This document shows positions 1-64,000 of a stretch of 64,000 nucleotides of DNA, one piece after another; the stretch's first letter is position 1, and every line of letters begins with the position of its first letter. This DNA is from Streptomonospora nanhaiensis (GTDB taxonomy: Bacteria > Actinomycetota > Actinomycetes > Streptosporangiales > Streptosporangiaceae): the NCBI RefSeq assembly GCF_026642255.1, contig NZ_CP113264.1:434001-498000 (forward strand). The letters are read 5' to 3'. The notes below the pieces were generated by a model. The model made no database searches, was not told the origin of the DNA, and worked only from the letters and a program-made list of their open reading frames with translations. The translations under genes and the position numbers were made by a program.

Positions 1-1
1 C

Positions 2-541
2 CAGGCGCGCGGGTATCCGACGAACAGCCTTCCCGACCGGGCCGAGACCGTCGCCGCGGGCAACGCGGCCAAGGGGGGCCTGCGGGCGCACGACGCCGCA
101 GAGCCACTGGGGCCGCACCTGGTCCTCGGAGACTCCCGCCTCCCCGTGACCAGCGCCCAGCTGGGACGGGCCCAGCGTGAGAACGGGAGTGCCGTCCTGC
201 GCCCCGACGAGGCGCGTGCCCTCGGGGCCCAGAACGGGGAGGGCGAGGCCCGAGCCAGCGGTCGCGGGGCCGGGAGTCACGGGGCCCGCCACCCGGAGGC
301 CCGGGTGGCCGAGCGGCGCGAGAGCCGGGACAAGCGCGACCGTGTCGCGCGAACCCGCGCGCAGGGCGTCCTCTACAGGCGGGGCGAGGCGGCCCGCGCC
401 GCGGCCGGCGACTCACCGAGCCTTCCCACGAACCGGGCCCAGCAGAAACGCGCGGCGGGGAGGCTGACCGCCGTGCACGAGGGACAGCGCAGGCGCCACT
501 CCGTCACCACCACGCACACCCGGACCACCACGGCCAGGTGA
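2..541 (+). CDS. 3' end of an Arg-rich hydrophilic protein (partial)
   Basis: An open frame runs in from the left edge and stops at 539-541. Codon third positions are almost all G or C from the first bases onward, so the coding frame continues from outside and the GTG at 146 is probably internal. The visible 179 residues are hydrophilic and rich in Arg, Ala and Glu, with a basic low-complexity tail ending in repeated Thr. There is no membrane segment and no catalytic motif I recognise. It lies 83 bp before a DUF4913 gene, which in actinobacterial conjugative elements often follows transfer genes. A relaxase or coupling-protein tail is possible, but nothing in the visible part proves it. Confidence 0.5.
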   Translation, partial: QARGYPTNSLPDRAETVAAGNAAKGGLRAHDAAEPLGPHLVLGDSRLPVTSAQLGRAQRENGSAVLRPDEARALGAQNGEGEARASGRGAGSHGARHPEARVAERRESRDKRDRVARTRAQGVLYRRGEAARAAAGDSPSLPTNRAQQKRAAGRLTAVHEGQRRRHSVTTTHTRTTTAR

Positions 542-624
542 CCGGCGGAGCGGCCCGCCCGCTCTCCTGACCCCGACGGCACTACGGCGCCGACACCACC
601 ACGAACGCGAAGAGGGCCCCGACG

Positions 625-1119
625 ATGAGCACCGAACCCCACGACCACGCAGCGGACCTCCTGGAGGAGGAGTCCCGGGATGCCGCGCCTGTCGGCGGGG
701 GCCTCACCAGCGAGGCCCCGAACGTCACCTCGGCCGTCGCCGGGGTGGACGACGGAGCGGAGGACGACGGCGAGCCCGCGCCGGAACCCGTGTTCAAGAA
801 CGTCGAGGAGTTCGTGCGGCTGCGCTTCCTGCCGGTCTACGTCCGCCCCGAGGGCGGACAGTTCCGCTGGTGCAAGGAGTGGTGGCGGCACGCCGAGGCG
901 GTGTCGCGCTTCCAGGCGCTGTGGCACGCGTGGGAGGTCCTGCGGTGGGAGGCCGGCACCGGGATGGCGGTCTGGTACCGGGACCACCTCGACTTCCAGA
1001 TGAGCATCATCCTCGGGGACAACGGGCCGTTCCGAGAGTGCACCTCGCGCCGCCACCAGGACCCGCGCCCCCTCCCCGCCGACCCGTCCCCCGAGGGCTG
1101 GTTCGAGGACGAGTGGTGA
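625..1119 (+). CDS. DUF4913 domain protein
   Basis: A 164-aa protein. Residues 1-55 are acidic and disordered. Residues 57-150 match the DUF4913 pattern: a 'vEEFVRLRFLPVY' start, a Trp-rich core (FRWCKEWWRHAEAV, then LWHAWEVLRWEAG), WYRDHLDF and GPFREC near the end. Function is unknown. The family is common in integrative conjugative elements and plasmids of actinobacteria, close to VirD4/TraG-type genes, which makes the left end of this window look like part of a mobile element. The ATG at 625 begins the acidic leader; no strong Shine-Dalgarno is visible. The family call is from memory of the pattern. Confidence 0.75.
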   Translation: MSTEPHDHAADLLEEESRDAAPVGGGLTSEAPNVTSAVAGVDDGAEDDGEPAPEPVFKNVEEFVRLRFLPVYVRPEGGQFRWCKEWWRHAEAVSRFQALWHAWEVLRWEAGTGMAVWYRDHLDFQMSIILGDNGPFRECTSRRHQDPRPLPADPSPEGWFEDEW

Positions 1120-1304
1120 CCGCCGCCCGAACACGGTGACGGAACGGGGGGACCCGCCCACACCTGCGGCGAGCCCCCTCCCTCCTGTCCGGGGGAGAGT
1201 TCACCCCGGCGTCACCGCCCGGACGTCCGCACAGGCCGGGCCCGTCCGGCCGCGCCGGTAGACAGGTCCTGTCCCGACGGACCGGCGGGGCGGGACCGGG
1301 AGGC

Positions 1305-1796
1305 GTGCTGGTGGACCCCTTGCAAGCGGCTTTGACGATCGGCAGCGCCTTCATCGGCGCGACCGGCCTGCTCATCGCCTCGGTAGCGCTCGGCGCCCGC
1401 TGGGAGGGGAGGGGCGAGGCGGATCAACAGCTCGCGGAGGCCAAGCGCTACGACCTAGCGGTTTCCCAGGACCCCCGTGTGGTCGAGGCGACGGCCCTCC
1501 AGGCGGCTCTGGACGCCTACCGCTCCGCGGACATCCCCGTGAGCAAGGAGCTCGACGCGGCCGCGCAGGGGGTCAGCCGTTCCGAGAACGAGGCCGCCAC
1601 CCGTGAGAAGAGGGTCCAGGCGCACTACGAGAAACTGGGCGATGCCGAGCGGGCCGTCGGGCGGCTCGTGCTGCTCGACCGGCCCGGGGGTGTGCGCGGG
1701 GCCCTGCGGAGCGTGCGCCGCGGAGTGGCGAGGCCGTTCCGGGGTGGGCAGCGCCTCGCTCCCCCGAAGACGGCGGGCCGGGGGGCGGGCGTGTGA
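1305..1796 (+). CDS. Membrane-anchored coiled-coil protein, cassette copy 1 gene 1
   Basis: A 163-aa protein with a GTG start preceded by GGGAGG. One N-terminal membrane segment spans about residues 8-30. A charged, Glu/Gln/Arg-rich helical region (35-125) is likely coiled coil, and the tail is basic (GVRGALRSVRRGVARPF). It is the first of four genes that overlap by 4, 13 and 23 bp, so they form one operon. No known domain is recognised. It has the same position and general layout as the gene at 5484-6062 in the opposing cassette, but sequence similarity between these two is weak by eye. GC is about 70%. Confidence 0.65.
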   Translation: MLVDPLQAALTIGSAFIGATGLLIASVALGARWEGRGEADQQLAEAKRYDLAVSQDPRVVEATALQAALDAYRSADIPVSKELDAAAQGVSRSENEAATREKRVQAHYEKLGDAERAVGRLVLLDRPGGVRGALRSVRRGVARPFRGGQRLAPPKTAGRGAGV

Positions 1797-2197
1797 CCGC
1801 CGCCGCGGTACTCGCCGTCGCGGCCGCGCTCCTGGCCGCCGCGCGCCTGTTCCTGAACGGACGGCACCCGGATCGCGGCGTGCACTCGCCGGGAGGGACT
1901 GCCGAGGAGGCGCTGACGGCCGATGCCGGGCGTTCGCTGGAACGTGCGGCGGAGTTCGGTGCGTTCGAAGGGCACCTCTGGGCCTGGCGCGACTTATTGT
2001 CCGACACCGCAGCGGCGTTGTCGGGCGCGGACACGGAGCCACCGGGGGGCGGTACGGCCGAGGCCGAGGATGACCGTCGGCGTGAACCCGACTCCGCCGA
2101 GCAACGGCTCCGGAGCGCGCTCTCCCCCCTCGCGGAGAGCCGGGAGGCCGGGACGGCAGGTGTGGATTCCGGGGGGAGCGGCCCGTGGAGTGGCTGA
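1793..2197 (+). CDS. Small membrane-anchored protein, cassette copy 1 gene 2
   Basis: A 134-aa protein that starts at a GTG overlapping the previous stop (GTGA), so it is translationally coupled. An Ala/Leu-rich signal anchor occupies residues 2-20. The rest is a soluble domain with a helical stretch around 40-75 (EEALTADAGRSLERAAEFG, then HLWAWRDLL) and a disordered Gly/Glu-rich tail. No family is recognised. It corresponds in order and size to the 139-aa gene at 5013-5432. That counterpart also has a C-terminal membrane segment, which this protein lacks. Confidence 0.6.
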   Translation: MTAAAVLAVAAALLAAARLFLNGRHPDRGVHSPGGTAEEALTADAGRSLERAAEFGAFEGHLWAWRDLLSDTAAALSGADTEPPGGGTAEAEDDRRREPDSAEQRLRSALSPLAESREAGTAGVDSGGSGPWSG

Positions 2198-2976
2198 TCG
2201 CGGCGGGGACGGTCCTCGGGTCCGTCCTCACGACCGCTGCCGTCGTGTTCCGCAGGAGCCTGGAGAAGGCACGTCGGGGCGGACAGGCAAGAGTCGCGCA
2301 CGTCGAGGCGGAGGCGGAGCGTATCCGGGCCGCCGCCAACCGGAGGCTGCGCGAGGCCGAGACCCTGCTGCCCCGGCTTCGTGTCGAGGTCGAGAGCGCT
2401 CGGAGGGCGGGGACGCTGCACCGGACCGCGGACGACCTCCGGGCGCGGCAGTCGGCGGCGGAGGAGAGGGCCCGGCGCGCGGCGCAGTCCTTCAACACCG
2501 CCTTGGACCGGGAGGGAGAACTCCTCCGCGCCCTCCGGGAGACCGGTCTGCTCCGCGACACCGCCGCGGGCCCGGTGGTGGACGCCTCCCGCTCTCCCGC
2601 CGCGGCGCGGGCGGAGGCCGCGGTCGTGGGGCGTCACCTCCAGGAACTGGAGTGGTACCGGGTCAACGGGCACGAGGACGGGATCAGCGGCCCCCTGCGT
2701 GCCCCGGCGTTCACGGAGGAACGGGCCACGGCTCTCCGGGAGGGCCTGGACCGTGCCGGACGCGTCGACGAGACGTGGATCCGCGAGCGCACCCGGGGAG
2801 CGGTGTCCGGTCGGAACTTGCTCACCGACAGCCCGAGGAGCATGGCCGAGGCGGTGCGGGGGCGCAAGGGCCTGCAGCGCCGCACCGGCGCGGCAGGGGA
2901 CCGTGGGGCCGACGCCCGGCGGGAAGCGGTGCGACGAGAGGAAGGGAACGGTCATGGGCTCGCTGGAAGCGGGTGA
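2185..2976 (+). CDS. Membrane-anchored long coiled-coil protein, cassette copy 1 gene 3
   Basis: A 263-aa protein with a GTG start inside the end of the previous gene (13-bp overlap). A membrane segment occupies residues 3-22. A long highly charged helix follows (25-118) and almost certainly forms a coiled coil. After it comes a compact region with TGLL at 120-123, VVDASRSPAAARAEAA at 131-146, and a second helical part near 190-225. These two blocks align in order with KAGII and with INTSLDSTEEQRAAAS in the protein at 4087-5007, which is the evidence that the two cassettes share ancestry. No catalytic motif is seen. Confidence 0.65.
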   Translation: MEWLIAAGTVLGSVLTTAAVVFRRSLEKARRGGQARVAHVEAEAERIRAAANRRLREAETLLPRLRVEVESARRAGTLHRTADDLRARQSAAEERARRAAQSFNTALDREGELLRALRETGLLRDTAAGPVVDASRSPAAARAEAAVVGRHLQELEWYRVNGHEDGISGPLRAPAFTEERATALREGLDRAGRVDETWIRERTRGAVSGRNLLTDSPRSMAEAVRGRKGLQRRTGAAGDRGADARREAVRREEGNGHGLAGSG

Positions 2977-3466
2977 CGGGGTCGTCCTGATGGTCGCTGT
3001 CGCCGTGGTGGCGGTGTGCGCGTGGGTCGGCGGGGAGTCGGTCCGACGGTTGCTGGGCCACCGGTTCGACCGCTCGGCGGCTCTGCTCGGCACGGAGGAG
3101 CAGGAGGAGGTTCTCGCACTCCGGCGGGGAGTGCTGGAGCGCCGGTACTCCCTGGTGGAAGCTGCCTGGGGCGGCGTACGCGGTGGTGCCCGTCCGGGAG
3201 CGCCCGTCCCGGGCGGCGCACGGACGGCAGCGGACGGCGACCTCCCCGACCCTGTGGCGGTCGTCGCGGCCCTGGACCGCGACCTCGCGCACCTGGACGC
3301 AGAGGAGGCGCGGCGGGTCGAGATGGTGAGTGCCGCGTTCACCGGCCGTCGGGAGCGCTCGGACCGGGCGCGGGCCTCGGCGCTGCGGCTGGATGTCGCG
3401 TGCGCGGGAGCCGCCGTGCTCCTTGCGGGGGTGGCCGTGGGCGGGGCCGTCGCGGTGCTGCTCTGA
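2954..3466 (+). CDS. Two-TM hairpin coiled-coil protein, cassette copy 1 gene 4
   Basis: A 170-aa protein. The ATG at 2954 lies 23 bp inside the previous gene and follows GAGAGGAAGGG. A membrane segment at about 9-27 and a second one at the extreme C terminus (145-170) would put the charged middle on one side of the membrane. RRLLGHRFD at 31-39 aligns with RRVVEYRLD at 19-27 of the protein at 3628-4062. The following helix (EEQEEVLALRRGVLERR against EDRERTRVALVGLRRMD) and the terminal membrane segment also align. This is the clearest homologous pair between the two opposing cassettes. Function is unknown. Confidence 0.65.
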   Translation: MGSLEAGDGVVLMVAVAVVAVCAWVGGESVRRLLGHRFDRSAALLGTEEQEEVLALRRGVLERRYSLVEAAWGGVRGGARPGAPVPGGARTAADGDLPDPVAVVAALDRDLAHLDAEEARRVEMVSAAFTGRRERSDRARASALRLDVACAGAAVLLAGVAVGGAVAVLL

Positions 3467-3627
3467 CGGTCCGGTGCCGACTTCCTCCGCCGCTCCGGGC
3501 GAGAGGGCTGCGGGGTGTGAGGTCCTGTTGGGGCAGATTCTGGACCAGGGGCTCCGGCTGCGGCCTCTGCCCCCGACCCGGCCCTGATCGAGCACCGCGA
3601 GGCGGGGCCCGGTCGCAGCCTGGCCGG

Positions 3628-4062
3628 TCAGAGGATCGTGGAGATACCGAGGATCGGGCTGACGACCATCAGTACCGCCCCGATGACGAGGAACAAGACG
3701 TCCGCCACCAGCACGAACGGCCTCACACGTTCCCGAAGGGGCAGAGTGGCCAGGACGGTGTCGGCGGCCCGTTCCGCCTCCGCGAGGCTGTCGGAGAGTT
3801 CCGCCTCGATCCGATTCACCCTTTCCTCGGCCGTCGGCCGTTCTGGAGCCGCGGTGGCGTCGTTCCGGCCCGTCCCAGGAGCGTTCCACTCGTCCAGCAG
3901 GGCGTCCATCCGACGGAGACCGACCAACGCGACGCGAGTGCGCTCGCGATCCTCTGAGAGGCGGGCCACGATATAAGGGGCGTCCAGTCTGTACTCCACG
4001 ACTCTGCGGAACGAGGTGGTGAAGACGAACGCACCGGCGAGGAAGCAGAGAATGAGAACCAT
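3628..4062 (-). CDS. Two-TM hairpin coiled-coil protein, cassette copy 2 gene 4
   Basis: A 144-aa protein with an ATG start and an AGGAAC-type ribosome site. An N-terminal membrane segment (1-17) is followed by RRVVEYRLD (19-27), a charged helical middle (35-110) and a C-terminal hydrophobic segment (114-141). Layout and the RR-hydrophobic-RxD block match the + strand protein at 2954-3466. It is the last gene of the reverse-strand cassette, 24 bp after the preceding stop. The two cassettes therefore end facing each other across 161 bp. GC is intermediate here, higher than in the three upstream genes. No known function. Confidence 0.65.
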   Translation of the reverse strand: MVLILCFLAGAFVFTTSFRRVVEYRLDAPYIVARLSEDRERTRVALVGLRRMDALLDEWNAPGTGRNDATAAPERPTAEERVNRIEAELSDSLAEAERAADTVLATLPLRERVRPFVLVADVLFLVIGAVLMVVSPILGISTIL

Positions 4063-4086
4063 GGTGGTCCGTTCCTGTCTGGGACT

Positions 4087-5007
4087 TCAGGTCTGGCCGT
4101 TGGTCGGCCTGGTCTTGGCAGGGGAAGCCGGTCGACCCCGGGCGGGCCTCTCCGATTCCTGAGCCGATCGGGATTGCACGGCCTCGGAGACCCCTATGGC
4201 GGGAGCCAGATAAGAGGGAACGGATGACGGGAGTGCTTGCTGAGGATCGACCGCAAGGGCCGTAATTTTGCCCTCCTTCTTGGTCGCTTCGGGGGTATTT
4301 TGGTTCGGGGCCAGCTGGAAAGGAAGCGTGATGCCGTGCTTCTCGGCGATATCTTCCAATTGTTTTGGTCGATCTGTCAGTGCTTTTTTCAGCATGGCTG
4401 AGACGAAGGTGTTCATATCGTTTACTGTGGCGATGAATATCGCGAGGATTGGTTTATTTGCGCCGACCAGGTCTGCGTTCGGCCCCTCGCTGTGCTGCTT
4501 GATGACGATTCCGGCCTCGGCAAGTTTCCTGAGTTCATTGTCGGCCGGGAGGGTGCTTTCTCCGGAATTGCTCAGACGTGTTTTTTCGGCGATCCACCTA
4601 CTGGCGGCCGCTCGCTGCTCCTCCGTGGAGTCCAAGCTCGTGTTTATGATGAAATTTGTGGAGATGATCCCGGCTTTCTCGTAGCGTTGGATCTCGGGAT
4701 CCAAAGTGCTTTGTGTTCGCTTGATTTCATTTGCATGCAATTTCCCTTTTTGGCTTGAGAGGAACTGGTCGGCGATGTTTTTCTTGTTGGTGGAGGCCAG
4801 TACGTGAGGCTCATTCTTGAGTTCCGCTATGTCAGTCCGGAGCGTGGCCGCCCTCAGGGGGCTCATCTTGGCCGTGAGGAGATTATCTCTTTCCTTGACC
4901 TCTGCCCTCCTGCGGGCGTTTATCACTTGGACTGAAATAGCCCAAATGAGTAGGGAAATCGCCACGGTCAGGAGGGTGGTGACCAGGATCAAAACCATGG
5001 GTTGCAT
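4087..5007 (-). CDS. Membrane-anchored coiled-coil protein, cassette copy 2 gene 3
   Basis: A 306-aa protein. A membrane helix at 4-28 is followed by a charged helical region (30-105). Then come KAGII at 111-115, NTSLDSTEEQRAAAS near 122-136, a repeat-like LAEAGIV and a second helical stretch (MNTFVSAMLKKALTDRPKQL). The C terminus is Pro/Ser/Arg-rich and disordered. These blocks occur in the same order as in the 263-aa protein at 2185-2976. Sampled lines are only about 42-50% GC, with AT-ending codons that are very unlike the rest of the window, so this gene is probably a recent acquisition. No enzymatic motif is seen. Confidence 0.65.
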   Translation of the reverse strand: MQPMVLILVTTLLTVAISLLIWAISVQVINARRRAEVKERDNLLTAKMSPLRAATLRTDIAELKNEPHVLASTNKKNIADQFLSSQKGKLHANEIKRTQSTLDPEIQRYEKAGIISTNFIINTSLDSTEEQRAAASRWIAEKTRLSNSGESTLPADNELRKLAEAGIVIKQHSEGPNADLVGANKPILAIFIATVNDMNTFVSAMLKKALTDRPKQLEDIAEKHGITLPFQLAPNQNTPEATKKEGKITALAVDPQQALPSSVPSYLAPAIGVSEAVQSRSAQESERPARGRPASPAKTRPTNGQT

Positions 5008-5012
5008 CCTTA

Positions 5013-5432
5013 CTACAATCCGAGGGCGGCGGAAACGGTGATGGCGAGAATGAGAAATGGCCAGACTGCGGTTTCTCTGTATTCCCTCTTCGCGGGGGGC
5101 GTCATGGTCGCGAAATCAGCTATTGCAGCCTTGGATTCAACTGTTTTCGACTTCTTGGACCTCTCGGCCTCCGATGGTCCGTGTCGAATGGATTCAGATT
5201 CTCCTTCAGGATTGTGTGAGCGCTCGGGCCGAGTGGTTGCTTCCCTCTCTCGGAGGAGGGACCTGCAACGCAGGAGGGCCTGGAGAACTTCGTCGGAATC
5301 AGGTTCCTTCTCAAGACGATCTCGACTTGGCAGATAGATTCCGAATCGCATGGCGAAGAAGTGGATGGCGCCCTGAATTGCCAGGGTTGAAATCGCGACA
5401 GCAGGGATAATTATTTCCGCACCGAAGTCCAT
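5013..5432 (-). CDS. Two-TM small protein, cassette copy 2 gene 2
   Basis: A 139-aa protein. Hydrophobic segments lie at about 7-28 and at the C terminus (122-139), flanking a charged, Ser/Glu/Arg-rich middle with the helix DEVLQALLRCRSLLRERE. It ends 5 bp before the next gene, so the two are almost certainly co-transcribed. Order and size match the 134-aa gene at 1793-2197. The N-terminal halves share only a loose 'R-hydrophobic...R-D-R...L' pattern, so homology is not shown by sequence alone. Base composition is AT-rich like its neighbours at 4087-5007 and 5484-6062. Confidence 0.6.
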   Translation of the reverse strand: MDFGAEIIIPAVAISTLAIQGAIHFFAMRFGIYLPSRDRLEKEPDSDEVLQALLRCRSLLREREATTRPERSHNPEGESESIRHGPSEAERSKKSKTVESKAAIADFATMTPPAKREYRETAVWPFLILAITVSAALGL

Positions 5433-5483
5433 GAGGTCTTTTCTTGTAGAAGTGTGGGTGCCCTTCTCGTGCCTTGGGGGAGA

Positions 5484-6062
5484 TCAGGGCCTTCTTCCTC
5501 CTCTTTGGAGGGGGTATCTTCTATTTCCCCGAGTCACTCTCGTTGTATTCGGATTTCGGGGGGCCCTTGTTGCGGGTGGAGTCGTGGTTTCCTTATTCCC
5601 GCCAATGGGTTCCCACCCCAAGCCCTTTGAGATCTTGTCTATGTCGCCGAGGGCTTTGGTGTATCTTTTGGAAGTGGTTTCGATGAGTGATTCTTCAATC
5701 TTGGCATTATCGGCGTGGAGCTTAATTTCTGCAGCCTCTCCCCGAAGTGGTTTGAGGCCGTTCTCCAGTTCGGCCTTCTCGATATCGAGTTTATGCAGCT
5801 TGCTCTTGGGGACGATGCCGATATCTTTTATTTTTGTTTTTGTTCCGGGCCAGAACCTATCGGCATCCTTTGGTTTCAGAACGTCTTGCAGGGCGCGGTC
5901 GGTGAGAGTGGTCGCCGTGTCGATCATCGAGGTAATGGCGAACCTGAGAGTGAGTGCGGTTCCTCCAAAAACGGTATGCGACCAGACGATGAGCTGTAAA
6001 GCGATGGGAAGTGCCCCGAGAAACCATCCGCCCCCCACGTGGGTCCTCGCATTCTTGGTCAA
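5484..6062 (-). CDS. Membrane-anchored coiled-coil protein, cassette copy 2 gene 1
   Basis: The frame is open to 6311, but the first 80 or so codons look non-coding. I chose a TTG at 6060-6062 (about 192 aa), which begins just before the hydrophobic region WFLGALPIALQLIVW. No good ribosome site supports this start, so it is uncertain. A double or long membrane segment (10-45) is followed by a Lys/Glu-rich helical domain typical of a coiled coil and then a basic disordered tail. It is the first gene of the reverse-strand cassette and the positional counterpart of 1305-1796. GC is low. No domain is recognised. Confidence 0.5.
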   Translation of the reverse strand: MTKNARTHVGGGWFLGALPIALQLIVWSHTVFGGTALTLRFAITSMIDTATTLTDRALQDVLKPKDADRFWPGTKTKIKDIGIVPKSKLHKLDIEKAELENGLKPLRGEAAEIKLHADNAKIEESLIETTSKRYTKALGDIDKISKGLGWEPIGGNKETTTPPATRAPRNPNTTRVTRGNRRYPLQRGGRRP

Positions 6063-6644
6063 ATAAATGTTGTGCCTGTGGTTGTCGGGGACCAGATTAG
6101 GCCCCCGCCGCAGAGAAGGACAGAAGGCGAATGTAACTTTTTTATAACTCCAAGGGGCTGGGTGGGATCGAATCACCTTCCTGGTCTCTGTGTTCTGGTA
6201 TTGGGTGGCGCCGGGGGGCGAACTTGGGTGGAGCATGGAGGCATGGCGTGTTGTCATGGGTCGCGCACGCGCAGTGGCAGCCGTTGTTGCGAAAGTGTTC
6301 CGCTCGGCCACTGGCAGCGATGTGCGCGAGTCGTGTTCGCTATGGCGTGTCGGAAATCCCAGCTTTGCTTCGATGGCATGGGGCAGAGAGGGCCGCGCCG
6401 TCCTTCACGCGAAGGGGTGCGGTCAATAGTGCATGAAGGTGAATCAATGCACCAAAGTATTCGTCTTCCGTTGTCCTTCTGGCGGTGCGAGGAGAAGACG
6501 CATCAGCGTCGGGCCCCCTTCGGCCCAGCCGCGTCGGCGTACCGCCGAGATGTCGGTGCCCCTCGGCATCCCTCCTCACCCTCACCCGGAGGTCCACGTG
6601 GTCACCTTCCTCGGACCGCACGTCCCCACAAGCTCCACGCGGCC
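6063..6644 (+). other. Intergenic region with no convincing gene
   Basis: GC climbs from AT-rich at 6063-6200 back to the genome average by about 6500. Open frames here have poor third-position bias and give no recognisable protein. The promoter of the reverse cassette should lie in 6063-6300. The composition boundary near 6480 may mark the edge of the acquired segment. No tRNA, attachment-site duplication or transposase was found. Confidence 0.4.
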
Positions 6645-6818
6645 GTGCCGGACGGTGTCCTGCACTACGTGCTCGCGGAGACGGCGGACGCGTTGGGTGC
6701 CGGGTACGCGAGGCGCGCCCGGCGAGCCGGACCGGCGGAGCGGGAGGCCGCGTGGGAGCACGTCGACCGCGAGGCCTCCGCCGTGCCCCGTGTCACCGAG
6801 GCGGTGGCCGCAGCGTAG
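6645..6818 (+). CDS. Possible small hypothetical protein or gene remnant
   Basis: A 57-aa frame from GTG 6645 has strong GC-third-position bias and a helical, Ala/Arg/Glu-rich sequence (HYVLAETADALGAG...AERE...). No ribosome site, domain or partner is obvious. It could equally be the surviving 3' end of a longer decayed gene, because the frame stays open upstream. It is convergent with the kinase-like gene at 6966-9317. Confidence 0.3.
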   Translation: MPDGVLHYVLAETADALGAGYARRARRAGPAEREAAWEHVDREASAVPRVTEAVAAA

Positions 6819-6965
6819 TGCCCCCGACGCCGCCCGATCCCGCCTGGAGAAGAAGCGTCGCCGAAGACAGCAGACCCCCGCCCCGCAGGCCGAACGTGAG
6901 AAGCGCCCGCGCGGACGGCTCGTGCGCGGGCCGTCGGTCCCCACCCCGAAGGGCCCGGGGAGGGG

Positions 6966-9317
6966 TCAGCCGCCCGCCGCGCCCCGGTCGGTGCAGACCT
7001 CCTCCGAGGGGGCCATGACGTCCGTGGACCGGACGGCGACGACCCGGAAGCAGTACTCGACCTCGGGGTTGAGGCCGCTGACATCGACGGTGGAGGCCCC
7101 GGCCGGGACGTTCGCCATCGACGTGGTGCGGGCCCCGACAGGACCGCCGACCACGAAGTGCGGGGCGGAGCCGCCGGTGTTGTCCGTCCAGGACAGCGAG
7201 ACGCCCACGAGGTCGTCGGCGACCTCCACCCCCGTCGGGGCGATGGCCGACGGGTCCGCCTCCTCCGCGGGCCCGTCCCCTCCCGCGGCGCCCCCGGGAA
7301 CCTCCGGAGCGGCCCCTCCGCCCCCGGCCGGAGCAGGCGTCTCCGCGGAGGGGGCGCCGGAGTCCCGGCCGGTGATCAGGAGCGCGCCGACGGCCACGAC
7401 CGTGACCAGGACGAGGCCGATCAGGACGGGGAGGAGCACCGCAGTGCGGTGGCGCTCCGGCTGAGAGGGCGGGGCCCACGCCGTGGCGTTCGCGGGCGCG
7501 TGCCGCTCGTCGGTCCAGGCGGAGCCGGCGTCGGCGGTCCGGGGTGACGTCCGGGGAGCGCTCGGGGCGCTCCACGTCCGCTCCGGGGGCGCGGACCGGT
7601 TGGTCAGCGGCTCCGCCCCGCGTGTGATGGCCTCGAAGGAGAAGGGAGAGGGGGCGGTCCTCTCCGCCGACGGCGGACGGCTGCCCGGGTGCGGGTCCCC
7701 GCTGGCCTCCCCGACGCGTCCGGGGCCGAGGACCGGGGTGGGAGCGGAAAGGGCGGACGAGTCGAGGAGGACGGACGCCGGGCCCCCGGTCCCCGCGTCC
7801 GAGGACGGCTCGTCGCGGTCGGGAACCGGTGGCGAGGAGGTGTGGGACGGGGGCCCGGTCGTGGAGGACGCGACCGGTTCAGGGGGGACGGTCGGGGCCG
7901 CCTCGTGCACCTCGGAACCGTCCGGGAGCTCGTCGCCCGGGTCGGCCGCCGCAACCGGCTCTCCGGTCTCCCCCGGTCCGGCCGCCGGGGCCGGGGCCGC
8001 CCCGTGCGTCCCGGAGGGGCTGTCCGCCGCGAGGGGTGCGTCCGCCTCGGGTCCGCTGTCCGCCGACGACGGTTCCCCGGCGCCGTCCGGGGCCTCGCCG
8101 TCCCCGTGTTCGCCCAGGACGTCGTCGACCTCGTACCAGGCGCCGTCCTCGTCATCGTCGTCGTACCAGGCGCCGTCGGTGTACCCGTCGTCGTCCGGGC
8201 CGTGGCCGGTGTCCTCGTCGGGTTCGACGGTCTCCTCGGTGAAGACCTCCGACCCGTTCGCCGTCCCTTCCGCACCGGACTCCGGTTCGGTCGTCCCGGT
8301 CGCGGTCTCCGGTTCGACCTCTTCCGCCCCGGCGTCGTCCGAGGCCGGGTCCGCGCTCGCCCCGGTGCCCGCCTCTGCGGGAAGCGCTGCCGCCGCGAGG
8401 GGGACGGACTCGACCGCCGACGCCTCGGGCCCGTCGTCCGCGGACCCCGCAGCGGCGGCGGCCCGGTCCAGGTCCGCGTCGGGGATGCCCTGCTCGGCCG
8501 GCCCCGGCTCCAGAGCCTCTCCGAAGTCGGCGGCTGTCGGCGTCCGCTGCCCGGGATCGGTCGCCAGCGCCCGGAGGAGGGCGGCGCGCAGCCGGTCCGG
8601 GACGTCCTCGCGGTCCATCTCAGGCGGCGTGCCCGACAGCAGCCGGGAGCGGTACTCCCGCGGGCCGGCCTCCTCCTGCCCCGGACCGGCGAACGGGGCG
8701 TGCCCGGCCAGGAGGGTCCAGAGGGTCGAGGCCAGCCGGTACACGTCCGACGCGGGGGTGGGGCGGGAACCGGCGACCTCCTCGGGAGGGGCGTGGTCCA
8801 GGGTCGCCCGCGTGTAGTACACGGGCGGGAACGGGTGGTCCAGGGGCAGGGTCGAGCCGAAGTCCGTCAGGGTCGGCCCGGACGCCCCGCGGAGGATGTT
8901 GGCCGGGGTCACCGCGTGGTGGAGCAGGCCGAGCTCGTGCATGCCCTCCAGAGCCCGCGCCACGGTCCGGCCGACGGTGAGGACCTCGTCCACCGCGAGC
9001 GGCCCGTCCTCGGCCAGGGCGCGGGCGTAGTCGCCCTCACCGCGGTACTCCGTCACGGCGAACGCACGGCCCGCCCCGGTGACTCCCGAGGACAGGAGCG
9101 GCTGGACACCGGGCACGGGGGTGAGCCGGTCCCAGAGCCCGGCCTCGTCGGGCCCGGCCGTGCCGGGACCCCGCCCCAGCAGCTTGACCACCACCGGGGC
9201 ACGGTCGGACTCGCGTTCGGCGCGGTAGAGGAGTGCGCTCCTGCCGCAGTACAGCGTCGTCAGGTCGCGCATGCCCGGGAACGGCGGCGGTGGTTCGCGG
9301 CGGCTGGTCCTACTCAT
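6966..9317 (-). CDS. Ser/Thr protein kinase-like membrane protein, probable pseudokinase with FN3-type ectodomain
   Basis: A 783-aa protein starting at ATG 9317, behind a perfect AGGAGGG 6 bp upstream; the longer frame to 9389 is not needed. The kinase fold occupies about 15-280. Lys45 in VVVK matches the ATP-anchoring Lys and DFG is present (152-154). The glycine loop is degenerate, and the catalytic HRD is His-His-Ala (133-135), so the essential Asp is missing. A long acidic Pro/Ser/Glu-rich linker leads to one membrane helix (RTAVLLPVLIGLVLVTVVAV). The outside part carries a fibronectin-III-like domain (VSLSWTDNTGG ... NPEVEYCFRVVAVR). A role as a sensor or scaffold rather than an active kinase is inferred. 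Confidence 0.8.
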   Translation of the reverse strand: MSRTSRREPPPPFPGMRDLTTLYCGRSALLYRAERESDRAPVVVKLLGRGPGTAGPDEAGLWDRLTPVPGVQPLLSSGVTGAGRAFAVTEYRGEGDYARALAEDGPLAVDEVLTVGRTVARALEGMHELGLLHHAVTPANILRGASGPTLTDFGSTLPLDHPFPPVYYTRATLDHAPPEEVAGSRPTPASDVYRLASTLWTLLAGHAPFAGPGQEEAGPREYRSRLLSGTPPEMDREDVPDRLRAALLRALATDPGQRTPTAADFGEALEPGPAEQGIPDADLDRAAAAAGSADDGPEASAVESVPLAAAALPAEAGTGASADPASDDAGAEEVEPETATGTTEPESGAEGTANGSEVFTEETVEPDEDTGHGPDDDGYTDGAWYDDDDEDGAWYEVDDVLGEHGDGEAPDGAGEPSSADSGPEADAPLAADSPSGTHGAAPAPAAGPGETGEPVAAADPGDELPDGSEVHEAAPTVPPEPVASSTTGPPSHTSSPPVPDRDEPSSDAGTGGPASVLLDSSALSAPTPVLGPGRVGEASGDPHPGSRPPSAERTAPSPFSFEAITRGAEPLTNRSAPPERTWSAPSAPRTSPRTADAGSAWTDERHAPANATAWAPPSQPERHRTAVLLPVLIGLVLVTVVAVGALLITGRDSGAPSAETPAPAGGGGAAPEVPGGAAGGDGPAEEADPSAIAPTGVEVADDLVGVSLSWTDNTGGSAPHFVVGGPVGARTTSMANVPAGASTVDVSGLNPEVEYCFRVVAVRSTDVMAPSEEVCTDRGAAGG

Positions 9318-9578
9318 GGCGTCCCTCCTGGTGGAGCCCGTGACCTCCGGTCTCCGCCCCGGCGTCACGGGGACCTGGGGAGGGGGCACGGCGGAACACC
9401 ACCGGCCCGTCCGACGGGAGCAGGGAGAGGGGGCGGGACGGGGCGAGGACGCGCCCTGTGAGCCCCGGTGGTGCGTGGGTGAGCCTAGTGCATGGCCTGT
9501 TCACCCGGAAGCGAGCGTACGCGGGCCTGGGCGGGGCGTTTCCCCGCCGGGCCCGCGCCGTTCAGGCCCGACGGGCGT

Positions 9579-9770
9579 TTATGCGCTCTTGCCCTTCTTA
9601 CGGGACAGCCTGCCGGACTTCTGGCTCCTGCTCGCACTCGCCCCGCTGCTGCCCAGGTCGCTCTGCCCGACGGACTTCACGGAGCGTTTGAGGTGCGCGG
9701 CCAGGGAGGTGGGCGCGTTCTGCTCCTGGATTCTCTTCAGCTCGTCCTTGATCTCTTTGCGTGTGGCCAT
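9579..9770 (-). CDS. Small basic protein of unknown function
   Basis: A 63-aa protein, ATG start with AGGAG nine bases upstream. The first half is a charged helix (TRKEIKDELKRIQEQNAP) and the second half is Ser/Lys-rich and disordered, ending in RKKGK. It lies between two kinase-like genes, divergent from 10125 and about 190 bp from the start of the 6966-9317 gene, which it follows by orientation. No family is recognised. A nucleic-acid-binding or ribosome-associated role would be guesswork. Confidence 0.45.
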   Translation of the reverse strand: MATRKEIKDELKRIQEQNAPTSLAAHLKRSVKSVGQSDLGSSGASASRSQKSGRLSRKKGKSA

Positions 9771-10124
9771 GCCGGGTTTCTCCTGTTGCGAAGTCGTCGA
9801 TGTGCGTCAGGCGCTCAACGGAGCAGGGAGAGCAGGCGGCTCTGCGACCGGTCCGGGAGACGGTACCGGCCTTCGAGACGGGCGGGATGTTAACACGGCG
9901 CCAGGACCGGCCGAAAGGGCGCCGTGCGACGTACGGGCCCTGGACCGCCCCGCGCCCTGCGGCCCGGTCGGCCCCGGTCACAGGACTCTTCTCGCAGGTG
10001 GAAACGCCCTGCCGTACCGCCGCTCCGGGCGCGGCGCCAAGATGCCTTGTCCGGTTGATTCTCCGACGCCCCCTGCCTCCGAAGCGTCGATCCCGGCCCC
10101 ACGCACCCTCACCTGTGAGCCACC
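9771..10124 (+). other. Intergenic region, no gene seen
   Basis: This is the 354-bp divergent region between the small basic protein and the kinase-like gene. The open frames here lack consistent codon bias and recognisable products. It should contain both promoters, but no clear -35/-10 pair or operator stands out. Confidence 0.4.
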
Positions 10125-11287
10125 ATGTCTCCCGCACGCCCCTCCGCGTCGCTTCCGGCGACGGCCACGAACCTGCTGCCCCAGGACCCCGCCTCGGTCG
10201 GTCCCTACACGCCGCTCAAGAGGCTGGGCGCCGGGGGCATGGGTGTGGTGTACGCGGCCCGCGCCGACGACGGCGAGCTCGTCGCGGTCAAGGTCGTCCA
10301 CCCCGAGTACGCGGCGGATCCGGAGTTCCGGGATCGTTTCGCCCGCGAGGTGGAGATGCTCTCGCGGGTCGGCGGCGCCTGCGCGGTCCCCCTGCTCGCC
10401 GCCGACACCCGCGGGGAGCAGCCGTGGCTGGCCCGCCGCTCATCCGCGGCCTCACCCTCTCCGCGTACCTGAAGGAGAACAGGGGGCCGCTGCCGGAGGG
10501 CCTCCGATACGGCCTGGCCGTCGGCATCGCCGAGGCGCTCGCGCAGATCCACGCCTCCGGGGTGGTGCACCGCGACCTCAAGCCCGCCAACATCATCCTG
10601 TCCCCCGGGGGCCCGAGGGTCCTGGAATTCGGCATCGCCCGGGCACTGGACCAGACGGCGCTCACCCGCACCGGTTCGCTGCTGGGGTCGGCGGGCTGGA
10701 TCAGCCCGGCCCACTACCGGGGCGAGCCGATCAGCACCGCGGACGACATCTTCGCCTGGGGCGCCCCGGTGGCCTACGCGGCGACCGGCCGTCCCCCGTT
10801 CGGCGGCGGCGACCCGGCGGCCGTCGCGCACCGGGTGCTGAGCGGGGAACCCGACATGGAGGGCTTCTCCGGGCCGCTCGCGGACCTGGCCCGGCGGGCC
10901 CTGTCCAAGGACGCCGGGCGCAGGCCCGGAGCCCTGGCCCTCGTGACCGGGGTGATGGCGGCGGCGAACCTGGGCGGAACCCCGGTCACCCGGCCGCAGG
11001 GGGCGGGTGACGCCGTGGCCACCACGCTCCACGCGGGCTGGCACGGTGTGCACATGCCGCAGGAGCGCGAGGTCACGGTTTCCCGCAGGACCTCCCGGGG
11101 ACGGCGTTCCGGGGCGTGGTCCGTGCTCGCCGTCGCCGCGGCCCTGTTCCTGCTCGCGGGGGCGGCCGTCGGAGGCGCCGCCGTGGCGGGCAACCGGGAC
11201 TCGCTGCCCGTCGCGGTCTGGTTCGACGGCGGTGCGGCGGAGGCGACCGGGAGCTGGGGCGTCCGCACCGGCACCAACTGCGGCTGA
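10125..11287 (+). pseudogene. Frameshifted Ser/Thr protein kinase
   Basis: Two frames together encode one membrane kinase. From ATG 10125 the first frame gives the glycine loop GAGGMG and VAVK (Lys56) and runs to ...RGEQPWLA. The homologous continuation (PLIRGLTLSAYL, HRDLKPANI) is in the +1 frame from about 10431 to 11287. One missing base near 10430 (GCC-CGCCGCTC where GCC-NCG-CCG-CTC is expected) explains the break. Even if repaired, DFG is EFG (VLEFGIAR) and the APE-equivalent is SPA, so activity is doubtful. A membrane helix (SVLAVAAALFLLAGAAVGG) and a short external tail end the protein. A sequencing error is the alternative to a real lesion. Confidence 0.7.
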
Positions 11288-11341
11288 CCCCGGCACGGCG
11301 GCTCCCCCGAACGGGCTTCCGCACGAGGGGCGGTTCCCGTG

Positions 11342-12130
11342 TCAGGGGCCTCCCGCCCGTGTCGCCGGGACGAACCGCCCCCACCACGCGGCCGTCCACG
11401 CGGTGAGACCGAGCGCGGTGCCCGTGACCGCGCCGACGAGCAGACAGCGCACCAGGTCGTAGCCGCTCACCGCCGCCCGCTCGGACAGGCCGTTCAGTGC
11501 GGCGCACGCCACCGCGCACACGGCGACGGCGGCGAGCGCGGCAGTGCGCACCCGCGGTGCGGGAAGGCCACGTGTGCGTTCCGTGCCGGGGCCGCACGCT
11601 CCGGGGGAGGCGTCCCCCTTCCCGACCCGACCGCGCCTCCGCCACGCCCACCACGCCAGGACCGCCAGGCCCAGGGCGGAACTCGCGTACATGAGCACGT
11701 TGTAGAGCAGGTGCGGACCCACGACCTGTGCGCTCAGCACCGGCCAGGCCCGGACGAGGGCGCCCCCGGTCTGGGTGAAGGAGTCCCAGGCCATGTGGGT
11801 GGCCGTGCCCACGGCGAGGGCGGCCGCGGCGAGGGCCGCCGCGTGTACCGGCCGCCCGGCTCCGGTCCCGCCGGGCCCCGGCGCGGGTCCCCGGCCCGCC
11901 AGGGCGTGCAGAGGGGGCCGGAGGGCATACGTGTACACCGCCAGCACGGCGCCGCCGAGCAGGACGTCCAGCCACAGCCCGGCGGGCGCGTGCGTGGTCG
12001 TCGCGGCAAGGGGCAGCGGCAGGTAGTAGGGCAGGTCGGGCACGACCGAACCGACCACCAGCGCGGCCGGGGGGAGCCGGGTGCGGGCCAGGGGCAGCAC
12101 GGCCGCGACGTGGCTGAGGGTGAAGGGCAC
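11342..12130 (-). CDS. DUF4184 family membrane protein
   Basis: A 262-aa protein starting MPFTLSHVAAVLPL, the hallmark N terminus of DUF4184. It is followed by PAALVVGSVVPDLPYYLPL and later HMAWDSFTQTGG, with conserved His/Asp residues facing the membrane. Five or six membrane helices are visible. The family resembles membrane-bound metal-dependent hydrolases of the YdjM/LexA-repressed type, but no activity is established. It is convergent with the broken kinase gene and is not obviously in an operon with the binding protein at 12267-13097. Confidence 0.8.
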   Translation of the reverse strand: MPFTLSHVAAVLPLARTRLPPAALVVGSVVPDLPYYLPLPLAATTTHAPAGLWLDVLLGGAVLAVYTYALRPPLHALAGRGPAPGPGGTGAGRPVHAAALAAAALAVGTATHMAWDSFTQTGGALVRAWPVLSAQVVGPHLLYNVLMYASSALGLAVLAWWAWRRRGRVGKGDASPGACGPGTERTRGLPAPRVRTAALAAVAVCAVACAALNGLSERAAVSGYDLVRCLLVGAVTGTALGLTAWTAAWWGRFVPATRAGGP

Positions 12131-12266
12131 GGGGGTAGGCTACCGGGCTCCCGCACAGGGTCCGGGGCGGGACGACCGGGCCTCCGGAGGGGCGGCCGAG
12201 GGCGTGGGACCCGGCGTTCCGGCGCCCCTGGGGCCGGGCGCGGGCGCGCTGCCCCGGCCGCCGGGG

Positions 12267-13097
12267 TCAGAGCTCCACGTCCTCGCCGAACCACGGTTCG
12301 ACGATCCCGTCCCAGGTGCCGTCGTTGAGGGCGATGTTCAGCCACTGGTCGACGTAGTGCTTCAGGACCTCGTCGCCGAGGGGCAGCATGAAGGCCTTCT
12401 CGAAGTAGTCGAAGGGCTCGTCCGGGTGGACCGCGCACAGTTCCTCGTGCTCGTTGGCCGCCCAGAGCGTCTCGGACGCGTCGGTGGTCATGACGTCGGC
12501 GTTGCCCGCGATGATCTCCTCGAAGACGGTGTTGTTGTCGTGGCGGATGAGCTCCCCCTCGGGGTAGTGCTCCTCGGCGAAGACCTCGTTGGTCCCCCCG
12601 CTGGGCATGATCGAGCGGACGCCCGGCTGGTTGATCTGCTCGATCGTCCGGTAGTCGTCGACGTTCTCGCACAGGGTGATGGGCGTCTTGCCGTCCTCCA
12701 TGAGCGCCGCGGAGAAGTACACCTGCCGGGCGCGTTCTGTGCTGATCGAGATGCCGCCCGCGGCGATGTCGCAGGAGCTGAGGAAGTCGCCCATCAGGTC
12801 GTCCCAGCTGGTCCGGACCCACTCGACCTCCACGCCCATGTCGTCGGCGAGATCGCGTGCCATGTCGACGTCGATCCCGGTGAAATCGTCCGTCGCGGGG
12901 TCGAGGTAGGTGAAGGGCCGGTAGTCGCCGGTGGTGCACACGCGCAGCGTGCCGCTCTCCAGGATCTCGTCGAGCCGGCTACCGGAGACCTGTTCCCCGT
13001 CGGGGGCGTTCCCGGCGCCGCCGGTGTCGGCGGCGGAGCATCCCGTGGCGAGTGCGACGGCCGCGAGGGCGGTGAGGGTGGTGGCGCGGGTCTTCAC
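12267..13097 (-). CDS. Amino-acid-type solute-binding lipoprotein, cyclohexadienyl dehydratase-like
   Basis: A 276-aa protein from GTG 13097, with GGAGGAGA just upstream. The signal peptide ends in the lipobox LATGC, so it is a lipoprotein. The mature part is a family-3 periplasmic-binding fold: GTLRVCTTGDYRPFTY, FTGIDVDMARDLA, CDIAAGGISISTERAR and a C-terminal EPWFGEDVEL. The T-x-G-D-Y-x-P and D-I-A-x-G-G-I/T-x-T blocks are those of PheC-type secreted cyclohexadienyl/arogenate dehydratases. Either dehydratase activity or ligand binding is possible. No permease or ATPase gene is adjacent, so an orphan enzyme or sensor is as likely as a transporter part. Confidence 0.75.
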   Translation of the reverse strand: MKTRATTLTALAAVALATGCSAADTGGAGNAPDGEQVSGSRLDEILESGTLRVCTTGDYRPFTYLDPATDDFTGIDVDMARDLADDMGVEVEWVRTSWDDLMGDFLSSCDIAAGGISISTERARQVYFSAALMEDGKTPITLCENVDDYRTIEQINQPGVRSIMPSGGTNEVFAEEHYPEGELIRHDNNTVFEEIIAGNADVMTTDASETLWAANEHEELCAVHPDEPFDYFEKAFMLPLGDEVLKHYVDQWLNIALNDGTWDGIVEPWFGEDVEL

Positions 13098-13405
13098 TGG
13101 GTCTCCTCCGTGTTCCGTCCCGCGGACCGCGGGGGGCGGCCGCGCGGGACGCCGTGTGACGCGCGTCATGCTACCGACGGCGGTCTCCTCCCGGCCGCCC
13201 GCCCGCGGAGCCCGCGCCGGGCATTCGGCCCCCGAGGGGGCGCCGCCGTCGGCCCCGCGAACAGGGGTGCGTTCCGCCGCGGGGCCGGGCGCTTCCTCGC
13301 CCGCCAGCTGTGCGGGCGCGGGCACAGCACCCGGCCGCCGCGCGGACACGCCCGGCACGGGCCCCGGGGCCCCGCGACCGAACGCGGTTCTCTACCATCC
13401 GGTGT
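13098..13405 (+). other. Divergent intergenic region before mutA
   Basis: A 308-bp GC-rich region between the divergent binding-protein and mutA genes. I saw no cobalamin-riboswitch box, operator palindrome or small gene. The frames open here are extensions of neighbouring genes. Confidence 0.4.
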
Positions 13406-15331
13406 ATGGACGTCCCTGAGAGCGGGGCCGCCGGAACCGGCGCCCCGAACCTGGCCGAAGGGTTTCCCGACGCCACCCCACAAAGGTGGCGGGAACTCGT
13501 CGCGGGGGTGCTGCGCAAGAGCGGTGTCCCCGAGGAGAAGCTCGCCGACGCACCCGAGTCGGCGCTGGCCACGCACACCTACGACGGGTTCGACATCGAG
13601 CCCCTCTACACCTCGGAGCCCCCGGCCGCGGACCCGGGCTTCCCGGGACTGCCCCCCTTCACCCGCGGCTACCGGCCCGGCGGCAGTGGGCCCGACGGCT
13701 GGGACATCCGCGCCCGCCACACCGACGCCGACCCGGCCGTCCTCCGCCGCCGGCTGCACGCCGACCTCATGAACGGTGTCGGCTCGCTGTGGATCGCCGT
13801 CGGCGGCGCGGGCCTGCCGCCCCCGGCGCTCGGGGAGGCCCTCGCCGACGTCCACCTCGACCTCGCGCCCGTCGTCCTGGAACCCGGCGCCGACCACGCC
13901 GACGCCGCGGCGGCGCTGCTCGGCGCGCACGCGGACGCGGGGGTGCCCGACGGCCGGATCGTCTCCCACCTCGGTATCGACCCCCTGACCGTGGCGGCGC
14001 GCGCGGGCGAGCGGCCCGACGTCATGGACCCGGCCCGCCTCGCCGCCGAACTCTCCCGGGAGCGTCCCGGCCTGGGCCTGTTCGTCGCGGACGGCACCCT
14101 CGTCCACAACGCGGGCGGCTCGGACGCGCAGGAGCTGGGGTTCGCGATCGCCGCGGGCACCGCCTACCTGCGGGCCCTGCACGCGGCCGGGCTGGACGTC
14201 GCCGAGGCGGCCTCCCGGATCGGCTTCCGCCTGGCTGCGAACGCCGACCAGTTCAGCGTCATCGCCAAGCTGAGGGCGGTCCGCGGCATGTGGAACCAGG
14301 TGCTCGCCGCCAGCGGGGTGCCCGCCGGCCGGCGCTCCATGAGCCTGCACGCCGCCACGTCCGCGGCGATGATGACCCGCCGCGACGCGCACGTGAACAT
14401 GCTGCGCACCACCGTGGCGTGTTTCGCGGCCGGGGTCGGCGGCGCGGACGCGGTCACCGTCGCCCCGTTCGACTCGGCCGTGGGCCTGCCGGACGACTTC
14501 GCCCGCCGCATCGCCCGCAACACCCAGTCGCTCCTGATCGAGGAGTCGCACCTGGCGCGGGTGATCGACCCGGCCGGGGGCTCGTTCTACGTGGAGGCCC
14601 TGACCGGAGACCTGTACCGGACGGGCTGGGAGTTCTTCCAGGAGCTCGAGGCGGCGGGCGGCGCGGCCGAGGCCGTCGCGGACGGCTCGCTGCGCGAGCG
14701 CGTCGACCAGGTGTGGGAGCGCCGCCGCCGCGACCTCGCGCACCGGAGGGCGCCGCTGACAGGGGTCAGCGAGTACCCCGACCCGGCCGAGAAGCGCCTG
14801 GTCCGCGAGCCCGACCCGGCCGCGGTGGCCGGGACCTGGTTCCCGGTCCGCCGGTACGCCGCGGACTTCGAGGCGCTGCGGGACCGCGGCGATGCCCAGG
14901 AGGCGAGGACGGGGACGCGTCCGACGGCGTTCCTGGCCACGCTCGGGCCCGTCGCGGCGCACACGGCCCGCGCGTCGTTCACCGCGAACCTCCTCGCCGC
15001 GGGCGGCGTGGGGGTGCATGAACCCGGACCGCTGGCCGACGCCGACGCCGCCGCCGGGGCGTTCGCCGCCTCCGGGTGCAGGGTCGCGGTGATCTGCTCC
15101 TCGGACAGGGTGTACGGCGAGCAGGCCGAGGCGGTCGCGCGGGCGCTGAAGGGCGCCGGGGCCCGCAGGGTGCTGCTCGCGGGACCGCCGCGCGACGCCT
15201 ACCGCGAGGCCGGGGTGGACGCCTTCGCCCACCGGGGCTGCGACGCGGTCGCCCTGCTCACGGACCTGGTCGACGTCCTGGCCACCGAGCCGCCCGTTCC
15301 ACCCGCGAAAGCCCAGGGGGCGCACGCATGA
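13406..15331 (+). CDS. mutA: Methylmalonyl-CoA mutase small subunit
   Basis: A 641-aa protein. The N-terminal part forms the TIM barrel (IEPLYT near 65-70, [73 protein letters not shown]). The C-terminal cobalamin-fold domain lacks the DxHxxG motif of the large subunit, as expected for the non-catalytic beta chain. It partners with MutB in the heterodimer that interconverts succinyl-CoA and (R)-methylmalonyl-CoA in propionate metabolism and polyketide precursor supply. Start chosen at ATG 13406. The stop overlaps the mutB start (ATGA), so the two subunits are translationally coupled. Confidence 0.95.
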
Positions 15332-17553
15332 TCCCCGACTTCTCCGCCGTCGCCCCGGAACCGTCCGGCGCCGTCCCCACCGCTCCCGCCGCCTGGCGGG
15401 AGGCCGTCGAGTCCGCCACCGGCAAGGCCGCGGACGCCCTGGAGTGGGAGACCCCCGAGGGCATCGCCGTCAAACCCCTGTACACCTCCGCGGACCGCGC
15501 GGGCCTGGAGTTCGTGGACGGCCTCCCCGGCATCCCGCCGTACCTGCGCGGCCCGTATCCGACCATGTACGTCAACCAGCCCTGGACCATCCGCCAGTAC
15601 GCCGGCTTCTCCACCGCCCAGGAGTCCAACGCCTTCTACCGGCGCAACCTCGCCGCCGGGCAGAAGGGGCTCTCCGTCGCCTTCGACCTGGCCACCCACC
15701 GCGGCTACGACTCCGACCACCCCCGGGTGGCGGGCGACGTCGGCATGGCGGGCGTGGCCATCGACTCCATCTACGACATGCGCCAGCTGTTCGACGGCAT
15801 CCCGTTGGACCGGATGAGCGTGTCCATGACGATGAACGGGGCGGTGCTGCCCGTCCTGGCGCTGTACATCGTCGCCGCGGAGGAGCAGGGCGTCCCCCCG
15901 GAGAAGCTGTCCGGGACCATCCAGAACGACATCCTCAAGGAGTTCATGGTCCGCAACACCTACATCTACCCGCCGCAGCCCTCGATGCGGATCATCTCCG
16001 ACATCTTCGCGTTCACGTCGCAGCGGATGCCGCGCTTCAACTCCATCTCCATCTCCGGCTACCACATGCAGGAGGCCGGGGCCACGGCCGACCTGGAACT
16101 GGCGTACACCCTCGCGGACGGCGTCGAGTACATCCGCGCCGGCCGGAGGTCCGGGCTGGACGTGGACGCCTTCGCCCCGCGCCTCTCGTTCTTCTGGGCG
16201 ATCGGCATGAACTTCTTCATGGAGGTCGCCAAGCTCCGCGCCGCGCGCCTGCTGTGGGCGCGCCTGGTCAGGGACCTCGGCGCGACCGGGGACAAGTCGC
16301 TGAGCCTGCGCACCCACTCCCAGACCTCGGGCTGGTCGCTCACCGCCCAGGACGTGTTCAACAACGTGGCCCGCACGTGCGTGGAGGCGATGGCCGCCAC
16401 CCAGGGGCACACCCAGTCGCTGCACACCAACGCCCTGGACGAGGCCCTGGCCCTGCCCACGGACTTCTCCGCGCGGATCGCCCGCAACACCCAGCTGCTG
16501 CTCCAGCAGGAGTCCGGCACCACGCGGGTCGTGGACCCGTGGGGCGGCAGCTACTACGTCGAACGCCTCACCCAGGAGCTGGCGGCGAAGGCGTGGGCGC
16601 ACATCCGCGAGGTGGAGGGCGCGGGCGGCATGGCCGCCGCGATCGACGCCGGTCTGCCCAAGATGCGCATCGAGGAGGCCGCCGCACGCACCCAGGCGCG
16701 CATCGACTCGGGCCGCCAGCCCGTGATCGGCGTCAACAAGTACCGCCCCGACACGGCCGACGAGATCGACGTCCTCAAGGTCGACAACTCCAGCGTGCGC
16801 GCCCAGCAGCTGGACAAGCTGCGCCGCCTGCGCGAGGAGCGGGACGAGGACGGGGTGCGCCGCGCCCTGGCCGCCCTCACGGAGGCGGCGGGACGCGAGT
16901 CCAGGGCGGACGAGTCCCTGACGAACAACCTCCTGGCCGCGGCCGTGGACGCGGCACGCGCCAAGGCCACCGTCGGCGAGATCTCCGACGCCATGGAGAA
17001 GGTCTTCGACCGCCACTCGGGGCAGATCCGTACGATTCAGGGTGTGTACAGGAACGAGGCCGCCGGCAGCGCGGACGCGGCCGGGCTCATGGAGCGCGTG
17101 AGCCGGAGGGTGGACGAGTTCACGGAGGCGGAGGGCCGCCGCCCCCGGATCCTGGTCGCCAAGATGGGGCAGGACGGCCACGACCGCGGCCAGAAGGTCA
17201 TCGCGACCGCGTTCGCCGACCTGGGCTTCGACGTGGACGTCGGTCCGCTGTTCCAGACCCCGGCCGAGGTCGCCGCCCAGGCCGCGGAGGCCGACGTGCA
17301 CGTGGTCGGCGTGTCCTCGCTGGCGGCGGGGCACCTGACCCTGGTGCCGGCCCTGCGCGAGGAGCTGGCCGCCCTGGAGCGGGAGGACATCATGGTCGTG
17401 GTCGGCGGGGTCGTCCCCCCGCAGGACTTCTCGGCCCTGCGCGAGGCGGGCGCGGCGGCGATCTTCCCCCCGGGGACGGTCATCGCGGAGGCCGCCGTCG
17501 ACCTGCTCGACCAGTTGGAGGAGCGGCTGGGGGGCCACGGGGAGGAGCTGTAG
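15328..17553 (+). CDS. mutB: Methylmalonyl-CoA mutase large (catalytic) subunit
   Basis: A 741-aa protein of normal length. The barrel carries [19 protein letters not shown] (substrate/radical Tyr region), [28 protein letters not shown] and [14 protein letters not shown]. The B12 domain near 600-735 has DGHDRG with the cobalt-ligating His, [10 protein letters not shown] and VVGGVVPP. It catalyses the adenosylcobalamin-dependent rearrangement of methylmalonyl-CoA and succinyl-CoA. It is coupled to mutA by a 4-bp overlap and followed 62 bp later by the chaperone gene meaB, the standard actinobacterial arrangement. Confidence 0.97.
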
Positions 17554-17615
17554 CGGGCCGTCGGCAGCGCGGGCGGCACGGCGACGGGGGCCGAGGGGCC
17601 GGAAGGGGAGAAGGC

Positions 17616-18659
17616 GTGGGCGACGAGGGATCCGCACCGGGGGCGCGCGGAGGCGGGAGGCGGCCGGTCGACGTGGCCGCCCTCGCCGAGGGGGTCCTGT
17701 CCGGGCACCGGCCGACGCTGGCACGGGCGATCACCCTGGTGGAGTCACGCCGTCCGGACCACGCCCGGTCCGCCCAGGAACTCCTCGTCCGGCTGCTCCC
17801 GCACACCGGGAAGGCCCACCGCGTGGGGATCACCGGGGTGCCGGGCGTGGGCAAGTCCACCTTCGTCGACACGCTGGGCACCCGGCTGACCGGCGCCGGG
17901 CACCGCGTGGCCGTCCTCGCCGTCGACCCGTCGTCCACGCGGTCGGGCGGGAGCATCCTGGGGGACAAGACCCGGATGGCCCGCCTGGCGGTCGACCCGA
18001 ACGCGTTCATCCGGCCCTCGCCCACGGCGGGGACGCTGGGCGGCGTCGCCCGGGCGACCCGGGAGACCATGCTGCTGATGGAGGCGGCCGGGTTCGACGT
18101 GGTCCTCGTCGAGACGGTGGGCGTCGGCCAGTCCGAGGTGGCCGTGGCCGCCATGGTGGACTGCTTCCTCTTCCTCACCCTGGCCCGCACGGGCGACCAG
18201 CTCCAGGGCATCAAGAAGGGCGTGCTCGAACTGGTCGACGTGGCCGCGGTCAACAAGGCCGACGGACCCCACGCCGACGACGCCCGCAAGGCGGCCCGCG
18301 AGCTGTCGCGCGCGCTGCGCCTGCTCCAGCCGGTGCACCCGGGGTGGCGCCCGCCGGTGCTGACGTGCAGCGGCCTCACCGGGGACGGGTTGGACGAGGT
18401 GTGGGAGGCGGTCCTGCGGCACCGCCGGACGCTGGAGGCCGACGGCGCCCTCGGGGAGCGCCGCCGGGACCAGGGCGTCAGCTGGATGTGGGACCAGGTG
18501 CGGGACAGGCTGATGGACTCGTTCCTGAGGGACCCGGGGGTGAGTTCCCTCATCCCGGGGACGGAGGAGGGGGTGCGCTCGGGGGAGACGACGGCGACCC
18601 TCGCGGCGCTCACCCTGCTGGAGGCCTTCACCCAGGGTGACGCTTCCCCGAAGGGGTGA
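17616..18659 (+). CDS. meaB: Methylmalonyl-CoA mutase-associated GTPase
   Basis: A 347-aa protein from GTG 17616, with GGGGAG 6 bp upstream. It is a G3E-family P-loop GTPase: Walker [10 protein letters not shown] near 72-80, [18 protein letters not shown] switch region, [10 protein letters not shown] and guanine-specificity motif NKAD. MeaB loads and protects the B12 cofactor of the mutase. Its position directly after mutAB and its normal length make the call secure. It ends immediately before a non-coding stretch. Confidence 0.95.
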
Positions 18660-19009
18660 ACACACGGTGACCGGATCGGGGGTCTCGGCGCCGGTGCTCG
18701 ACGCGGGTGCGGCCGCAGGGGCTCCATGTCGTGAAATGACCCAGCGTAAACGGGTGATACCACCTGGCCGGAGGGAGGTTCGTGCCCACGAGGCGAAAAT
18801 TTCTTGCCCTATGCCATTCCCGAACGGGCGGTTCGCTTATACCGTGTGTGTCCAACGACCTACCAGACTCGCGGACGCGCAAGCGTCCTGCCCCCGGTGG
18901 TCCGGTTCTGTGGGAGTGGCGCCGGGCCGGGTGGGCGCGACTCGCCTGTCTGCGTATGGTTAAGCGAGGGACCCCTCACCATCTCAATGTGGGGCCGGGA
19001 GGAGTGAAC
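18660..19009 (+). other. Intergenic region before the STAS gene
   Basis: A 350-bp region that includes a lower-GC patch around 18790-18860. No gene with proper codon bias is present. It probably holds the promoter of the anti-sigma antagonist gene. A GTAAACGGGTGATAC stretch near 18745-18760 looks vaguely like a stress-sigma promoter but is not convincing. Confidence 0.35.
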
Positions 19010-19381
19010 GTGCACAGGCTTGGGCTGAGCACGCGGGTAGAGAGCCGCAGCGTCATCGTCGCGATCGAGGGAGAACTCGACATCGCGACCGCCGCCGACC
19101 TCCAGGAACACGTCCAGTCCGCCGTCAAGGACCACGGTCCGTGGCTGATCCTGGACCTGTCCGGTCTGGACTTCATGGACTCGAGCGGCCTGAACGTCAT
19201 CATCAACGCCTACCGGACCGTTCGCGAGATGGGCGGATCGCTGGCACTGGCCGCCCTCAACGAACGCGTCACCAAGGTCGTCCGCCTGGTCGGCCTGCAC
19301 CGCCAGGTCCCGGTCCACCAGACCGTGGCCACCGCCGTCGCTGCCATGGAGGCACTGGAGGCCAAGCGGCAGGCCGGGTAG
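19010..19381 (+). CDS. STAS-domain anti-sigma factor antagonist
   Basis: A 123-aa single STAS domain. The motif LDFMDSSGLNVII contains the Ser that partner HATPase kinases phosphorylate in the SpoIIAA/RsbV/BldG family. VIVAIEGELDIATAADL and VVRLVGLHRQVPV complete the fold. It should release a sigma factor by binding its anti-sigma factor when unphosphorylated. The GTG at 19010 is preferred over 19004 because GGGAGG is only 1 bp from the latter. No anti-sigma or sigma gene is adjacent; the nearest HATPase protein is at 28457-28939. Confidence 0.88.
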   Translation: MHRLGLSTRVESRSVIVAIEGELDIATAADLQEHVQSAVKDHGPWLILDLSGLDFMDSSGLNVIINAYRTVREMGGSLALAALNERVTKVVRLVGLHRQVPVHQTVATAVAAMEALEAKRQAG

Positions 19382-19392
19382 TCTCCGGCCGC

Positions 19393-20112
19393 ATGAGCCG
19401 GTTTCTCCCCCTGGGTCCCGTCGACTTCTCGTGGGACCACAACAGCCACTACCACGATCACCTCCTGCGCCAGGTGCCCGGGCACGGCCCGCCCGCCGGC
19501 CGCCGGGGCGCCCCGGGGCCCTCGCGCGACGCGCTCCGCGCGCGGCCCCGGGCCCTCGACGTCGGTTGCGGCGGCGGCAGGTTCGCCCGGGTCCTCGCGA
19601 CCCGGGGGTTCGCCGTGGACGCCATCGACCCGGCGAGCCGGATGATCGACCTCGCACGGACGCTGACACCGCCCCGGCTGCCGGTCGACTACAGGGTGGC
19701 CTCCCTGGAGGAGGCCGAACTGGACCCGGCGGGGTACGGGTTCGTCAGCGCGGTCTCCAGCATCCACCACATGCCGTTCGGGCCGTCCCTCGAACGGATG
19801 GCGTCCGCCCTCGCCCCCGGCGGGACCCTGGCCGTCCTCGGCCACTACCGGGAGCGCGGCGGGACCGACGCGGCCGTGGGCCTGGCCGCGCTCGGCCCGC
19901 AGTGGGCGATCGGCGTCGGCCTGGGACTGGCGCGCGTCCTCACCGGCACGCCCGACCTGCACAAGGTGGGGCCCACGGCCGAGATGCCCGTCCGCGAGCC
20001 CGACATGGACATGGGCCAGATCGCCGAGGCGGTCGACAGGCACCTGCCCGGGGCCCGGCTGCGCAGGCTGCTGTTCTGGCGGTACTCGCTGGTGTACCAC
20101 CGCCCCGCCTGA
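19393..20112 (+). CDS. Class I SAM-dependent methyltransferase
   Basis: A 239-aa protein. ALDVGCGGGRFARVLA (motif I), VDAIDPASRMIDLAR (acidic loop) and FVSAVSSIHHMPF followed by LAPGGTLAVLG (motif III) define a Rossmann methyltransferase of the ubiquinone/menaquinone or generic type. WDHNSHYHDHLLR at the N terminus matches small-molecule methyltransferases of actinobacteria. Substrate unknown. It starts 11 bp after the STAS stop and may be co-transcribed with it. Confidence 0.85.
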   Translation: MSRFLPLGPVDFSWDHNSHYHDHLLRQVPGHGPPAGRRGAPGPSRDALRARPRALDVGCGGGRFARVLATRGFAVDAIDPASRMIDLARTLTPPRLPVDYRVASLEEAELDPAGYGFVSAVSSIHHMPFGPSLERMASALAPGGTLAVLGHYRERGGTDAAVGLAALGPQWAIGVGLGLARVLTGTPDLHKVGPTAEMPVREPDMDMGQIAEAVDRHLPGARLRRLLFWRYSLVYHRPA

Positions 20113-20225
20113 ACCCGGGGTCCCGCCCCCGGCCCTCCTCCCGTCCCGGCGCCCGCCCCGGTCCTGTCCCCGGTCCTCCTCCCGTCCCCGCCCCGGCCGC
20201 GGCAGGGCGGACCGGCCCCGAACTC

Positions 20226-20258
20226 CCTTGCCCTGACGCGGACGTCAAGGTCTAGCGT
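20226..20258 (+). promoter_or_regulatory. MerR-type promoter with 19-bp spacer and operator
   Basis: -35 TTGCCC (20228-20233) and -10 TAGCGT (20253-20258) are 19 bp apart, the over-long spacing that MerR proteins correct by DNA twisting. An imperfect palindrome with arms CCTTG (20226-20230) and CAAGG (20246-20250) lies between them. The transcription start would fall at about 20266, the A of the ATG, so the mRNA is probably leaderless. Confidence 0.65.
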
Positions 20259-20265
20259 GGCGTCC

Positions 20266-20664
20266 ATGCGCATCGGAGAGTTCGCGGAACGCGCGGGGGT
20301 CAGCACGAGGACCCTGCGGTACTACGAGTCCCGGGGGCTGCTCCCCACCCGCCGCGCGGTCAACGGCTACCGCGTCTACGACGACGAGGACCTGCGGCTG
20401 GTCGAGCAGATCCGCACGCTCCAGGACTTCGGCTTCGGACTGGAGGAGACCCGGCCGTTCGTGGAGTGCCTGCGGGAGGGCAACCCGACAGGGGATTCCT
20501 GCCCCGCCTCGCTCGACGTCTACCGCGACAAACTGGCCGAGCTCGACGCGCTGATCGGACGGCTGGGGGCGGTACGCGCCCAGGTGGGCGCACAGCTGGC
20601 CCGGGCCGAGGCGGACAGGTCCGCCGCGCCCGAGCCGCTGTGCCAGACGAGGGGACACGGATGA
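20266..20664 (+). CDS. MerR family transcriptional regulator
   Basis: A 132-aa protein. The winged HTH MRIGEFAERAGVSTRTLRYYESRGLL is followed by a dimerisation helix. Three Cys residues (FVEC, GDSC, EPLC) occur, the middle one in the common GDSCPASL block, so metal or redox sensing is possible but unproven. It overlaps the thioredoxin gene by ATGA, so its signal is probably thiol-related stress. ATG 20266 is preferred over GTG 20257 because it fits the leaderless promoter. Confidence 0.9.
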   Translation: MRIGEFAERAGVSTRTLRYYESRGLLPTRRAVNGYRVYDDEDLRLVEQIRTLQDFGFGLEETRPFVECLREGNPTGDSCPASLDVYRDKLAELDALIGRLGAVRAQVGAQLARAEADRSAAPEPLCQTRGHG

Positions 20665-20993
20665 ACGGTACGACCGGGCTGGACGAGGTCACGGACGCGA
20701 CCTTCGACGACGAGGTGCTGGGGGCGGACCGGCCGGTCCTGGTGGAGTTCACCTCCGACCACTGCCCGCCGTGCAGGCAGATGGTGCCCGTGCTGGACGC
20801 GGTCGCCGCCGAGACGGCCGGCCGGATCAGGGTGGTCAGGCTGGACGTCGGCGCCAACCCCGGGACCACGCGCGCCTACCGGGTGATGGGGACGCCCACG
20901 ATGCTCGTCTTCCGCGACGGCGCGCCCGTGATGACGATGGTCGGGGCCCGTTCCAGGCGCCGCCTCCTCCAGGAGCTGGAGGACGTGCGGTGA
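20661..20993 (+). CDS. Thioredoxin-family protein with CPPC active site
   Basis: A 110-aa thioredoxin fold. The active site is DHCPPCRQM instead of the usual WCGPC, and the cis-Pro motif is VMGTPTMLVF. It has no signal peptide, so it is cytoplasmic. A CPPC dipeptide shifts the redox potential relative to CGPC, and proteins of this kind can serve as peroxiredoxin or sensor partners. It is translationally coupled to the MerR regulator upstream, which suggests induction by thiol stress. Confidence 0.88.
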   Translation: MNGTTGLDEVTDATFDDEVLGADRPVLVEFTSDHCPPCRQMVPVLDAVAAETAGRIRVVRLDVGANPGTTRAYRVMGTPTMLVFRDGAPVMTMVGARSRRRLLQELEDVR

Positions 20994-20997
20994 GGCC

Positions 20998-21031
20998 GGG
21001 CCGCCCGTATCCCCTCCGGTACGGGCGGCCC
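20998..21031 (+). terminator. Rho-independent-type hairpin after MerR-thioredoxin operon
   Basis: A 12-bp perfect stem (20998-21009 with 21020-21031) with a 10-base loop starts 5 bp after the thioredoxin stop. There is no T run, as is common in high-GC actinomycetes. Confidence 0.6.
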
Positions 21032-21284
21032 CGGTCCGTCCGCGGCTCCCGCGGCTTCCATGGATTCCGCGGTGCCGTGCCTTCCGGGCCGCCGCCCTCC
21101 CCTCGCCGTGCGCGGCGGAGCCGCCCCCTCCCCGGGGAGCCGGGGGCGGGGCCCTCCCCTCCCGTCCCGGCCCGCCCGGCGACGGGGGAGGGGGCGACGA
21201 CCCGAACCCGTCCTGTGGAAAACCCGGTGCACCCCCCTCCCGCGGGGAAGGATGGAGGAGGACGGGAAGACGGAGGTGACGGCC

Positions 21285-23735
21285 GTGCCGGTGATTCCAC
21301 TGGATCGGATCGACGCGGACCCGGCCGGGCCGGTCGGCGGCAAGGCCGCCGGGCTCGGCGAGGTGATCAGGGCGGGTGAGAGGGTTCCACCCGGCTTCTG
21401 CGTGACCGCCGCGGCGCACGCCTCCGGGGCGGTGCCCGAGGACGAGGTGGCCGCCGCTTACACGGCACTCGGCGGCGGGCCCGTGGCCGTCCGGTCGAGC
21501 GCCACCGCCGAGGACCTGCCGGAAGCCTCCTTCGCCGGACAGCAGGACACCTACCTCGACGTCGAGGGCGTCGAGGACGTGCTCGACGCCGTCAGGCGGT
21601 GCCGGGACTCCCTGTGGACGGACCGCGCCGTCGCCTACCGGCGCGACCTCGGCATCGACGACGCCTCCGTGCGCATGGCCGTCATCGTCCAGCGCATGGT
21701 GCGCCCCCGGGCGGCCGGGGTGCTGTTCACCGCCAACCCGGTCACCGGCACCCGCGGGGAGACGGTCCTCGACGCCGTGCCGGGGCTCGGCACGGCCGTC
21801 GTGGACGGCAGGGCCGAGCCCGACCACTACGTCGTCCGCCCCGACGGGAGCACCGACGGGCCCCCGGACGGCTGCCTCTCCCCCGGGGAGGTGGACGGGC
21901 TCCGGGCCGCGGGCACACGGCTCCAGGCCCACTTCGGCGCTCCGCAGGACGTCGAGTGGGCCGTCGACCACGACGGGACCGCCTGGATCCTCCAGTCCCG
22001 CCCGATCACCACCCTGTTCCCCCTCCCCCCGCCCTCCGACGGGCCGCGCGCCTACCTCGAGTCCGGCAACATGCAGGGCATGCTGCGGCCCTTCACCCCC
22101 ATGGGGTTCTCCGGGCTCCGGGTGGCCGGCCTCGCGTGGTTCCGCGCGGTGGGGGCGTCGAGGGGCGGCGCGTGGGAGCGGTCGGTCGCCGAGGTGGGCG
22201 GGAGGTTCTACCTCGACCTCACGCCGTTCCTGCGCAACCGGGTGATCCGGGGTCTCCTGCCGGGGCTGATGAACGTCTACGGCCCCCGGACCGCCGCGTC
22301 CGTGCGCGCGCTCCTCGCCGACCCCCGGTTCGCGCCCCGGCGCGGCGGGCGCGTCGACCCGCGCGCCGTGGCCCGGATCGTCGCCGGGGTCGCGCCGCTC
22401 ACACGCGACTTCGTCGCGGGGGCGGCGACCGCCCTCGCCTTCCCCGACGACGCCAGGCGCCGGGTCCTGCGGGCCGGGCCCGAGATCCGACGGCAGATCG
22501 CCGAGTCCTCCAGGGGCGTCGTCACGGCCGGCGAGCGCCTGGCCTTCGCGGAGGGGGTTCAGGTCCCGGTGATGACGGGCGGTATGACCCCCATGCTGGG
22601 GGCCCTGTACACCGGCATCCTCTCCGCCAAGGCACCCGAGCTCCTGCTCCGGGGCGTGGCGGCCCCGGGGGAGGTCGCCACCGTCCTCGGGGGCATGCCG
22701 CACAACGTCACCACGGAGATGGACCTGGCGCTGTGGCGCCTCGCGGAGGAGGCCGGCCCCCACCGCGCCCTGCTCGGGGAGACGCCCCCCGGGCGGCTGG
22801 CCGAGCTGTACCGCGCCGGGGAGCTGCCCGAGTTCGGGCTCGGCGGCTTCCTGGAACGCTACGGCCACCGGGGCGCGGCCGAGATCGACGTCGGCGTGCC
22901 CCGCTGGGCGGAGGACCCCGCGCCGCTGTTCGGGGTGATCGCCAACTACCTGCGGGTGGACGACCCCGACCAGGCGCCGGACCGGCGCTTCGCCCGCGCG
23001 GCGGCGGAGGCCGAACGCATGCGGGACGAGCTGGTGTGCCGCGCGATGGAGTCCAGACCGGTGCGGGCCCGGTTGGCCGCGTTCTTCTTCGACCGGGCGC
23101 GCGCACTGTCCGGACTCCGCGAGTACCCCAAGTTCGCGTGGCTGTTCGCGATCGGGGAGATGCGGCGCCAGCTCCTCCTGGTCGGGGAGGCCCTGGTGGC
23201 CGAGGGGAGGCTGGACGCTCCCGACGACATCATGTTCCTCGATCTGGAGGAGGCCCGGGCGGCGCTGGACGGGGCGGACCGGCGACAGCTCGTCGCCGAG
23301 CGCCGGGCGGTGTACACGCGGGAGCGGCGGCGCCGCAGGGTGCCCCCCGTGCTGCTGTCCGACGGGACGGACGTGGAGACGACCCTCCCCGCCCTCTCCA
23401 CGGGGGACGCGGGAGACGGTGTGCTGTTCGGGGTGGCCGCGTCCGCCGGCACCGCGACGGGTGTGGCCCGGGTGGTCCACGACCCGGTCGGGGCGTCGCT
23501 GGGGCCGGGGGAGATCCTGGTCGCGCCCACCACCGACCCGGGATGGACACCGCTGTTCATGACCGCGGGCGGGGTGGTGGTGGAGACCGGTTCGACGGTG
23601 GCGCACGGACCGACCGTGGCCCGGGAGTACGGCATCCCCTGCGTGATCTGCGTGCCCGGCGTCACCGAGCTGGTCCGTGACGGAGGGACCATCACGATCG
23701 ACGGCGGCGCGGGCACGATCCGGCTGGAGGACTGA
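21285..23735 (+). CDS. PEP-synthase/rifampin phosphotransferase-like dikinase
   Basis: An 816-aa protein. The N-terminal ATP-grasp domain contains VGGKAAGLGEV, VRSSATAEDLPEASFAGQQDTYL, QRMVRPRAAGVLFTANP and QDVEWA. A central substrate domain (about 260-640) follows. The C-terminal swivelling domain holds the phospho-His in GSTVAHGPTVAREYGIP. This ATP-central-His order and length match rifampin phosphotransferase (Rph), which inactivates rifamycins, but related PEP-utilising enzymes share it. GTG 21285 with GGAGGT 7 bp upstream gives the normal family N terminus; ATG 21252 is the alternative. I do not see a rifamycin-associated element upstream, so resistance is not established. Confidence 0.75.
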   Translation: MPVIPLDRIDADPAGPVGGKAAGLGEVIRAGERVPPGFCVTAAAHASGAVPEDEVAAAYTALGGGPVAVRSSATAEDLPEASFAGQQDTYLDVEGVEDVLDAVRRCRDSLWTDRAVAYRRDLGIDDASVRMAVIVQRMVRPRAAGVLFTANPVTGTRGETVLDAVPGLGTAVVDGRAEPDHYVVRPDGSTDGPPDGCLSPGEVDGLRAAGTRLQAHFGAPQDVEWAVDHDGTAWILQSRPITTLFPLPPPSDGPRAYLESGNMQGMLRPFTPMGFSGLRVAGLAWFRAVGASRGGAWERSVAEVGGRFYLDLTPFLRNRVIRGLLPGLMNVYGPRTAASVRALLADPRFAPRRGGRVDPRAVARIVAGVAPLTRDFVAGAATALAFPDDARRRVLRAGPEIRRQIAESSRGVVTAGERLAFAEGVQVPVMTGGMTPMLGALYTGILSAKAPELLLRGVAAPGEVATVLGGMPHNVTTEMDLALWRLAEEAGPHRALLGETPPGRLAELYRAGELPEFGLGGFLERYGHRGAAEIDVGVPRWAEDPAPLFGVIANYLRVDDPDQAPDRRFARAAAEAERMRDELVCRAMESRPVRARLAAFFFDRARALSGLREYPKFAWLFAIGEMRRQLLLVGEALVAEGRLDAPDDIMFLDLEEARAALDGADRRQLVAERRAVYTRERRRRRVPPVLLSDGTDVETTLPALSTGDAGDGVLFGVAASAGTATGVARVVHDPVGASLGPGEILVAPTTDPGWTPLFMTAGGVVVETGSTVAHGPTVAREYGIPCVICVPGVTELVRDGGTITIDGGAGTIRLED

Positions 23736-23808
23736 GGAACGGGGGGCGGGGGGAGGGGAGGGGGCGGGGGACCCCCACCCCCGTGGCCGGCGGCGCACGG
23801 GGCCCGCT

Positions 23809-24561
23809 TCACCCGCGCCGGTCCCCGTCCGCCCCGGGAGGCCGCTCCCCCACCCGGACGACGAGCGCGGCGAGGGCGGCGGCGCCGTCGAGGAGGGACC
23901 TCGACCGGGCGTCGATGCTCGCGTCCCGGGCGTCCAGCGCGGTCGCCACCTCCTCCCACCGGCGGGCGTGCCGCAGTTCGGGCATCATCGCCCGCAGCGT
24001 GGCGACACGGTAGCCGGACAGGCGCAGCTGATGGACGATCCGCGCGTCACGGACGTCGTCGGGGAGGTACCGCCGCGGACCGCGCGGTGAGGAGCGGGGC
24101 GGCGCGACGAGGCCTTCGGCCTCCCAGTGCCGCAGTGTCGAGGGGCGCACGCCGAGTGCGGCGGCGAGCTCGGAGATGCCCATGGCGTCCGAGGGGCGCA
24201 CGTCACCGATCGGTTCGGCGGAGATCAGGCCGGCGGCCGTCCTGGCCAGAGCGAGGTCCCGGCGCTCGGTGTGGAGCCGCGCGTGCGCCGCGTCGAGCAG
24301 TGCGAGCGGTTCCGAGCCGGGGCCCGCGTGCACCGCCCGCATGATCCTTTTGGCCTCCACGGGCCCCGTGCCGTGCGCGAGAGCCCGGTAGGCGAGCGCG
24401 GAACCCACGTGCGACGCGTCGTAGACCCGGTAGCCGGACCCGGTGCGCGGCACCGGCGGCAGCACACCGTCCCGTTCGAGGTTGCGCACCTGTTGGACCG
24501 AGTACCCGGCACGGCGTGCGACGTCCACGGTTCGCAGAACAGCCGACTTGCGACTTCTCAC
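23809..24561 (-). CDS. MerR-family regulator with two HTH domains (TioE-like)
   Basis: About 250 aa with two MerR-type winged helices in tandem: one at the N terminus (RTVDVARRAGYSVQQVRNLE...GYRVYD) and one in the middle (MGISELAAALGVRPSTLRHWEAEGL...RRYLPDD). Tandem MerR proteins of this size include the TioE family found near biosynthetic genes. I chose GTG 24561. A GTG at 24603 adds 14 residues but would bury the palindrome CTTGGGGCCAAG (24579-24590), which looks like an operator. It is divergent from the DUF6194 gene, its likely target. Confidence 0.8.
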   Translation of the reverse strand: MRSRKSAVLRTVDVARRAGYSVQQVRNLERDGVLPPVPRTGSGYRVYDASHVGSALAYRALAHGTGPVEAKRIMRAVHAGPGSEPLALLDAAHARLHTERRDLALARTAAGLISAEPIGDVRPSDAMGISELAAALGVRPSTLRHWEAEGLVAPPRSSPRGPRRYLPDDVRDARIVHQLRLSGYRVATLRAMMPELRHARRWEEVATALDARDASIDARSRSLLDGAAALAALVVRVGERPPGADGDRRG

Positions 24562-24624
24562 CGGACTGCCTGGGCTTCCTTGGGGCCAAGTCTCCACAAG
24601 CACATGAAGTAAATACTAGAAGGC

Positions 24625-25104
24625 ATGACCACAGAAGAGATCATGGGATTCGTCGGCGGCCTCGACGGGGTTCTGACCCTCCGGCCCGGGCCCGGGGACG
24701 GTTCGCCCGAGCTCAGCTGGGGCGACACGTTCTTCTACTACGCTCCCGACGGCGAGGTCCCGCGGACGACCCAGCCGTTCGCGACGATCGTGACGAAGGA
24801 CTACCCGGAGGACACGTCGTCGCGCCTGGACCGCCCCGGCGCCTTCCGCCTGAACATCTCCGCCGGCAAGGACGCCTTCGTCGAGCGGACGGGACGCCAG
24901 CCGCGTGACGCGGCCGCGGACGGGGCCGACCCGAGCGAGACCGACGCCCTGGTCCCCCACCCCGTCTACGGGGCACTGGGGTGGCTGTCCGTGGTCGAAC
25001 CGGGTCCGCGAACGGAGCCGGCCGTGCGGGACCTGCTGGTCACCGCCCACAGCCTGGCCCGCTCGCGCTACGAGCGGCGTGCCGGAGAGGATCCGGCCCG
25101 GTAG
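24625..25104 (+). CDS. DUF6194 family protein
   Basis: A 159-aa protein. WGDTFFYYAPDGEVP, PFATIVTKDYPEDTSSRLDRPGAFRLNI and LVPHPVYGALGWLSV match the conserved blocks of DUF6194, a soluble actinobacterial family of unknown role. A -10-like TACTAG (24614-24619) ends 6 bases before the ATG, so transcription may be leaderless. The divergent two-HTH MerR protein is the likely regulator. Confidence 0.8.
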   Translation: MTTEEIMGFVGGLDGVLTLRPGPGDGSPELSWGDTFFYYAPDGEVPRTTQPFATIVTKDYPEDTSSRLDRPGAFRLNISAGKDAFVERTGRQPRDAAADGADPSETDALVPHPVYGALGWLSVVEPGPRTEPAVRDLLVTAHSLARSRYERRAGEDPAR

Positions 25105-25249
25105 CGGTCACGCCCGCCCCCGGCAGCGGACCCGGCGGCCGGAGGAGGGGGTGCGCCGGTCCGTCGGCGCGGGTGTCCGGGGTCGGCCGGGGCGGAGCCC
25201 GGCCGGGGGACGTCACCCGTTGCCCCGGCCCCGCACCCGCTCGGGGCGG

Positions 25250-25921
25250 TCACATGCCGCCTCCTCCTCCGTCCCCGCCGCCTCCTCCTCCGTCCCCGCC
25301 GCCTCCTCCGCCACCGCCGCCGCTGTGTCCGCCGCCGTCACCGCCGCCCCAGCCCGAACCGCCGCCGTCGCCACCGCTCCCGCCGGTGTCCGTGCCGCGG
25401 TCGCCGTACGGCACACCGCGGTCGGGGCCCGGGACGCCTGGGCCCGGAGCGCCGTACACCGGCTGCGGGCCGTACCCGGCGGAGGCCGCACGGCCCGGAG
25501 CCGCGTGGCCGGGGCTCGGCCGCCCCCGGGGACCCGGACGCGGTCGCCGTCCCGGCCCCGGGGCCGGCGCCCCCGGGTACCCGGGTCCCCGCGCCGGACC
25601 GGGCCCCGCCCGCATCAGGGCGACGACCAGCAGGACGACGGCCCCGCAGACCAGCAGGGCGTCGAGGACGTCGAGGGCCATCGGCGCGATGCCGCTGAGC
25701 AGGAGGTACCGGTCGGGAGGCAGCCCCGAGGCGATGAGTACCGGGGGGAGGAGGGCGCCGACGGCCTGGAGGAGGGCGGCGGCGAGGAACAGGGCGCCGG
25801 CGGTCCGCACCGTGCCGGGGGAGCGGGGCGCCCTGCGGGCGCGCACGAGGGCGACGACCCCGACCGCCGCGACCGGTCCCGCGACGACAACGCCGGTGAC
25901 GAGGATGCTCAGGATGTACAC
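25250..25921 (-). CDS. Membrane protein with Gly-rich tail
   Basis: A 223-aa protein with a GTG start behind GAGGAGG. Three membrane helices (about 3-25, 40-65, 80-105) are followed by a Pro/Gly-rich linker. The last 45 residues are nearly all Gly with interspersed Asp, Ser, Trp and His. The frame is supported by the upstream start and by co-directional spacing (10 bp) from the membrane protein at 25932-26312. The tail DNA is a simple repeat (GCCTCCTCCTCC-like), so length may vary between strains. No function is known. Confidence 0.6.
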   Translation of the reverse strand: MYILSILVTGVVVAGPVAAVGVVALVRARRAPRSPGTVRTAGALFLAAALLQAVGALLPPVLIASGLPPDRYLLLSGIAPMALDVLDALLVCGAVVLLVVALMRAGPGPARGPGYPGAPAPGPGRRPRPGPRGRPSPGHAAPGRAASAGYGPQPVYGAPGPGVPGPDRGVPYGDRGTDTGGSGGDGGGSGWGGGDGGGHSGGGGGGGGGDGGGGGGDGGGGGM

Positions 25922-25931
25922 GTCGGCCTCC

Positions 25932-26312
25932 TCAGGACGCCCGGTGTGTCGGAGGGACAGGGGGATGCGGCGTTCCGGGGGGACCGTGCGGGTCCGGGAC
26001 GCGCCTGGTCGCCGCGACCACCAGGAGGAGCAGCCCCGCCGCGGACACGAGGCCGGGCACGAGGGAGACCAGGGTGAACAGGAGCGGGGGGACGGCGCCG
26101 TACCCGGGGTCGGTGAAGACGTAGTGGCCGCCGGCCCGGACGAGCCCGCCCAGGAGCGCTCCGACGGTGATGAGCGAGCCGCTCGCGGCCACCAGCCCCT
26201 TGCGGCCGGACGGCACCGCGAAGGCGAGGACCAGGACCACGAGGCCGAGGACCGCGAACAGGAGGACGGTCAGCGCGGAGAGGAGGACGGTGAGCAGGGG
26301 GGTGCTGGACAT
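25932..26312 (-). CDS. Small polytopic membrane protein
   Basis: A 126-aa protein, ATG start with GGAGG upstream. Three hydrophobic segments (about 5-33, 40-60, 75-102) precede a Pro/His-rich tail. No family is recognised. It forms a two-gene operon with the Gly-tailed membrane protein 10 bp downstream. Confidence 0.6.
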   Translation of the reverse strand: MSSTPLLTVLLSALTVLLFAVLGLVVLVLAFAVPSGRKGLVAASGSLITVGALLGGLVRAGGHYVFTDPGYGAVPPLLFTLVSLVPGLVSAAGLLLLVVAATRRVPDPHGPPGTPHPPVPPTHRAS

Positions 26313-26587
26313 GGGGCCTCCGAGGGGCAGGACATCCCGACCCTAACGACGGGTGTGTGCTCCGTACCCGGTTCTGGCTGATTCCGGCCACAGGGGACCG
26401 CACCGGCCTCCACCCCGGCACCGCATGCGCGTCCGGCTCCCGACCCGCGGCCCCGATCGGCACGCCGTTCCGCGGCCGGCCTCCTCCGCGCCGGGCGCCG
26501 GATTCGCCCCGGTCCACCCCGGAAACACCGGCTCCGTGCCATGATGGCGTGGCATTGCGCCGGTTCGGCGCGGTGCGTAACATCTCT

Positions 26588-26601
26588 TCGAACCGGTTCG
26601 A
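26588..26601 (+). promoter_or_regulatory. LacI-type operator TCGAACCGGTTCGA
   Basis: A perfect 14-bp palindrome with central CG, typical of LacI-family operators, lies 18 bp before the TTG of the LacI gene. It belongs to the same motif (TCGAASCGSTTCGA) as the sites at 37069-37082 and 44079-44092, which implies autoregulation and a shared regulon. Confidence 0.75.
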
Positions 26602-26619
26602 CGATGGACGGGACGGCAC

Positions 26620-27603
26620 TTGCGGATCTCCGATGTGGCCCGGCACGCCGGAGTGTCGCCCAGCACGGTCTCCTACGTCCTCAGCGGCAAGCGTTCGATC
26701 TCCGAGGCCACCACGCGCCGGGTGCGGGAGAGCATCGACGCGCTCGGCTACCAGCCCCACGCCGGCGCCCGTTCGCTCGCCAGCCGCCGGAGCAACGTGA
26801 TCGCCCTGGTCATCCCGTTGCGCGAGGACGTCCACGTCCCCGTCGCGATGCGTTTCGCGGTCTCCGTGGTCACCGCGGCCCGCGCCTTCGACCACGACGT
26901 CCTCCTCCTCACCCAGGGGGAGGGGCCCGACGGGCTGCGCCGGGTCGCCGGCAGCGCGATGGTGGACGGCGTGATCGTCATGGACGTGGAGGCCGACGAC
27001 GCGCGCGTGCCCGTCCTGCGCTCCCTGGACCTGCCGTCCGTCCTGATCGGGGTCCCCGAGGACACCGAGGGTCTGACCTGCGTGGACCTGGACTTCGCGG
27101 CCGCCGGTGCGGCATGCGTGCACCATCTGGCGGACCTGGGACACACCGAGGTGGCGTTCGTCGGCCAGCCCCCATCGGTGTACGAGCGGCGCACGGGGTT
27201 CGCCGAGCGCACCGTCGCCGGGTTCGAGGAGGCGGCGGCCGAGCGCGGGGTCGTCGCCACCTCGCACCCCTGCTCCCCCGACACCGTCCGCGAGGTCGTC
27301 GGCACGCTGGTCGGGGAGCACCCCGGGGTCACCGGCCTCATCGTGCACAACGAACCCTCGGTGGGCCCGCTGCTCGAGGCGTTCGCGGAGCACGGGCGCA
27401 CCGTCCCGGGGCTGTCCGTCGTCGCCATCGGGCCGGTGCCGCCCGGAGTCCCGCCGCTGACCTCGGTGGACCTCCCCGCCGAGGAGGTCGGCGCCCGTGC
27501 CGTCGGCCTGCTCATGGACAAGATCGAGGGGCCCGCGCACCCGGGGGTGACCCTCCAGGTGCCGAGGCTGACCACGAGGCAGAGCACCGCGCCCCGGCCC
27601 TGA
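26620..27603 (+). CDS. LacI-family transcriptional regulator
   Basis: A 327-aa protein with a TTG start giving the canonical MRISDVARHAGVSPSTVSYVL HTH at the very N terminus. The hinge helix (RSLASRRS) is followed by a periplasmic-binding-type effector domain (NVIALVIPL, VDGVIVMDVEADD, HLGHTEVAFVG-like block). Its own operator is 18 bp upstream and variants of that site precede the GH74 and GH3 genes. The inferred role is a repressor of xyloglucan use, released by an imported oligosaccharide. A regulator-binding assay would be needed to exclude another LacI elsewhere. Confidence 0.88.
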   Translation: MRISDVARHAGVSPSTVSYVLSGKRSISEATTRRVRESIDALGYQPHAGARSLASRRSNVIALVIPLREDVHVPVAMRFAVSVVTAARAFDHDVLLLTQGEGPDGLRRVAGSAMVDGVIVMDVEADDARVPVLRSLDLPSVLIGVPEDTEGLTCVDLDFAAAGAACVHHLADLGHTEVAFVGQPPSVYERRTGFAERTVAGFEEAAAERGVVATSHPCSPDTVREVVGTLVGEHPGVTGLIVHNEPSVGPLLEAFAEHGRTVPGLSVVAIGPVPPGVPPLTSVDLPAEEVGARAVGLLMDKIEGPAHPGVTLQVPRLTTRQSTAPRP

Positions 27604-28016
27604 ACACCGCGCTCCCGCCCGGGGCAGAACGGCGCCGAACGGTGCGGGCCGACAATCCTTTCGGGTGAAAGGGGTCGGGCTCGCCGTCCCCGGCGCCGGG
27701 TGCCGATCAAACGCGGTCGGGGCATTGTGCGGATGGGGATGCCTGTTCGGTCACAGGATAGAGGAGAAAGGCGAGGGGGAGGCTGCTTTTCGTGGAAGAG
27801 GCGAAAAAAATCATGCCCCTTCGGATTCTCGCAGTTCAGGGAGTTCGGAAAAGAAGGAATGGTTCTCCCGTCCCTGCCCCGGCAATGCTTGGTGTCGGTA
27901 TTGGCCACTTTTGTTAACAGTGTGGGGGATGGGGACCTTTTCCGGCTGTGGGCCCCGGCCACGGCCCGGGCGATGCGGCAGCGGGGCCCGGTGGTACGTG
28001 TTCCCGCCCGGCGCGG
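27604..28016 (+). other. Intergenic region, lower GC, no gene seen
   Basis: A 413-bp gap between lacI and the convergent BldC-like gene. The middle (27740-27920) is noticeably AT-richer with runs of A. The frames that cross it lack codon bias and any recognisable product. No terminator hairpin or RNA fold was obvious. Confidence 0.4.
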
Positions 28017-28343
28017 TCAGCGGTGGCCGGTGCGCAGGGTTTCGATGAGGGCCGCGACGTGTCCGGCGTCGCCCACCGCCCCGACCTCCAGTGCGAGGGC
28101 GTGGACCTGCTCCAGGGCGCGGACGACCTCGCCGCTGCCCGTCCCCGCGTGCAGGACGTGGGTGATCTGCGACCTGGGGTAGCGGCGGTGTCCGCCCAGG
28201 GTCTTGACCGAGGACAGGCGGCCGTCCTTCTCCCAGCGGGCGACGGTCTTGGGGTCCACGCGGAACAGGCGGGCGACCTCGCCGGGCGTGAGGAGGTCCT
28301 CGGCGGTGTCCATGAGGTCGGGCAGGGACGAAGGGGCGGGCAC
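28017..28343 (-). CDS. BldC-like MerR-type DNA-binding protein
   Basis: A 108-aa protein. LLTPGEVARLFRVDPKTVARWEKDGRLSSVKTLGGHRRY is almost the BldC HTH (compare the 67-aa protein at 58623-58826). A 50-residue C-terminal helix (GEVVRALEQVHALALEVG) is not present in BldC. The start GTG 28343 follows AGGAG; ATG 28313 is a shorter alternative. It lies upstream of an anti-sigma-type HATPase and an XRE/DUF397 pair, so the block looks like a developmental-regulation cluster. Confidence 0.85.
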   Translation of the reverse strand: MPAPSSLPDLMDTAEDLLTPGEVARLFRVDPKTVARWEKDGRLSSVKTLGGHRRYPRSQITHVLHAGTGSGEVVRALEQVHALALEVGAVGDAGHVAALIETLRTGHR

Positions 28344-28456
28344 GGAGCGGTCTCCTCGGTCGGTGGGCGGTGCGGGTGCGGTTCCCGCGTCTGCGGGTGC
28401 GTCGGTGCGCGGGGATGCGGCGGCGGGGCCGTGGGGGCTCGACCGCCGCACCCGGC

Positions 28457-28939
28457 TCAGGGGGTCTCGACCACGGCGCGGATCGTGAGCGGGCCCATCG
28501 TGGTGCCCCGCCACTCCCACTCCCAGTCCCAGTACACGGTCAGCTCGTCGACCAGGCGCAGGCCGGCGAGCGGGGCCCGGCCGGGCTCTCCCAGGCGCGG
28601 ATACGGCACTTCCGCGCCGGGCCGGGGGCCGTCGTCCGTCACGCGCACGGTGAGCAGGAACGGGTTCTGGTCGATCACGATGCGTACGCTTCCGCCCGGT
28701 TCGCCGCTGAGGGAGTGGCGGTGGGCGTTCGAGACGAGGGCGGCCGTGACGCGTGCGACCCTGTCCGAGGCGGGGCCGAGGACGGTTCCGCGCACCCAGG
28801 AGTCCAGGGTCCGGTAGTCGGGTTCGGGGCCGAGGGCGATGCCGCTCCGGTGGCGCTCCTCGAAGCGGAGGCGGTGCGGGTACGGAACGGGTTCGGGGTC
28901 CGGGCCTGGAGGCGCCGGGGGTGCGGCGGCAGGCTGCAT
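28457..28939 (-). CDS. HATPase-domain (anti-sigma/RsbW-like) protein
   Basis: A 160-aa protein starting at ATG 28939 behind GAGGTGAG. The N box is ALVSNAHRHS and the G1-like box VTDDGPRPG, the minimal ATP-binding fold of anti-sigma kinases common in actinomycetes. Regions after the G1 box are short, and the Gly-rich lid is reduced to APLAGLRLVDELT. It may phosphorylate a STAS protein such as the one at 19010-19381, but that pairing is only inference. It is divergent from the XRE regulator at 29276. Confidence 0.8.
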   Translation of the reverse strand: MQPAAAPPAPPGPDPEPVPYPHRLRFEERHRSGIALGPEPDYRTLDSWVRGTVLGPASDRVARVTAALVSNAHRHSLSGEPGGSVRIVIDQNPFLLTVRVTDDGPRPGAEVPYPRLGEPGRAPLAGLRLVDELTVYWDWEWEWRGTTMGPLTIRAVVETP

Positions 28940-29275
28940 ACGTCTCACCTCGTGGTCTCTGTCATCAGGTGGGCCCTGGTCCCGGCGGCCGTCTGCGTCC
29001 CCGGCCTCCGGGCCAACTCGTGCCGGGGGGCCGCCCCACCCTGTTCCTCGGTGGACGAAGCGGCCCCGCGTGTCCGGTCCTTCCGGCTCGGATGCGCACC
29101 TCCCGACCGGTGGACGGGTGGCCGGGAGCACCCCGTGCCGCCGCATCGTGGCCGGTCCGGGCCCCTCCCGGCGACGACTCTTCCACTTGTGGCATTTCCT
29201 GGTCTACATTCATTAGGAAAGACGTTGCCTTTCGTATGCCGTGCGATGACAAACGATAATCCAGCGATATGAGCG

Positions 29276-30091
29276 ATGAGGTGTGGAGAAGTGGATTCCG
29301 CACGTGAGCGGTTCGGTCTACTGGTGCGCAAATACCGCCTGCAAGCAGGTATGACGCAACACGAACTGGCTCGGGCTGCCGTGATCGCCCAGAGTACGGT
29401 CAGCGAGTTGGAACGTGGTATCAAAGGGACACGGCGTGAGCAAGTGGTACGCATCGACAGGGCGCTTATCGCACACGACGTTCTCGTCAATTCCTGGGAC
29501 ACGGCCTTCTCGCCGTCCGGGATGAACACCTACTTCCGCGATGTCGCCGAGGCGGAGCAGGTCGCGGTGGAGATCCGGGAGTACGCGCTGGGGCTGGTTC
29601 CCGGCCTGTTCCAGGTGGCGGAGTACGCCCGGGCCGTCATCCAGATCGGCTCGCCGCACGCCTCCCCGGACGCCATCGAGCAGATCGTCGCGGCGCGGCT
29701 GAAACGGCAGGAGATCCTCAAGAGACCCCATCCCCCCAGGGTGACGGTGCTGTTGGACGAGACGCTGCTGCTCCGCCGCTTCTCGGACCCCGGCGTGATG
29801 CCGGCCCAGATCACCCATCTGATCAAGGCGTCGCACCGGCCCCGGATCACCCTCCAGGTCGTCCCGATGTGCACAGAGGGCCACGCCGGTCTGGGGGGCG
29901 CGTTTATGCTTAGTTCTGCCCCTGACCGTGGCACTTTCGCCTACGTCGAAGGCCACAAAGCGGGCATGTCCCTCAAGGAACCGGAGATCGTGGCCAGCTA
30001 CGACCGGACCTTCGCGGAGCTGAGGAGCGCCGCCCTGCCGGTTCCCGCATCACGGTCTCTGATGGAACAGATTCGAGGCGATAGCGCATGA
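29276..30091 (+). CDS. XRE-family HTH regulator with DUF5753
   Basis: A 271-aa protein. The HTH (LVRKYRLQAGMTQHELARAAVIAQSTVSELERG) is at 10-50 and the DUF5753 sensor domain fills 95-265 (EIREYALGLVPGLFQVAEYARAV, RVTVLLDETLLLR, LQVVPMCTEGHAGLGGAF). Proteins of this type act with a downstream DUF397 partner and control development and antibiotic production in streptomycetes. GTG 29291 is an alternative start. It overlaps the DUF397 gene by ATGA. A possible -10 GATAAT is at 29255-29260. Confidence 0.92.
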   Translation: MRCGEVDSARERFGLLVRKYRLQAGMTQHELARAAVIAQSTVSELERGIKGTRREQVVRIDRALIAHDVLVNSWDTAFSPSGMNTYFRDVAEAEQVAVEIREYALGLVPGLFQVAEYARAVIQIGSPHASPDAIEQIVAARLKRQEILKRPHPPRVTVLLDETLLLRRFSDPGVMPAQITHLIKASHRPRITLQVVPMCTEGHAGLGGAFMLSSAPDRGTFAYVEGHKAGMSLKEPEIVASYDRTFAELRSAALPVPASRSLMEQIRGDSA

Positions 30092-30348
30092 TGGGCCAGA
30101 GCTGGCAGAAGTCCAGTTACAGCAACGGCGACGGCGGGAACTGCGTGGAGGCACGCGTTCACGCGATGGGCGAGACCTGGAAGAAGTCCAGCTACGGCAA
30201 CGGCAACGGCGGCCACTGCGTGGAGGCCCGGACCGTTTCCGCCGCCTCGCGCGTGCTCCTGCGCGACACGCAGAACCGCGGGTCCGGCCACCTGTCGGTG
30301 CCGGTCCGCGAATGGGACGCACTGCGTCTCGCACTCAGCGGTCAGTAG
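30088..30348 (+). CDS. DUF397 protein with duplicated N-terminal motif
   Basis: An 86-aa protein. The DUF397 core is WKKSSYGNGNGGHCVEA followed by VLLRDTQNRGSGHLSVPVREWDAL. An extra copy of the first block, WQKSSYSNGDGGNCVEA, precedes it at residues 6-22, so the family's signature is duplicated in tandem. It is translationally coupled to the XRE/DUF5753 regulator and is presumably its small antagonist or partner. Other DUF397 proteins are about 60-70 aa with one motif. Confidence 0.88.
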   Translation: MMGQSWQKSSYSNGDGGNCVEARVHAMGETWKKSSYGNGNGGHCVEARTVSAASRVLLRDTQNRGSGHLSVPVREWDALRLALSGQ

Positions 30349-30362
30349 TCCCGCACACAGTT

Positions 30363-30395
30363 CCGCCCCCTGCCAGGGCTGTTGGCAGGGGGCGG
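30363..30395 (+). terminator. Hairpin terminator after DUF397 gene
   Basis: A 13-bp perfect stem (30363-30375 with 30383-30395) and 7-base loop lie 14 bp after the DUF397 stop. The remaining 220 bp up to xylA contain no gene. Confidence 0.65.
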
Positions 30396-30617
30396 TCGTG
30401 TTCTGCTCGACCAGGCTACCCGCAGGTCACCGCCTGTGCCGGTGACCAAAGTCCCCTCCCGGAGCGTCAGGGCGCGGTCGCTTCCCGTACTCGCCCGAGG
30501 TCACGCCGCCCCTCTGCCGGACGGCCGCCCCGGTCGGCCCGGTTCCACCGCGAACACCCGTCGGCCCGTCCGCGGCAGGAGCCCTCCGCGCTCCGCGGTG
30601 CCCGGCCCGGGGCCGCG

Positions 30618-31775
30618 TCAGCGGACGCCGAGGAGGTGCTCCAGGGCGAGCTGGTCCAGGCGCTCGAAGTGGTAACCGCGCTCCCCGACCTCCGCCAGGT
30701 CGATCTCCTCCGCCAGGACGTCGGCCAGGCTCTCCTCCCGGCCCAGCGTCGGCACCGACAGCTCCGGCACGCGCGAGGCCTCCAGTGCGGCCACGACCTC
30801 CGGGTCCGCGCGGAACGCCGCGGCCTTCTCCTTGAGGATCAGGTAGTTGCGCATGCACGCCGAGGCGGACTCCCACACCCCGCTCATGTCCTCGGTCCGG
30901 GGCGGCTTGAAGTCGAAGTGCCGGGGGCCCTCGTACCCGGCGCTCTCCAGCAGGTCCACGAGGAAGAACGCCTCCTTCACGTCCCCCGCGCCGAACCTCA
31001 GGTCCTGGTCGTACTTCACCCCGCGCTGCCCGTTGAGGTCGATGTGGAACAGCTTCCCGGCCCACAGCGCCTGGGCCACGCCGTGCGTGAAGTTCAGCCC
31101 GGCCATCTGCTCGTGTCCGACCTCCGGGTTCACGCCCACCATCTCCGGGTGCGCCAGCTCGTTGATGAACGCCAGCGCGTGCCCGACCGTCGGCAGCAGC
31201 ACGTCGCCGCGCGGCTCGTTCGGCTTGGGCTCGATCGCGAACCGCAGGTCGTAGCCCTGGTCGATGACGTATCCGCACAGGATGTCGAACGCCTCGCGCA
31301 GCCGGTCCAGGGCCGCGTGGTCGTTCTTGCCCGCCTCCGACTCCGCGCCGTCCATGCCGCCCCAGCACACGTAGGTCTCGGCGCCGAGGGACACCGCCAG
31401 GTCGATGTTGCGGATCACCTTGCGGATCGCGTACCGGCGCACGTCCCGGCTGTTGGAGGTGAACCCGCCGTCCCGGAAGACCGGGTGCGTGAACAGGTTC
31501 GTGGTCACCATCGGCACCGCGAGCCCGGTCTCCTCCAGCGCGGCCCGGAACCGCTTGAGGATCGCCTCGCGGTCGGAGTCCGAGCTCCCGGGCGGGACGA
31601 GGTCGTCGTCGTGGAACGTGATCCCGTGGGCGCCGAGGCCGGCGAGCGCGCGTACCGCGTCGGCGCCGTCGAGGGGGGGCCGCACCGCGTCGCCGAACGT
31701 GTTGACGCCGCGCCAGCCCACCGTCCACAGGCCGAAGGTGAACCTGTCCGCGGGCACGGGCCGGTAGTCGCTCAT
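30618..31775 (-). CDS. xylA: Xylose isomerase
   Basis: A 385-aa class I xylose isomerase of actinobacterial length. [23 protein letters not shown], the catalytic-His region [13 protein letters not shown], the metal ligands in [12 protein letters not shown] and [10 protein letters not shown], and [20 protein letters not shown] are intact. It interconverts D-xylose and D-xylulose, feeding the pentose phosphate pathway. ATG 31775 follows AGGAGAC. No xylB is adjacent. A palindromic operator immediately downstream of a TTGACA -35 controls it, and a related site stands before the sugar transporter at 43938. Confidence 0.95.
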
Positions 31776-31810
31776 GACGTGTCTCCTGGGGGTAGGGGCC
31801 TCCGATCAGT

Positions 31811-31837
31811 TTGTCTAGACAGACAACTAAATGTCAA
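31811..31837 (-). promoter_or_regulatory. xylA promoter and TTGTCT-N4-AGACAA operator
   Basis: Reading toward xylA, a perfect -35 TTGACA (31837-31832) is followed at once by the inverted repeat TTGTCT-AGAC-AGACAA (31811-31826, as read on +). The 12-mer GTTTGTCTAGAC (31809-31820) recurs with one mismatch, in reverse orientation, at 44019-44030. A repressor, perhaps the ROK protein at 47147-48421, would block the promoter here. Confidence 0.6.
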
Positions 31838-31978
31838 CGGTGCGGCGGTCCGGTGTCGGGGGCCCTGTGCGGTCCGGTGGCGGGGACCCGCCCCGCCCGG
31901 CCGGGTTCCGGACCCGTTCCCGCCGTGGGCCGGTGCGGGGCGGGGGCGGCGCCGGGGCGCGGTCCCGCCCCGCACCGG

Positions 31979-34243
31979 TCAGCCGGTGACCGGATGCCCG
32001 CGCAGGACGGCGACCCCGCCCCCCGGCAGGTTCAACCCCTTCGCCGACGCACCCGACAGCAGGTCCACGGCGTCCGGCCCCAACCCCAGCCGGGCCGGGT
32101 CGATGCGCCGGGGCCGGTCGTCGTGGTTGGTCACGAACACCCACGCCCCGTCCGGGCCGACCCGGCGCACCACGTCCAACCCGTCCTCGGGGAACGGGCC
32201 CGTGCCCGCCGCCTCGGAGACCACCCGGCCCAACCCGCGGTCCGAGAGCCGGGCCGACACGTACCAGGCCTCACCGGCCCCGTAGCGCCGCCGCGTCACG
32301 GCCGGGAACCCGTCCAGGGGCCCGCCCGCGTACCTGGCCACGGCCTCCGCCCCGGCCAGGTGGACGTGCTCGCTCCACGTCGTCACCTCCTCGCGGACCA
32401 TCCCCAGGTCCATGCCGACCGTCTCCCCGGCGAACATCGGGTACATCTCCTCCACCCGCACCCCCAGCAGGTCCCGCAGCGCCCCCGGGTACCCGCCGGT
32501 CCGCACCGTCCCGGAGGGGTCGGCGAGCCCGCTCAGGTAGGTCACCACGAGGGTCCCGCCACCCTCGGTGTAGCGCGCCAACCGCTCCGCGGCCGCGTCC
32601 GACAGCAGGTACAGGGCGGGGACCACCAGCAGCGGGACCCGGGGCAGCTCCCGGTCGGGGCGCACGAAGTCCACCGTGCGGCCCGACCGCCACAGCACCC
32701 GGTGCACCTGGCGCACCGACTCCAGGTAGTCCACGCTCCGGGAGGGCAGCGACGGGCTTCCCAGCGCCCACCAGGACTCCGGGTCCCAGGTGACGGCGGC
32801 GTCCGCGACCACCTCCGCCTCGCTCGCCTCAGCCACACGGGGCAACAGGCTTCCCAGCTCGCACACCTCGCGGAAGATCCGCGAGTCCGGGCCGGCGTGC
32901 GGCACCATCCCCGAGTGCCACTGCTCCGCGCCGCCCCGGGAGGCCCGCCACTGGAAGAACATCGCCCCCCGCGACCCCCGCGCCACGTGCGCCAGGCTGT
33001 GCCGCACCGTCTCGCCGGGGCTCTTCGGGCGGGTCAGCTCGCCCGTGTAGGTCACACCCGCCGCCTGCTCCATCAGCAGCCACGGCCTGCCCCCTCCCGG
33101 GACCCGGGCCGCCCACGAGCGCGCCAGGTCGGCCGCGAACGCGGTCTGCTCCGCGCCGCCCTGCCCCGTCAGGCTGGGGTAGTCGTCCACCGCCACCAGG
33201 TCCAGGTGCTCCGCCCAGCGCCACGGGTCCACCGGCACCCAGTCCCCGAACGCCAGGTTCGTGGTCACCGGCACGTCCGGGCGCACCTCGCGCAGCACGT
33301 CGCGCTGGTCGAGGAAGTGGTCGAGCATCTCGTCGGACAGGAACCGCCGGAAGTCCAGCACGTGCGCCGGGTTCGGCAGGTACTGCGTGGCGCGCGGCGG
33401 CAGGATCTGCTCCCACTCCGAGTAGTGCTGGCTCCAGAACGCCGTCGTCCACGCCTCGTTGAGCCTTCCCAGGTCGTGGTGGTGCCTGCGCAGCCAGTCG
33501 CGGAACGCCCGCGCGGTGTGGTCCGAGTGCGACCACGACCCGTACTCGTTGTGGACGTGCCACATCCGCAGCGCAGGATGGCCCGCGTACCTCTCCGCCA
33601 GGGCGCGCGCGATCCGTGCCGAAGCCTCCCTGTAGGCCGGGGCGCACACGTCGTAGGTGTCGCGGCTGCCGTGCGTGAGCCGGGTGCCGTCGGCGGTCAC
33701 CGGCATCGCGTCGGGGTACGCGAGGGTGAACCACGGCGGGGGGGACGCGGTCGGCGTGGCCAGCGCGACGCCGATCCCGGCCTCGCCGAGCCTGTCCATG
33801 GTCCGGTCCAGCCACTCGAACCGGTACTCGCCCTCGCGGGGTTCGAGGAGGCCCCAGGAGAAGACGCCCACCGTCACCAGGTTGACCCCGGCGCGGAGCA
33901 TCAGGTCGACGTCCTCCTCCCGGACCTTCTCGGGCCACTGCTCCGGGTTGTAGTCGCCGCCGAACCACAGCGGGGACGACGGGGCGGCACGGAAGACCGG
34001 GGCGGAGGGCGCGCCGGGAGAGGCCGCGGGCCGGGCCGGGGGCGCCACGGGGGGTGTGACGGGCGGGGTCGTGGGCGGCGCGGCCGCGGGCCGGGAGGAG
34101 GGAGGGACCGCGGCCGCCGGGGCGGGGGGCTGCGCGGCGGGAGGCGTTGCGGGCGGGGTGGAGGGCGGTGCCGGCGGCGGGGCCCCGTGCGGGCTTCCCG
34201 CCGGGTCGGGGCGGTCCGGGGGAGGCGACGGCGGGGTGGGCAT
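31979..34243 (-). CDS. GH42 beta-galactosidase with Pro/Ala-rich N-terminal extension
   Basis: A 754-aa protein from ATG 34243 behind GGAGGAG. The catalytic domain begins near residue 90 (PLWFGGDYNPEQWPE). The acid/base Glu233 lies in WHVHNEYG and the nucleophile Glu392 in LLMEQAAG. The trimerisation and C-terminal beta domains follow normally. Residues 1-88 are a low-complexity Pro/Ala/Ser tract absent from typical GH42 enzymes. No signal peptide is seen, so it is probably cytoplasmic and removes terminal galactose from imported oligosaccharides. It is divergent from the GH95 gene. Confidence 0.92.
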   Translation of the reverse strand: MPTPPSPPPDRPDPAGSPHGAPPPAPPSTPPATPPAAQPPAPAAAVPPSSRPAAAPPTTPPVTPPVAPPARPAASPGAPSAPVFRAAPSSPLWFGGDYNPEQWPEKVREEDVDLMLRAGVNLVTVGVFSWGLLEPREGEYRFEWLDRTMDRLGEAGIGVALATPTASPPPWFTLAYPDAMPVTADGTRLTHGSRDTYDVCAPAYREASARIARALAERYAGHPALRMWHVHNEYGSWSHSDHTARAFRDWLRRHHHDLGRLNEAWTTAFWSQHYSEWEQILPPRATQYLPNPAHVLDFRRFLSDEMLDHFLDQRDVLREVRPDVPVTTNLAFGDWVPVDPWRWAEHLDLVAVDDYPSLTGQGGAEQTAFAADLARSWAARVPGGGRPWLLMEQAAGVTYTGELTRPKSPGETVRHSLAHVARGSRGAMFFQWRASRGGAEQWHSGMVPHAGPDSRIFREVCELGSLLPRVAEASEAEVVADAAVTWDPESWWALGSPSLPSRSVDYLESVRQVHRVLWRSGRTVDFVRPDRELPRVPLLVVPALYLLSDAAAERLARYTEGGGTLVVTYLSGLADPSGTVRTGGYPGALRDLLGVRVEEMYPMFAGETVGMDLGMVREEVTTWSEHVHLAGAEAVARYAGGPLDGFPAVTRRRYGAGEAWYVSARLSDRGLGRVVSEAAGTGPFPEDGLDVVRRVGPDGAWVFVTNHDDRPRRIDPARLGLGPDAVDLLSGASAKGLNLPGGGVAVLRGHPVTG

Positions 34244-34295
34244 GGGGGCTCCTCCTAGGGTGGGCGCGGGCCGGTTCGGCGCGTGGGCCAACAAA

Positions 34296-34307
34296 GTATG
34301 GCGATAC
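34296..34307 (+). promoter_or_regulatory. Candidate operator between GH42 and GH95 genes
   Basis: GTATGGCGATAC is a near-perfect 12-bp palindrome (one mismatched pair near the centre) in the 101-bp divergent region. It differs from both other operator motifs of the locus. Weak evidence on its own. Confidence 0.3.
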
Positions 34308-34344
34308 CGCGTCCCCCGGCGACACCCCCACGCGAGGAGCCCGC

Positions 34345-36951
34345 ATGTTCGCGACACGTCAGGTCCGCACCCGCCACCCGGTCGCGGACTGGGAGGACGC
34401 GCTGGTCACCGGCAGCGGGCGCCTGGGCGCGCTCGTGCACTCCACGGCCGGCCGCACCCGCGTCACCCTCAGCCACGAACGGCTGTTCCTGCCCGTCACG
34501 GAGTCCCTGCCCGCCCCGCGGACCTCCCGGGTCCTGCCCGAGGTCCGGCGGCTCCTGCTCCGCGGGCGCTCACGGGAGGCCGCCGCGCTCATCGTCCGGA
34601 CGGCGGCCGAGGAGGACCCCGGGTACGCGCAGACCCGGTGGATCGACCCGCTGGTGGGGGCGGCCGTGCTGTCGTTCGTCCCGCTCAGGCCGCGGTCGGG
34701 CCCGGTGGAGCGCCGGTGCGACCTGGACACGGGCCTGGTCACCGAGGACCTGCCGGGCGGTGTCGTGCACCGGGTCCTCGCCTCCCGCCCCGACCACGCG
34801 GTGGCCGTGGAGATCACCTCCGCCGGGGCGCTCACGGGCGCGGGACCCGGTGACGGCCCGGGGGCGGGCGACCGCGCCGGGGGCGGTGCGGCGGACCCCG
34901 GGTACGTGCCCGCCGCGGCCGTTTCCGAGGGCGGGACCGGCGGGGGCGGACTGGACGGGCTGTTGCGTCTCACCCTCCTGGAGGAGAGCCCGCCGGTCCG
35001 TCTGGCGGTGGAGTCCGAGACGGCCCCCGGGCTGATGGCGCTGCGCGTCGGCTTCCCCGAACGCCCGCCCGGAACCCTGCCGGGGTACACGGTGACCTGC
35101 GACGTCGTCGCCGAGGGCGGGAGCGTCCGCGTCGTGGAGGACGGCCTGGAACTCCGGGGCGCCACCCGCGTCAGGCTGCTCGCCCGCGTGCACGTGCCCG
35201 CCCCCGGGCCGCCACCGGCACCGGGGCCCCCGTCCCGCCCGGGGCCCCCGTCCGACCACGGGGCCGTCGGCGTCCCGCCCGTGCCGGCCGTCCCGGGGAC
35301 CGCCGGGCCCGGCGTCCCCCGCGGCACTCCGGCCTCCGGTGCTCCCGGCGCTCCCCCCGCCGTGGACTTCGAGGGGATCCTCGCCCGCAACCGGGACGTG
35401 CACGGTGAGCTGATGGACCGGTTCCGGCTCCGCCTCGGCGGCTCCGGAGGACGCCCCGCCCCCGGGCGCGCCGGGAACCGCGACGGCGCCGCCGTCGGCG
35501 GGGCCGGCGGAGCGCCCCTCGGCGAGGACCTCCTGGAGGCGGGCCCCACCCCCGACCTGATCGCCCGCCTGGTCGACGCCGGACGGTACGCCGTCATCTC
35601 CAGCTGCGGCGACCTCCCGCCCACCCTCCAGGGGGTGTGGAGCGGCACCTACGACCCGCCGTGGCGTTCGGGGTACACCTTCGACGGCAACCTCCCCTCC
35701 GCCGTCGCCGCCCTCCACGCCACCGGCACGCCCGAGCTGATGACCGGCGTGTTCGACCTCCTCGACGGCATGGCCGACGACCTCGCCGAGAACGCCCGCC
35801 GCCTCCACGGCTGCCGGGGGGCGGTGCTCCCCGCGCACGCCTCCACCTCCGGGCGGCACAACCACTTCGGCCCCGAGTGGTGCCTCACCTGCTGGACGGC
35901 GGGAGCCGCGTGGATGTCCCGCCTCTACTGGGACCACTACTCCCACACCCGCGACCGCGCCTTCCTGCGGGACCGGGCCCTGCCCTTCCTCACCGCGGCC
36001 GGGGAGTTCTACGAGGACTTCGTCACCGCCGACGGCCTCGTCCCCTCCTACTCCCCGGAGAACACCCCCGGCGACGGTGACGGCCAGGCCGCCGTCAACG
36101 CCACCATGGACGTCGCCGCCGCCCGCGACCTGGTCCGCAACCTCGTACGCGCCCACCGCGTCCTCGACGGGTCCGCGCCCGGAGGCCGCAGGAACCGCGG
36201 CGCCCGCCGCTGGCTGGAGCTCGGGGCCCGCCTGCCCGGCTACCGGGTCGCCCGCGGCGGTGAACTCGCCGAGTGGGCCGGACCCGCGGTCCCCGGGGCG
36301 GTCGAGCAGACCGAGAACCACGCCCACCGCCACGCCTCCCACCTCTATCCGCTCTGGTACGAGACCGACCCGGCTCTCGCCTCGCCCCGCCTGCGGGCGG
36401 CGGCGGTCCGCGCGGTCCGCGCCCGCCTCGGATGGTGGCGCGGCCAGGAGGCCGACGAGATGGCGTTCGGCCTCGTCCAGCTGGGGCTGGCGGCGGCCAA
36501 CCTGGGGCTGGCCGGGGAGGCGCACGAAACCCTCGGCCTGCTCGCCACCCGCTACTGGCGGCCCACCCTGGTCCCCACCCACAACAGGGGAGCGCTGTTC
36601 AACGTGGACATCGGCGGCGGGTTCCCGGCGGTCGTCGCCGCGATGCTCGTCCGCTCCTGCGAGGGCCGCCTGGACCTCCTTCCCGCACTGGCCCCGGACT
36701 GGCCGGGCGGACGGGTCGAGGGCCTGCGGGCGCGCGGCGGGATCATCGTCGACAGCCTCGACTGGGAGGGCGGCGCGGCCCGCGCCGAGCTGCGCTCGGT
36801 GGAGCCGCGCACCGTCGTGGTCGGCCTCCCCGACGGGACCCGGCGCACGGTCCGGGTCGGACCGGAACGGGCCGTCGGGGTCGTCTTCCGGACGGGGGTC
36901 GGCCACGGCCCCGCGGGCGCCTCCCCGGGCCGCTCCGGGCCGCGCCCCTGA
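34345..36951 (+). CDS. GH95-family glycosidase (alpha-L-fucosidase/galactosidase type)
   Basis: An 868-aa protein from ATG 34345 with GAGGAG 5 bp upstream. The N-terminal beta domain starts with the family block LVTGSGRLGALVHS. The (alpha/alpha)6 barrel carries YSPENTP with the putative acid Glu, NATMDVAAARDLV, HAHRHASHLYPLWY, and FNVDIGGGFPAVVAAML with the conserved Asp. The usual NIN motif of 1,2-alpha-L-fucosidases is replaced by FDGNLPS, so substrate preference may differ. A Gly/Pro-rich insert occupies about 285-335. No signal peptide is seen. Likely job: removing fucose or L-galactose from imported xyloglucan side chains. Confidence 0.82.
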   Translation: MFATRQVRTRHPVADWEDALVTGSGRLGALVHSTAGRTRVTLSHERLFLPVTESLPAPRTSRVLPEVRRLLLRGRSREAAALIVRTAAEEDPGYAQTRWIDPLVGAAVLSFVPLRPRSGPVERRCDLDTGLVTEDLPGGVVHRVLASRPDHAVAVEITSAGALTGAGPGDGPGAGDRAGGGAADPGYVPAAAVSEGGTGGGGLDGLLRLTLLEESPPVRLAVESETAPGLMALRVGFPERPPGTLPGYTVTCDVVAEGGSVRVVEDGLELRGATRVRLLARVHVPAPGPPPAPGPPSRPGPPSDHGAVGVPPVPAVPGTAGPGVPRGTPASGAPGAPPAVDFEGILARNRDVHGELMDRFRLRLGGSGGRPAPGRAGNRDGAAVGGAGGAPLGEDLLEAGPTPDLIARLVDAGRYAVISSCGDLPPTLQGVWSGTYDPPWRSGYTFDGNLPSAVAALHATGTPELMTGVFDLLDGMADDLAENARRLHGCRGAVLPAHASTSGRHNHFGPEWCLTCWTAGAAWMSRLYWDHYSHTRDRAFLRDRALPFLTAAGEFYEDFVTADGLVPSYSPENTPGDGDGQAAVNATMDVAAARDLVRNLVRAHRVLDGSAPGGRRNRGARRWLELGARLPGYRVARGGELAEWAGPAVPGAVEQTENHAHRHASHLYPLWYETDPALASPRLRAAAVRAVRARLGWWRGQEADEMAFGLVQLGLAAANLGLAGEAHETLGLLATRYWRPTLVPTHNRGALFNVDIGGGFPAVVAAMLVRSCEGRLDLLPALAPDWPGGRVEGLRARGGIIVDSLDWEGGAARAELRSVEPRTVVVGLPDGTRRTVRVGPERAVGVVFRTGVGHGPAGASPGRSGPRP

Positions 36952-37068
36952 GGGGGAGGGGCCGGCGCCGGAGGCGCCCGCCGTCCCGGCGCGGGGCCCG
37001 CGGGCACTCCGTCCACGTGTCCCCAGGACCGGCGGGGCCGGGCGCGGGGAGGCGGTTCCGCGCCGTAG

Positions 37069-37082
37069 TCGAAGCGCTTCGA
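37069..37082 (+). promoter_or_regulatory. LacI-type operator TCGAAGCGCTTCGA before GH74
   Basis: A perfect 14-bp palindrome lies 125 bp before the GH74 start. It has the same arms and central CG as the site before lacI, supporting control by that repressor. Confidence 0.75.
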
Positions 37083-37207
37083 AATTAATGCCACAACACC
37101 CCTTGCCGCTACTTGGTCGCCTCATCAGACTCATGGTGAATTCGCGCCTGCCCCCGGGCCCCGGATTTCCCGGCGGCGGACGTTTCCCCCCACCGAGGAG
37201 CCCGCAC

Positions 37208-39556
37208 ATGCCTCCGCACCCGTCCGGACCCCCCGAACCGTCCGAACCCCCCGAACTCTCCACCCGCTCGCGGCGGTTCCTGGCCGCCGCCGCCGCGACG
37301 GTGTTCGCCGCGACGGCCGCCGCGGCCGCCGTGACCACCGCCGACGCCGCCCCCTCCGGGCCGTCCCCCGCACAGGACGCGTACACGTGGGACAACGCGC
37401 AGATCGCCGGCGGGGGGTTCGTCCCCGGCATCGTCTTCAGCGAGACCGAACCCGGCCTGGCCTACGCCCGCACCGACATCGGCGGCGCCTACCGCTGGGA
37501 CACCGCCACCGAGCGCTGGGACCCCCTGCTCGACTGGGTGGGCTGGGACGACTGGGGCTGGACGGGCGTGGTGAGCATCGCCACCGACCCCGTCGACCCC
37601 GACCGCGTCTACGCGGCCGCGGGCACCTACACCAACGACTGGGACCCGAACAACGGGGCCATCCTGCGCTCCGACGACCGGGGCGAGACCTGGGAGGCCA
37701 CCGAGCTGCCGTTCAAGCTCGGCGGCAACATGCCCGGTCGCGGCCTGGGCGAACGCCTCGCCGTGGACCCCAACGACAACAGCATCGTGTACTTCGGGGC
37801 CCGGGGCGGCCACGGGCTGTGGCGCAGCACCGACTTCGGTGTGACCTGGGCCGAGGTGGAGGAGTTCCCCAACCCCGGCGACTACGTTCAGGACCCCTCC
37901 GACGGCACCGGGATGGCGAGCGACGTCACCGGGGTCACCTGGGTCGTCTTCGACCCGTCCAGCGGCACGCCCGGCGAGCCCACCCAGGACGTCTACGCGG
38001 GCGTCGGGGACCTCGACGACCCCCTCTACCGGAGCCGGGACGGCGGACAGAGCTGGGAACCCGTCCCCGGGGCGCCCACCGGGTTCCTGCCCGCGCACGC
38101 GGTCGTGGACCACGAGGGCGGGCAGCTCTACCTCGCCACCACCAGCACGCCCGGCCCCTACGACGGCGACTCCGGCGACGTGTGGCGGTTCGACACCGCC
38201 GGCGGCGGGTGGACGCGCATCAGCCCCGTGCCCTCCGACTCCGCGGACAACTACTTCGGCTACGGCGGACTCACCGTCGACCGGCAGGACCCGGACACGC
38301 TGATGGTCGCCACCCAGATCTCCTGGTGGCCGGACATCCAGATCTACCGCAGCACCGACCGGGGCCAGACCTGGACCCAGGCATGGGAGTACAGCTCCTA
38401 CCCCGAGCGCGAGACCCGCTACGACATGGACATCTCCACCGCGCCCTGGCTCGACTGGGGAGGCGCCGGGACGCCCCCGGAGACCCAGCCCAAGCTCGGC
38501 TGGATGACCCAGGCCATGGCCATCGACCCGTTCGACTCCGACCGGTTCATGTACGGCACCGGCGCCACCGTCTACGGCAGCGACAACCTCACCAACTGGG
38601 ACGACGACACCGTCTTCGACATCGAGGTGAAGGCCCACGGCATCGAGGAGACCGCCGTCAACGACCTGATCAGCCCGCCCGAGGGGGCGCCCCTCCACTC
38701 GGCGATGCTCGATCTCGGCGGCTTCACCCACGAGGACCTGGACACCGTCCCGGACCGGATGTTCCACGAGCCCCACTGGGGCGCAGGGACCGCTCTCGAC
38801 TTCGCCGAACTCGCCCCCGCGACCATCGCGAGGGTCGGCGGCGGAGCGGACGACGCCGCCATCGGCCTGTCCACCGACGGCGGCGACAGCTGGTGGGCGG
38901 GACAGGAGCCCGCCGGGGTGACCGGCGGCGGCACGGTCGCGGTCGGGGCCGACGGCTCGTCGATCGTCTGGAGCCCGGACGGGACGGGGGTGCACGTGTC
39001 CACCACGAGCGGTTCGTCGTGGACGGCCTCCACCGGGGTCCCGGCCGGGGCCCGGGTCGAGGCGGACAGGGTGGACCCGGACGTGTTCTACGCGGTGGCC
39101 GGGGGAACCTTCTACACCAGCACGGACGGAGGGGCCGCCTTCACGGCGCGTTTCGACGGCCTGCCCGCCGAGGGCAACATCCGCTTCGGAGCGGTGCCCG
39201 GCCACACCGGGGACGTGTGGGTCGCCGGAGGGGCCGGCGACGACTACGGGATGTGGCGCACCACCGACGCGGGCACGTCCTTCGAGCGCGTCGAGGCGGT
39301 GGACGAGGGCGACGCGGTCGGCTTCGGCGCCCCCGCGCCGGGGTCCGACTACCCGGCGGTCTACACCAGCTCGCGGATCGACGGCGTGCGGGGGATCTTC
39401 CGCTCCGACGACGCGGGCGCGACCTGGGTCCGGATCAACGACGACCGGCACCAGTGGGGCTGGACGGGGGCCGTGGTGACCGGTGACCCGAACGTCTACG
39501 GCCGGGTCTACATCGGCACCAACGGCCGGGGCATCGTCTACGGCGACCCGGCCTAG
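37208..39556 (+). CDS. Secreted GH74 xyloglucanase
   Basis: A 782-aa protein, ATG with GAGGAG 7 bp upstream. The signal peptide occupies about 1-47 (STRSRRFLAAAAATVFAA ... ADA). The two seven-bladed propellers contain many BNR/Asp-box-like repeats (YRSTDRGQTWTQ, RSDDRGETWE). Catalytic Asp residues are predicted at 90 (ARTDIGGAYRW) and about 486 (AVNDLISP), spaced as in known GH74 enzymes. It endo-hydrolyses xyloglucan outside the cell. No carbohydrate-binding module follows the catalytic domain. A LacI operator lies upstream and a strong terminator just downstream. Confidence 0.93.
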   Translation: MPPHPSGPPEPSEPPELSTRSRRFLAAAAATVFAATAAAAAVTTADAAPSGPSPAQDAYTWDNAQIAGGGFVPGIVFSETEPGLAYARTDIGGAYRWDTATERWDPLLDWVGWDDWGWTGVVSIATDPVDPDRVYAAAGTYTNDWDPNNGAILRSDDRGETWEATELPFKLGGNMPGRGLGERLAVDPNDNSIVYFGARGGHGLWRSTDFGVTWAEVEEFPNPGDYVQDPSDGTGMASDVTGVTWVVFDPSSGTPGEPTQDVYAGVGDLDDPLYRSRDGGQSWEPVPGAPTGFLPAHAVVDHEGGQLYLATTSTPGPYDGDSGDVWRFDTAGGGWTRISPVPSDSADNYFGYGGLTVDRQDPDTLMVATQISWWPDIQIYRSTDRGQTWTQAWEYSSYPERETRYDMDISTAPWLDWGGAGTPPETQPKLGWMTQAMAIDPFDSDRFMYGTGATVYGSDNLTNWDDDTVFDIEVKAHGIEETAVNDLISPPEGAPLHSAMLDLGGFTHEDLDTVPDRMFHEPHWGAGTALDFAELAPATIARVGGGADDAAIGLSTDGGDSWWAGQEPAGVTGGGTVAVGADGSSIVWSPDGTGVHVSTTSGSSWTASTGVPAGARVEADRVDPDVFYAVAGGTFYTSTDGGAAFTARFDGLPAEGNIRFGAVPGHTGDVWVAGGAGDDYGMWRTTDAGTSFERVEAVDEGDAVGFGAPAPGSDYPAVYTSSRIDGVRGIFRSDDAGATWVRINDDRHQWGWTGAVVTGDPNVYGRVYIGTNGRGIVYGDPA

Positions 39557-39564
39557 CGCACGGG

Positions 39565-39600
39565 GCGCGGGGGCCGGGGATCTCTCCCCGGCCCCCGCGC
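39565..39600 (+). terminator. Strong hairpin after GH74
   Basis: A perfect 16-bp GC stem (39565-39580 with 39585-39600) with a TCTC loop lies 9 bp after the GH74 stop. It separates the gene from the toxin-antitoxin pair. Confidence 0.75.
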
Positions 39601-39625
39601 CTCCGCCACACCACGACGGCAACGG

Positions 39626-39643
39626 ATGTACATGCAGTACATT
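39626..39643 (+). promoter_or_regulatory. Autoregulatory operator/-10 of the antitoxin gene
   Basis: The inverted repeat ATGTAC-ATGCA-GTACAT (39626-39642) overlaps a -10-like TACATT (39638-39643). The predicted start of transcription is the A of the ATG at 39650, so the mRNA is probably leaderless. Phd-type antitoxins normally bind such palindromes. Confidence 0.6.
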
Positions 39644-39649
39644 GGTGGC

Positions 39650-39931
39650 ATGAACGAGCCAGTGACAGCCACGATGTCGGAGGTGCGCAGACACCTCGCC
39701 GACACCATCGACCGTGCCCGCCACGACCGCACACCGACCTTCATCACCCAGCGGGGCAGGACCACAGCGGTCCTGCTCGACGCCGATGAGTACCGCCGCA
39801 TGCTCCACATCGTGCGGTCGGCCGAGGACGCGTGGCTCCACCGGCTCGCGGACGAGGCCGAGCTCGAGGGACGGGAGCAGTCCGTCTCCCTGGAGGAGAT
39901 GGCCGCTCAGCTCGCCCGAGGGGACACGTGA
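39650..39931 (+). CDS. Phd/YefM-family antitoxin
   Basis: A 93-aa protein. VTATMSEVRRHLADTIDRA and FITQRGRTTAVLLDADEYRRM form the DNA-binding Phd/YefM fold, followed by a helical toxin-neutralising C terminus. It overlaps the toxin gene by 4 bp. It should repress its own promoter through the palindrome at 39626-39642. Confidence 0.9.
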   Translation: MNEPVTATMSEVRRHLADTIDRARHDRTPTFITQRGRTTAVLLDADEYRRMLHIVRSAEDAWLHRLADEAELEGREQSVSLEEMAAQLARGDT

Positions 39932-40227
39932 TCAGGCACCTCACCCGCTTCACGCCCGCGGCCCGGCGCAGGATGCGCGGGATCCCCCGGGACGAGGCCG
40001 TCCGGATCCTGCGCCGACTGTCCGAGCTCCAGCACGCCCTCGACGACGGTGACACCAGTGCTCTGGACATCAGGCCCCTGCCGGGCCACCAGGGCCGGTG
40101 GCGACTGTGCGTCGGCGCCTACCGGGCCGTCTGCACCCTGGACAAGGACGACGACGGTCAGCCGATCGTGTGGGTCTGGGTCATCACGGTCGGCGATCGC
40201 CGGGACGTCCACCGGCAGGATCTCTGA
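39928..40227 (+). CDS. RelE/ParE-superfamily toxin
   Basis: A 99-aa basic protein starting at GTG 39928, inside the antitoxin stop. IRHLTRFTPAARRRMRGIPRDEAVRILRRLSEL and the central LPGHQGRWRLCVGAYRAVCTLD match the RelE/ParE strand-and-Arg core. Expected activity is ribosome-dependent mRNA cleavage or, for ParE, gyrase poisoning; the sequence alone does not decide. The pair interrupts the sugar locus between GH74 and the transporter. Confidence 0.85.
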   Translation: MIRHLTRFTPAARRRMRGIPRDEAVRILRRLSELQHALDDGDTSALDIRPLPGHQGRWRLCVGAYRAVCTLDKDDDGQPIVWVWVITVGDRRDVHRQDL

Positions 40228-40256
40228 AGCCGCTCGGGGCTCTCGGACGATCCGCG

Positions 40257-40293
40257 CCCGGCGCGCCAGTCCGGCCGGGACGGGCGCGCCGGG
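40257..40293. terminator. Bidirectional hairpin between toxin and permease genes
   Basis: An 11-bp perfect stem (40257-40267 with 40283-40293) sits in the 72-bp convergent gap and can serve both strands. Confidence 0.55.
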
Positions 40294-40299
40294 GCCCCG

Positions 40300-41211
40300 C
40301 TAGCCCTTGACGGCGCCGATGATGACGCCCTTCGTGAAGTGCTTCTGCACCAGGGGGTAGATGAACGTGACCGGCACCAGGGCCACCACCACGATGGCCA
40401 TCTGGATGGCCAGGTTGGGCGCCGACGCCGTCCCCTGGACCGCGTCGCCGATCACCGAGCTCGAACTGATCTGCTGTCCCTGCTGGACGTACTGCCGCAG
40501 CACCAGCTGCAGCGGCCACCTGGCGTTGTCGTTGATGTAGAGGATCGCGTTGAAGAAGGCGTTCCAGTAGCCCACCGCGTAGAACAGCCCGACGACGGCG
40601 GTGACCCCCTTGGACATGGGCAGGACCAGGCGGGTCAGGATCGTCCACTCGCCGGCCCCGTCCACCCGGGCGCTGTCGGCGATCTCCCCCGGCAGGTTCA
40701 TGAAGAACGCGCGCATCACCACCAGGTTGAACGCGTTGACCGCCGTCGGCAGGATCAGCGACCAGTAGCTGTCGATCAGTCCGAGGTCGCCGACCAGCAG
40801 GTACAGCGGGATCATGCCGGGTGCGAACAGGAACGTCAGCAGGACCGCGAACAGCAGCGGCCGGTGCCACAGCGAACCCGGCTGGGACAGCCCGTACGCG
40901 GCCAGGACCGTGGCGGCCAGGCTGACGGCGGTGCCGACCGCCGTCACCCCCAGGCTCACCAGCACAGCCCGGGACACGACGCCGCCGCCGAACAGGTCGG
41001 CGTAGGCCTGGAGGGAGAAGCCCTGGGGCACCATGACGAGCCCGCCCGCGGCGTTCACCGCGGAGGCGGGGGACAGGCTGGTCAGGACCACGACGTAGAG
41101 GGGGAAGACGATGACGGCCGCGATCGCCGCCAGCGTGGTGTTCTTCGCTGCGCGGGCGGGGAGGCTCGGGCGTTCCGCCCACACGGGGCGGTCCTTGAAC
41201 AGTGTGCTCAT
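40300..41211 (-). CDS. Carbohydrate ABC transporter permease (LplC/MalG type)
   Basis: A 303-aa protein with six membrane helices. The cytoplasmic EAA loop (EIADSARVDGAGEWTILTRLVLPMSKG) contacts the ATPase. YWNAFFNAILYIND is typical of the LplC/YtcP subgroup that imports complex oligosaccharides. It overlaps the upstream permease gene by 4 bp. No ATPase gene lies nearby, so a shared MsiK-like ATPase is presumed, as in other actinomycetes. Confidence 0.92.
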   Translation of the reverse strand: MSTLFKDRPVWAERPSLPARAAKNTTLAAIAAVIVFPLYVVVLTSLSPASAVNAAGGLVMVPQGFSLQAYADLFGGGVVSRAVLVSLGVTAVGTAVSLAATVLAAYGLSQPGSLWHRPLLFAVLLTFLFAPGMIPLYLLVGDLGLIDSYWSLILPTAVNAFNLVVMRAFFMNLPGEIADSARVDGAGEWTILTRLVLPMSKGVTAVVGLFYAVGYWNAFFNAILYINDNARWPLQLVLRQYVQQGQQISSSSVIGDAVQGTASAPNLAIQMAIVVVALVPVTFIYPLVQKHFTKGVIIGAVKG

Positions 41212-42284
41212 GCGCGTCGGTAGATTCCGTTTTCGCCCATCTTGTGGGCCAGCTTGTTGGCCAGCAGGATCAGGACCAGGCCGACGACGCCCTTCACGAG
41301 GCCCGCGACCGCTCCCGCACTGAAGTTCCCCGTGACCAGTGTCTGGTGGTAGATGAAGGTGTCCAGCACCTCGGAGACCTGCGCGCCGAAGGCGTCCCTC
41401 TGCAGGTAGAACTGCTCGAACCCGACGTTGAGGATGTCGCCGATCTTGAGGATCAGCAGCAGGACGATGACGGGCCTCAGGCCCGGCAGGGTGATGTGCC
41501 ACATGCGCTGCCAGCGGTTGGCGCCGTCCACGGCCGCCGACTCGTAGAGGTTCTGGTTGATGGCGGCCAGCGCGGCGAGGAAGATGATCGTCCCCCACCC
41601 CGCGTCCTTCCAGACCATCTGGGAGGTGACCACGAACAGGAACGCGTCGGGGTCGCTCATGATCTCCAGCGGCGCGTACCCGTTCTGCCGCAGGAGCTGG
41701 GAGAACAGCCCGGCCCCGCCCAGGATCTGCTGGAACAGGGTGACGACCAGGACCCACGAGAAGAAGTGCGGCATGTAGACGATGCTCTGGAGGAGCAGCC
41801 GCAGCCTCGGCGTCATGACGCTGTCCAGCAGGATCGCCAGCGCGATGGGGATCGGGAAGAAGAACACCAGCTGGACCGCGGCGATGACCAGGGTGTTGCC
41901 CGCGGCGCTCCAGAAGCGCGGGTCGGTGAACAGCCGCTCGAACTGGGCGAACCCGACCCACGGGCTGCCGAGGAGGCCGTCCCAGGGGTTGTACTCCTGG
42001 AACGCGATGACGTTGCCGAGCGTCGGCGCGTAGTGGAAGACGGCGAGCAGCCCGAGCGCCGGGACCGTCATCAGCAGGAGCTGCCAGTCGCGGCGCAGTC
42101 GGGCGCGCAGCGGCGCGCGGGTCGGGCGCCTCACGTCGGGGACGGTCCGGGCCCGTGCCCTGCCCCCGCGTTTCCGGGACGCGGGGGCCGCCGTCCGCGG
42201 CGTGCGCGGACCCCGGCCGGCCCCGGGGCCGTGCGCGGCGCCGTGCCGGAGGCCGTCCACGGGGGCGCTGGTCCGCTCAGTCAC
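41208..42284 (-). CDS. Carbohydrate ABC transporter permease (LplB type)
   Basis: A 358-aa protein. About 65 basic, Pro-rich N-terminal residues precede six membrane helices. NPWDGLLGSPWVGFAQFERLF and the EAA-loop ESAAVDGANRWQRMWHITLPGL identify an LplB-like subunit. It starts at GTG 42284, overlapping the end of the binding-protein gene, and pairs with the LplC-type subunit downstream. Together they form the membrane channel for the oligosaccharide taken up by the lipoprotein at 42277-43938. Confidence 0.92.
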   Translation of the reverse strand: MTERTSAPVDGLRHGAAHGPGAGRGPRTPRTAAPASRKRGGRARARTVPDVRRPTRAPLRARLRRDWQLLLMTVPALGLLAVFHYAPTLGNVIAFQEYNPWDGLLGSPWVGFAQFERLFTDPRFWSAAGNTLVIAAVQLVFFFPIPIALAILLDSVMTPRLRLLLQSIVYMPHFFSWVLVVTLFQQILGGAGLFSQLLRQNGYAPLEIMSDPDAFLFVVTSQMVWKDAGWGTIIFLAALAAINQNLYESAAVDGANRWQRMWHITLPGLRPVIVLLLILKIGDILNVGFEQFYLQRDAFGAQVSEVLDTFIYHQTLVTGNFSAGAVAGLVKGVVGLVLILLANKLAHKMGENGIYRRA

Positions 42285-43938
42285 GGCCGTGCTCCTGGAG
42301 GACCCCCATGTAGAACTCCCGGCCCTCGTCCCCGCCGTCGCGCCGCCAGTCCGCGACGGCCCGGTCCAGCTGTCCGAGGTCCTCGCGCCCGCGGATGATG
42401 TCCTCGACCTTGTCGGTCATGGGGGTCTCCGCGCCGGAGAAGCGCTCGGGGCGCTGGATGCGGATGCCCGCGAACGGGTCCTCCTCGGTGAACTGGGCGG
42501 CGTGGTTGTACCAGGTGGTCTTCCACTCGACGAAGTCCGGGTACTGGCTCTCGGTGATCGCCTGGGGGCGCCCGCTCAGGAAGTAGTAGCCGTCGTTGAC
42601 CTCGCCGTTGCCCAGGTCGGTCAGCTGGGGCGCCCCCCGGTCGGAGCGCTCGTGGTGGACGCCCTCCTCGCCGTACCGGTAGTCCATGTACTCCTGGGTG
42701 CCGAACGGCGCCGCGCAGAAGTCGAGGATGCCGAGGACCTCCTCGATCTGCTCCGGCTCCATCCCCCTGCGCACGAACACGGACTGGGCGGAGGGGTCCG
42801 CGGTGTGCATGACGGGGTCCCGGCCGGAGTCGCCGAACACCGGCATCAGGTCCAGGCGGAAGCCGGGGTGGTCGCCGAGCATCGCCGCGTACGCCTCGTG
42901 CCAGGCGCCGATGCCGTCCTGGTTGAAGACGATCTGACCGGAGTTGAGCAGCTCCTTGGAGTTGTCGGCCTGGGCGACGATGTCGGGGTGGACGAGTCCG
43001 GCGTCGAAGATCCTGCGCATGTACTCGACGCTCGCCCGCCACTCGTCCGTCTCGAACATGTGGATGAGCTCGCCGTTCTCGTAGCGCCACTGCTTGGGGG
43101 CGCCGAACACCTGGCGGATGCTGAGGTTGAAGTCGCCGAACGCCCACCGGTTGCCGTCGGGGTCGTTGATCTCCTCGCCGATCGCGAACAGGTCGTCCGG
43201 GCTGGTGGGCGGCTCCAGGCCGTACTCCTCCAGCAGGTCGCGCCGGTACAGGACCCAGTTGCTGAACGGCTCGGACGGCCAGGGCACGCCCTGGAGCTGC
43301 CCGTTGAAGACGTTCCAGCGCCAGGCGTCGCTCTCCAGGTTGGCCAGCAGGGGGTAGGCGGCGGCCGCGTCGCCGGCCAGGTACGGGGTCAGGTCCTCGA
43401 AGAGTTCGCCCACGGCCCGGTTGAACTGGGGGATCAGGTTGATGACCCAGTCGGGGAACATCGTGATGTCGGCGACGTCGCGTCCGGCGATCACCGCGTT
43501 CATCTTGTCGATGATCGTGTTGCCGTCCTGGAAGTTGAACCTGACCGTCGAGCCGAGCCGGCCGTTGACGTGGTCGAAGAACGAGTTGTTGCCCAGCCCC
43601 GGGGGGATCGGCCCCCACATGGGGGTCATCGCCGTGTACTCGCCGCCGCGTCCCCGCGGCTCGGACACCGCCCGGAGGAACGTGTCGGGGTAGGCCGTGA
43701 ACCCGGAGGGCGCGCCGTGCAGCCCCTCGATGTCGGGGGAGACGCCCTCGAAGGGGATGTAGGTGGGGATCAGGTCGTCCAGGGAGGTGGCGGCCGCGGC
43801 GGAGCCGCCGCCTCCGCCGCCCGATCCCGACGAGCAACCGGAGAGCACGCCCGCCGAGAGGGCGGCCGCGGTGGAGGCCCCCATGAGGCCGAGGAAGCGC
43901 CGGCGGCCGGGCATGGGAAGCAGGGGGGTGGGGGGCAT
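42277..43938 (-). CDS. Extracellular oligosaccharide-binding lipoprotein
   Basis: A 553-aa protein. The N terminus has a Tat-like RRRFLGLMGAS motif and the lipobox LSGC, so it is probably a Tat-exported lipoprotein. The large binding domain, rich in Trp/Tyr/Phe, is of the LplA/YtcQ type (WNVFNGQLQGVPWPSEPFSNWVLYRRDLLEEYGLEPP). It delivers an oligosaccharide to the two permeases encoded next. From its place among GH74, GH95, GH42 and GH3 genes, xyloglucan oligosaccharides are the likely ligand; this is inference. Confidence 0.92.
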   Translation of the reverse strand: MPPTPLLPMPGRRRFLGLMGASTAAALSAGVLSGCSSGSGGGGGGSAAAATSLDDLIPTYIPFEGVSPDIEGLHGAPSGFTAYPDTFLRAVSEPRGRGGEYTAMTPMWGPIPPGLGNNSFFDHVNGRLGSTVRFNFQDGNTIIDKMNAVIAGRDVADITMFPDWVINLIPQFNRAVGELFEDLTPYLAGDAAAAYPLLANLESDAWRWNVFNGQLQGVPWPSEPFSNWVLYRRDLLEEYGLEPPTSPDDLFAIGEEINDPDGNRWAFGDFNLSIRQVFGAPKQWRYENGELIHMFETDEWRASVEYMRRIFDAGLVHPDIVAQADNSKELLNSGQIVFNQDGIGAWHEAYAAMLGDHPGFRLDLMPVFGDSGRDPVMHTADPSAQSVFVRRGMEPEQIEEVLGILDFCAAPFGTQEYMDYRYGEEGVHHERSDRGAPQLTDLGNGEVNDGYYFLSGRPQAITESQYPDFVEWKTTWYNHAAQFTEEDPFAGIRIQRPERFSGAETPMTDKVEDIIRGREDLGQLDRAVADWRRDGGDEGREFYMGVLQEHGRD

Positions 43939-44018
43939 AGCGTCGTTCCTTCGGTCGAGCAGGCCGGAGCCCAGGGGGGTAGGAAACGAAGGGCCATTTT
44001 GCTATGAATTAGTTGGCC

Positions 44019-44030
44019 GTTTAGACAAAC
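44019..44030 (-). promoter_or_regulatory. Operator-like GTTTAGACAAAC before transporter operon
   Basis: Reverse-complemented this reads GTTTGTCTAAAC, 11 of 12 bases identical to GTTTGTCTAGAC before xylA. It overlaps a -35-like TTGTCT facing the binding-protein gene. It probably marks co-regulation of xylose isomerase and the importer. Confidence 0.5.
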
Positions 44031-44078
44031 AAATTACTGCACTGTGATGTGGCACACAAGATCCCTTCGACGTCGAAG

Positions 44079-44092
44079 TCGAAGCGGTTCGA
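44079..44092 (+). promoter_or_regulatory. LacI-type operator TCGAAGCGGTTCGA before GH3
   Basis: A 14-bp palindrome with one mismatched central pair, 43 bp before the GH3 start and in the same divergent region as the transporter promoter. It matches the lacI and GH74 sites in both arms. Confidence 0.7.
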
Positions 44093-44135
44093 TTTCGAGG
44101 GGCATTGCCTCCGCGCACGAGAGACGGAACCCCCC

Positions 44136-47021
44136 ATGAGCACGCATGCGACCGTCCCGCCCCACCGGGACCCCGGCCTCCCCGACGAACTCCGCTTGGA
44201 CGACCTGCTCAGCCGCCTCACCACCGACGAGAAGATCGGGCTCCTGCACCAGCACCAGGCCCCCGTCGAGCGCGTCGGCCTCGGCCCCTTCCGCACCGGC
44301 ACCGAGGCGCTGCACGGCCTGGCCTGGCTCGGCCCGGCCACCGTCTACCCGCAGGCCCTCGGCCTCGCCAGCGCCTGGGACCCCGACCTGCTCCGCCGGG
44401 TCGGGGAGGCCACCGCCGACGCGGTGCTCGCAAGCCTGGACCGGGGGGCCGGACGCAACGTGTGGGCGCCCGTGGTCAACCCCCTGCGCGACCCCCGCTG
44501 GGGGCGCAACGAGGAGGGGTACTCCGAGGACCCGTGGCTGACCGGCCTCCTGGCGACCGCCCACGCGCGCGGCCTCGCCGGGAACGGCGCCCGGCTCCGC
44601 ACCGCGCCGACCCTCAAGCACTTCCTCGGCTACAACAACGAGGAGGACCGCTGCGTCACCTCCAGCGACCTGCCGCCCCGGGTCCTGCGCGAGTACGAGC
44701 TGCCCGCGTTCCTGCCCGCACTGGAGGACGGGGCGGCCGTCGCCGTCATGCCCTCCTACAACCTGGTCAACGGGCGTCCCGCCCACCTGAGCCCGCTCAT
44801 CGGCGAGATCCTGCGCCCGGCCGCCCCGGACCACGTCCTGGTGGTCAGCGACGCCTACGCCCCCGCCAACCTGGCCGGGCTCCAGGCCTTCCACCCCGAC
44901 CCGCCGACCGCCTACGCGCACGCCCTCCGCGCCGGGGTCGACAGCCTCACCCAGGACGACGACCGCCCCGACGGCCCCCTCGGGCACGTCCGGGAGGCGC
45001 TGAGGCGGGGACTGCTCACCGAGGCCGACATCGACCGGGCCGCCCGCCGCGTGCTGTCGATCCGGCTCAGGCTCGGCGAGTTCGACCCCGCCCACCCGGC
45101 GGGCCCGGACGGCGGGGGCGACCCGGGCGCCGGGGACCGCGCAGAGGGGGGCGGAGGCGCCGCGGAGCGGCCGGGCGGGGCCCCACCCGCCGGCGCGTAC
45201 ACGGACGACACCCCCGCGCACCGGGCGCTCGCCCGCGAGGCCGCCACCCGCTCCCTCGTCCTGCTCCGCAACGACGGGCTGCTGCCGCTGCGCGGCGTGC
45301 GCCGTGTCGCCGTCATCGGCCAGCTCGGCGACACTGTGCTGGAGGACTGGTACAGCGGCACCCTGCCCTACGCCGTCACCGCGCGGGCCGGCATCGCCGA
45401 ACGGGTAGAGACCGTCTTCTGCGAGGGCGCCGACCGGATCACGCTCGACACCGACGGCGGACGGGTGCTCGCCCCGGCCGGCGGCGGGCCCCTGGAGGTG
45501 GCCGCCCCCGGACAGGGGGACGGAACCGGCTTCGACCTCCTGGACTGGGGCGGCGGAGCCCGCGCGCTGCGCTCCTCCGGGACCGGCCTGTACGTGGACG
45601 AGCAGCCGGACGGCACCCTCGCCTGCACCGCGCCCGGACCCGGGACCTGGGAGGTCCGCCAGACCTTCCGGTTCGAGGAGCGCGCCGACGGCCTGGCCTG
45701 CCTCGTCCAGGTCCACAGCGGACGCCGTGTCGCCGTCGGCGCCGAAGGGGTCCTCCGGCTCACCGACGACCCCGCCGGGGCCGCCGGGTTCCGGGTCACG
45801 GGGCTGGGCACGGGGGCGGCGGAGGCCGCCCGGGCCGCCGCGTCCGCCGACGCCGCCGTCGTCGTCGCGGGCGACCACCCGATGGTGAACGGGCGCGAGA
45901 CCGAGGACCGGACCGACCTCGACCTGGCCGCCGCGCAGGAGCGGGTCCTGCGCGCCGTGCACGCCGCCAACCCGGCCACCGTGCTGGTGCTCAGCAGCGG
46001 CTGCCCGTTCGGCGTCACCTGGGCCGACGACCACCTCCCCGCGATCCTCTGGTCGGCCCACGGGGGCCAGGAGTACGGGAACGCCCTCGCCGACGTGCTC
46101 TTCGGCGACGCCGAGCCCTCCGGCAGGCTCACCCAGACCTGGTACCGGTCCGCCGACGACCTCCCCGGCCCGCTCGACTACGACATCATCGGCGCGCGCG
46201 GCACGTACCTGTACTTCGAGGGGGACCCCCTCTACCCGTTCGGTCACGGCCTCGGCTACACACACGTCGAGTACGCGGCCCCCGCCGTCACGGTCGACGG
46301 CGGCCGGGTCACCGTCACCGTCATGGTCGTCAACACCGGACCCCGCCCCGCGGACGAGGTCGTGCAGGTGTACACGCGGCAGCTGGCCTCCCGGGTGCGG
46401 ACCTCGCTGCGCGCGCTGCGCGGCTTCACCCGTGTCCGCGTCGAACCCGGCGGCGGCGCCGTGGCCACGGTGTCGTTCGACGTGGAGGACCTCGCCCTGT
46501 GGGACACCACCCGCGACAGGTTCGTCGTCGAGGAGGCGCCGCGCGAGGTGCTCGTCGGGCGCTCCGCCACGGACATCCGGACCACGGCCGCCCTGAACGT
46601 CCCGGGGGAGGCCATCCCTCCCCGCGACGCGTACGCACCGTGGTCGGCCACCGGGTACGACGAGGCCCGGGGCACCGCGCTGTGCCCGCTCACCCCCGAA
46701 CGCGGCGACGCGGTGCGGGCGCGGGCGGACGGCGCCTGGGCGGCGTTCCACGACGTGGACCTCGGCACGGGGGCCGCCGCCTGCCACCTGTCGGTCAACG
46801 CCGGACACGCCGCCACCGTGCGCCTGCGCCTGGACGACCCCGGCGACGGGCCGACCCTCGCCGTCGTGGACGTTCCGGCGGACCAGGACCGCTACGGCTT
46901 CACGGCCGTCCGCGCGCCCCTGGTCCCCGACGGCGTGCCCGCCCGCGGGATCCGCGACGTCTACCTGGTGTTCGAGCGCTCCGGCACGGCGGTCGCCACC
47001 CTGGGGTTCTCGCGGGACTGA
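44136..47021 (+). CDS. GH3 beta-glycosidase with insert and C-terminal CBM6-like domain
   Basis: A 961-aa cytoplasmic protein (no signal peptide). The N-terminal GH3 barrel holds KHFLGYNNEED and nucleophile Asp239 in VLVVSDAYAP. The second domain is interrupted (about 445-560) by a beta-rich insert resembling PA14/fascin-like insertions, then continues with VVVAGDHPMVNGRETEDRTDLDL. An FN3-like domain (VDGGRVTVTVMVVNTG) follows. The last 130 residues (YDEARG, DVDLGTGAAACHLSVN, DVYLVFERSG) look like a CBM6-type domain. It could be a beta-glucosidase or beta-xylosidase acting on imported xyloglucan oligosaccharides. A LacI operator is upstream. Confidence 0.9.
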   Translation: MSTHATVPPHRDPGLPDELRLDDLLSRLTTDEKIGLLHQHQAPVERVGLGPFRTGTEALHGLAWLGPATVYPQALGLASAWDPDLLRRVGEATADAVLASLDRGAGRNVWAPVVNPLRDPRWGRNEEGYSEDPWLTGLLATAHARGLAGNGARLRTAPTLKHFLGYNNEEDRCVTSSDLPPRVLREYELPAFLPALEDGAAVAVMPSYNLVNGRPAHLSPLIGEILRPAAPDHVLVVSDAYAPANLAGLQAFHPDPPTAYAHALRAGVDSLTQDDDRPDGPLGHVREALRRGLLTEADIDRAARRVLSIRLRLGEFDPAHPAGPDGGGDPGAGDRAEGGGGAAERPGGAPPAGAYTDDTPAHRALAREAATRSLVLLRNDGLLPLRGVRRVAVIGQLGDTVLEDWYSGTLPYAVTARAGIAERVETVFCEGADRITLDTDGGRVLAPAGGGPLEVAAPGQGDGTGFDLLDWGGGARALRSSGTGLYVDEQPDGTLACTAPGPGTWEVRQTFRFEERADGLACLVQVHSGRRVAVGAEGVLRLTDDPAGAAGFRVTGLGTGAAEAARAAASADAAVVVAGDHPMVNGRETEDRTDLDLAAAQERVLRAVHAANPATVLVLSSGCPFGVTWADDHLPAILWSAHGGQEYGNALADVLFGDAEPSGRLTQTWYRSADDLPGPLDYDIIGARGTYLYFEGDPLYPFGHGLGYTHVEYAAPAVTVDGGRVTVTVMVVNTGPRPADEVVQVYTRQLASRVRTSLRALRGFTRVRVEPGGGAVATVSFDVEDLALWDTTRDRFVVEEAPREVLVGRSATDIRTTAALNVPGEAIPPRDAYAPWSATGYDEARGTALCPLTPERGDAVRARADGAWAAFHDVDLGTGAAACHLSVNAGHAATVRLRLDDPGDGPTLAVVDVPADQDRYGFTAVRAPLVPDGVPARGIRDVYLVFERSGTAVATLGFSRD

Positions 47022-47051
47022 CACCGGGCGGGACCCGCCGCCCGGCGCCCC

Positions 47052-47083
47052 GGCCCGGGGACGGACGCGTCCGTCCCCGGGCC
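47052..47083. terminator. Bidirectional terminator between GH3 and ROK genes
   Basis: A perfect 32-bp GC palindrome centred on ACGCGT lies in the 125-bp convergent gap and can terminate both genes. Confidence 0.65.
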
Positions 47084-47146
47084 CGGCCGGAGGGGGACCG
47101 ACGCGCCCGCGGAGCCGCCCGCCGGTCCGCGGGACCGCGGGGCCGC

Positions 47147-48421
47147 CTACGAGCCGCCCGGGACCGCCGCCGCCCGGGCGGCCCCCGGCGCGGGGAGCGG
47201 CAGCAGGCCGACGTCGAGCGCGTGGATCATCGAGGCGGCCGCGCCGCGGGCCGCCGCGCTCAGGCCCAGGGCCGACAGTTCGATCCGGCAGCCGCCCGCC
47301 CCCGGAGCGAACACGTTCGCCACGACCTCCGCGCGGCAGCCGGGCAGCAGCCACGGTCCCATCGGCACGAAGTACCCGCCCAGCAGCACCACGCTCGGGT
47401 TGGTGACGTTGACGAGCGTCGACAGCCCCCGGCCCAGCCACATGCCCGCCCGCTCCAGCGCGCCCACGGCGACGCCGTCACCGCTTCCGGCCCGCTCCAC
47501 CGCCACCGACACCAGTTCCGCGACGTCGCTCCCCGACAGGGGGCGGTCCGGCACGCGGTCGGGCACGGCCTCGCGCACGATCGCGCCGATGCCCGCCAGC
47601 GACTCCAGGCAGCCGCGGCGTCCGCAGGCGCACTCCGGGCCGTCCGGGGCGAGCGCCAGGTGGCCCACCTCGCCCGCGAACCCGCCCGCGCCCCGCAACA
47701 GCTCGCCGCCGGCCAGGATGCCCGCGCCGATCCCCACCTCGCCGGTCACGTACGCCAGATCCGGCGTGCCCGCGAAGGACCCCACCCGGTACTCCGCCAT
47801 CGCCGCCAGGTTCGCGTCGTTGTCCACGTGGACCGGCACCTCACCCGCCCCCGCCGTACGCAGCAGGTCCTCCACCCGGTCCCGCAACCGCACGCCCTGC
47901 CAGCCCAGGTTGGGCGCGCGGGTGACGGTCCCCGCGGGCGCGTCGATCAGCCCCGGCACGGCCACACCCGCCGCCACCACGGCGCGCCCGCTGAGCTGCG
48001 GGGACTCCATGGTCTCCCGCAGCGTCCGCGCGATGCGCCGCGCGCACGCCTCCGGCCCCGCCGAACGCGCGTCGAAGGGGACGTGGCGGCCCACGAGTTC
48101 GTTCCGCAGCAGGTCCACGGCGACCACCGACAGGTAGTCGACGTTGACCTCCAGGCCGACCGCGGCCACCGACGAGTCGTTCAGCGCCAGCAGCACGCCC
48201 GGACGGCCCACCCTCTGCCGCGAGGTCTCCCCGGTCTCCAGGACCAGCCCCCGCGCCATCAGGTCGGCGACCAGGCTGGACACGGTGGTCTTGTTCAGGC
48301 CCGTCGCGGACGCGACCGCCGAGCGCGAACACGGGGCCAGCTCGCGGACCGTGCGCAGCACGACGCCCAGGTTGGTCTCGCGGACCGTCTGGAAGCTGAC
48401 CGTTCCCGAACCGACCGTCAC
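47147..48421 (-). CDS. ROK-family transcriptional regulator
   Basis: A 424-aa protein from GTG 48421 with GAGGGGG 5 bp upstream. A winged HTH (RSAVASATGLNKTTVSSLVADLMARGL) precedes the ROK sugar-kinase-like domain. GEVGHLALAPDGPECACGRRGCLESLAG contains the zinc motif CxCGxxGC, and HVDNDANLAAMAEYRVG gives the active-site Asp region. XylR-type ROK repressors bind xylose or oligosaccharides and repress xylose genes. The repeated GTTTGTCTARAC sites before xylA and the transporter are candidate targets. Confidence 0.92.
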   Translation of the reverse strand: MTVGSGTVSFQTVRETNLGVVLRTVRELAPCSRSAVASATGLNKTTVSSLVADLMARGLVLETGETSRQRVGRPGVLLALNDSSVAAVGLEVNVDYLSVVAVDLLRNELVGRHVPFDARSAGPEACARRIARTLRETMESPQLSGRAVVAAGVAVPGLIDAPAGTVTRAPNLGWQGVRLRDRVEDLLRTAGAGEVPVHVDNDANLAAMAEYRVGSFAGTPDLAYVTGEVGIGAGILAGGELLRGAGGFAGEVGHLALAPDGPECACGRRGCLESLAGIGAIVREAVPDRVPDRPLSGSDVAELVSVAVERAGSGDGVAVGALERAGMWLGRGLSTLVNVTNPSVVLLGGYFVPMGPWLLPGCRAEVVANVFAPGAGGCRIELSALGLSAAARGAAASMIHALDVGLLPLPAPGAARAAAVPGGS

Positions 48422-48535
48422 CGGGTCCCCCTCGCGTCGCCGGCGCCGCGCGCCGTGCCCGGATCGTACAGGGGCCGCGGAGGGGGCGCGGAAACCCGGT
48501 TGCGCCGTTCCCGGCCCTCTGGTGGAATCCCGACC

Positions 48536-49120
48536 ATGGTTCCCCCCGACGTCTTCCGCGACCAGCCCGCGCTCCACGGGACGAAGGTCCGGCTCGTGCC
48601 CCTCGACGCCGAGAGCGGCGAGGCCCTGGTCGGTCCGACGGTGGACATGGACCCCGAGGTCCGCAGGTTCACGGGGACCCACCGCCGGTTCACCGAGGAC
48701 GTGCTGCGGAGGTGGTACGCCGCCCGCCCCGACCACCACGACCGCGCCGACTGGGTGATCGTGTCGCGGGAGGACGGGACGGCCGTGGGCGACTGCGCTC
48801 TCCTCGGACTCGACCCGGACAACGCCTGCGCCGGGTACCGGATCGCGCTCAACGACATGGCCTTCACCGGGAGGGGCTACGGGACCGAGGCCACCGGCCT
48901 GGTGCTGGAGTACGCGTTCACGGTGGCCGGTCTGCACCGGGTGGGCCTGGAGGTGTTCGCGTTCAACGCCAACGCCCAGAAGTCCTACGCCCGCTCCGGT
49001 TTCGTCAGGGAGGGCGTCCGGCGCAAGTGCCTGCGCTGGAACGGGGAGTGGCACGACGCCGTCCTCATGTCGGTCCTCGCCGAGGAGTACGAGGAGCTGC
49101 GCGCCTCCCGGGGGCGCTGA
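48536..49120 (+). CDS. GNAT N-acetyltransferase, RimJ/RimL-like
   Basis: A 194-aa protein. RLVPLDAESGEALVGP at the start, GYRIALNDMAFTGRGYGTEATGLVLEYAF (acetyl-CoA pyrophosphate loop) and LEVFAFNANAQKSYARSGFVREGVRRKCL match GNAT type-3 enzymes that acetylate protein N termini or small amines. Substrate unknown. It is divergent from the ROK gene; its ATG is 115 bp from the ROK start. Start ATG 48536 has only a weak ribosome site. Confidence 0.9.
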   Translation: MVPPDVFRDQPALHGTKVRLVPLDAESGEALVGPTVDMDPEVRRFTGTHRRFTEDVLRRWYAARPDHHDRADWVIVSREDGTAVGDCALLGLDPDNACAGYRIALNDMAFTGRGYGTEATGLVLEYAFTVAGLHRVGLEVFAFNANAQKSYARSGFVREGVRRKCLRWNGEWHDAVLMSVLAEEYEELRASRGR

Positions 49121-49166
49121 GGGGCGCGGGGCGTGCGGCGGCCGTCCCGGCCGGTCTCGTAGGCTC

Positions 49167-49643
49167 GTGCGCATGCCCGTACCTGACTTCCTCCTCGCGC
49201 TGCGCGACCACGTCGGCCACGGTCTCCTCCCGCTCGTGGGGGTCACGGGGGTGGTGATCGGCGAGAACGGCGACATCCTCCTGCACAGGCGCGCCGACGA
49301 CGGCCGCTGGGCCGCGCCCGGCGGCATCCTCGAACCCGGGGAGCAGCCCGCCCGCGCGGTCGTGCGCGAGGTGTGGGAGGAGACAGGCCTGGAGGTCGAG
49401 GTCGAGAGGCTGGCCAGCGTGGTCGGCCAGGAGCCCCACACCTACCCCAACGGGGACCGGGTCCAGTTCCTCGACCTGGCCTTCCGCTGCCGCGTCGTCG
49501 GCGGCGCCCCCGACGCCGGTGGGGACGAGACCCTGGAGGTCCGGTGGTTCCCGCCGGACGCGCTGCCGGACATGTCGCAGCGCGTCCTCGACCGCATCGC
49601 GAACGCCCGCGCCGACGACCCCGCCCCGTACTTCGTCGTGTAG
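49167..49643 (+). CDS. Nudix hydrolase
   Basis: A 158-aa protein. The Nudix box GGILEPGEQPARAVVREVWEETGLEV (near 53-78) has all catalytic Glu residues. LPLVGVTGVVIGENGDILLHRRADDGRWAAPGG is the usual lead-in. GTG 49167 or ATG 49173 can start it. It hydrolyses a nucleoside-diphosphate-linked compound of unknown identity and lies 46 bp after the GNAT gene. Confidence 0.92.
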   Translation: MRMPVPDFLLALRDHVGHGLLPLVGVTGVVIGENGDILLHRRADDGRWAAPGGILEPGEQPARAVVREVWEETGLEVEVERLASVVGQEPHTYPNGDRVQFLDLAFRCRVVGGAPDAGGDETLEVRWFPPDALPDMSQRVLDRIANARADDPAPYFVV

Positions 49644-49776
49644 GGACTCCGGTCCCGGGCCCCCGCGCGCCCGGGCGCCGCGACACGCCGGAGGCGGGTC
49701 CACCGCCCCGGGCGGCCCGCGCCCCTAGGGTGTTCCGGGTCCGACACCGCCCGGCTGGGCGACCGTTTCGAGAGGC

Positions 49777-49807
49777 TTGACTTTCTCGAACAAGAGTTCG
49801 ATAGGCT
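49777..49807 (+). promoter_or_regulatory. SOS promoter with perfect LexA box TCGAAC-AAGA-GTTCGA
   Basis: The LexA box (49786-49801) is a perfect match to the actinobacterial consensus TCGAAC-N4-GTTCGA. It lies between -35 TTGACT (49777-49782) and -10-like TAGGCT (49802-49807). Start of transcription would coincide with the GTG at 49814, giving a leaderless mRNA. Binding of LexA would block the polymerase. Confidence 0.85.
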
Positions 49808-49813
49808 GCCCGC

Positions 49814-50074
49814 GTGAGTCTCCTGAACGAACACATCGACGTACGTTCCACCCGGGGCGGCACCCCCGCCCGGTTCACCTGGCGCGGTCGCACCTTCCGG
49901 GTGCGCAGGATCATCGGGGACTGGCCCGCCCGCCCCGAAGTGCCCGGAACACCCGCCACCCAGGTCCACCTGCTCCGCGTCTCGGCCGAGTCCGAGGCGG
50001 GGGAGCCCAGCATCATCGACATCACCCGCGACGTAGCGTCCGACCGCTGGACCATGCGCCGCCAGTGGAGCTAG
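49814..50074 (+). CDS. SOS-regulated small protein, DUF6504-like
   Basis: An 86-aa protein. The core GGTPARFTWRGRTFRVRRIIGDW and the ending DVASDRWTMRRQWS resemble DUF6504, a family whose members I recall near ImuB/DnaE2 mutagenesis genes in some actinobacteria (not checked). No enzyme motif is seen. The perfect LexA box directly in front shows that it is part of the DNA-damage response. No polymerase gene is adjacent here, so it stands alone. The GTG at 49814 fits leaderless initiation. Confidence 0.75.
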   Translation: MSLLNEHIDVRSTRGGTPARFTWRGRTFRVRRIIGDWPARPEVPGTPATQVHLLRVSAESEAGEPSIIDITRDVASDRWTMRRQWS

Positions 50075-50281
50075 GTGTACTGACCACGGAGGTTGGTAAC
50101 ACCCACCCCGCCTGACACATGACGAGAGGGCCTCCGGTGTCGGTGTGGACCGCGACGTCCGCACCGGCGTACCGGAAGGCCCCCGGTGCCCCACACCGCC
50201 TGTGGCGGCGCCCGTCCCACACCCGCCGGACGCCCGGCGTCGGCCCGATGCGCGCTCCTGGGCGGACGGCCGTCCCGACGG

Positions 50282-51211
50282 TCAGAGGAAGACGCGTCCG
50301 CGCCGGGTGCGGTCGCGGAGCGCCGCCATCCGCCGCGTGTTGCTGGGGCGGCGGATCAGCAGGTGGTACAGCAGCAGGGAGCAGCCCCGGTCGGTGCGGG
50401 CCCGGTCCGCCATCTCCCCCATGTTCACCCGGGTGTAGAGGCGGGCTCCCCCGGCGAGGAGCCTGACGGCGTGCGCCCCCTCGGGGAAGCGGGAGTAGGC
50501 GTGGTCGTCGGCGGTGTACTCCATCGCGCGGGACAGCGCCGAACCGAGCCCCGGGACGAGGTCCCCGCCGATCGTCGCCATCCGCCGCCAGAAACCGGTG
50601 TGGCCGGCGGCCACGTGGCCGAGCTGGTGGGCGACCAGGAACGCCAGGGCCTCCGGGTCGCGCAGCCCTCCACCGCCGTCGAACAGTGCGTCCGACAGCA
50701 CGAGGTAGCGGCGCCGCCCGTGGCCGGAGGCGTCCGTCCCGCAGGGCCCGCCGCCGATCCGGACATACGCCTCGGGGGGTCTCGGCAGACCCATGTCGGC
50801 GGCCAGGGACACCACCGTCCGGTACGCCTCGGGGAACTGCGTCGGCGAGATCTTCACCGACTCCGCGCGGCGCCGGGCGTACAGCAGCCCCCGCGCCGCC
50901 CAGCACACCACGGGTACCGCCGCCAGTGCGCAGACCACGCACTCCCACGACCCGGTCGCCGCCCACACGGTGCGGGCGAGCACCGCGGCCATCACGAGGG
51001 TCACGGCCGCGCACGCCGCCAGCAGCGGTCCCTCCCACGGGTGCGCGGGCGTCGGCACGAGTTCCTCGTCCGCGTCGCACGGGACCAGGTCGGCGGAGCG
51101 GCCGGCCACCGGCGGGAGCCGCGCCCCCGCCCCGGAGGGCGCGGTGGGGCCGGGTGCGCCGCGGACCGGCCAGGCGGCGGCGCGGCCCTCCGGGCACGTC
51201 GGGTGGAACAT
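50282..51211 (-). CDS. M48-like membrane metallopeptidase with HQLGH motif
   Basis: A 309-aa protein, ATG 51211 behind GGGGAGG. A disordered N terminus and two adjacent membrane helices (about 70-110) precede the peptidase domain. The zinc helix reads LVAHQLGHVAAGH, so the catalytic Glu of HExxH is Gln (codon CAG). The downstream EYTADDHAY supplies the third zinc ligand. M48 enzymes need that Glu to activate water, so the protein is probably inactive or altered. It may bind zinc and act as a scaffold. An isolated base change or error is possible. Confidence 0.78.
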   Translation of the reverse strand: MFHPTCPEGRAAAWPVRGAPGPTAPSGAGARLPPVAGRSADLVPCDADEELVPTPAHPWEGPLLAACAAVTLVMAAVLARTVWAATGSWECVVCALAAVPVVCWAARGLLYARRRAESVKISPTQFPEAYRTVVSLAADMGLPRPPEAYVRIGGGPCGTDASGHGRRRYLVLSDALFDGGGGLRDPEALAFLVAHQLGHVAAGHTGFWRRMATIGGDLVPGLGSALSRAMEYTADDHAYSRFPEGAHAVRLLAGGARLYTRVNMGEMADRARTDRGCSLLLYHLLIRRPSNTRRMAALRDRTRRGRVFL

Positions 51212-51554
51212 CCTGCCTCCCCTCGGGTCACGGTCAGTGAGACAGCAGGGTCGACTACTCGCTGTGTTCAAATATTACTTTCCGCTTCCCCGGGGATGGG
51301 GTTCGTGCGCTACGGCGTGTCCGGAAGAGGCGGGTCGGTACTGGTTGCCCGGGCGTCACGTCCGGGCCCCGCCCGGGACGCGCGCCTGCCGCGGGCCCCG
51401 TCCCCGCGCGGACCCGCCCGCCGGGCGGGACCGGCCCCCTCCACGGGCCCGCCCCCGTCCGCGCCGCCGGGGACCGGAGGGTACGCGCGGCCGGTCCCGC
51501 CGGCCGGGCTCCGCCCCCGCGCCTCGCGTCCGGTGTGCGCCAGGACCGCCCCGA
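51212..51554 (-). other. Intergenic region, no gene seen
   Basis: A 343-bp gap. An AT-rich patch (51265-51285) is probably the M48 promoter and the rest is plain GC-rich sequence. No hairpin, operator or small gene stood out. Confidence 0.4.
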
Positions 51555-52250
51555 CTACTGCTGCTCGTAGCGGCGCAGCTCCTCCGCCAGCGCGTCCAGG
51601 AACCGGTCCACCTGAGCCGGGTCGTACCCCGGACGCGCCCGGGTGGTGGCGAACTGGACCCGCTCCACCTCCGCCGCCGTGAGGGTCGCGCGGTCCGGGA
51701 GCCCCTGCTGGAGCGCGTCGAGCGTGAACTCGGCGCGGTCCAGGAAGTCGTCGACCTCCTGCTCGTTGTAGCCCGTGGTCAACCGGGTGGTGGCGAACTG
51801 CTGCTCACGGATGTCCTCCGGCGTCATCCCGAACCTGTGCGGCGGCCCCGCGGGGCCGGTCCGGCCGGGAGGCGTGTGGCGCCGGCCCTCCGGCGGGTCC
51901 TGCCGTTCGGCCGCACCGGCCCGGGAGGCCCCCGGCCGGGGCGGCAGCGGAGGGGTGGTCCGGTCGCCGAACCGGCCGAGGCCGCGTCCGGCGAGGTCGG
52001 CGACCACGACGTCGAGGAAGTCGTCGACCTCGTCCTCGCGGTACCCCGGGCTCAGCCTCGTGGTGCGGAACCGTGAGTTGCGCACCTCGTCGGCCGTGAT
52101 GAGCGGGCCCGTGCGCGGCCCGCCCTCCAGGGCGACGAGAGTCGCCTCGATCCGGTCGAGGAGCGCGTCGACGTCCTCCTCGTTGTAGCCCGGGCGCAGA
52201 CGCACCGTGTGGAACTTCTTTTCGCGGATGTCCGCCGGTGTCAGAGGCAT
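51555..52250 (-). CDS. Protein with four DivIVA N-terminal motifs
   Basis: A 231-aa protein. The motif TPxDIRExxFxTxRLxxGYxExEVDxFLD occurs four times: near 4-32 (LTPADIREKKFHTVRLRPGY), 50-80 (ITADEVRNSRFRTTRLSPGY), 140-170 (MTPEDIREQQFATTRLTTGY) and 190-220 (LTAAEVERVQFATTRARPGY). These are the membrane-curvature-binding heads of DivIVA/Wag31, but the long coiled coils that normally follow are missing. A Pro/Arg linker separates repeats 2 and 3. The protein may cluster at poles or septa. ATG 52259 is an alternative start. Confidence 0.82.
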   Translation of the reverse strand: MPLTPADIREKKFHTVRLRPGYNEEDVDALLDRIEATLVALEGGPRTGPLITADEVRNSRFRTTRLSPGYREDEVDDFLDVVVADLAGRGLGRFGDRTTPPLPPRPGASRAGAAERQDPPEGRRHTPPGRTGPAGPPHRFGMTPEDIREQQFATTRLTTGYNEQEVDDFLDRAEFTLDALQQGLPDRATLTAAEVERVQFATTRARPGYDPAQVDRFLDALAEELRRYEQQ

Positions 52251-52287
52251 GGTCCCCATTGTGCAGTTCAGGAGGTTCTCGTGGCGG

Positions 52288-52584
52288 TCATCCCCGGCCC
52301 GCGCGTGATTCCGCGTCCGAGGGCGGATTCGACGAGACTGGCGAGGACCTCCCGTACCCGTCCGCGGCCGTACCCGCACAGGGCCGGGGCCGGTCCTCGG
52401 CGCCGATCGGCGCCGGCCGCCGGTCCCCGGGCGGGCCGGGGAAGGGGGCGCCCGCGTGGGGCGCGGCCACCGCGAAGGACGCCCGGCCGAGGACGTCCTC
52501 GGCCCGGGCGCGGTGGAAGCCGCGCAGGACCGCGCCGGGGGCCGGGGCCTCCGGCAGGCCCTGCGCGGGGCGGGGGGAGGTCAT
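52288..52584 (-). CDS. Possible small hypothetical protein
   Basis: A 98-aa frame from ATG 52584. The first 65 codons have excellent GC-third-position bias (GAVLRGFHRARAEDVLGRAS), while the last 30 do not. There the +1 frame becomes better (GRVREVLASLVESALGRG), which suggests a frameshift near 52385 or a spurious call. A CATAAT -10-like box lies close before the ATG. No homology is recognised. Confidence 0.3.
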   Translation of the reverse strand: MTSPRPAQGLPEAPAPGAVLRGFHRARAEDVLGRASFAVAAPHAGAPFPGPPGDRRPAPIGAEDRPRPCAGTAADGYGRSSPVSSNPPSDAESRAGRG

Positions 52585-52664
52585 GCACGCATTATGCCGA
52601 GGCGGGGCGGCCCCCGCCATACGAACGGGCGGTCTTGGCCGGGTGCGGACGTTCCGGCCGGTCC

Positions 52665-53564
52665 TCAGCTCCGCATGAGGTAGGCGGCCATCCCCTGGGC
52701 GATGGAGTCCGCGGCGCGCTCGCGCCACGCGGGGTCGGACAGGAGTTCGGCGTCCTCGGGGTTGCGCATGTTGCCCGCCTCCAGGAACACCTTGGGCACC
52801 GTGGACATGTTCAGCCCGCCCAGGTCGGTGCGCTCGTCCAGGCCCTCGTCGGCGAGGTAGTCGGCGTAGGGGATGTCGCTCCCCTCCAGGTACGCGCGGC
52901 GGACGTCCTCGGCGAGCAGCCGGGAGGGCTCCACGATCTCCTCGGTGAAGCCGTCCACCTCGCCGGGCATGATCACGTGGAACCCGCGACCGGACTCGGG
53001 CCCGCCGTCGGCGTGGATGGACAGGGCCGCGTCGGCCTCCGCCTCGTTGCCGATCCCGGCGCGCTCGTCGATGCACGGACCGACGCCCTCGTCGTCCTCC
53101 CGGGTGAGGAGGACGGTGGCGCCGTCGGCCTCCAGACGCTCCTTGACCAGGAGGGAGAGCTCCCAGTTGAACTCGTGCTCCGGGTAGCCGTCCCCGGTCT
53201 CGGCGCCGACGGTGTCGCAGGCCTTCTCCGCGGGGCCGGCGGGGACGAGCGCGTTGATCTCGCTCGGCGCGGAGGCGTTGCCGCCGTTGTGGCCCGGGTC
53301 GATGACGACGACGCGTGTGCCGAGGGGGCCCTCGCCGACGGGGCCGTCGTCGGGCGCGTCGTCCCCGGGTGCGGCGTCGCGGTCGCCGTCGGGGGCGTCG
53401 CCGCCGTCCTGCGGCCCGGGGAGGGGAGGCGCCGCCGTGGGGTCGCCGCCGGAGGCCCCTCCGGGCGAGGCCGAGCAGGCGGCGGTGAGGAGGAGGGCGA
53501 GGGACGCCAGAGACAGGGCGCGGGTGGCGCGGCTCCGGGGCCCTGGCGGTGCGGAGACGGGCAT
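52665..53564 (-). CDS. N-acetylmuramoyl-L-alanine amidase lipoprotein (Amidase_3)
   Basis: A 299-aa protein with lipobox LTAAC, then an acidic linker (30-80). The catalytic domain has DPGHNGG (zinc His), the zinc Glu in FNWELS, SIHADGG (second His) and the catalytic Glu in VFLEAGNMRNPEDAELL. It cleaves the amide bond between MurNAc and the stem peptide. The CDTVGAETGDGYPEHEFN segment with an extra Cys resembles Rv3717-type secreted amidases. ATG 53570 is a slightly longer start. Probably anchored on the outer face of the cytoplasmic membrane. Confidence 0.9.
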   Translation of the reverse strand: MPVSAPPGPRSRATRALSLASLALLLTAACSASPGGASGGDPTAAPPLPGPQDGGDAPDGDRDAAPGDDAPDDGPVGEGPLGTRVVVIDPGHNGGNASAPSEINALVPAGPAEKACDTVGAETGDGYPEHEFNWELSLLVKERLEADGATVLLTREDDEGVGPCIDERAGIGNEAEADAALSIHADGGPESGRGFHVIMPGEVDGFTEEIVEPSRLLAEDVRRAYLEGSDIPYADYLADEGLDERTDLGGLNMSTVPKVFLEAGNMRNPEDAELLSDPAWRERAADSIAQGMAAYLMRS

Positions 53565-54107
53565 GCCCACAACCTAGTCGCTCGCGGTACCCGGGGCATA
53601 CCGACTCATATCCCGACGAAAGGTGTTCGGCAGGGGAGAGGGGCCCGACAAAAGGGGATGTGTCGCCCGTCGCCGCGGAGGCGCCCGGGGGTGTGCCGCG
53701 CCTCGCGGAACGCCCTTCACGGGGTGCGCCTTTTCTTGTAGGACGCCCGTTCCCGGGCGAGGTTTACACCGTTCGGGAAAAAACCCTGAAGAGAATGAAT
53801 CCATTGCTCAGAGTGACGCCCTTCTTCATCGTGATCTGTTCGTGATGGGATCTCGGCTGATTCTCCTGTTTCGTCCGATGTAAGGTTCGAGTGAGGAAAC
53901 GGGAAGTCATTCCGACTCGGTTCCGCCGACCCACCGTTCTGTGGCCGCGACCGCGTTTTCCCCGTTTCCGCAGGCAGAGGGCTTCTGTGTGCCCACTGCC
54001 ATCCCCCATCCGACCCTGGTTCGTGTTCCGCGCCCCCGAAATCCCGCTGTCGGCGGTTGTGCGCGCATCCAGGCCGGTCCGAGAAGTCTCGGACTGTGGT
54101 GATCCGA
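53565..54107 (+). other. Intergenic promoter region, AT-richer
   Basis: A 543-bp gap between the amidase gene and the first sortase substrate. GC falls around 53740-53900. Small open frames lack codon bias. The promoter for the sortase-substrate gene is probably between 53840 and 54080. I saw no operator palindrome. Confidence 0.4.
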
Positions 54108-55331
54108 ATGAGGATTGACTTGAAGAACACTCGCGTGACCGCGCGCCGCATTCTCCAGGGCGGCGCCGCTTTCGCGGCGCTCGGCGCGCTCGGCGTCGCC
54201 ACGGCCCTCCCCGCCGCCGCCGACACCCAGACCGTGGGCTGGGCCCACGCCAACGTCGCCGACGGGTACGGCATCGCGGAGACCTACATCACCCCGCAGG
54301 GCGAGTCGAACAGCGACTCCAGCGGCTTCTCCGGCGCCCTCGACGAGTACTTCAGCATCGAGGCCTCCACCTCGGCCTCGGTCGACGGCAACGGCGCCAC
54401 CGCCACCACCACGGTGGCGAGCGCCACCATCCGGCTCACCGCCTCCGACGTCGAGGAGATCATCGCGGGGGCGGAGGACGAGGAGGCCGACGACGAGGAG
54501 TCGGACGCGGACGACGACCCCACCGCCACCCCCTCGGAGGAGCCCGGGGACGACGAGTCCACCGCTCCGGGTGAGGGCGAGGGCGACGGGGACGCGGGGA
54601 CACCTCCGGCCGAGCCCACGGACCCGCCCGCGGAAACCCCCGAGGCCCCTGAAGTCCCTGAGGTCCCTGAGACCCCCGCCGCCGACGGCGGCGAGGTGTC
54701 CGGCGAGGAGGCCGCGGCCCCGCTCGTCGAGCTGGACGCCGACGACATCGAGCTCTCCTCCGCGGACGACGAGATCGTCCTGTCCGCCACGATCTCCGGC
54801 GCGAGCGTCACCACGACCCAGGCGTGGGACGGCTCCGTCTCCCACTCGGTCGTCCCGGGCGCCGTCTCCTACGAGGTGAACGAGCTCGACGCCGTGGTCG
54901 GCGACCCGTACCAGGACCAGGGCACCTACACCTCGGACGACGCGGGCTTCGACTGGGACGACGCCTACACCGCGCTGCTCGTGGACATCAGCGTCCCCGG
55001 TCAGCCCGAGGTCGGTACCTACGCCCTGGGCGTCACCTACGCCAGCGTCGGCGTGACGGCCGACGACGCGGGCAACGGCGGCGGCGACGGTGACGGCGGC
55101 AGCGGTGACGGTGGCGGTGACGACAAGAACCCGCCGTCCCGCGACGCAGAGGACCAGCCGAAGCCGAAGCCGGAGCCGAAGCCGACCGAGGCCCTGGCCA
55201 CGACCGGCAGCCCCCTCGCCGGGCTGATCGCGGCCGGCGCCGCGATCGCCGCCGGCGGCGGCGCGGCCGCGTACTTCGCGCGCCGCAGGAAGAGCGCTGC
55301 CGACTCCGCCGCCGAGAGCAGCGAGGGCTAG
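54108..55331 (+). CDS. Sortase-anchored surface protein (LATTG), paralogue 1
   Basis: A 407-aa secreted protein. The signal peptide ends at LPAAADTQ (near 37). A beta-rich domain contains VADGYGIAET and ATATTTVASATIRLTASDV. A long acidic Pro/Glu/Asp stalk (120-205), a second beta-rich segment and a Lys-Pro repeat (KPKPEPKP) follow. The C terminus is LATTGS, a membrane helix (LAGLIAAGAAIAAGGGAAAY) and RRRK, a class E sortase signal. It is covalently attached to the cell wall. Function unknown. A related gene follows in tandem. Confidence 0.88.
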   Translation: MRIDLKNTRVTARRILQGGAAFAALGALGVATALPAAADTQTVGWAHANVADGYGIAETYITPQGESNSDSSGFSGALDEYFSIEASTSASVDGNGATATTTVASATIRLTASDVEEIIAGAEDEEADDEESDADDDPTATPSEEPGDDESTAPGEGEGDGDAGTPPAEPTDPPAETPEAPEVPEVPETPAADGGEVSGEEAAAPLVELDADDIELSSADDEIVLSATISGASVTTTQAWDGSVSHSVVPGAVSYEVNELDAVVGDPYQDQGTYTSDDAGFDWDDAYTALLVDISVPGQPEVGTYALGVTYASVGVTADDAGNGGGDGDGGSGDGGGDDKNPPSRDAEDQPKPKPEPKPTEALATTGSPLAGLIAAGAAIAAGGGAAAYFARRRKSAADSAAESSEG

Positions 55332-55360
55332 CCGTAGCGGCGGTCGGCACCGGACCGACC

Positions 55361-55390
55361 GGGCCCCGGGGGACGCGTCCCCCGGGGCCC
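55361..55390 (+). terminator. Perfect GC hairpin after paralogue 1
   Basis: A perfect 30-bp palindrome centred on ACGCGT starts 30 bp after the stop. It separates the two surface-protein genes, so they are transcribed separately. Confidence 0.75.
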
Positions 55391-55734
55391 TTCCGTGTGC
55401 CCGGCCCGCTTGCGCCCGGCGCCCGGAAGGGCTGCGGTCCGGGGACCACCGCCCCGGAACTTCCCCGACATCTGTTCCGTTATCTGAGGGTTAATAAATA
55501 TTTGTCGGCTGATAGTCGAACGTAGGACGGTTTCCGTTTTGTGATCCAGCGGTTAGGCTCGCCCTACGGGCGCGCCGCGCGTCGGAGTTCCTTCCCGGGG
55601 TGGGAAGGCCCCCCTATCGCCGCCCCGCACCGAGGCCGGACCGGCCCTGACCGCCCCGGCGATCCTGAGGACCGCTCCCGGCGCAGGCCGGCCCGCGCGG
55701 CCGGACATCCCCCAGATACAACAGGAGTGTTGTG
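55391..55734 (+). promoter_or_regulatory. Promoter region of the second sortase substrate
   Basis: A 344-bp gap. The AT-rich stretch 55470-55545 (TTATCTGAGGGTTAATAAATA) is the probable promoter zone, leaving a leader of over 150 bases. No gene is seen. AGGAG at 55723-55727 serves the GTG at 55735. Confidence 0.4.
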
Positions 55735-56964
55735 GTGACTCCCGCCAAGCCGATCGCACGCCGACTCGTCGGCGCAGGCGTCCTGTTCGCCGCGCTCGGC
55801 GCCATCGGCCCCGCCTCCGTCCTCACCTCGACCGCCTCCGCCTCGACGACCCCCATGGTCTGGGGCAACGCCCAGGCGTGGGTCGCCGACGGCGACGTCG
55901 TCACCGGGTACTCGACCGCCGTCAGCTTCGGCGGCGAGACCGAGGCCAGCGCCGACACCGACGACCTCTTCGGCCCGATGGCGGACTACGTGGAGATCGA
56001 CGGGGAGAGCCACACGCTCGTCGACGGCGAGGGCGCCCTCGCCGCGGCCACCGTCGACACCGCCACCTTCCGGATGGACGTCGCCGACCTCGCCGCCCAC
56101 GGGATGGTCGACGTGCCGCCGGACGTGGAGCTGTCCGAGCCCTCCGGCGAGCCGCAGGAGGAGCCGACGGGGGAGGGCACGCCCTTCCAGGACGAGCCCA
56201 GCCCCGGGGCCACGGGCGGGGAGGGGGAGCCGGGTGCGGCCGAGGAGGAGGGCGGACGGCTCCCGGAGCCCGAGAAGAGCCCGCAGACGCCCGGTGAGGG
56301 GCACAGGGAGACACCGGAGCAGTCCCCGAGCGAGGAGGACGAGCTGCTCGTCCTGGACGAGACCAACTCCGGCACCGTCGCCGCCGACGGCAACGCCGTG
56401 GAGTTCACCCTCGCCGACGCGTCCAGCTCGGCGAGCGCCGGATACGGGGGAGTGACCGAGGCGACCTTCGAGCACGGCCGCCTGACCGCGTTCGGCGTCC
56501 CGGTGGGGCCCGTGGGCGCGGACGGGGTCGTCGTGGAGGACGTCGTCGAACTCTTCGACGAGAGCGGCGACGTGGCCCTGGAAGTCCCCGTCAGCGTGCG
56601 CTTCGTGGTCAACGAGGCGACCTTCGAGGACGAGGACGCCGAGTGGGACGGCAAGGGCATCCGCAGCTGGATGACCGTGTGGGTCCAGGTGGGGGACCCC
56701 GAGGAGGAGAAGGAGTTCGCCGTGGACTTCGCGGACTCGTGGGCGCTCGGCTCCACCTACGCCGCGAGCGCACCGCCCGTGCCCGGGGACAAGGGCGAGG
56801 CCGCCGAGGAGGAGGCCGCGAGGCCGGACAACCGCCTGGCGACCACGGGCGGGTCCCTGGCCGGGCTGATCACGGCCGCCGTGGTGGCGGTGGGCGGCGG
56901 CGCCGCCGCGACCTTCCTCGCACGCAAGCGCACGACCGCCATGGACGACCGGATCGGGGACTGA
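55735..56964 (+). CDS. Sortase-anchored surface protein (LATTG), paralogue 2
   Basis: A 409-aa secreted protein with a signal peptide to about residue 38 (TSTASAS). Its N domain (WVADGDVVTGYSTAVSF, LVDGEGALAAATVDTATFRMDVADL) aligns with the same region of the upstream paralogue. An acidic stalk of Pro/Glu follows, then a second domain containing SVRFVVNEATFEDEDAEWDG. It ends in LATTGGSLAG, a membrane helix and basic residues, a class E sortase signal. GTG 55735 is preferred (7 bp from AGGAG) over 55732. No sortase gene is in the window. Confidence 0.88.
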   Translation: MTPAKPIARRLVGAGVLFAALGAIGPASVLTSTASASTTPMVWGNAQAWVADGDVVTGYSTAVSFGGETEASADTDDLFGPMADYVEIDGESHTLVDGEGALAAATVDTATFRMDVADLAAHGMVDVPPDVELSEPSGEPQEEPTGEGTPFQDEPSPGATGGEGEPGAAEEEGGRLPEPEKSPQTPGEGHRETPEQSPSEEDELLVLDETNSGTVAADGNAVEFTLADASSSASAGYGGVTEATFEHGRLTAFGVPVGPVGADGVVVEDVVELFDESGDVALEVPVSVRFVVNEATFEDEDAEWDGKGIRSWMTVWVQVGDPEEEKEFAVDFADSWALGSTYAASAPPVPGDKGEAAEEEAARPDNRLATTGGSLAGLITAAVVAVGGGAAATFLARKRTTAMDDRIGD

Positions 56965-57144
56965 CCGCCGCCGTCCGCGTCCGGCCCCGCTCCCCGGGGG
57001 GCGGGGCCGGACGCGTGTCGGGCGGCTCTCCCGGCCACAGCCTCCGCGCAACGAATCCATAACTCCCGCGTGCCCGGCCCCACCTGGGGCGGAGTCCGCC
57101 GGGTCTCGTCCGGGGCTTCTCGTCCGCCCAGGTCAGGGGCGAAT

Positions 57145-57161
57145 GTGAACAGCATGTTCAC
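57145..57161 (+). promoter_or_regulatory. Palindrome GTGAAC-AGCAT-GTTCAC before NmrA-like gene
   Basis: A perfect 6-bp inverted repeat with 5-bp spacer lies 100 bp before the oxidoreductase start. This looks like a repressor site, but no regulator gene is beside it. Confidence 0.5.
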
Positions 57162-57261
57162 GTTTGCCCAGCCCCCGCGGAGGCGGATAGAACGGGTCGG
57201 CCGCACGGGCCGTCTCCGGTCCGACCGGGACCCGGGCGGCACGTCGACCGAGGGGGAAGCG

Positions 57262-58134
57262 ATGACCGTGCTGGTGACCGGCGCGACGGGGAACGTGGGC
57301 AGGCTCGTCGTCCGGCGGCTGCACGACGAGGGCGTGCGGGTCCGGGCGATGACCAGGAACTCCCGGCGCCCGGACCTGCCCGCAGGGGTCGAGGCCGTCC
57401 GCGGCGACCTCGCCTCCCCCGACACCCTCTCCGAGGCCCTGCGCGGCGTCGACCGGCTCTACCTCTTCCCGGTCCCCGAAACCGCCTCCGAGGTTGTGGG
57501 GCGTGCGGTGGAGGCCGGGGTGCGCCGTATCGTCACCCTCTCCTCGGGCGCCGTCACGGGCGGGTACGACACCGACTTCCACCTACCCGTCGAACAGGCC
57601 GTGGAGCGCTCGGGGGCCGAGTGGACGCACGTCCGCCCCGGAGAGTTCGCGCTCAACAAGCTGTGGCTCTGGGGACCCTCCATCCGCGCCGGGAGCGTCG
57701 TCCGCGACCCCGCCCCGGAGGCGGCCTGGTACCCGACGCACGAGGCCGACATCGCCGACGTCGCCGTGGCGGCCCTCACCGGGGAGGGGCACGCCGGCAC
57801 CGCGCACACCTTCGGCGGGCCCGAGCTGATCAGCCACCGGGAGCAGGTCGGGGCGATCTCCCGGGCCCTGGGGCGCGCGATCCGCTTCGAGGTGGTCACC
57901 CCGGAGGAGGCGCGCGGGCACTACCGCGCGCAGGGCGGGTTCGCGGCCGACAACGCCGACATGCTGCTCGGGTTCACGGACTACTCCGGGGACGGGACCG
58001 ATCCCGGCGCCTGGGTTGACGCGGTCGGGGAGGCCGCGGCGGCGGCCGCGCCCGCCACGGCGGGCGAGGTGACCGGGCGGCCCGCACGGACCTTCGCGGA
58101 GTGGGCACGGGACCACGCCGACGACTTCCGCTGA
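57262..58134 (+). CDS. NmrA-like NAD(P)-binding oxidoreductase
   Basis: A 290-aa atypical short-chain dehydrogenase. The dinucleotide motif is VTGATGNVGRLV. VRPGEFALNKLWLWGPSIR and AHTFGGPELISHREQVGAISRALGR match NmrA/QorB-type quinone-reductase or redox-sensor proteins. The Tyr-x-x-x-Lys pair of classical SDRs is not evident, as usual in this group. ATG 57262 with GAGGGGG upstream. Probably controlled through the palindrome 100 bp upstream. Confidence 0.88.
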   Translation: MTVLVTGATGNVGRLVVRRLHDEGVRVRAMTRNSRRPDLPAGVEAVRGDLASPDTLSEALRGVDRLYLFPVPETASEVVGRAVEAGVRRIVTLSSGAVTGGYDTDFHLPVEQAVERSGAEWTHVRPGEFALNKLWLWGPSIRAGSVVRDPAPEAAWYPTHEADIADVAVAALTGEGHAGTAHTFGGPELISHREQVGAISRALGRAIRFEVVTPEEARGHYRAQGGFAADNADMLLGFTDYSGDGTDPGAWVDAVGEAAAAAAPATAGEVTGRPARTFAEWARDHADDFR

Positions 58135-58622
58135 GCGGCGGTAGGCCGGCCGTACCCGTGCCGGTGCGCTGTCGTGACCGACCCCCTGCCGGAAGGCCCC
58201 CGCGGGAACGGGTCCGTGCGGGGCGGGACCGGGTCGGGGGCACGCGGTACCGCTGCGGACCGTGTCGGGGCAGCACGGTGCCGCCGGGCCCCGCGGGCCC
58301 CTGTCATCGGGACCCCCTGTCATCGGGCCCTGTCATACAAGCCGACACCGCCTGCTCCTGCACCGCCAGGCCCGTCCACAGCCTGTGGACGACTCTCGTC
58401 CACCCGTCGGAGGAGCGGGACGGGCGTGCGCGGAGAGTGACGGTCCACGGGCGGCCCTCCCTTCCGCTCCCCGAGGAGGGCGGGGCGAGGGCGCGGCGGG
58501 CCGGGGGAACGCGGCGGGGCGGGCCCCCTTCTCGGGAGACCCGCCCTCGATTCGTGTCAGCCTTTGTCAGCAGCCGGAGTGAGTCCGGCCGTTCCCCCCG
58601 GAATCGGCACAGACCGGGGAGA
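58135..58622 (+). other. Intergenic region with short direct repeats
   Basis: A 488-bp gap convergent between the oxidoreductase and bldC. CTGTCAT occurs three times at 58301, 58317 and 58330, twice followed by CGGG. The rest is GC-rich with no gene or clear RNA. Confidence 0.4.
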
Positions 58623-58826
58623 TCACTCCGTACGCTGGCTGGGGATTCCGGCCAGCAGAGCGCGGACCTCAGTCTCGCGGTAGCGGCGGTGTCCGCCCAA
58701 GGTGCGGATCGAGGTCAGCTTGCCCGCCTTGGCCCAGCGTGTCACGGTCTTGGGGTCCACGCGGAACATGGTGGCAACCTCGGCGGGGGTCAACAGGGGC
58801 TCCGCCTCGGGCGTGCGAGTTGACAT
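58623..58826 (-). CDS. bldC: Developmental regulator BldC
   Basis: A 67-aa protein that is essentially a single MerR-type winged helix: LLTPAEVATMFRVDPKTVTRWAKAGKLTSIRTLGGHRRY, the BldC signature. BldC binds cooperatively to direct repeats and delays sporulation in Streptomyces. ATG 58826 follows AGGAGGAG. Gene order with the SCO4090-type gene, DUF3073 and purM matches Streptomyces, which supports orthology. A longer paralogue is at 28017-28343. Confidence 0.93.
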   Translation of the reverse strand: MSTRTPEAEPLLTPAEVATMFRVDPKTVTRWAKAGKLTSIRTLGGHRRYRETEVRALLAGIPSQRTE

Positions 58827-59531
58827 GTGTACGGCCTCTCCTCCTGGATCTGTGTGCCGATCCTTGAGCCTTAATCCTGGCACTTGGCCCGGATGTCCAA
58901 TATTTGCACTACGTCTATATTGGCATCACCCGAGGTGATTGTGCGACCACTCCAAGCAACTTTGCACGTGGGAGGCCAAAGAAAGCCGCCCGTGGCCGCG
59001 TCACGCTAAGTGATTCTAGCGACACGTTTAGTGGCATGTGGCGTATTCGGTCAAAACTTCGTTCTCCGGCCTCGTTTTTCTCTATCCGGAGTTCCCGAAG
59101 TGCTACGGAAGCCTGACCGAAACCCGCTCTCCGAGCTCGTGCTCGGGTGGTGCGGTCCCCGGCCGGTCGCCGTGCGGAGGGAAGTGGTGTGCGTCGGTGG
59201 AGGCGGGTCCCGCGGGGGTCGGCCGACGGGTCGGGCCGCGTGGATTCCCGGCGTGGCAAGGGTTTTCTGATTACTGAGAGTGCACTCAGTGATCGACTGG
59301 CTACAGTCTATGCCGATCCCTATCGGGCGTTATGCCCAGTTTCACCATGCTTGATGTCGTGCGCGGGCGACGCCGGATCTCGCACCGTTTTCACGTGCGA
59401 AAAAGCTTGCGGGGGGAGTGAGAAACCTGGTGTACCAGGTTGGCGTCCGGCGTGGCGCACCTGTGTTCGGCGCCTCGGATGACGACAGTGCACCCCCGGG
59501 TGTCCACGAAAGTGTGCACAACACATGACCC
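58827..59531 (-). promoter_or_regulatory. Long leader/promoter region upstream of bldC
   Basis: A 705-bp gap of lower GC without a believable gene. It contains the perfect inverted repeat AACCTGG-TGTA-CCAGGTT (59424-59441), whose core TGGTGTACCA looks like a GntR/HutC operator, and the palindrome GAGTGCACTC near 59279-59292. Both may control bldC or its neighbour. No -10/-35 pair is certain. Confidence 0.45.
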
Positions 59532-60383
59532 TCAGTTGGCGTGCTGGAGGGCGCGCACCGACTTCCAGCGCCGCGTGATCCGCTCCCTCAGCTCCAGCAC
59601 GCGCTCGGCGTCCCCCTTGGCCAGGGCCTCCACCGCCCCCGCGACCTCGGCGACCGACCGGTCCTCGCCCAGGTGGTCGTCGCTGAGCAGGTGGGGCAGG
59701 CCGCCGTAGTCCAGCTCCAGCAGCGAGTCGGGGTGGGCGGTCAGGGACAGCCAGTCCACCAGCTGCTCGGTGGAGGCCGACACGGCGTGCTCGCCGATGT
59801 ACTCCCGCAGCACCGCCGCGGTGTGCTCCAGCCGCCGTTTCGCCAGCGCCGTCCGCGTCAGGTACAGGAGCGTCCGGGTGGAGTTCGCCGACAGGACCAG
59901 GCACCGCTCCCGCTCCTCGAACGGGACGAACCACGGGACCGGGATGGTCCAGTTGCTCGACAGGATGCCCGGCCGCACCGTCCCGCCGGAGTCGCGCCAC
60001 TCCCGGTACCCGTCCTCCGCCCGCTCGGCCTCCGGCCCGGGCACGAACGCCTCGCTCAGGGCCACCGGCGTCGCGGCGCTGAACTCGGCGAAGGCCCGCC
60101 ACGACCGCAGCCGGGTCTGCCACGGGCAGACGTACAGGCGCTCGTCCACCCGGCGGAGGTAGGCGTCACGGCTCTCCTCCTCGGGCGCCACCACCGGAGG
60201 CGTGGTGATGAGGCGGTTCAGGCTCTCGGTGTGCTCCGCCGCGAGCGCGTTGACCCGCCGGGGCCTGCCGGGCGAGGTCGCGTAGGCTTCCCAGTACCTG
60301 CGGTCGCGCGGAGGGAAGGACTCGATCGGCTGGTAGACGCGGAGGTAGGCGGTGTAGGGCAGCACGATCGAATCGTGGCACAT
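59532..60383 (-). CDS. Conserved actinobacterial protein beside bldC (SCO4090-like)
   Basis: A 283-aa soluble protein. DSIVLPYTAYLRVYQPIESFPPRDRRYWE at the start and VPWFVPFEERERCLV in the middle are conserved in the protein encoded next to bldC in Streptomyces. There is no known domain or function. Its two-part helical C terminus (TEQLVDWLSLTAHPDSLLELDYGGLPHLL) is typical. I use ATG 60383; GTG 60404 overlaps the GGAGGTGAG ribosome-site-like sequence. It is divergent from the DUF3073 gene. Confidence 0.8.
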   Translation of the reverse strand: MCHDSIVLPYTAYLRVYQPIESFPPRDRRYWEAYATSPGRPRRVNALAAEHTESLNRLITTPPVVAPEEESRDAYLRRVDERLYVCPWQTRLRSWRAFAEFSAATPVALSEAFVPGPEAERAEDGYREWRDSGGTVRPGILSSNWTIPVPWFVPFEERERCLVLSANSTRTLLYLTRTALAKRRLEHTAAVLREYIGEHAVSASTEQLVDWLSLTAHPDSLLELDYGGLPHLLSDDHLGEDRSVAEVAGAVEALAKGDAERVLELRERITRRWKSVRALQHAN

Positions 60384-60617
60384 ATCGTTGCGTGTGGCAC
60401 TCACCTCCGGAACGCCCTTCCGGCCCGCGATCCGTGCGCGCACCACATCCGTCACACCCGGGTGGCGTAGGCACGACGGGGGCCGACCAGGTACGGTTGT
60501 GTGTGTACGTAAGCTGACGCCTGTCGTCAGTCGCGTTTGACGGCCGTCAGCCCGATAGTGCGGGTTAGTAAGTGATCTCGGGTTCGTCGGAACCCAATCG
60601 TTGAGGGGGTCGAGCCA

Positions 60618-60845
60618 ATGGGGCGCGGCCGAGCCAAGGCCAAGCAGCAGAAGGTCGCCCGGAAGCTCAAGTACAGCTCCGGTGGGACCGACCTTGATCG
60701 GCTGCGGTCGGAGCTGGGTGTCGCTGAGGACGAGGGGTCTCCCTCCGGGCCGTTGGGTCCGGACGAGTCCCACACGGATTCTCAGGACGATCTGGTCGAC
60801 CGTTACGCGGATCTTGCCGACAAGTACTCGGACTCCGACAAGTAG
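60618..60845 (+). CDS. DUF3073 family protein
   Basis: A 75-aa protein beginning MGRGRAKAKQQKVARKLKYSSGGTDLDRL, the invariant DUF3073 block. The rest is acidic. GAGGGGGT lies before ATG 60618. The family is actinobacterial, small and highly charged, of unknown function, and always near purM. It is divergent from the SCO4090-like gene. Confidence 0.93.
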   Translation: MGRGRAKAKQQKVARKLKYSSGGTDLDRLRSELGVAEDEGSPSGPLGPDESHTDSQDDLVDRYADLADKYSDSDK

Positions 60846-60943
60846 CACGGAGTGGGCCGAGACTTCTGGTCGCTCGGGACGACAACCGCTGACCTGTAGC
60901 GGTTACGGCTTGCCCGCGGGGAAGCCGTCGCGGACAGGTGGAT

Positions 60944-60983
60944 ATAGCCGGTGCGAACCACTCTGGTGGTTCGCACCGGCTAT
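60944..60983. terminator. Bidirectional terminator between DUF3073 gene and purM
   Basis: A perfect 17-bp stem (60944-60960 with 60967-60983) and CTCTGG loop lie in the convergent gap. Confidence 0.8.
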
Positions 60984-60998
60984 GTTCGCGTCCGTTTC

Positions 60999-62063
60999 TC
61001 ACGCGTCCCGGTACTCGCCGGTCAGGGCGCAACGCCCGGAACCGGCCGTCACCGTGCCCAGCCTCCAGGCCGGGACGCCCCGGTCCGCGAGGACCTCCAG
61101 CGCGCGTGCGGCGTCCTCCGCCGCGACGATCGCCACCATGCCCACGCCCATGTTGAACGTGGCCTCCATGTCCTCGCGGCCCACGCCGCCCTTGTCGGCG
61201 AGGTAGCCGAACACGGGGGCGGGCGCCCAGGTGGAGCGGTCCAGCTCGGCGTCCAGGTGGCCGGGCAGGGACCGGGACAGGTTCGCCGCCAGGCCGCCGC
61301 CGGTGATGTGCGAGTAGGCGTGCACCTCGACCTCGCCCGTCAGCGCGACGCAGTCCTTGGCGTAGACCCGGGTCGGGGTGAGCAGGACCTCGCCCAGGAC
61401 CCCGTCCAGCTCCGGCACGTGTGCGAACAGGTCCAGGTCCGCCCGGTCGACGATGTGCCTGACCAGGGAGTAGCCGTTGGAGTGGGGGCCGGAGGAGGCC
61501 ATCGCGATCACCGCGTCGCCCTCGCGGACCCGCTCCTGGCCCAGGATCGCGTCGCCCTCGACCACGCCCGTGCCCGCGCCGGCCAGGTCGTACTCGCCGG
61601 GCTCCATCGCGCCCGGGTGCTCGGCGGTCTCCCCGCCGATCAGCGAGCAGCCCGCCTGGTGGCAGCCCTCGGCGATGCCGCCGACGATCTCGGCGATGCG
61701 CTCGGGGACCACGGAGCCGCAGGCCACGTAGTCGGTCATGAACAGCGGCTCCGCGCCGCTCACCACGAGGTCGTCGACGACCATGCCGACCAGGTCGATG
61801 CCGATCGTGTCGTGCTTGTCCATCTGCTGGGCCAGCATGACCTTGGTGCCCACGCCGTCGGTGGAGGTCGCCAGGACCGGGTCCTTGTACTTGCCGACGT
61901 CCAGGCGGAACAGGCCCGCGAAGCCGCTGGCGTCGGTGACCTGCTCCGGCCGGCGGGTGCGCGCCACGTGGCGCTTCATCAGGTCGACGGCGCGCTCACC
62001 GGCGGCGATGTCGACGCCCGCGGCCGCGTACGCGCCCGTCGCCCCTGTGCTGTCGGCTGCCAC
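60999..62063 (-). CDS. purM: Phosphoribosylformylglycinamidine cyclo-ligase
   Basis: A 354-aa AIR synthetase. YAAAGVDIAAGERAV, STDGVGTKVMLA, DLVGMVVDDLVVSGAEPLFMTDY, LIGGETAEHPG and SHITGGGLAANLSR carry the ATP-binding and catalytic residues. It closes the imidazole ring in purine synthesis (FGAM to AIR). GTG 62063 follows GAGGAGA. It lies 107 bp after purF and is probably transcribed with it. Confidence 0.97.
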   Translation of the reverse strand: MAADSTGATGAYAAAGVDIAAGERAVDLMKRHVARTRRPEQVTDASGFAGLFRLDVGKYKDPVLATSTDGVGTKVMLAQQMDKHDTIGIDLVGMVVDDLVVSGAEPLFMTDYVACGSVVPERIAEIVGGIAEGCHQAGCSLIGGETAEHPGAMEPGEYDLAGAGTGVVEGDAILGQERVREGDAVIAMASSGPHSNGYSLVRHIVDRADLDLFAHVPELDGVLGEVLLTPTRVYAKDCVALTGEVEVHAYSHITGGGLAANLSRSLPGHLDAELDRSTWAPAPVFGYLADKGGVGREDMEATFNMGVGMVAIVAAEDAARALEVLADRGVPAWRLGTVTAGSGRCALTGEYRDA

Positions 62064-62170
62064 GCGAGATCTCCTCGTGCTGTGTTGCGGTGGTTGGGCC
62101 GCCCCGCGGCCCGTCTGCGGGCACGGCGGAGCGAACGCGCGGCGGGCCCGACCGGCCCGCCGCGCGGTGG

Positions 62171-63673
62171 TTACTTGTCGCTGGTCGCCAGCGTCGAGCC
62201 CTCCGGGGTCCCGCAGGACTTCTCCAGCAGGAACTTGCCCCTGGAGTCGGCGTCGACCTCGATGGGGTACACGCCGTCGAAGCAGGCCCGGCACAGCTCG
62301 TTCTTCGGCACCTCGGAGGCCGCGATGAGCTCGTCGAGGCTCACGTAGGCCAGGGAGTCGGCGTTCACCGACGCGGCGATCTCGTCCACGCCCAGGTTCG
62401 CGGCGATGAGCTCGGCGCGGGTGGCGAAGTCGATGCCGTAGTAGCAGGGCCACAGCACGGGCGGGCTGGAGATGCGCACGTGCACCTCCGCGGCGCCCGC
62501 GTCGCGCAGCATCCTGACCAGGGCGCGCTGGGTGTTGCCGCGCACGATGGAGTCGTCCACGACCACCAGGCGGCGGCCCTGGATGACCTCGCGCAGCGGG
62601 TTCAGCTTGAGCCGGATGCCCAGCTGGCGCAGGGTCTGGCTGGGCTGGATGAAGGTGCGGCCCACGTAGGAGTTCTTGACCAGGCCCTGGGCGAAGGGGA
62701 TGCCGCTGGCCTCCGCGTAGCCCACCGCGGCGGGCGTGCCCGACTCCGGCACCGGGATGACCAGGTCGGCGTCCACGGGGTGCTGCCTGGCGAGGCGGCG
62801 GCCCACCTCGACGCGCGTGGAGTTGACGTTGCGCCCGGCGATGGTGGTGTCCGGGCGGGCCAGGTAGACGTACTCGAACAGGCAGCCCTTGCGGCGGGCG
62901 GGGGCGAAGCGGCGCGAGCGCACCCCGCGCTCGTCGATGGTGAGGAGCTCGCCGGGCTCGATCTCGCGGACGACGGTGGCGCCCACGATGTCCAGCGCGG
63001 CCGTCTCACTGGCGACGACCCAGCCGCCCGCACCCGAGGTCTCGCCGAGGCGGCCCAGCACGAACGGGCGGATGCCCTGCGGATCGCGTGCCGCGTACAG
63101 GGTGTTCTCGTCCATGAACACCAGGGAGAAAGCGCCCTTGACCTTCGGAAGCAGCTCGAGGGCGGCGTCCTCCACGGAACTCCCGCGCTTGGCCTGGTCG
63201 GCCAGCAGGTTCGTCAGGACCTCGGTGTCGGTGGTCGCGCCGCGGCGGGTGTCCGGCAGCATCGCGGCCAGTTCCGGGGTGTTGATGAGGTTGCCGTTGT
63301 GGCCGAGCGCGAGACCCCCCTCGCGTGCGGTGTAGAAGGTCGGCTGTGCGTTCTCCCACACCGGCGACCCGGTCGTGGAGTAGCGGCAGTGGCCGATCGC
63401 GAGGTGGCCTCGCAGGGAGTCCAGGGTCGCCTCGTTGAAGACCTGGGAGACGAGCCCCATGTCCTTGTAGACGACGATCCGTTCCCCGTCGCTCAGTGCG
63501 ATGCCCGCGGATTCCTGGCCGCGGTGTTGCAGAGCGTAGAGACCGAAATAGGTGAGCTTGCTGACTTCTTCGCCGGGTGCCCAGACCCCAAATACGCCGC
63601 AGGCGTCCTGCGGGCCGCGTTCGAGCGGATCGAGGTCCATGGAGAGCCGGCCGTCGGAGTACGACACACCCAC
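62171..63673 (-). CDS. purF: Amidophosphoribosyltransferase
   Basis: A 500-aa protein. A short propeptide precedes the N-terminal nucleophile Cys in DACGVFGVW. The glutaminase domain has HRGQESAGIA and GHNGNLIN. The PRTase domain contains VVVDDSIVRGNT. CLFEY, WPCYYGIDF and NELCRACFDG supply the Cys ligands of the [4Fe-4S] cluster found in Bacillus-type enzymes. It catalyses the first step of purine synthesis. GTG 63673 is used; ATG 63640 would shorten the propeptide to 13 residues. A purM gene follows. Confidence 0.97.
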   Translation of the reverse strand: MGVSYSDGRLSMDLDPLERGPQDACGVFGVWAPGEEVSKLTYFGLYALQHRGQESAGIALSDGERIVVYKDMGLVSQVFNEATLDSLRGHLAIGHCRYSTTGSPVWENAQPTFYTAREGGLALGHNGNLINTPELAAMLPDTRRGATTDTEVLTNLLADQAKRGSSVEDAALELLPKVKGAFSLVFMDENTLYAARDPQGIRPFVLGRLGETSGAGGWVVASETAALDIVGATVVREIEPGELLTIDERGVRSRRFAPARRKGCLFEYVYLARPDTTIAGRNVNSTRVEVGRRLARQHPVDADLVIPVPESGTPAAVGYAEASGIPFAQGLVKNSYVGRTFIQPSQTLRQLGIRLKLNPLREVIQGRRLVVVDDSIVRGNTQRALVRMLRDAGAAEVHVRISSPPVLWPCYYGIDFATRAELIAANLGVDEIAASVNADSLAYVSLDELIAASEVPKNELCRACFDGVYPIEVDADSRGKFLLEKSCGTPEGSTLATSDK

Positions 63674-63690
63674 AGCTTAGTGCCTGCCTG

Positions 63691-64000
63691 TCAGCACGGC
63701 ACCACCCGGGGAGGGGCCGGCCAGAGGGGCAGGTGTCCGGACAGGTCGGAGCGGGCGCCGCTCGCCTGCACCCGGTGCTCGGAAACCCCCTGCTCCCAGG
63801 AGGTGTGGCCGGTCGCCATGCGCAGCCAGGTGAGCGGGTCGGTCTCCACGACCCCGGGCGGGGTGCCGCGGGTGTGACGGGGCCCCTCGATCACCTGTAC
63901 GGCGCCGTGCGGGGGCACGCGCACCTCCAGGCTGCGTCCCGGCGCCCGGTCGGCCAGCACCGCGAGCGTGCCCCTCACGGCGGCCTTGACGGCGCCCCTC
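63691..64000 (-). CDS. Sterol-carrier / MDMPI C-terminal-like protein (partial)
   Basis: The 3' part of a gene whose start lies beyond the right edge; the frame stays open to 64000. LAVLADRAPGRSLEVRVPPHGAVQVIEGP, RGTPPGVVETDPLTWLRMATG and DLSGHLPLW are the conserved blocks of the sterol-carrier family protein encoded next to purF in actinomycetes. Binding of a lipid or mycothiol-type ligand is inferred for the family. It ends 17 bp upstream of the purF start. Confidence 0.85.
   Translation of the reverse strand, partial: RGAVKAAVRGTLAVLADRAPGRSLEVRVPPHGAVQVIEGPRHTRGTPPGVVETDPLTWLRMATGHTSWEQGVSEHRVQASGARSDLSGHLPLWPAPPRVVPC

Follow-up and report, generated by a model that had tools for sequence, protein, structure and literature searches.

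The window analysed here, a stretch of 64,000 nucleotides from Streptomonospora nanhaiensis, holds within positions 1305-6062 eight open reading frames (ORFs) that form two convergent four-gene operons, lying tail to tail, which we refer to as cassettes A and B. An earlier note on this DNA had described eight ORFs here, and an ORF check recovered every one of them at the place and length claimed. The cassettes and their neighbours are listed below, with protein layouts as predicted.

2 to 541, + strand: C-terminal part of a locus protein of 567 aa, no family assigned; the remainder lies upstream of the window
625 to 1119, + strand: DUF4913 protein (PF16259, E 8e-36), which marks the end of the secretion locus
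1305 to 1796, + strand: A1, 163 aa; N-terminal membrane segment, helical body, basic tail
1793 to 2197, + strand: A2, 134 aa; N-terminal membrane segment, helical body
2185 to 2976, + strand: A3, 263 aa; membrane segment, long helices, predicted beta-hairpin (123-132), helices, basic tail
2954 to 3466, + strand: A4, 170 aa; helical body, predicted cytoplasmic, flanked by N- and C-terminal membrane segments; homologue of B4
3467 to 3627, no strand: gap between the convergent operons
3628 to 4062, - strand: B4, 144 aa; N- and C-terminal membrane segments; homologous to A4 and to Br-type gene 4
4087 to 5007, - strand: B3, 306 aa; membrane segment, long helices, basic tail
5013 to 5432, - strand: B2, 139 aa; N- and C-terminal membrane segments
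5484 to 6062, - strand: B1, 192 aa as called; N-terminal hydrophobic segment, basic tail
6966 to 9389, - strand: Ser/Thr kinase; single membrane segment, weak match to fn3

GTG 1311 may be an alternative start for A1. For B1, GTG 6038 is the more likely start, giving 184 aa, since GAGGA lies 5 nt upstream and the choice agrees with the alignment to the B1 of genome G155. A search of the gap between the operons for a terminator-like site found none. A1 has homologues in nine other loci of the family, and recognisable relatives of B3 occur in G155 and G043. The G+C content of cassette B is 53-65%, against 74-76% for cassette A, and many cassettes are low in G+C inside genomes of 74% G+C.

The cassettes comprise at least five sequence types. 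Types A, Bw (the B of this window), Br, C and E, as well as D as far as it was read, share the same four genes in the same order and the same membrane layout, with an N-terminal hydrophobic segment in each protein and a second, C-terminal one in gene 4. At a looser cut-off, the N-terminal segment was present in 96-100% of genes 1-4, and both segments were found in 23 of 23 gene 4 sequences. The earlier description of one N-terminal segment each, with a C-terminal one added in the fourth genes, is correct for both gene 4s and overlooked the C-terminal segment of B2 (residues 121-139). In 90 of 93 proteins K and R are more numerous after the N-terminal segment than before it, a charge pattern that predicts bodies facing the cytoplasm and the N-terminus outside. 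In addition, the tails of genes 1 and 3 carry a mean net charge of +6, compared with -0.6 for 27 other genes of the window.

It is gene 4 that ties the cassettes together. The A and Bw profiles match with a probability of 97.2% (E 3.4e-11), against 38% for the best of 253 reversed-profile pairs, and the matches among A, Bw and Br (E 2e-10 to 6e-16) hold up against reversed-profile, shuffled and cross-gene controls. Mean Z values from a shuffle test that included cross-gene comparisons as controls were 5.8-12.7 for gene 4 and 2.3-4.4 for gene 2, whereas gene 3 reached about 0.8 and gene 1 only 0.3-0.9. The strong profile match and the shuffle-test Z together confirm the homology of gene 4, for which an alignment had been proposed earlier; it spans A, Bw, Br, D, and E. 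For gene 2, the profile probability is 78% between A and Br, 49% between Bw and Br, and only 9% for A and Bw directly, and the A and B genes are probably related through Br-type relatives, a link that looks real but indirect. The earlier statement that genes 1 and 2 match by position only therefore stands for gene 1, where A and B give no significant profile match and share position alone, and needs qualifying for gene 2.

The two-block alignment proposed earlier for gene 3 did not hold up, as profile comparison of A and B gave no significant match. The proposed alignment coincides with a helix/beta-hairpin/helix region predicted for A3, and Br-type B3 has a predicted helix/two-strand/helix order. 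A helix/strands/helix order common to the two proteins is suggestive only; the AlphaFold2 models have pLDDT values of 58 (A3) and 65 (Br-type B3), and a PDB fold search with them returned no match. Coiled coils are prone to spurious matches, and this, together with the lack of significant gene 1 and gene 3 matches, would suit convergence of small membrane coiled-coil proteins rather than homology. We consider convergence extremely improbable, given that the gene 4 matches pass all controls and that each of the top nine of the 253 profile pairs joins the same gene position. A and B are well described, as first proposed, as two diverged versions of one four-gene membrane module.

No convincing family for the cassette proteins emerged from Pfam, NCBIfam, PHROGs, PADLOC or PDB sequence searches, and no enzymatic, toxin or defence domain was recognised in any of them. 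Similarly, the eight proteins were unmatched by PADLOC-DB models, where only the neighbouring kinase matched, to kinase models. The module is undescribed and has no recognised domain, in keeping with the earlier remark that no described system has this layout. The Streptomyces conservons (cvn operons), which encode a kinase-like protein, a roadblock protein, a DUF742 protein and a GTPase, resemble the cassettes as four-gene operons present in several diverged copies per actinomycete genome, but Pfam recognised none of their components in the cassettes.

The cassettes occupy two slots. Slot 1 comes after DUF4913, where a chromosomal type IV secretion-like locus ends; slot 2 is located downstream of the transmembrane Ser/Thr kinase, on the opposite strand, in the loci that were read far enough. 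The host locus encodes VirB4-type and VirD4-type ATPases, a pilin-like protein and a cell-wall hydrolase (Pfam: T4SS-DNA_transf and TraG-D_C on c5, weak TraG/AAA_10 on c3, weak T4SS_pilin, and NlpC/P60), which bears out the suggested linkage to DUF4913 and VirD4. Its genes c7 and c19 and a tandem soluble pair are likewise fast-evolving. An NAD synthase and Na:alanine symporter gene pair lies between A and B in eight loci; we rejected it as part of the system, since the window, G155, G196 and G043 lack it at that place and G151 has it without the locus.

The four-gene order, which the earlier note had proposed to seek in other actinobacterial genomes, is conserved there in both paired and single form. 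Both cassettes lie on opposite strands, tail to tail, in 11 loci from five GTDB genera, and both slots are filled in 11 of the 12 loci holding cassette A or B. The types mix between slots (A with Bw in the window, A with Br in most loci, D with Bw in G043). G155 has a cassette only in slot 2, G046 and G056 only in slot 1, and a genome may carry up to three diverged versions. An obligate rival or complementary pair, as envisaged earlier, can be set aside because the types mix freely and either slot can be filled alone; stand-alone copies also exist. In five congeners VirB4 is 91-94% identical to that of the window, while the B-cassette proteins are mostly at shuffled-sequence identity. Several gene 4 lineages fill slot 1: well supported branches require four or more label changes, and three of these lineages group in the gene 4 tree with stand-alone copies found away from the locus. 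C-type cassettes adjoin uracil-DNA glycosylase in G170 and G153, neither of which has a VirB4 hit (E<=1e-40).

Cassettes were present in 16 of 20 genomes with a close VirB4 (E<=1e-250) and in 2 of 280 others, a co-occurrence with one VirB4 clade that, along with the fixed place after DUF4913 and the fast evolution of c7, c19 and the tandem soluble pair, would suit exchangeable accessory parts of the type IV secretion-like machine that form a cytoplasmic platform for choosing substrates or for regulation and are diversified by variable substrates. The basic C-termini of the cassette proteins also resemble type IV substrate signals in general character. A secretion component should always be encoded with a secretion ATPase, and the C-type cassettes of G170 and G153 lie in genomes without a VirB4 hit; secretion loci of the same clade occur without a cassette in G042, G087, G108 and G133, and the slots of G045 hold none. 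The stand-alone cassettes, including those in the two genomes without a VirB4 hit, point to independent modules and not to secretion parts, and we regard the accessory role as rather unlikely.

Conjugative entry and surface exclusion systems also consist of small variable membrane proteins beside type IV secretion genes. The adjoining VirB4, VirD4 and pilin-like genes, the high allelic variety, and related VirB4 genes on actinobacterial plasmids (up to 67% identity) could be read as signs that the proteins serve a conjugative element in entry or surface exclusion or in its spread by conjugation, as considered earlier. Unlike exclusion systems, the cassettes are not tied to the secretion locus, are predicted to face inward, and have four genes in fixed order. 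Exclusion of the surface type places the body on the cell surface, and the charge pattern, predicting inward-facing bodies, argues against it. A Pfam scan of the larger genes of the locus recognised no relaxase; cassettes persist where VirB4 was not found; and queries with A1 and B3 detected no cassette on plasmids. Both options are weakened, and we judge a role of this kind highly unlikely.

A third possibility is that the cassettes act inside the cell as structural or signalling scaffolds at the hyphal membrane, for polarity, septation or sporulation, and are tuned by neighbouring kinases. Membrane-anchored cytoplasmic coiled coils and the kinase upstream of slot 2 would agree with this, as would the VirB4-containing cmdABCDEF cluster (SCO4126-4131, six co-transcribed genes), which affects sporulation in Streptomyces coelicolor (PMC2782261). 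Both cmdABCDEF and the SLP2 transfer cluster of Streptomyces are chromosomal or plasmid membrane-protein clusters around a VirB4-like ATPase, and so resemble the host locus rather than the cassettes; cmdABCDEF as described is set apart by having no four-gene modules (PMC2782261). Genes of core cell biology seldom show patchy presence within one genus, extreme divergence, low G+C and several types in a single genome, and a scaffold is distinctly unlikely.

The cassette-less relatives G108, G042 and G133 carry AbiEi/AbiEii and a GT4-conflict glycosyltransferase after the secretion genes, at a site that follows DUF4913 in G108 and G133 (DUF4913 was not called in G042). These genes occupy slot 1 as the cassettes do, but their toxin-antitoxin and glycosyltransferase products are soluble and not recognisably related in sequence to those of the cassettes. 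Neither Pfam nor PADLOC hit an AbiEii nucleotidyltransferase or AbiEi antitoxin domain in the cassette proteins. The defence option raised earlier gains indirect support, since the same slot holds AbiE and a conflict glycosyltransferase in three relatives, though no defence domain was recognised in the cassette proteins themselves. One or two events may account for the AbiE occupants, which makes location weak evidence, and none of the stand-alone cassettes observed lay in a known defence island.

On balance, we tentatively favour a membrane-anchored, cytoplasm-facing conflict or self-protection module, a reading that we hold to be somewhat short of probable. Each cassette would be a single copy of a self-contained four-gene module. 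The N-terminal helix would anchor each protein, with its helical, coiled-coil-rich body predicted in the cytoplasm and the gene 4 product predicted as a cytoplasmic hairpin between two membrane segments, and the four proteins may assemble as a putative membrane-anchored complex on the inner membrane face. We propose that such a module could guard the cell in conflicts with incoming elements or neighbours; the basic tails encoded by genes 1 and 3 might contact nucleic acid or some other acidic partner, and the variable bodies might confer specificity. On this reading cassettes are swapped as blocks at the two slots and at other chromosomal places. The VirB4 co-occurrence keeps a link to the secretion locus open and counts against this conflict reading, as does the lack of cassettes among plasmids (queried with A1 and B3) and among IMG/VR viral contigs (queried with A1 only). 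It is possible, though less likely than not, that the cassettes represent an undescribed class of intracellular membrane-anchored multi-protein conflict systems, encoded as exchangeable four-gene allelic cassettes at two slots and stand-alone, with up to three diverged versions per genome.

What we have described is a recurrent module without a recognised domain, at a hotspot occupied in other species by a toxin-antitoxin system and a conflict-associated glycosyltransferase, and its natural allele sets (A, Bw, Br, C, D and E) are ready material for specificity tests. A protective role would mean a further family of defence complexes in actinomycetes, acting at the inner membrane face; a role in the secretion-like locus would instead illustrate how a chromosomal machine of this kind exchanges its partners.

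The host genome is 7.27 Mb in length, and the window takes up 434-498 kb of it; Nocardiopsis sp. CNR-923 and N85 belong to the genus group of the host. Upstream of the cassettes, beyond the window edge, lies a type IV secretion-like locus, in whose larger genes, scanned with Pfam, we recognised no relaxase; it runs from an NlpC/P60 protein through pilin-like proteins, a VirB6-like protein and VirB4-like and VirD4-like ATPases to fast-evolving proteins and DUF4913, for which the literature searched yielded no paper. The cassettes occupy two slots: slot 1 follows DUF4913, and slot 2, on the opposite strand, has a transmembrane Ser/Thr kinase upstream of it. All eight open reading frames that the earlier note had placed in two four-gene sets proved real when checked against the sequence.

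1305-3466, + strand, cassette A, genes overlapping
6062-3628, - strand, cassette B, intergenic gaps of 5-51 bases

Because the A genes overlap and the B genes are so closely spaced, each cassette looks like one operon. The G+C content of cassette B is 53-65%, against ~74% in the surrounding region.

Several neighbouring features deserve recording. In three loci (L027, L031 and L032), the left flank beyond the far end of the secretion locus encodes a TgpA/transglutaminase protein and a second transmembrane kinase, so that two related kinases flank the secretion locus. Upstream of the window, two tandem genes (L011:14099-14749 and 14828-15481, equivalent to G000:C1:430099-431481 of the host genome) encode possible secretion substrates; their N-terminal 140 aa are about half identical and their C-terminal ~65 aa nearly so, in DNA too, reflecting either a recent gene conversion or a constant tail that the two share. 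In a more distant secretion locus, a 1288-aa protein with a Zeta_toxin match (L022:8514-12380) is encoded directly 3' of VirD4 and a DUF4913-like gene.

Each of the eight cassette proteins begins with a hydrophobic segment, in line with the single N-terminal membrane segment proposed earlier; the C-terminal one is not confined to the fourth genes, since B2 has it as well as A4 and B4. In 90 of 93 proteins, Lys/Arg residues are scarcer ahead of the first membrane segment (mean near 0.2) than behind it (mean 3.3), and around the gene 4 C-terminal segment they average 4.4 before versus 0.1 after. By the positive-inside rule, the protein bodies are therefore predicted to face the cytoplasm. The C-terminal tails of genes 1 and 3 are basic (mean +6.5 and +6.0, versus -0.6 for 27 other window genes). 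Pfam, NCBIfam, PHROGs and PADLOC gave a convincing match for none of the eight.

Homology between cassette types was assessed by profile-profile comparison of 253 pairs with reversed controls, the best of which reached 38% probability. Gene 4 joins types A, Bw (the B of the window), Br (the other B, found in relatives), D and E at 91-98.6% in seven pairs, bearing out the proposed A-B homology. Gene 2, thought to correspond by position only, is linked through Br to A (78%) and to Bw (49%); for gene 1, position is indeed all that remains, as no profile link was found among types. The A-B alignment claimed for gene 3 gained no significant profile support, the sole link of this gene being D-E (66%), and the predicted order common to A and Br (long helices, two short strands, helix) is only suggestive of kinship. 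In each of the nine top-ranked pairs out of 253, both partners come from the same gene position; a shuffle test with cross-gene controls gives a concordant picture. Within Br, gene 2 matches gene 4 at 73%, so these two may be related to each other.

The layout recurs in relatives. Cassettes occupy both slots, in tail-to-tail orientation, in the window and in G157, G179, G165, G177, G010, G073 (cassette A counted on A1 and A3 only), G081 (Streptomonospora mangrovi), G129, G196 and G043. Eight of these loci have a divergent NAD synthase and Na:alanine symporter pair between the cassettes; in the other three (the window, G196 and G043) one cassette directly adjoins the other. Glutamine-dependent NAD synthase has no match at E<=1e-60 anywhere in the host genome and is present in the four other congeners searched. 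G155 has slot 2 alone filled, B ending ~25 bases from DUF4913. Slot 1 holds other types, C and E, in G046 and G056, and yet another in G063. Two third genes (A3 of G177, L016 9692-10551; B3 of G157, L013 3590-4476) appear frameshifted, through either decay or sequencing error, and B1 of G043 (L051, reverse complement 12453-13025) ends in a tail with GQEASKSSS three times in tandem.

VirB4 of five congeners is 91-94% identical to that of the window; cassette A proteins are 44-71% identical, and cassette B proteins are mostly at shuffled-sequence level, G155 B4 (46%) being the clear exception. In the gene-4 tree, the slot-1 label must have changed at least four times to fit the well supported branches, and slot-1 copies of the E, C and G063 types group with stand-alone copies (ultrafast bootstrap 100).

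It is possible, if doubtful, that the cassettes are accessory parts of the secretion-like machine: they occur in 16 of the 20 genomes whose VirB4 match reaches E<=1e-250 versus 2 of 280 others (15 of the 16 by gene 4 at E<=1e-5, G046 by anatomy). A weak partial match in G013 was dropped after inspection of its neighbourhood. Stand-alone cassettes weaken this reading; they lie near an aldolase gene in G043, an ABC transporter in G010 and other unrelated genes elsewhere. In G170, which has no VirB4 match at E<=1e-40, a complete C-type cassette adjoins uracil-DNA glycosylase, and a C-type gene 4 is similarly placed in G153. Three genomes of the window's VirB4 clade, G108 (Streptomonospora sp. PA3), G042 and G133, have no cassette. 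After their secretion genes (L038, L054 and L056, respectively), where relatives have one, sit AbiEi/AbiEii toxin-antitoxin genes and a GT4-conflict glycosyltransferase, suggesting a cargo/conflict hotspot; these occupants, a known conflict system, may represent few events.

Anatomy, homology and distribution of the cassettes are observed; every function is one that we infer. We tentatively favour a protective role, in which the four proteins would form a membrane-anchored complex facing the cytoplasm and the whole cassette would be exchanged as one block. A cell-biology scaffold seems improbable, and exclusion proteins more improbable still, both less likely than a protective complex or a secretion accessory. 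The four-gene anatomy matched no described system in the domain and defence libraries or literature searched, as the earlier note had supposed. If protective, the module would be a member of the broad class of defence systems with a new anatomy.
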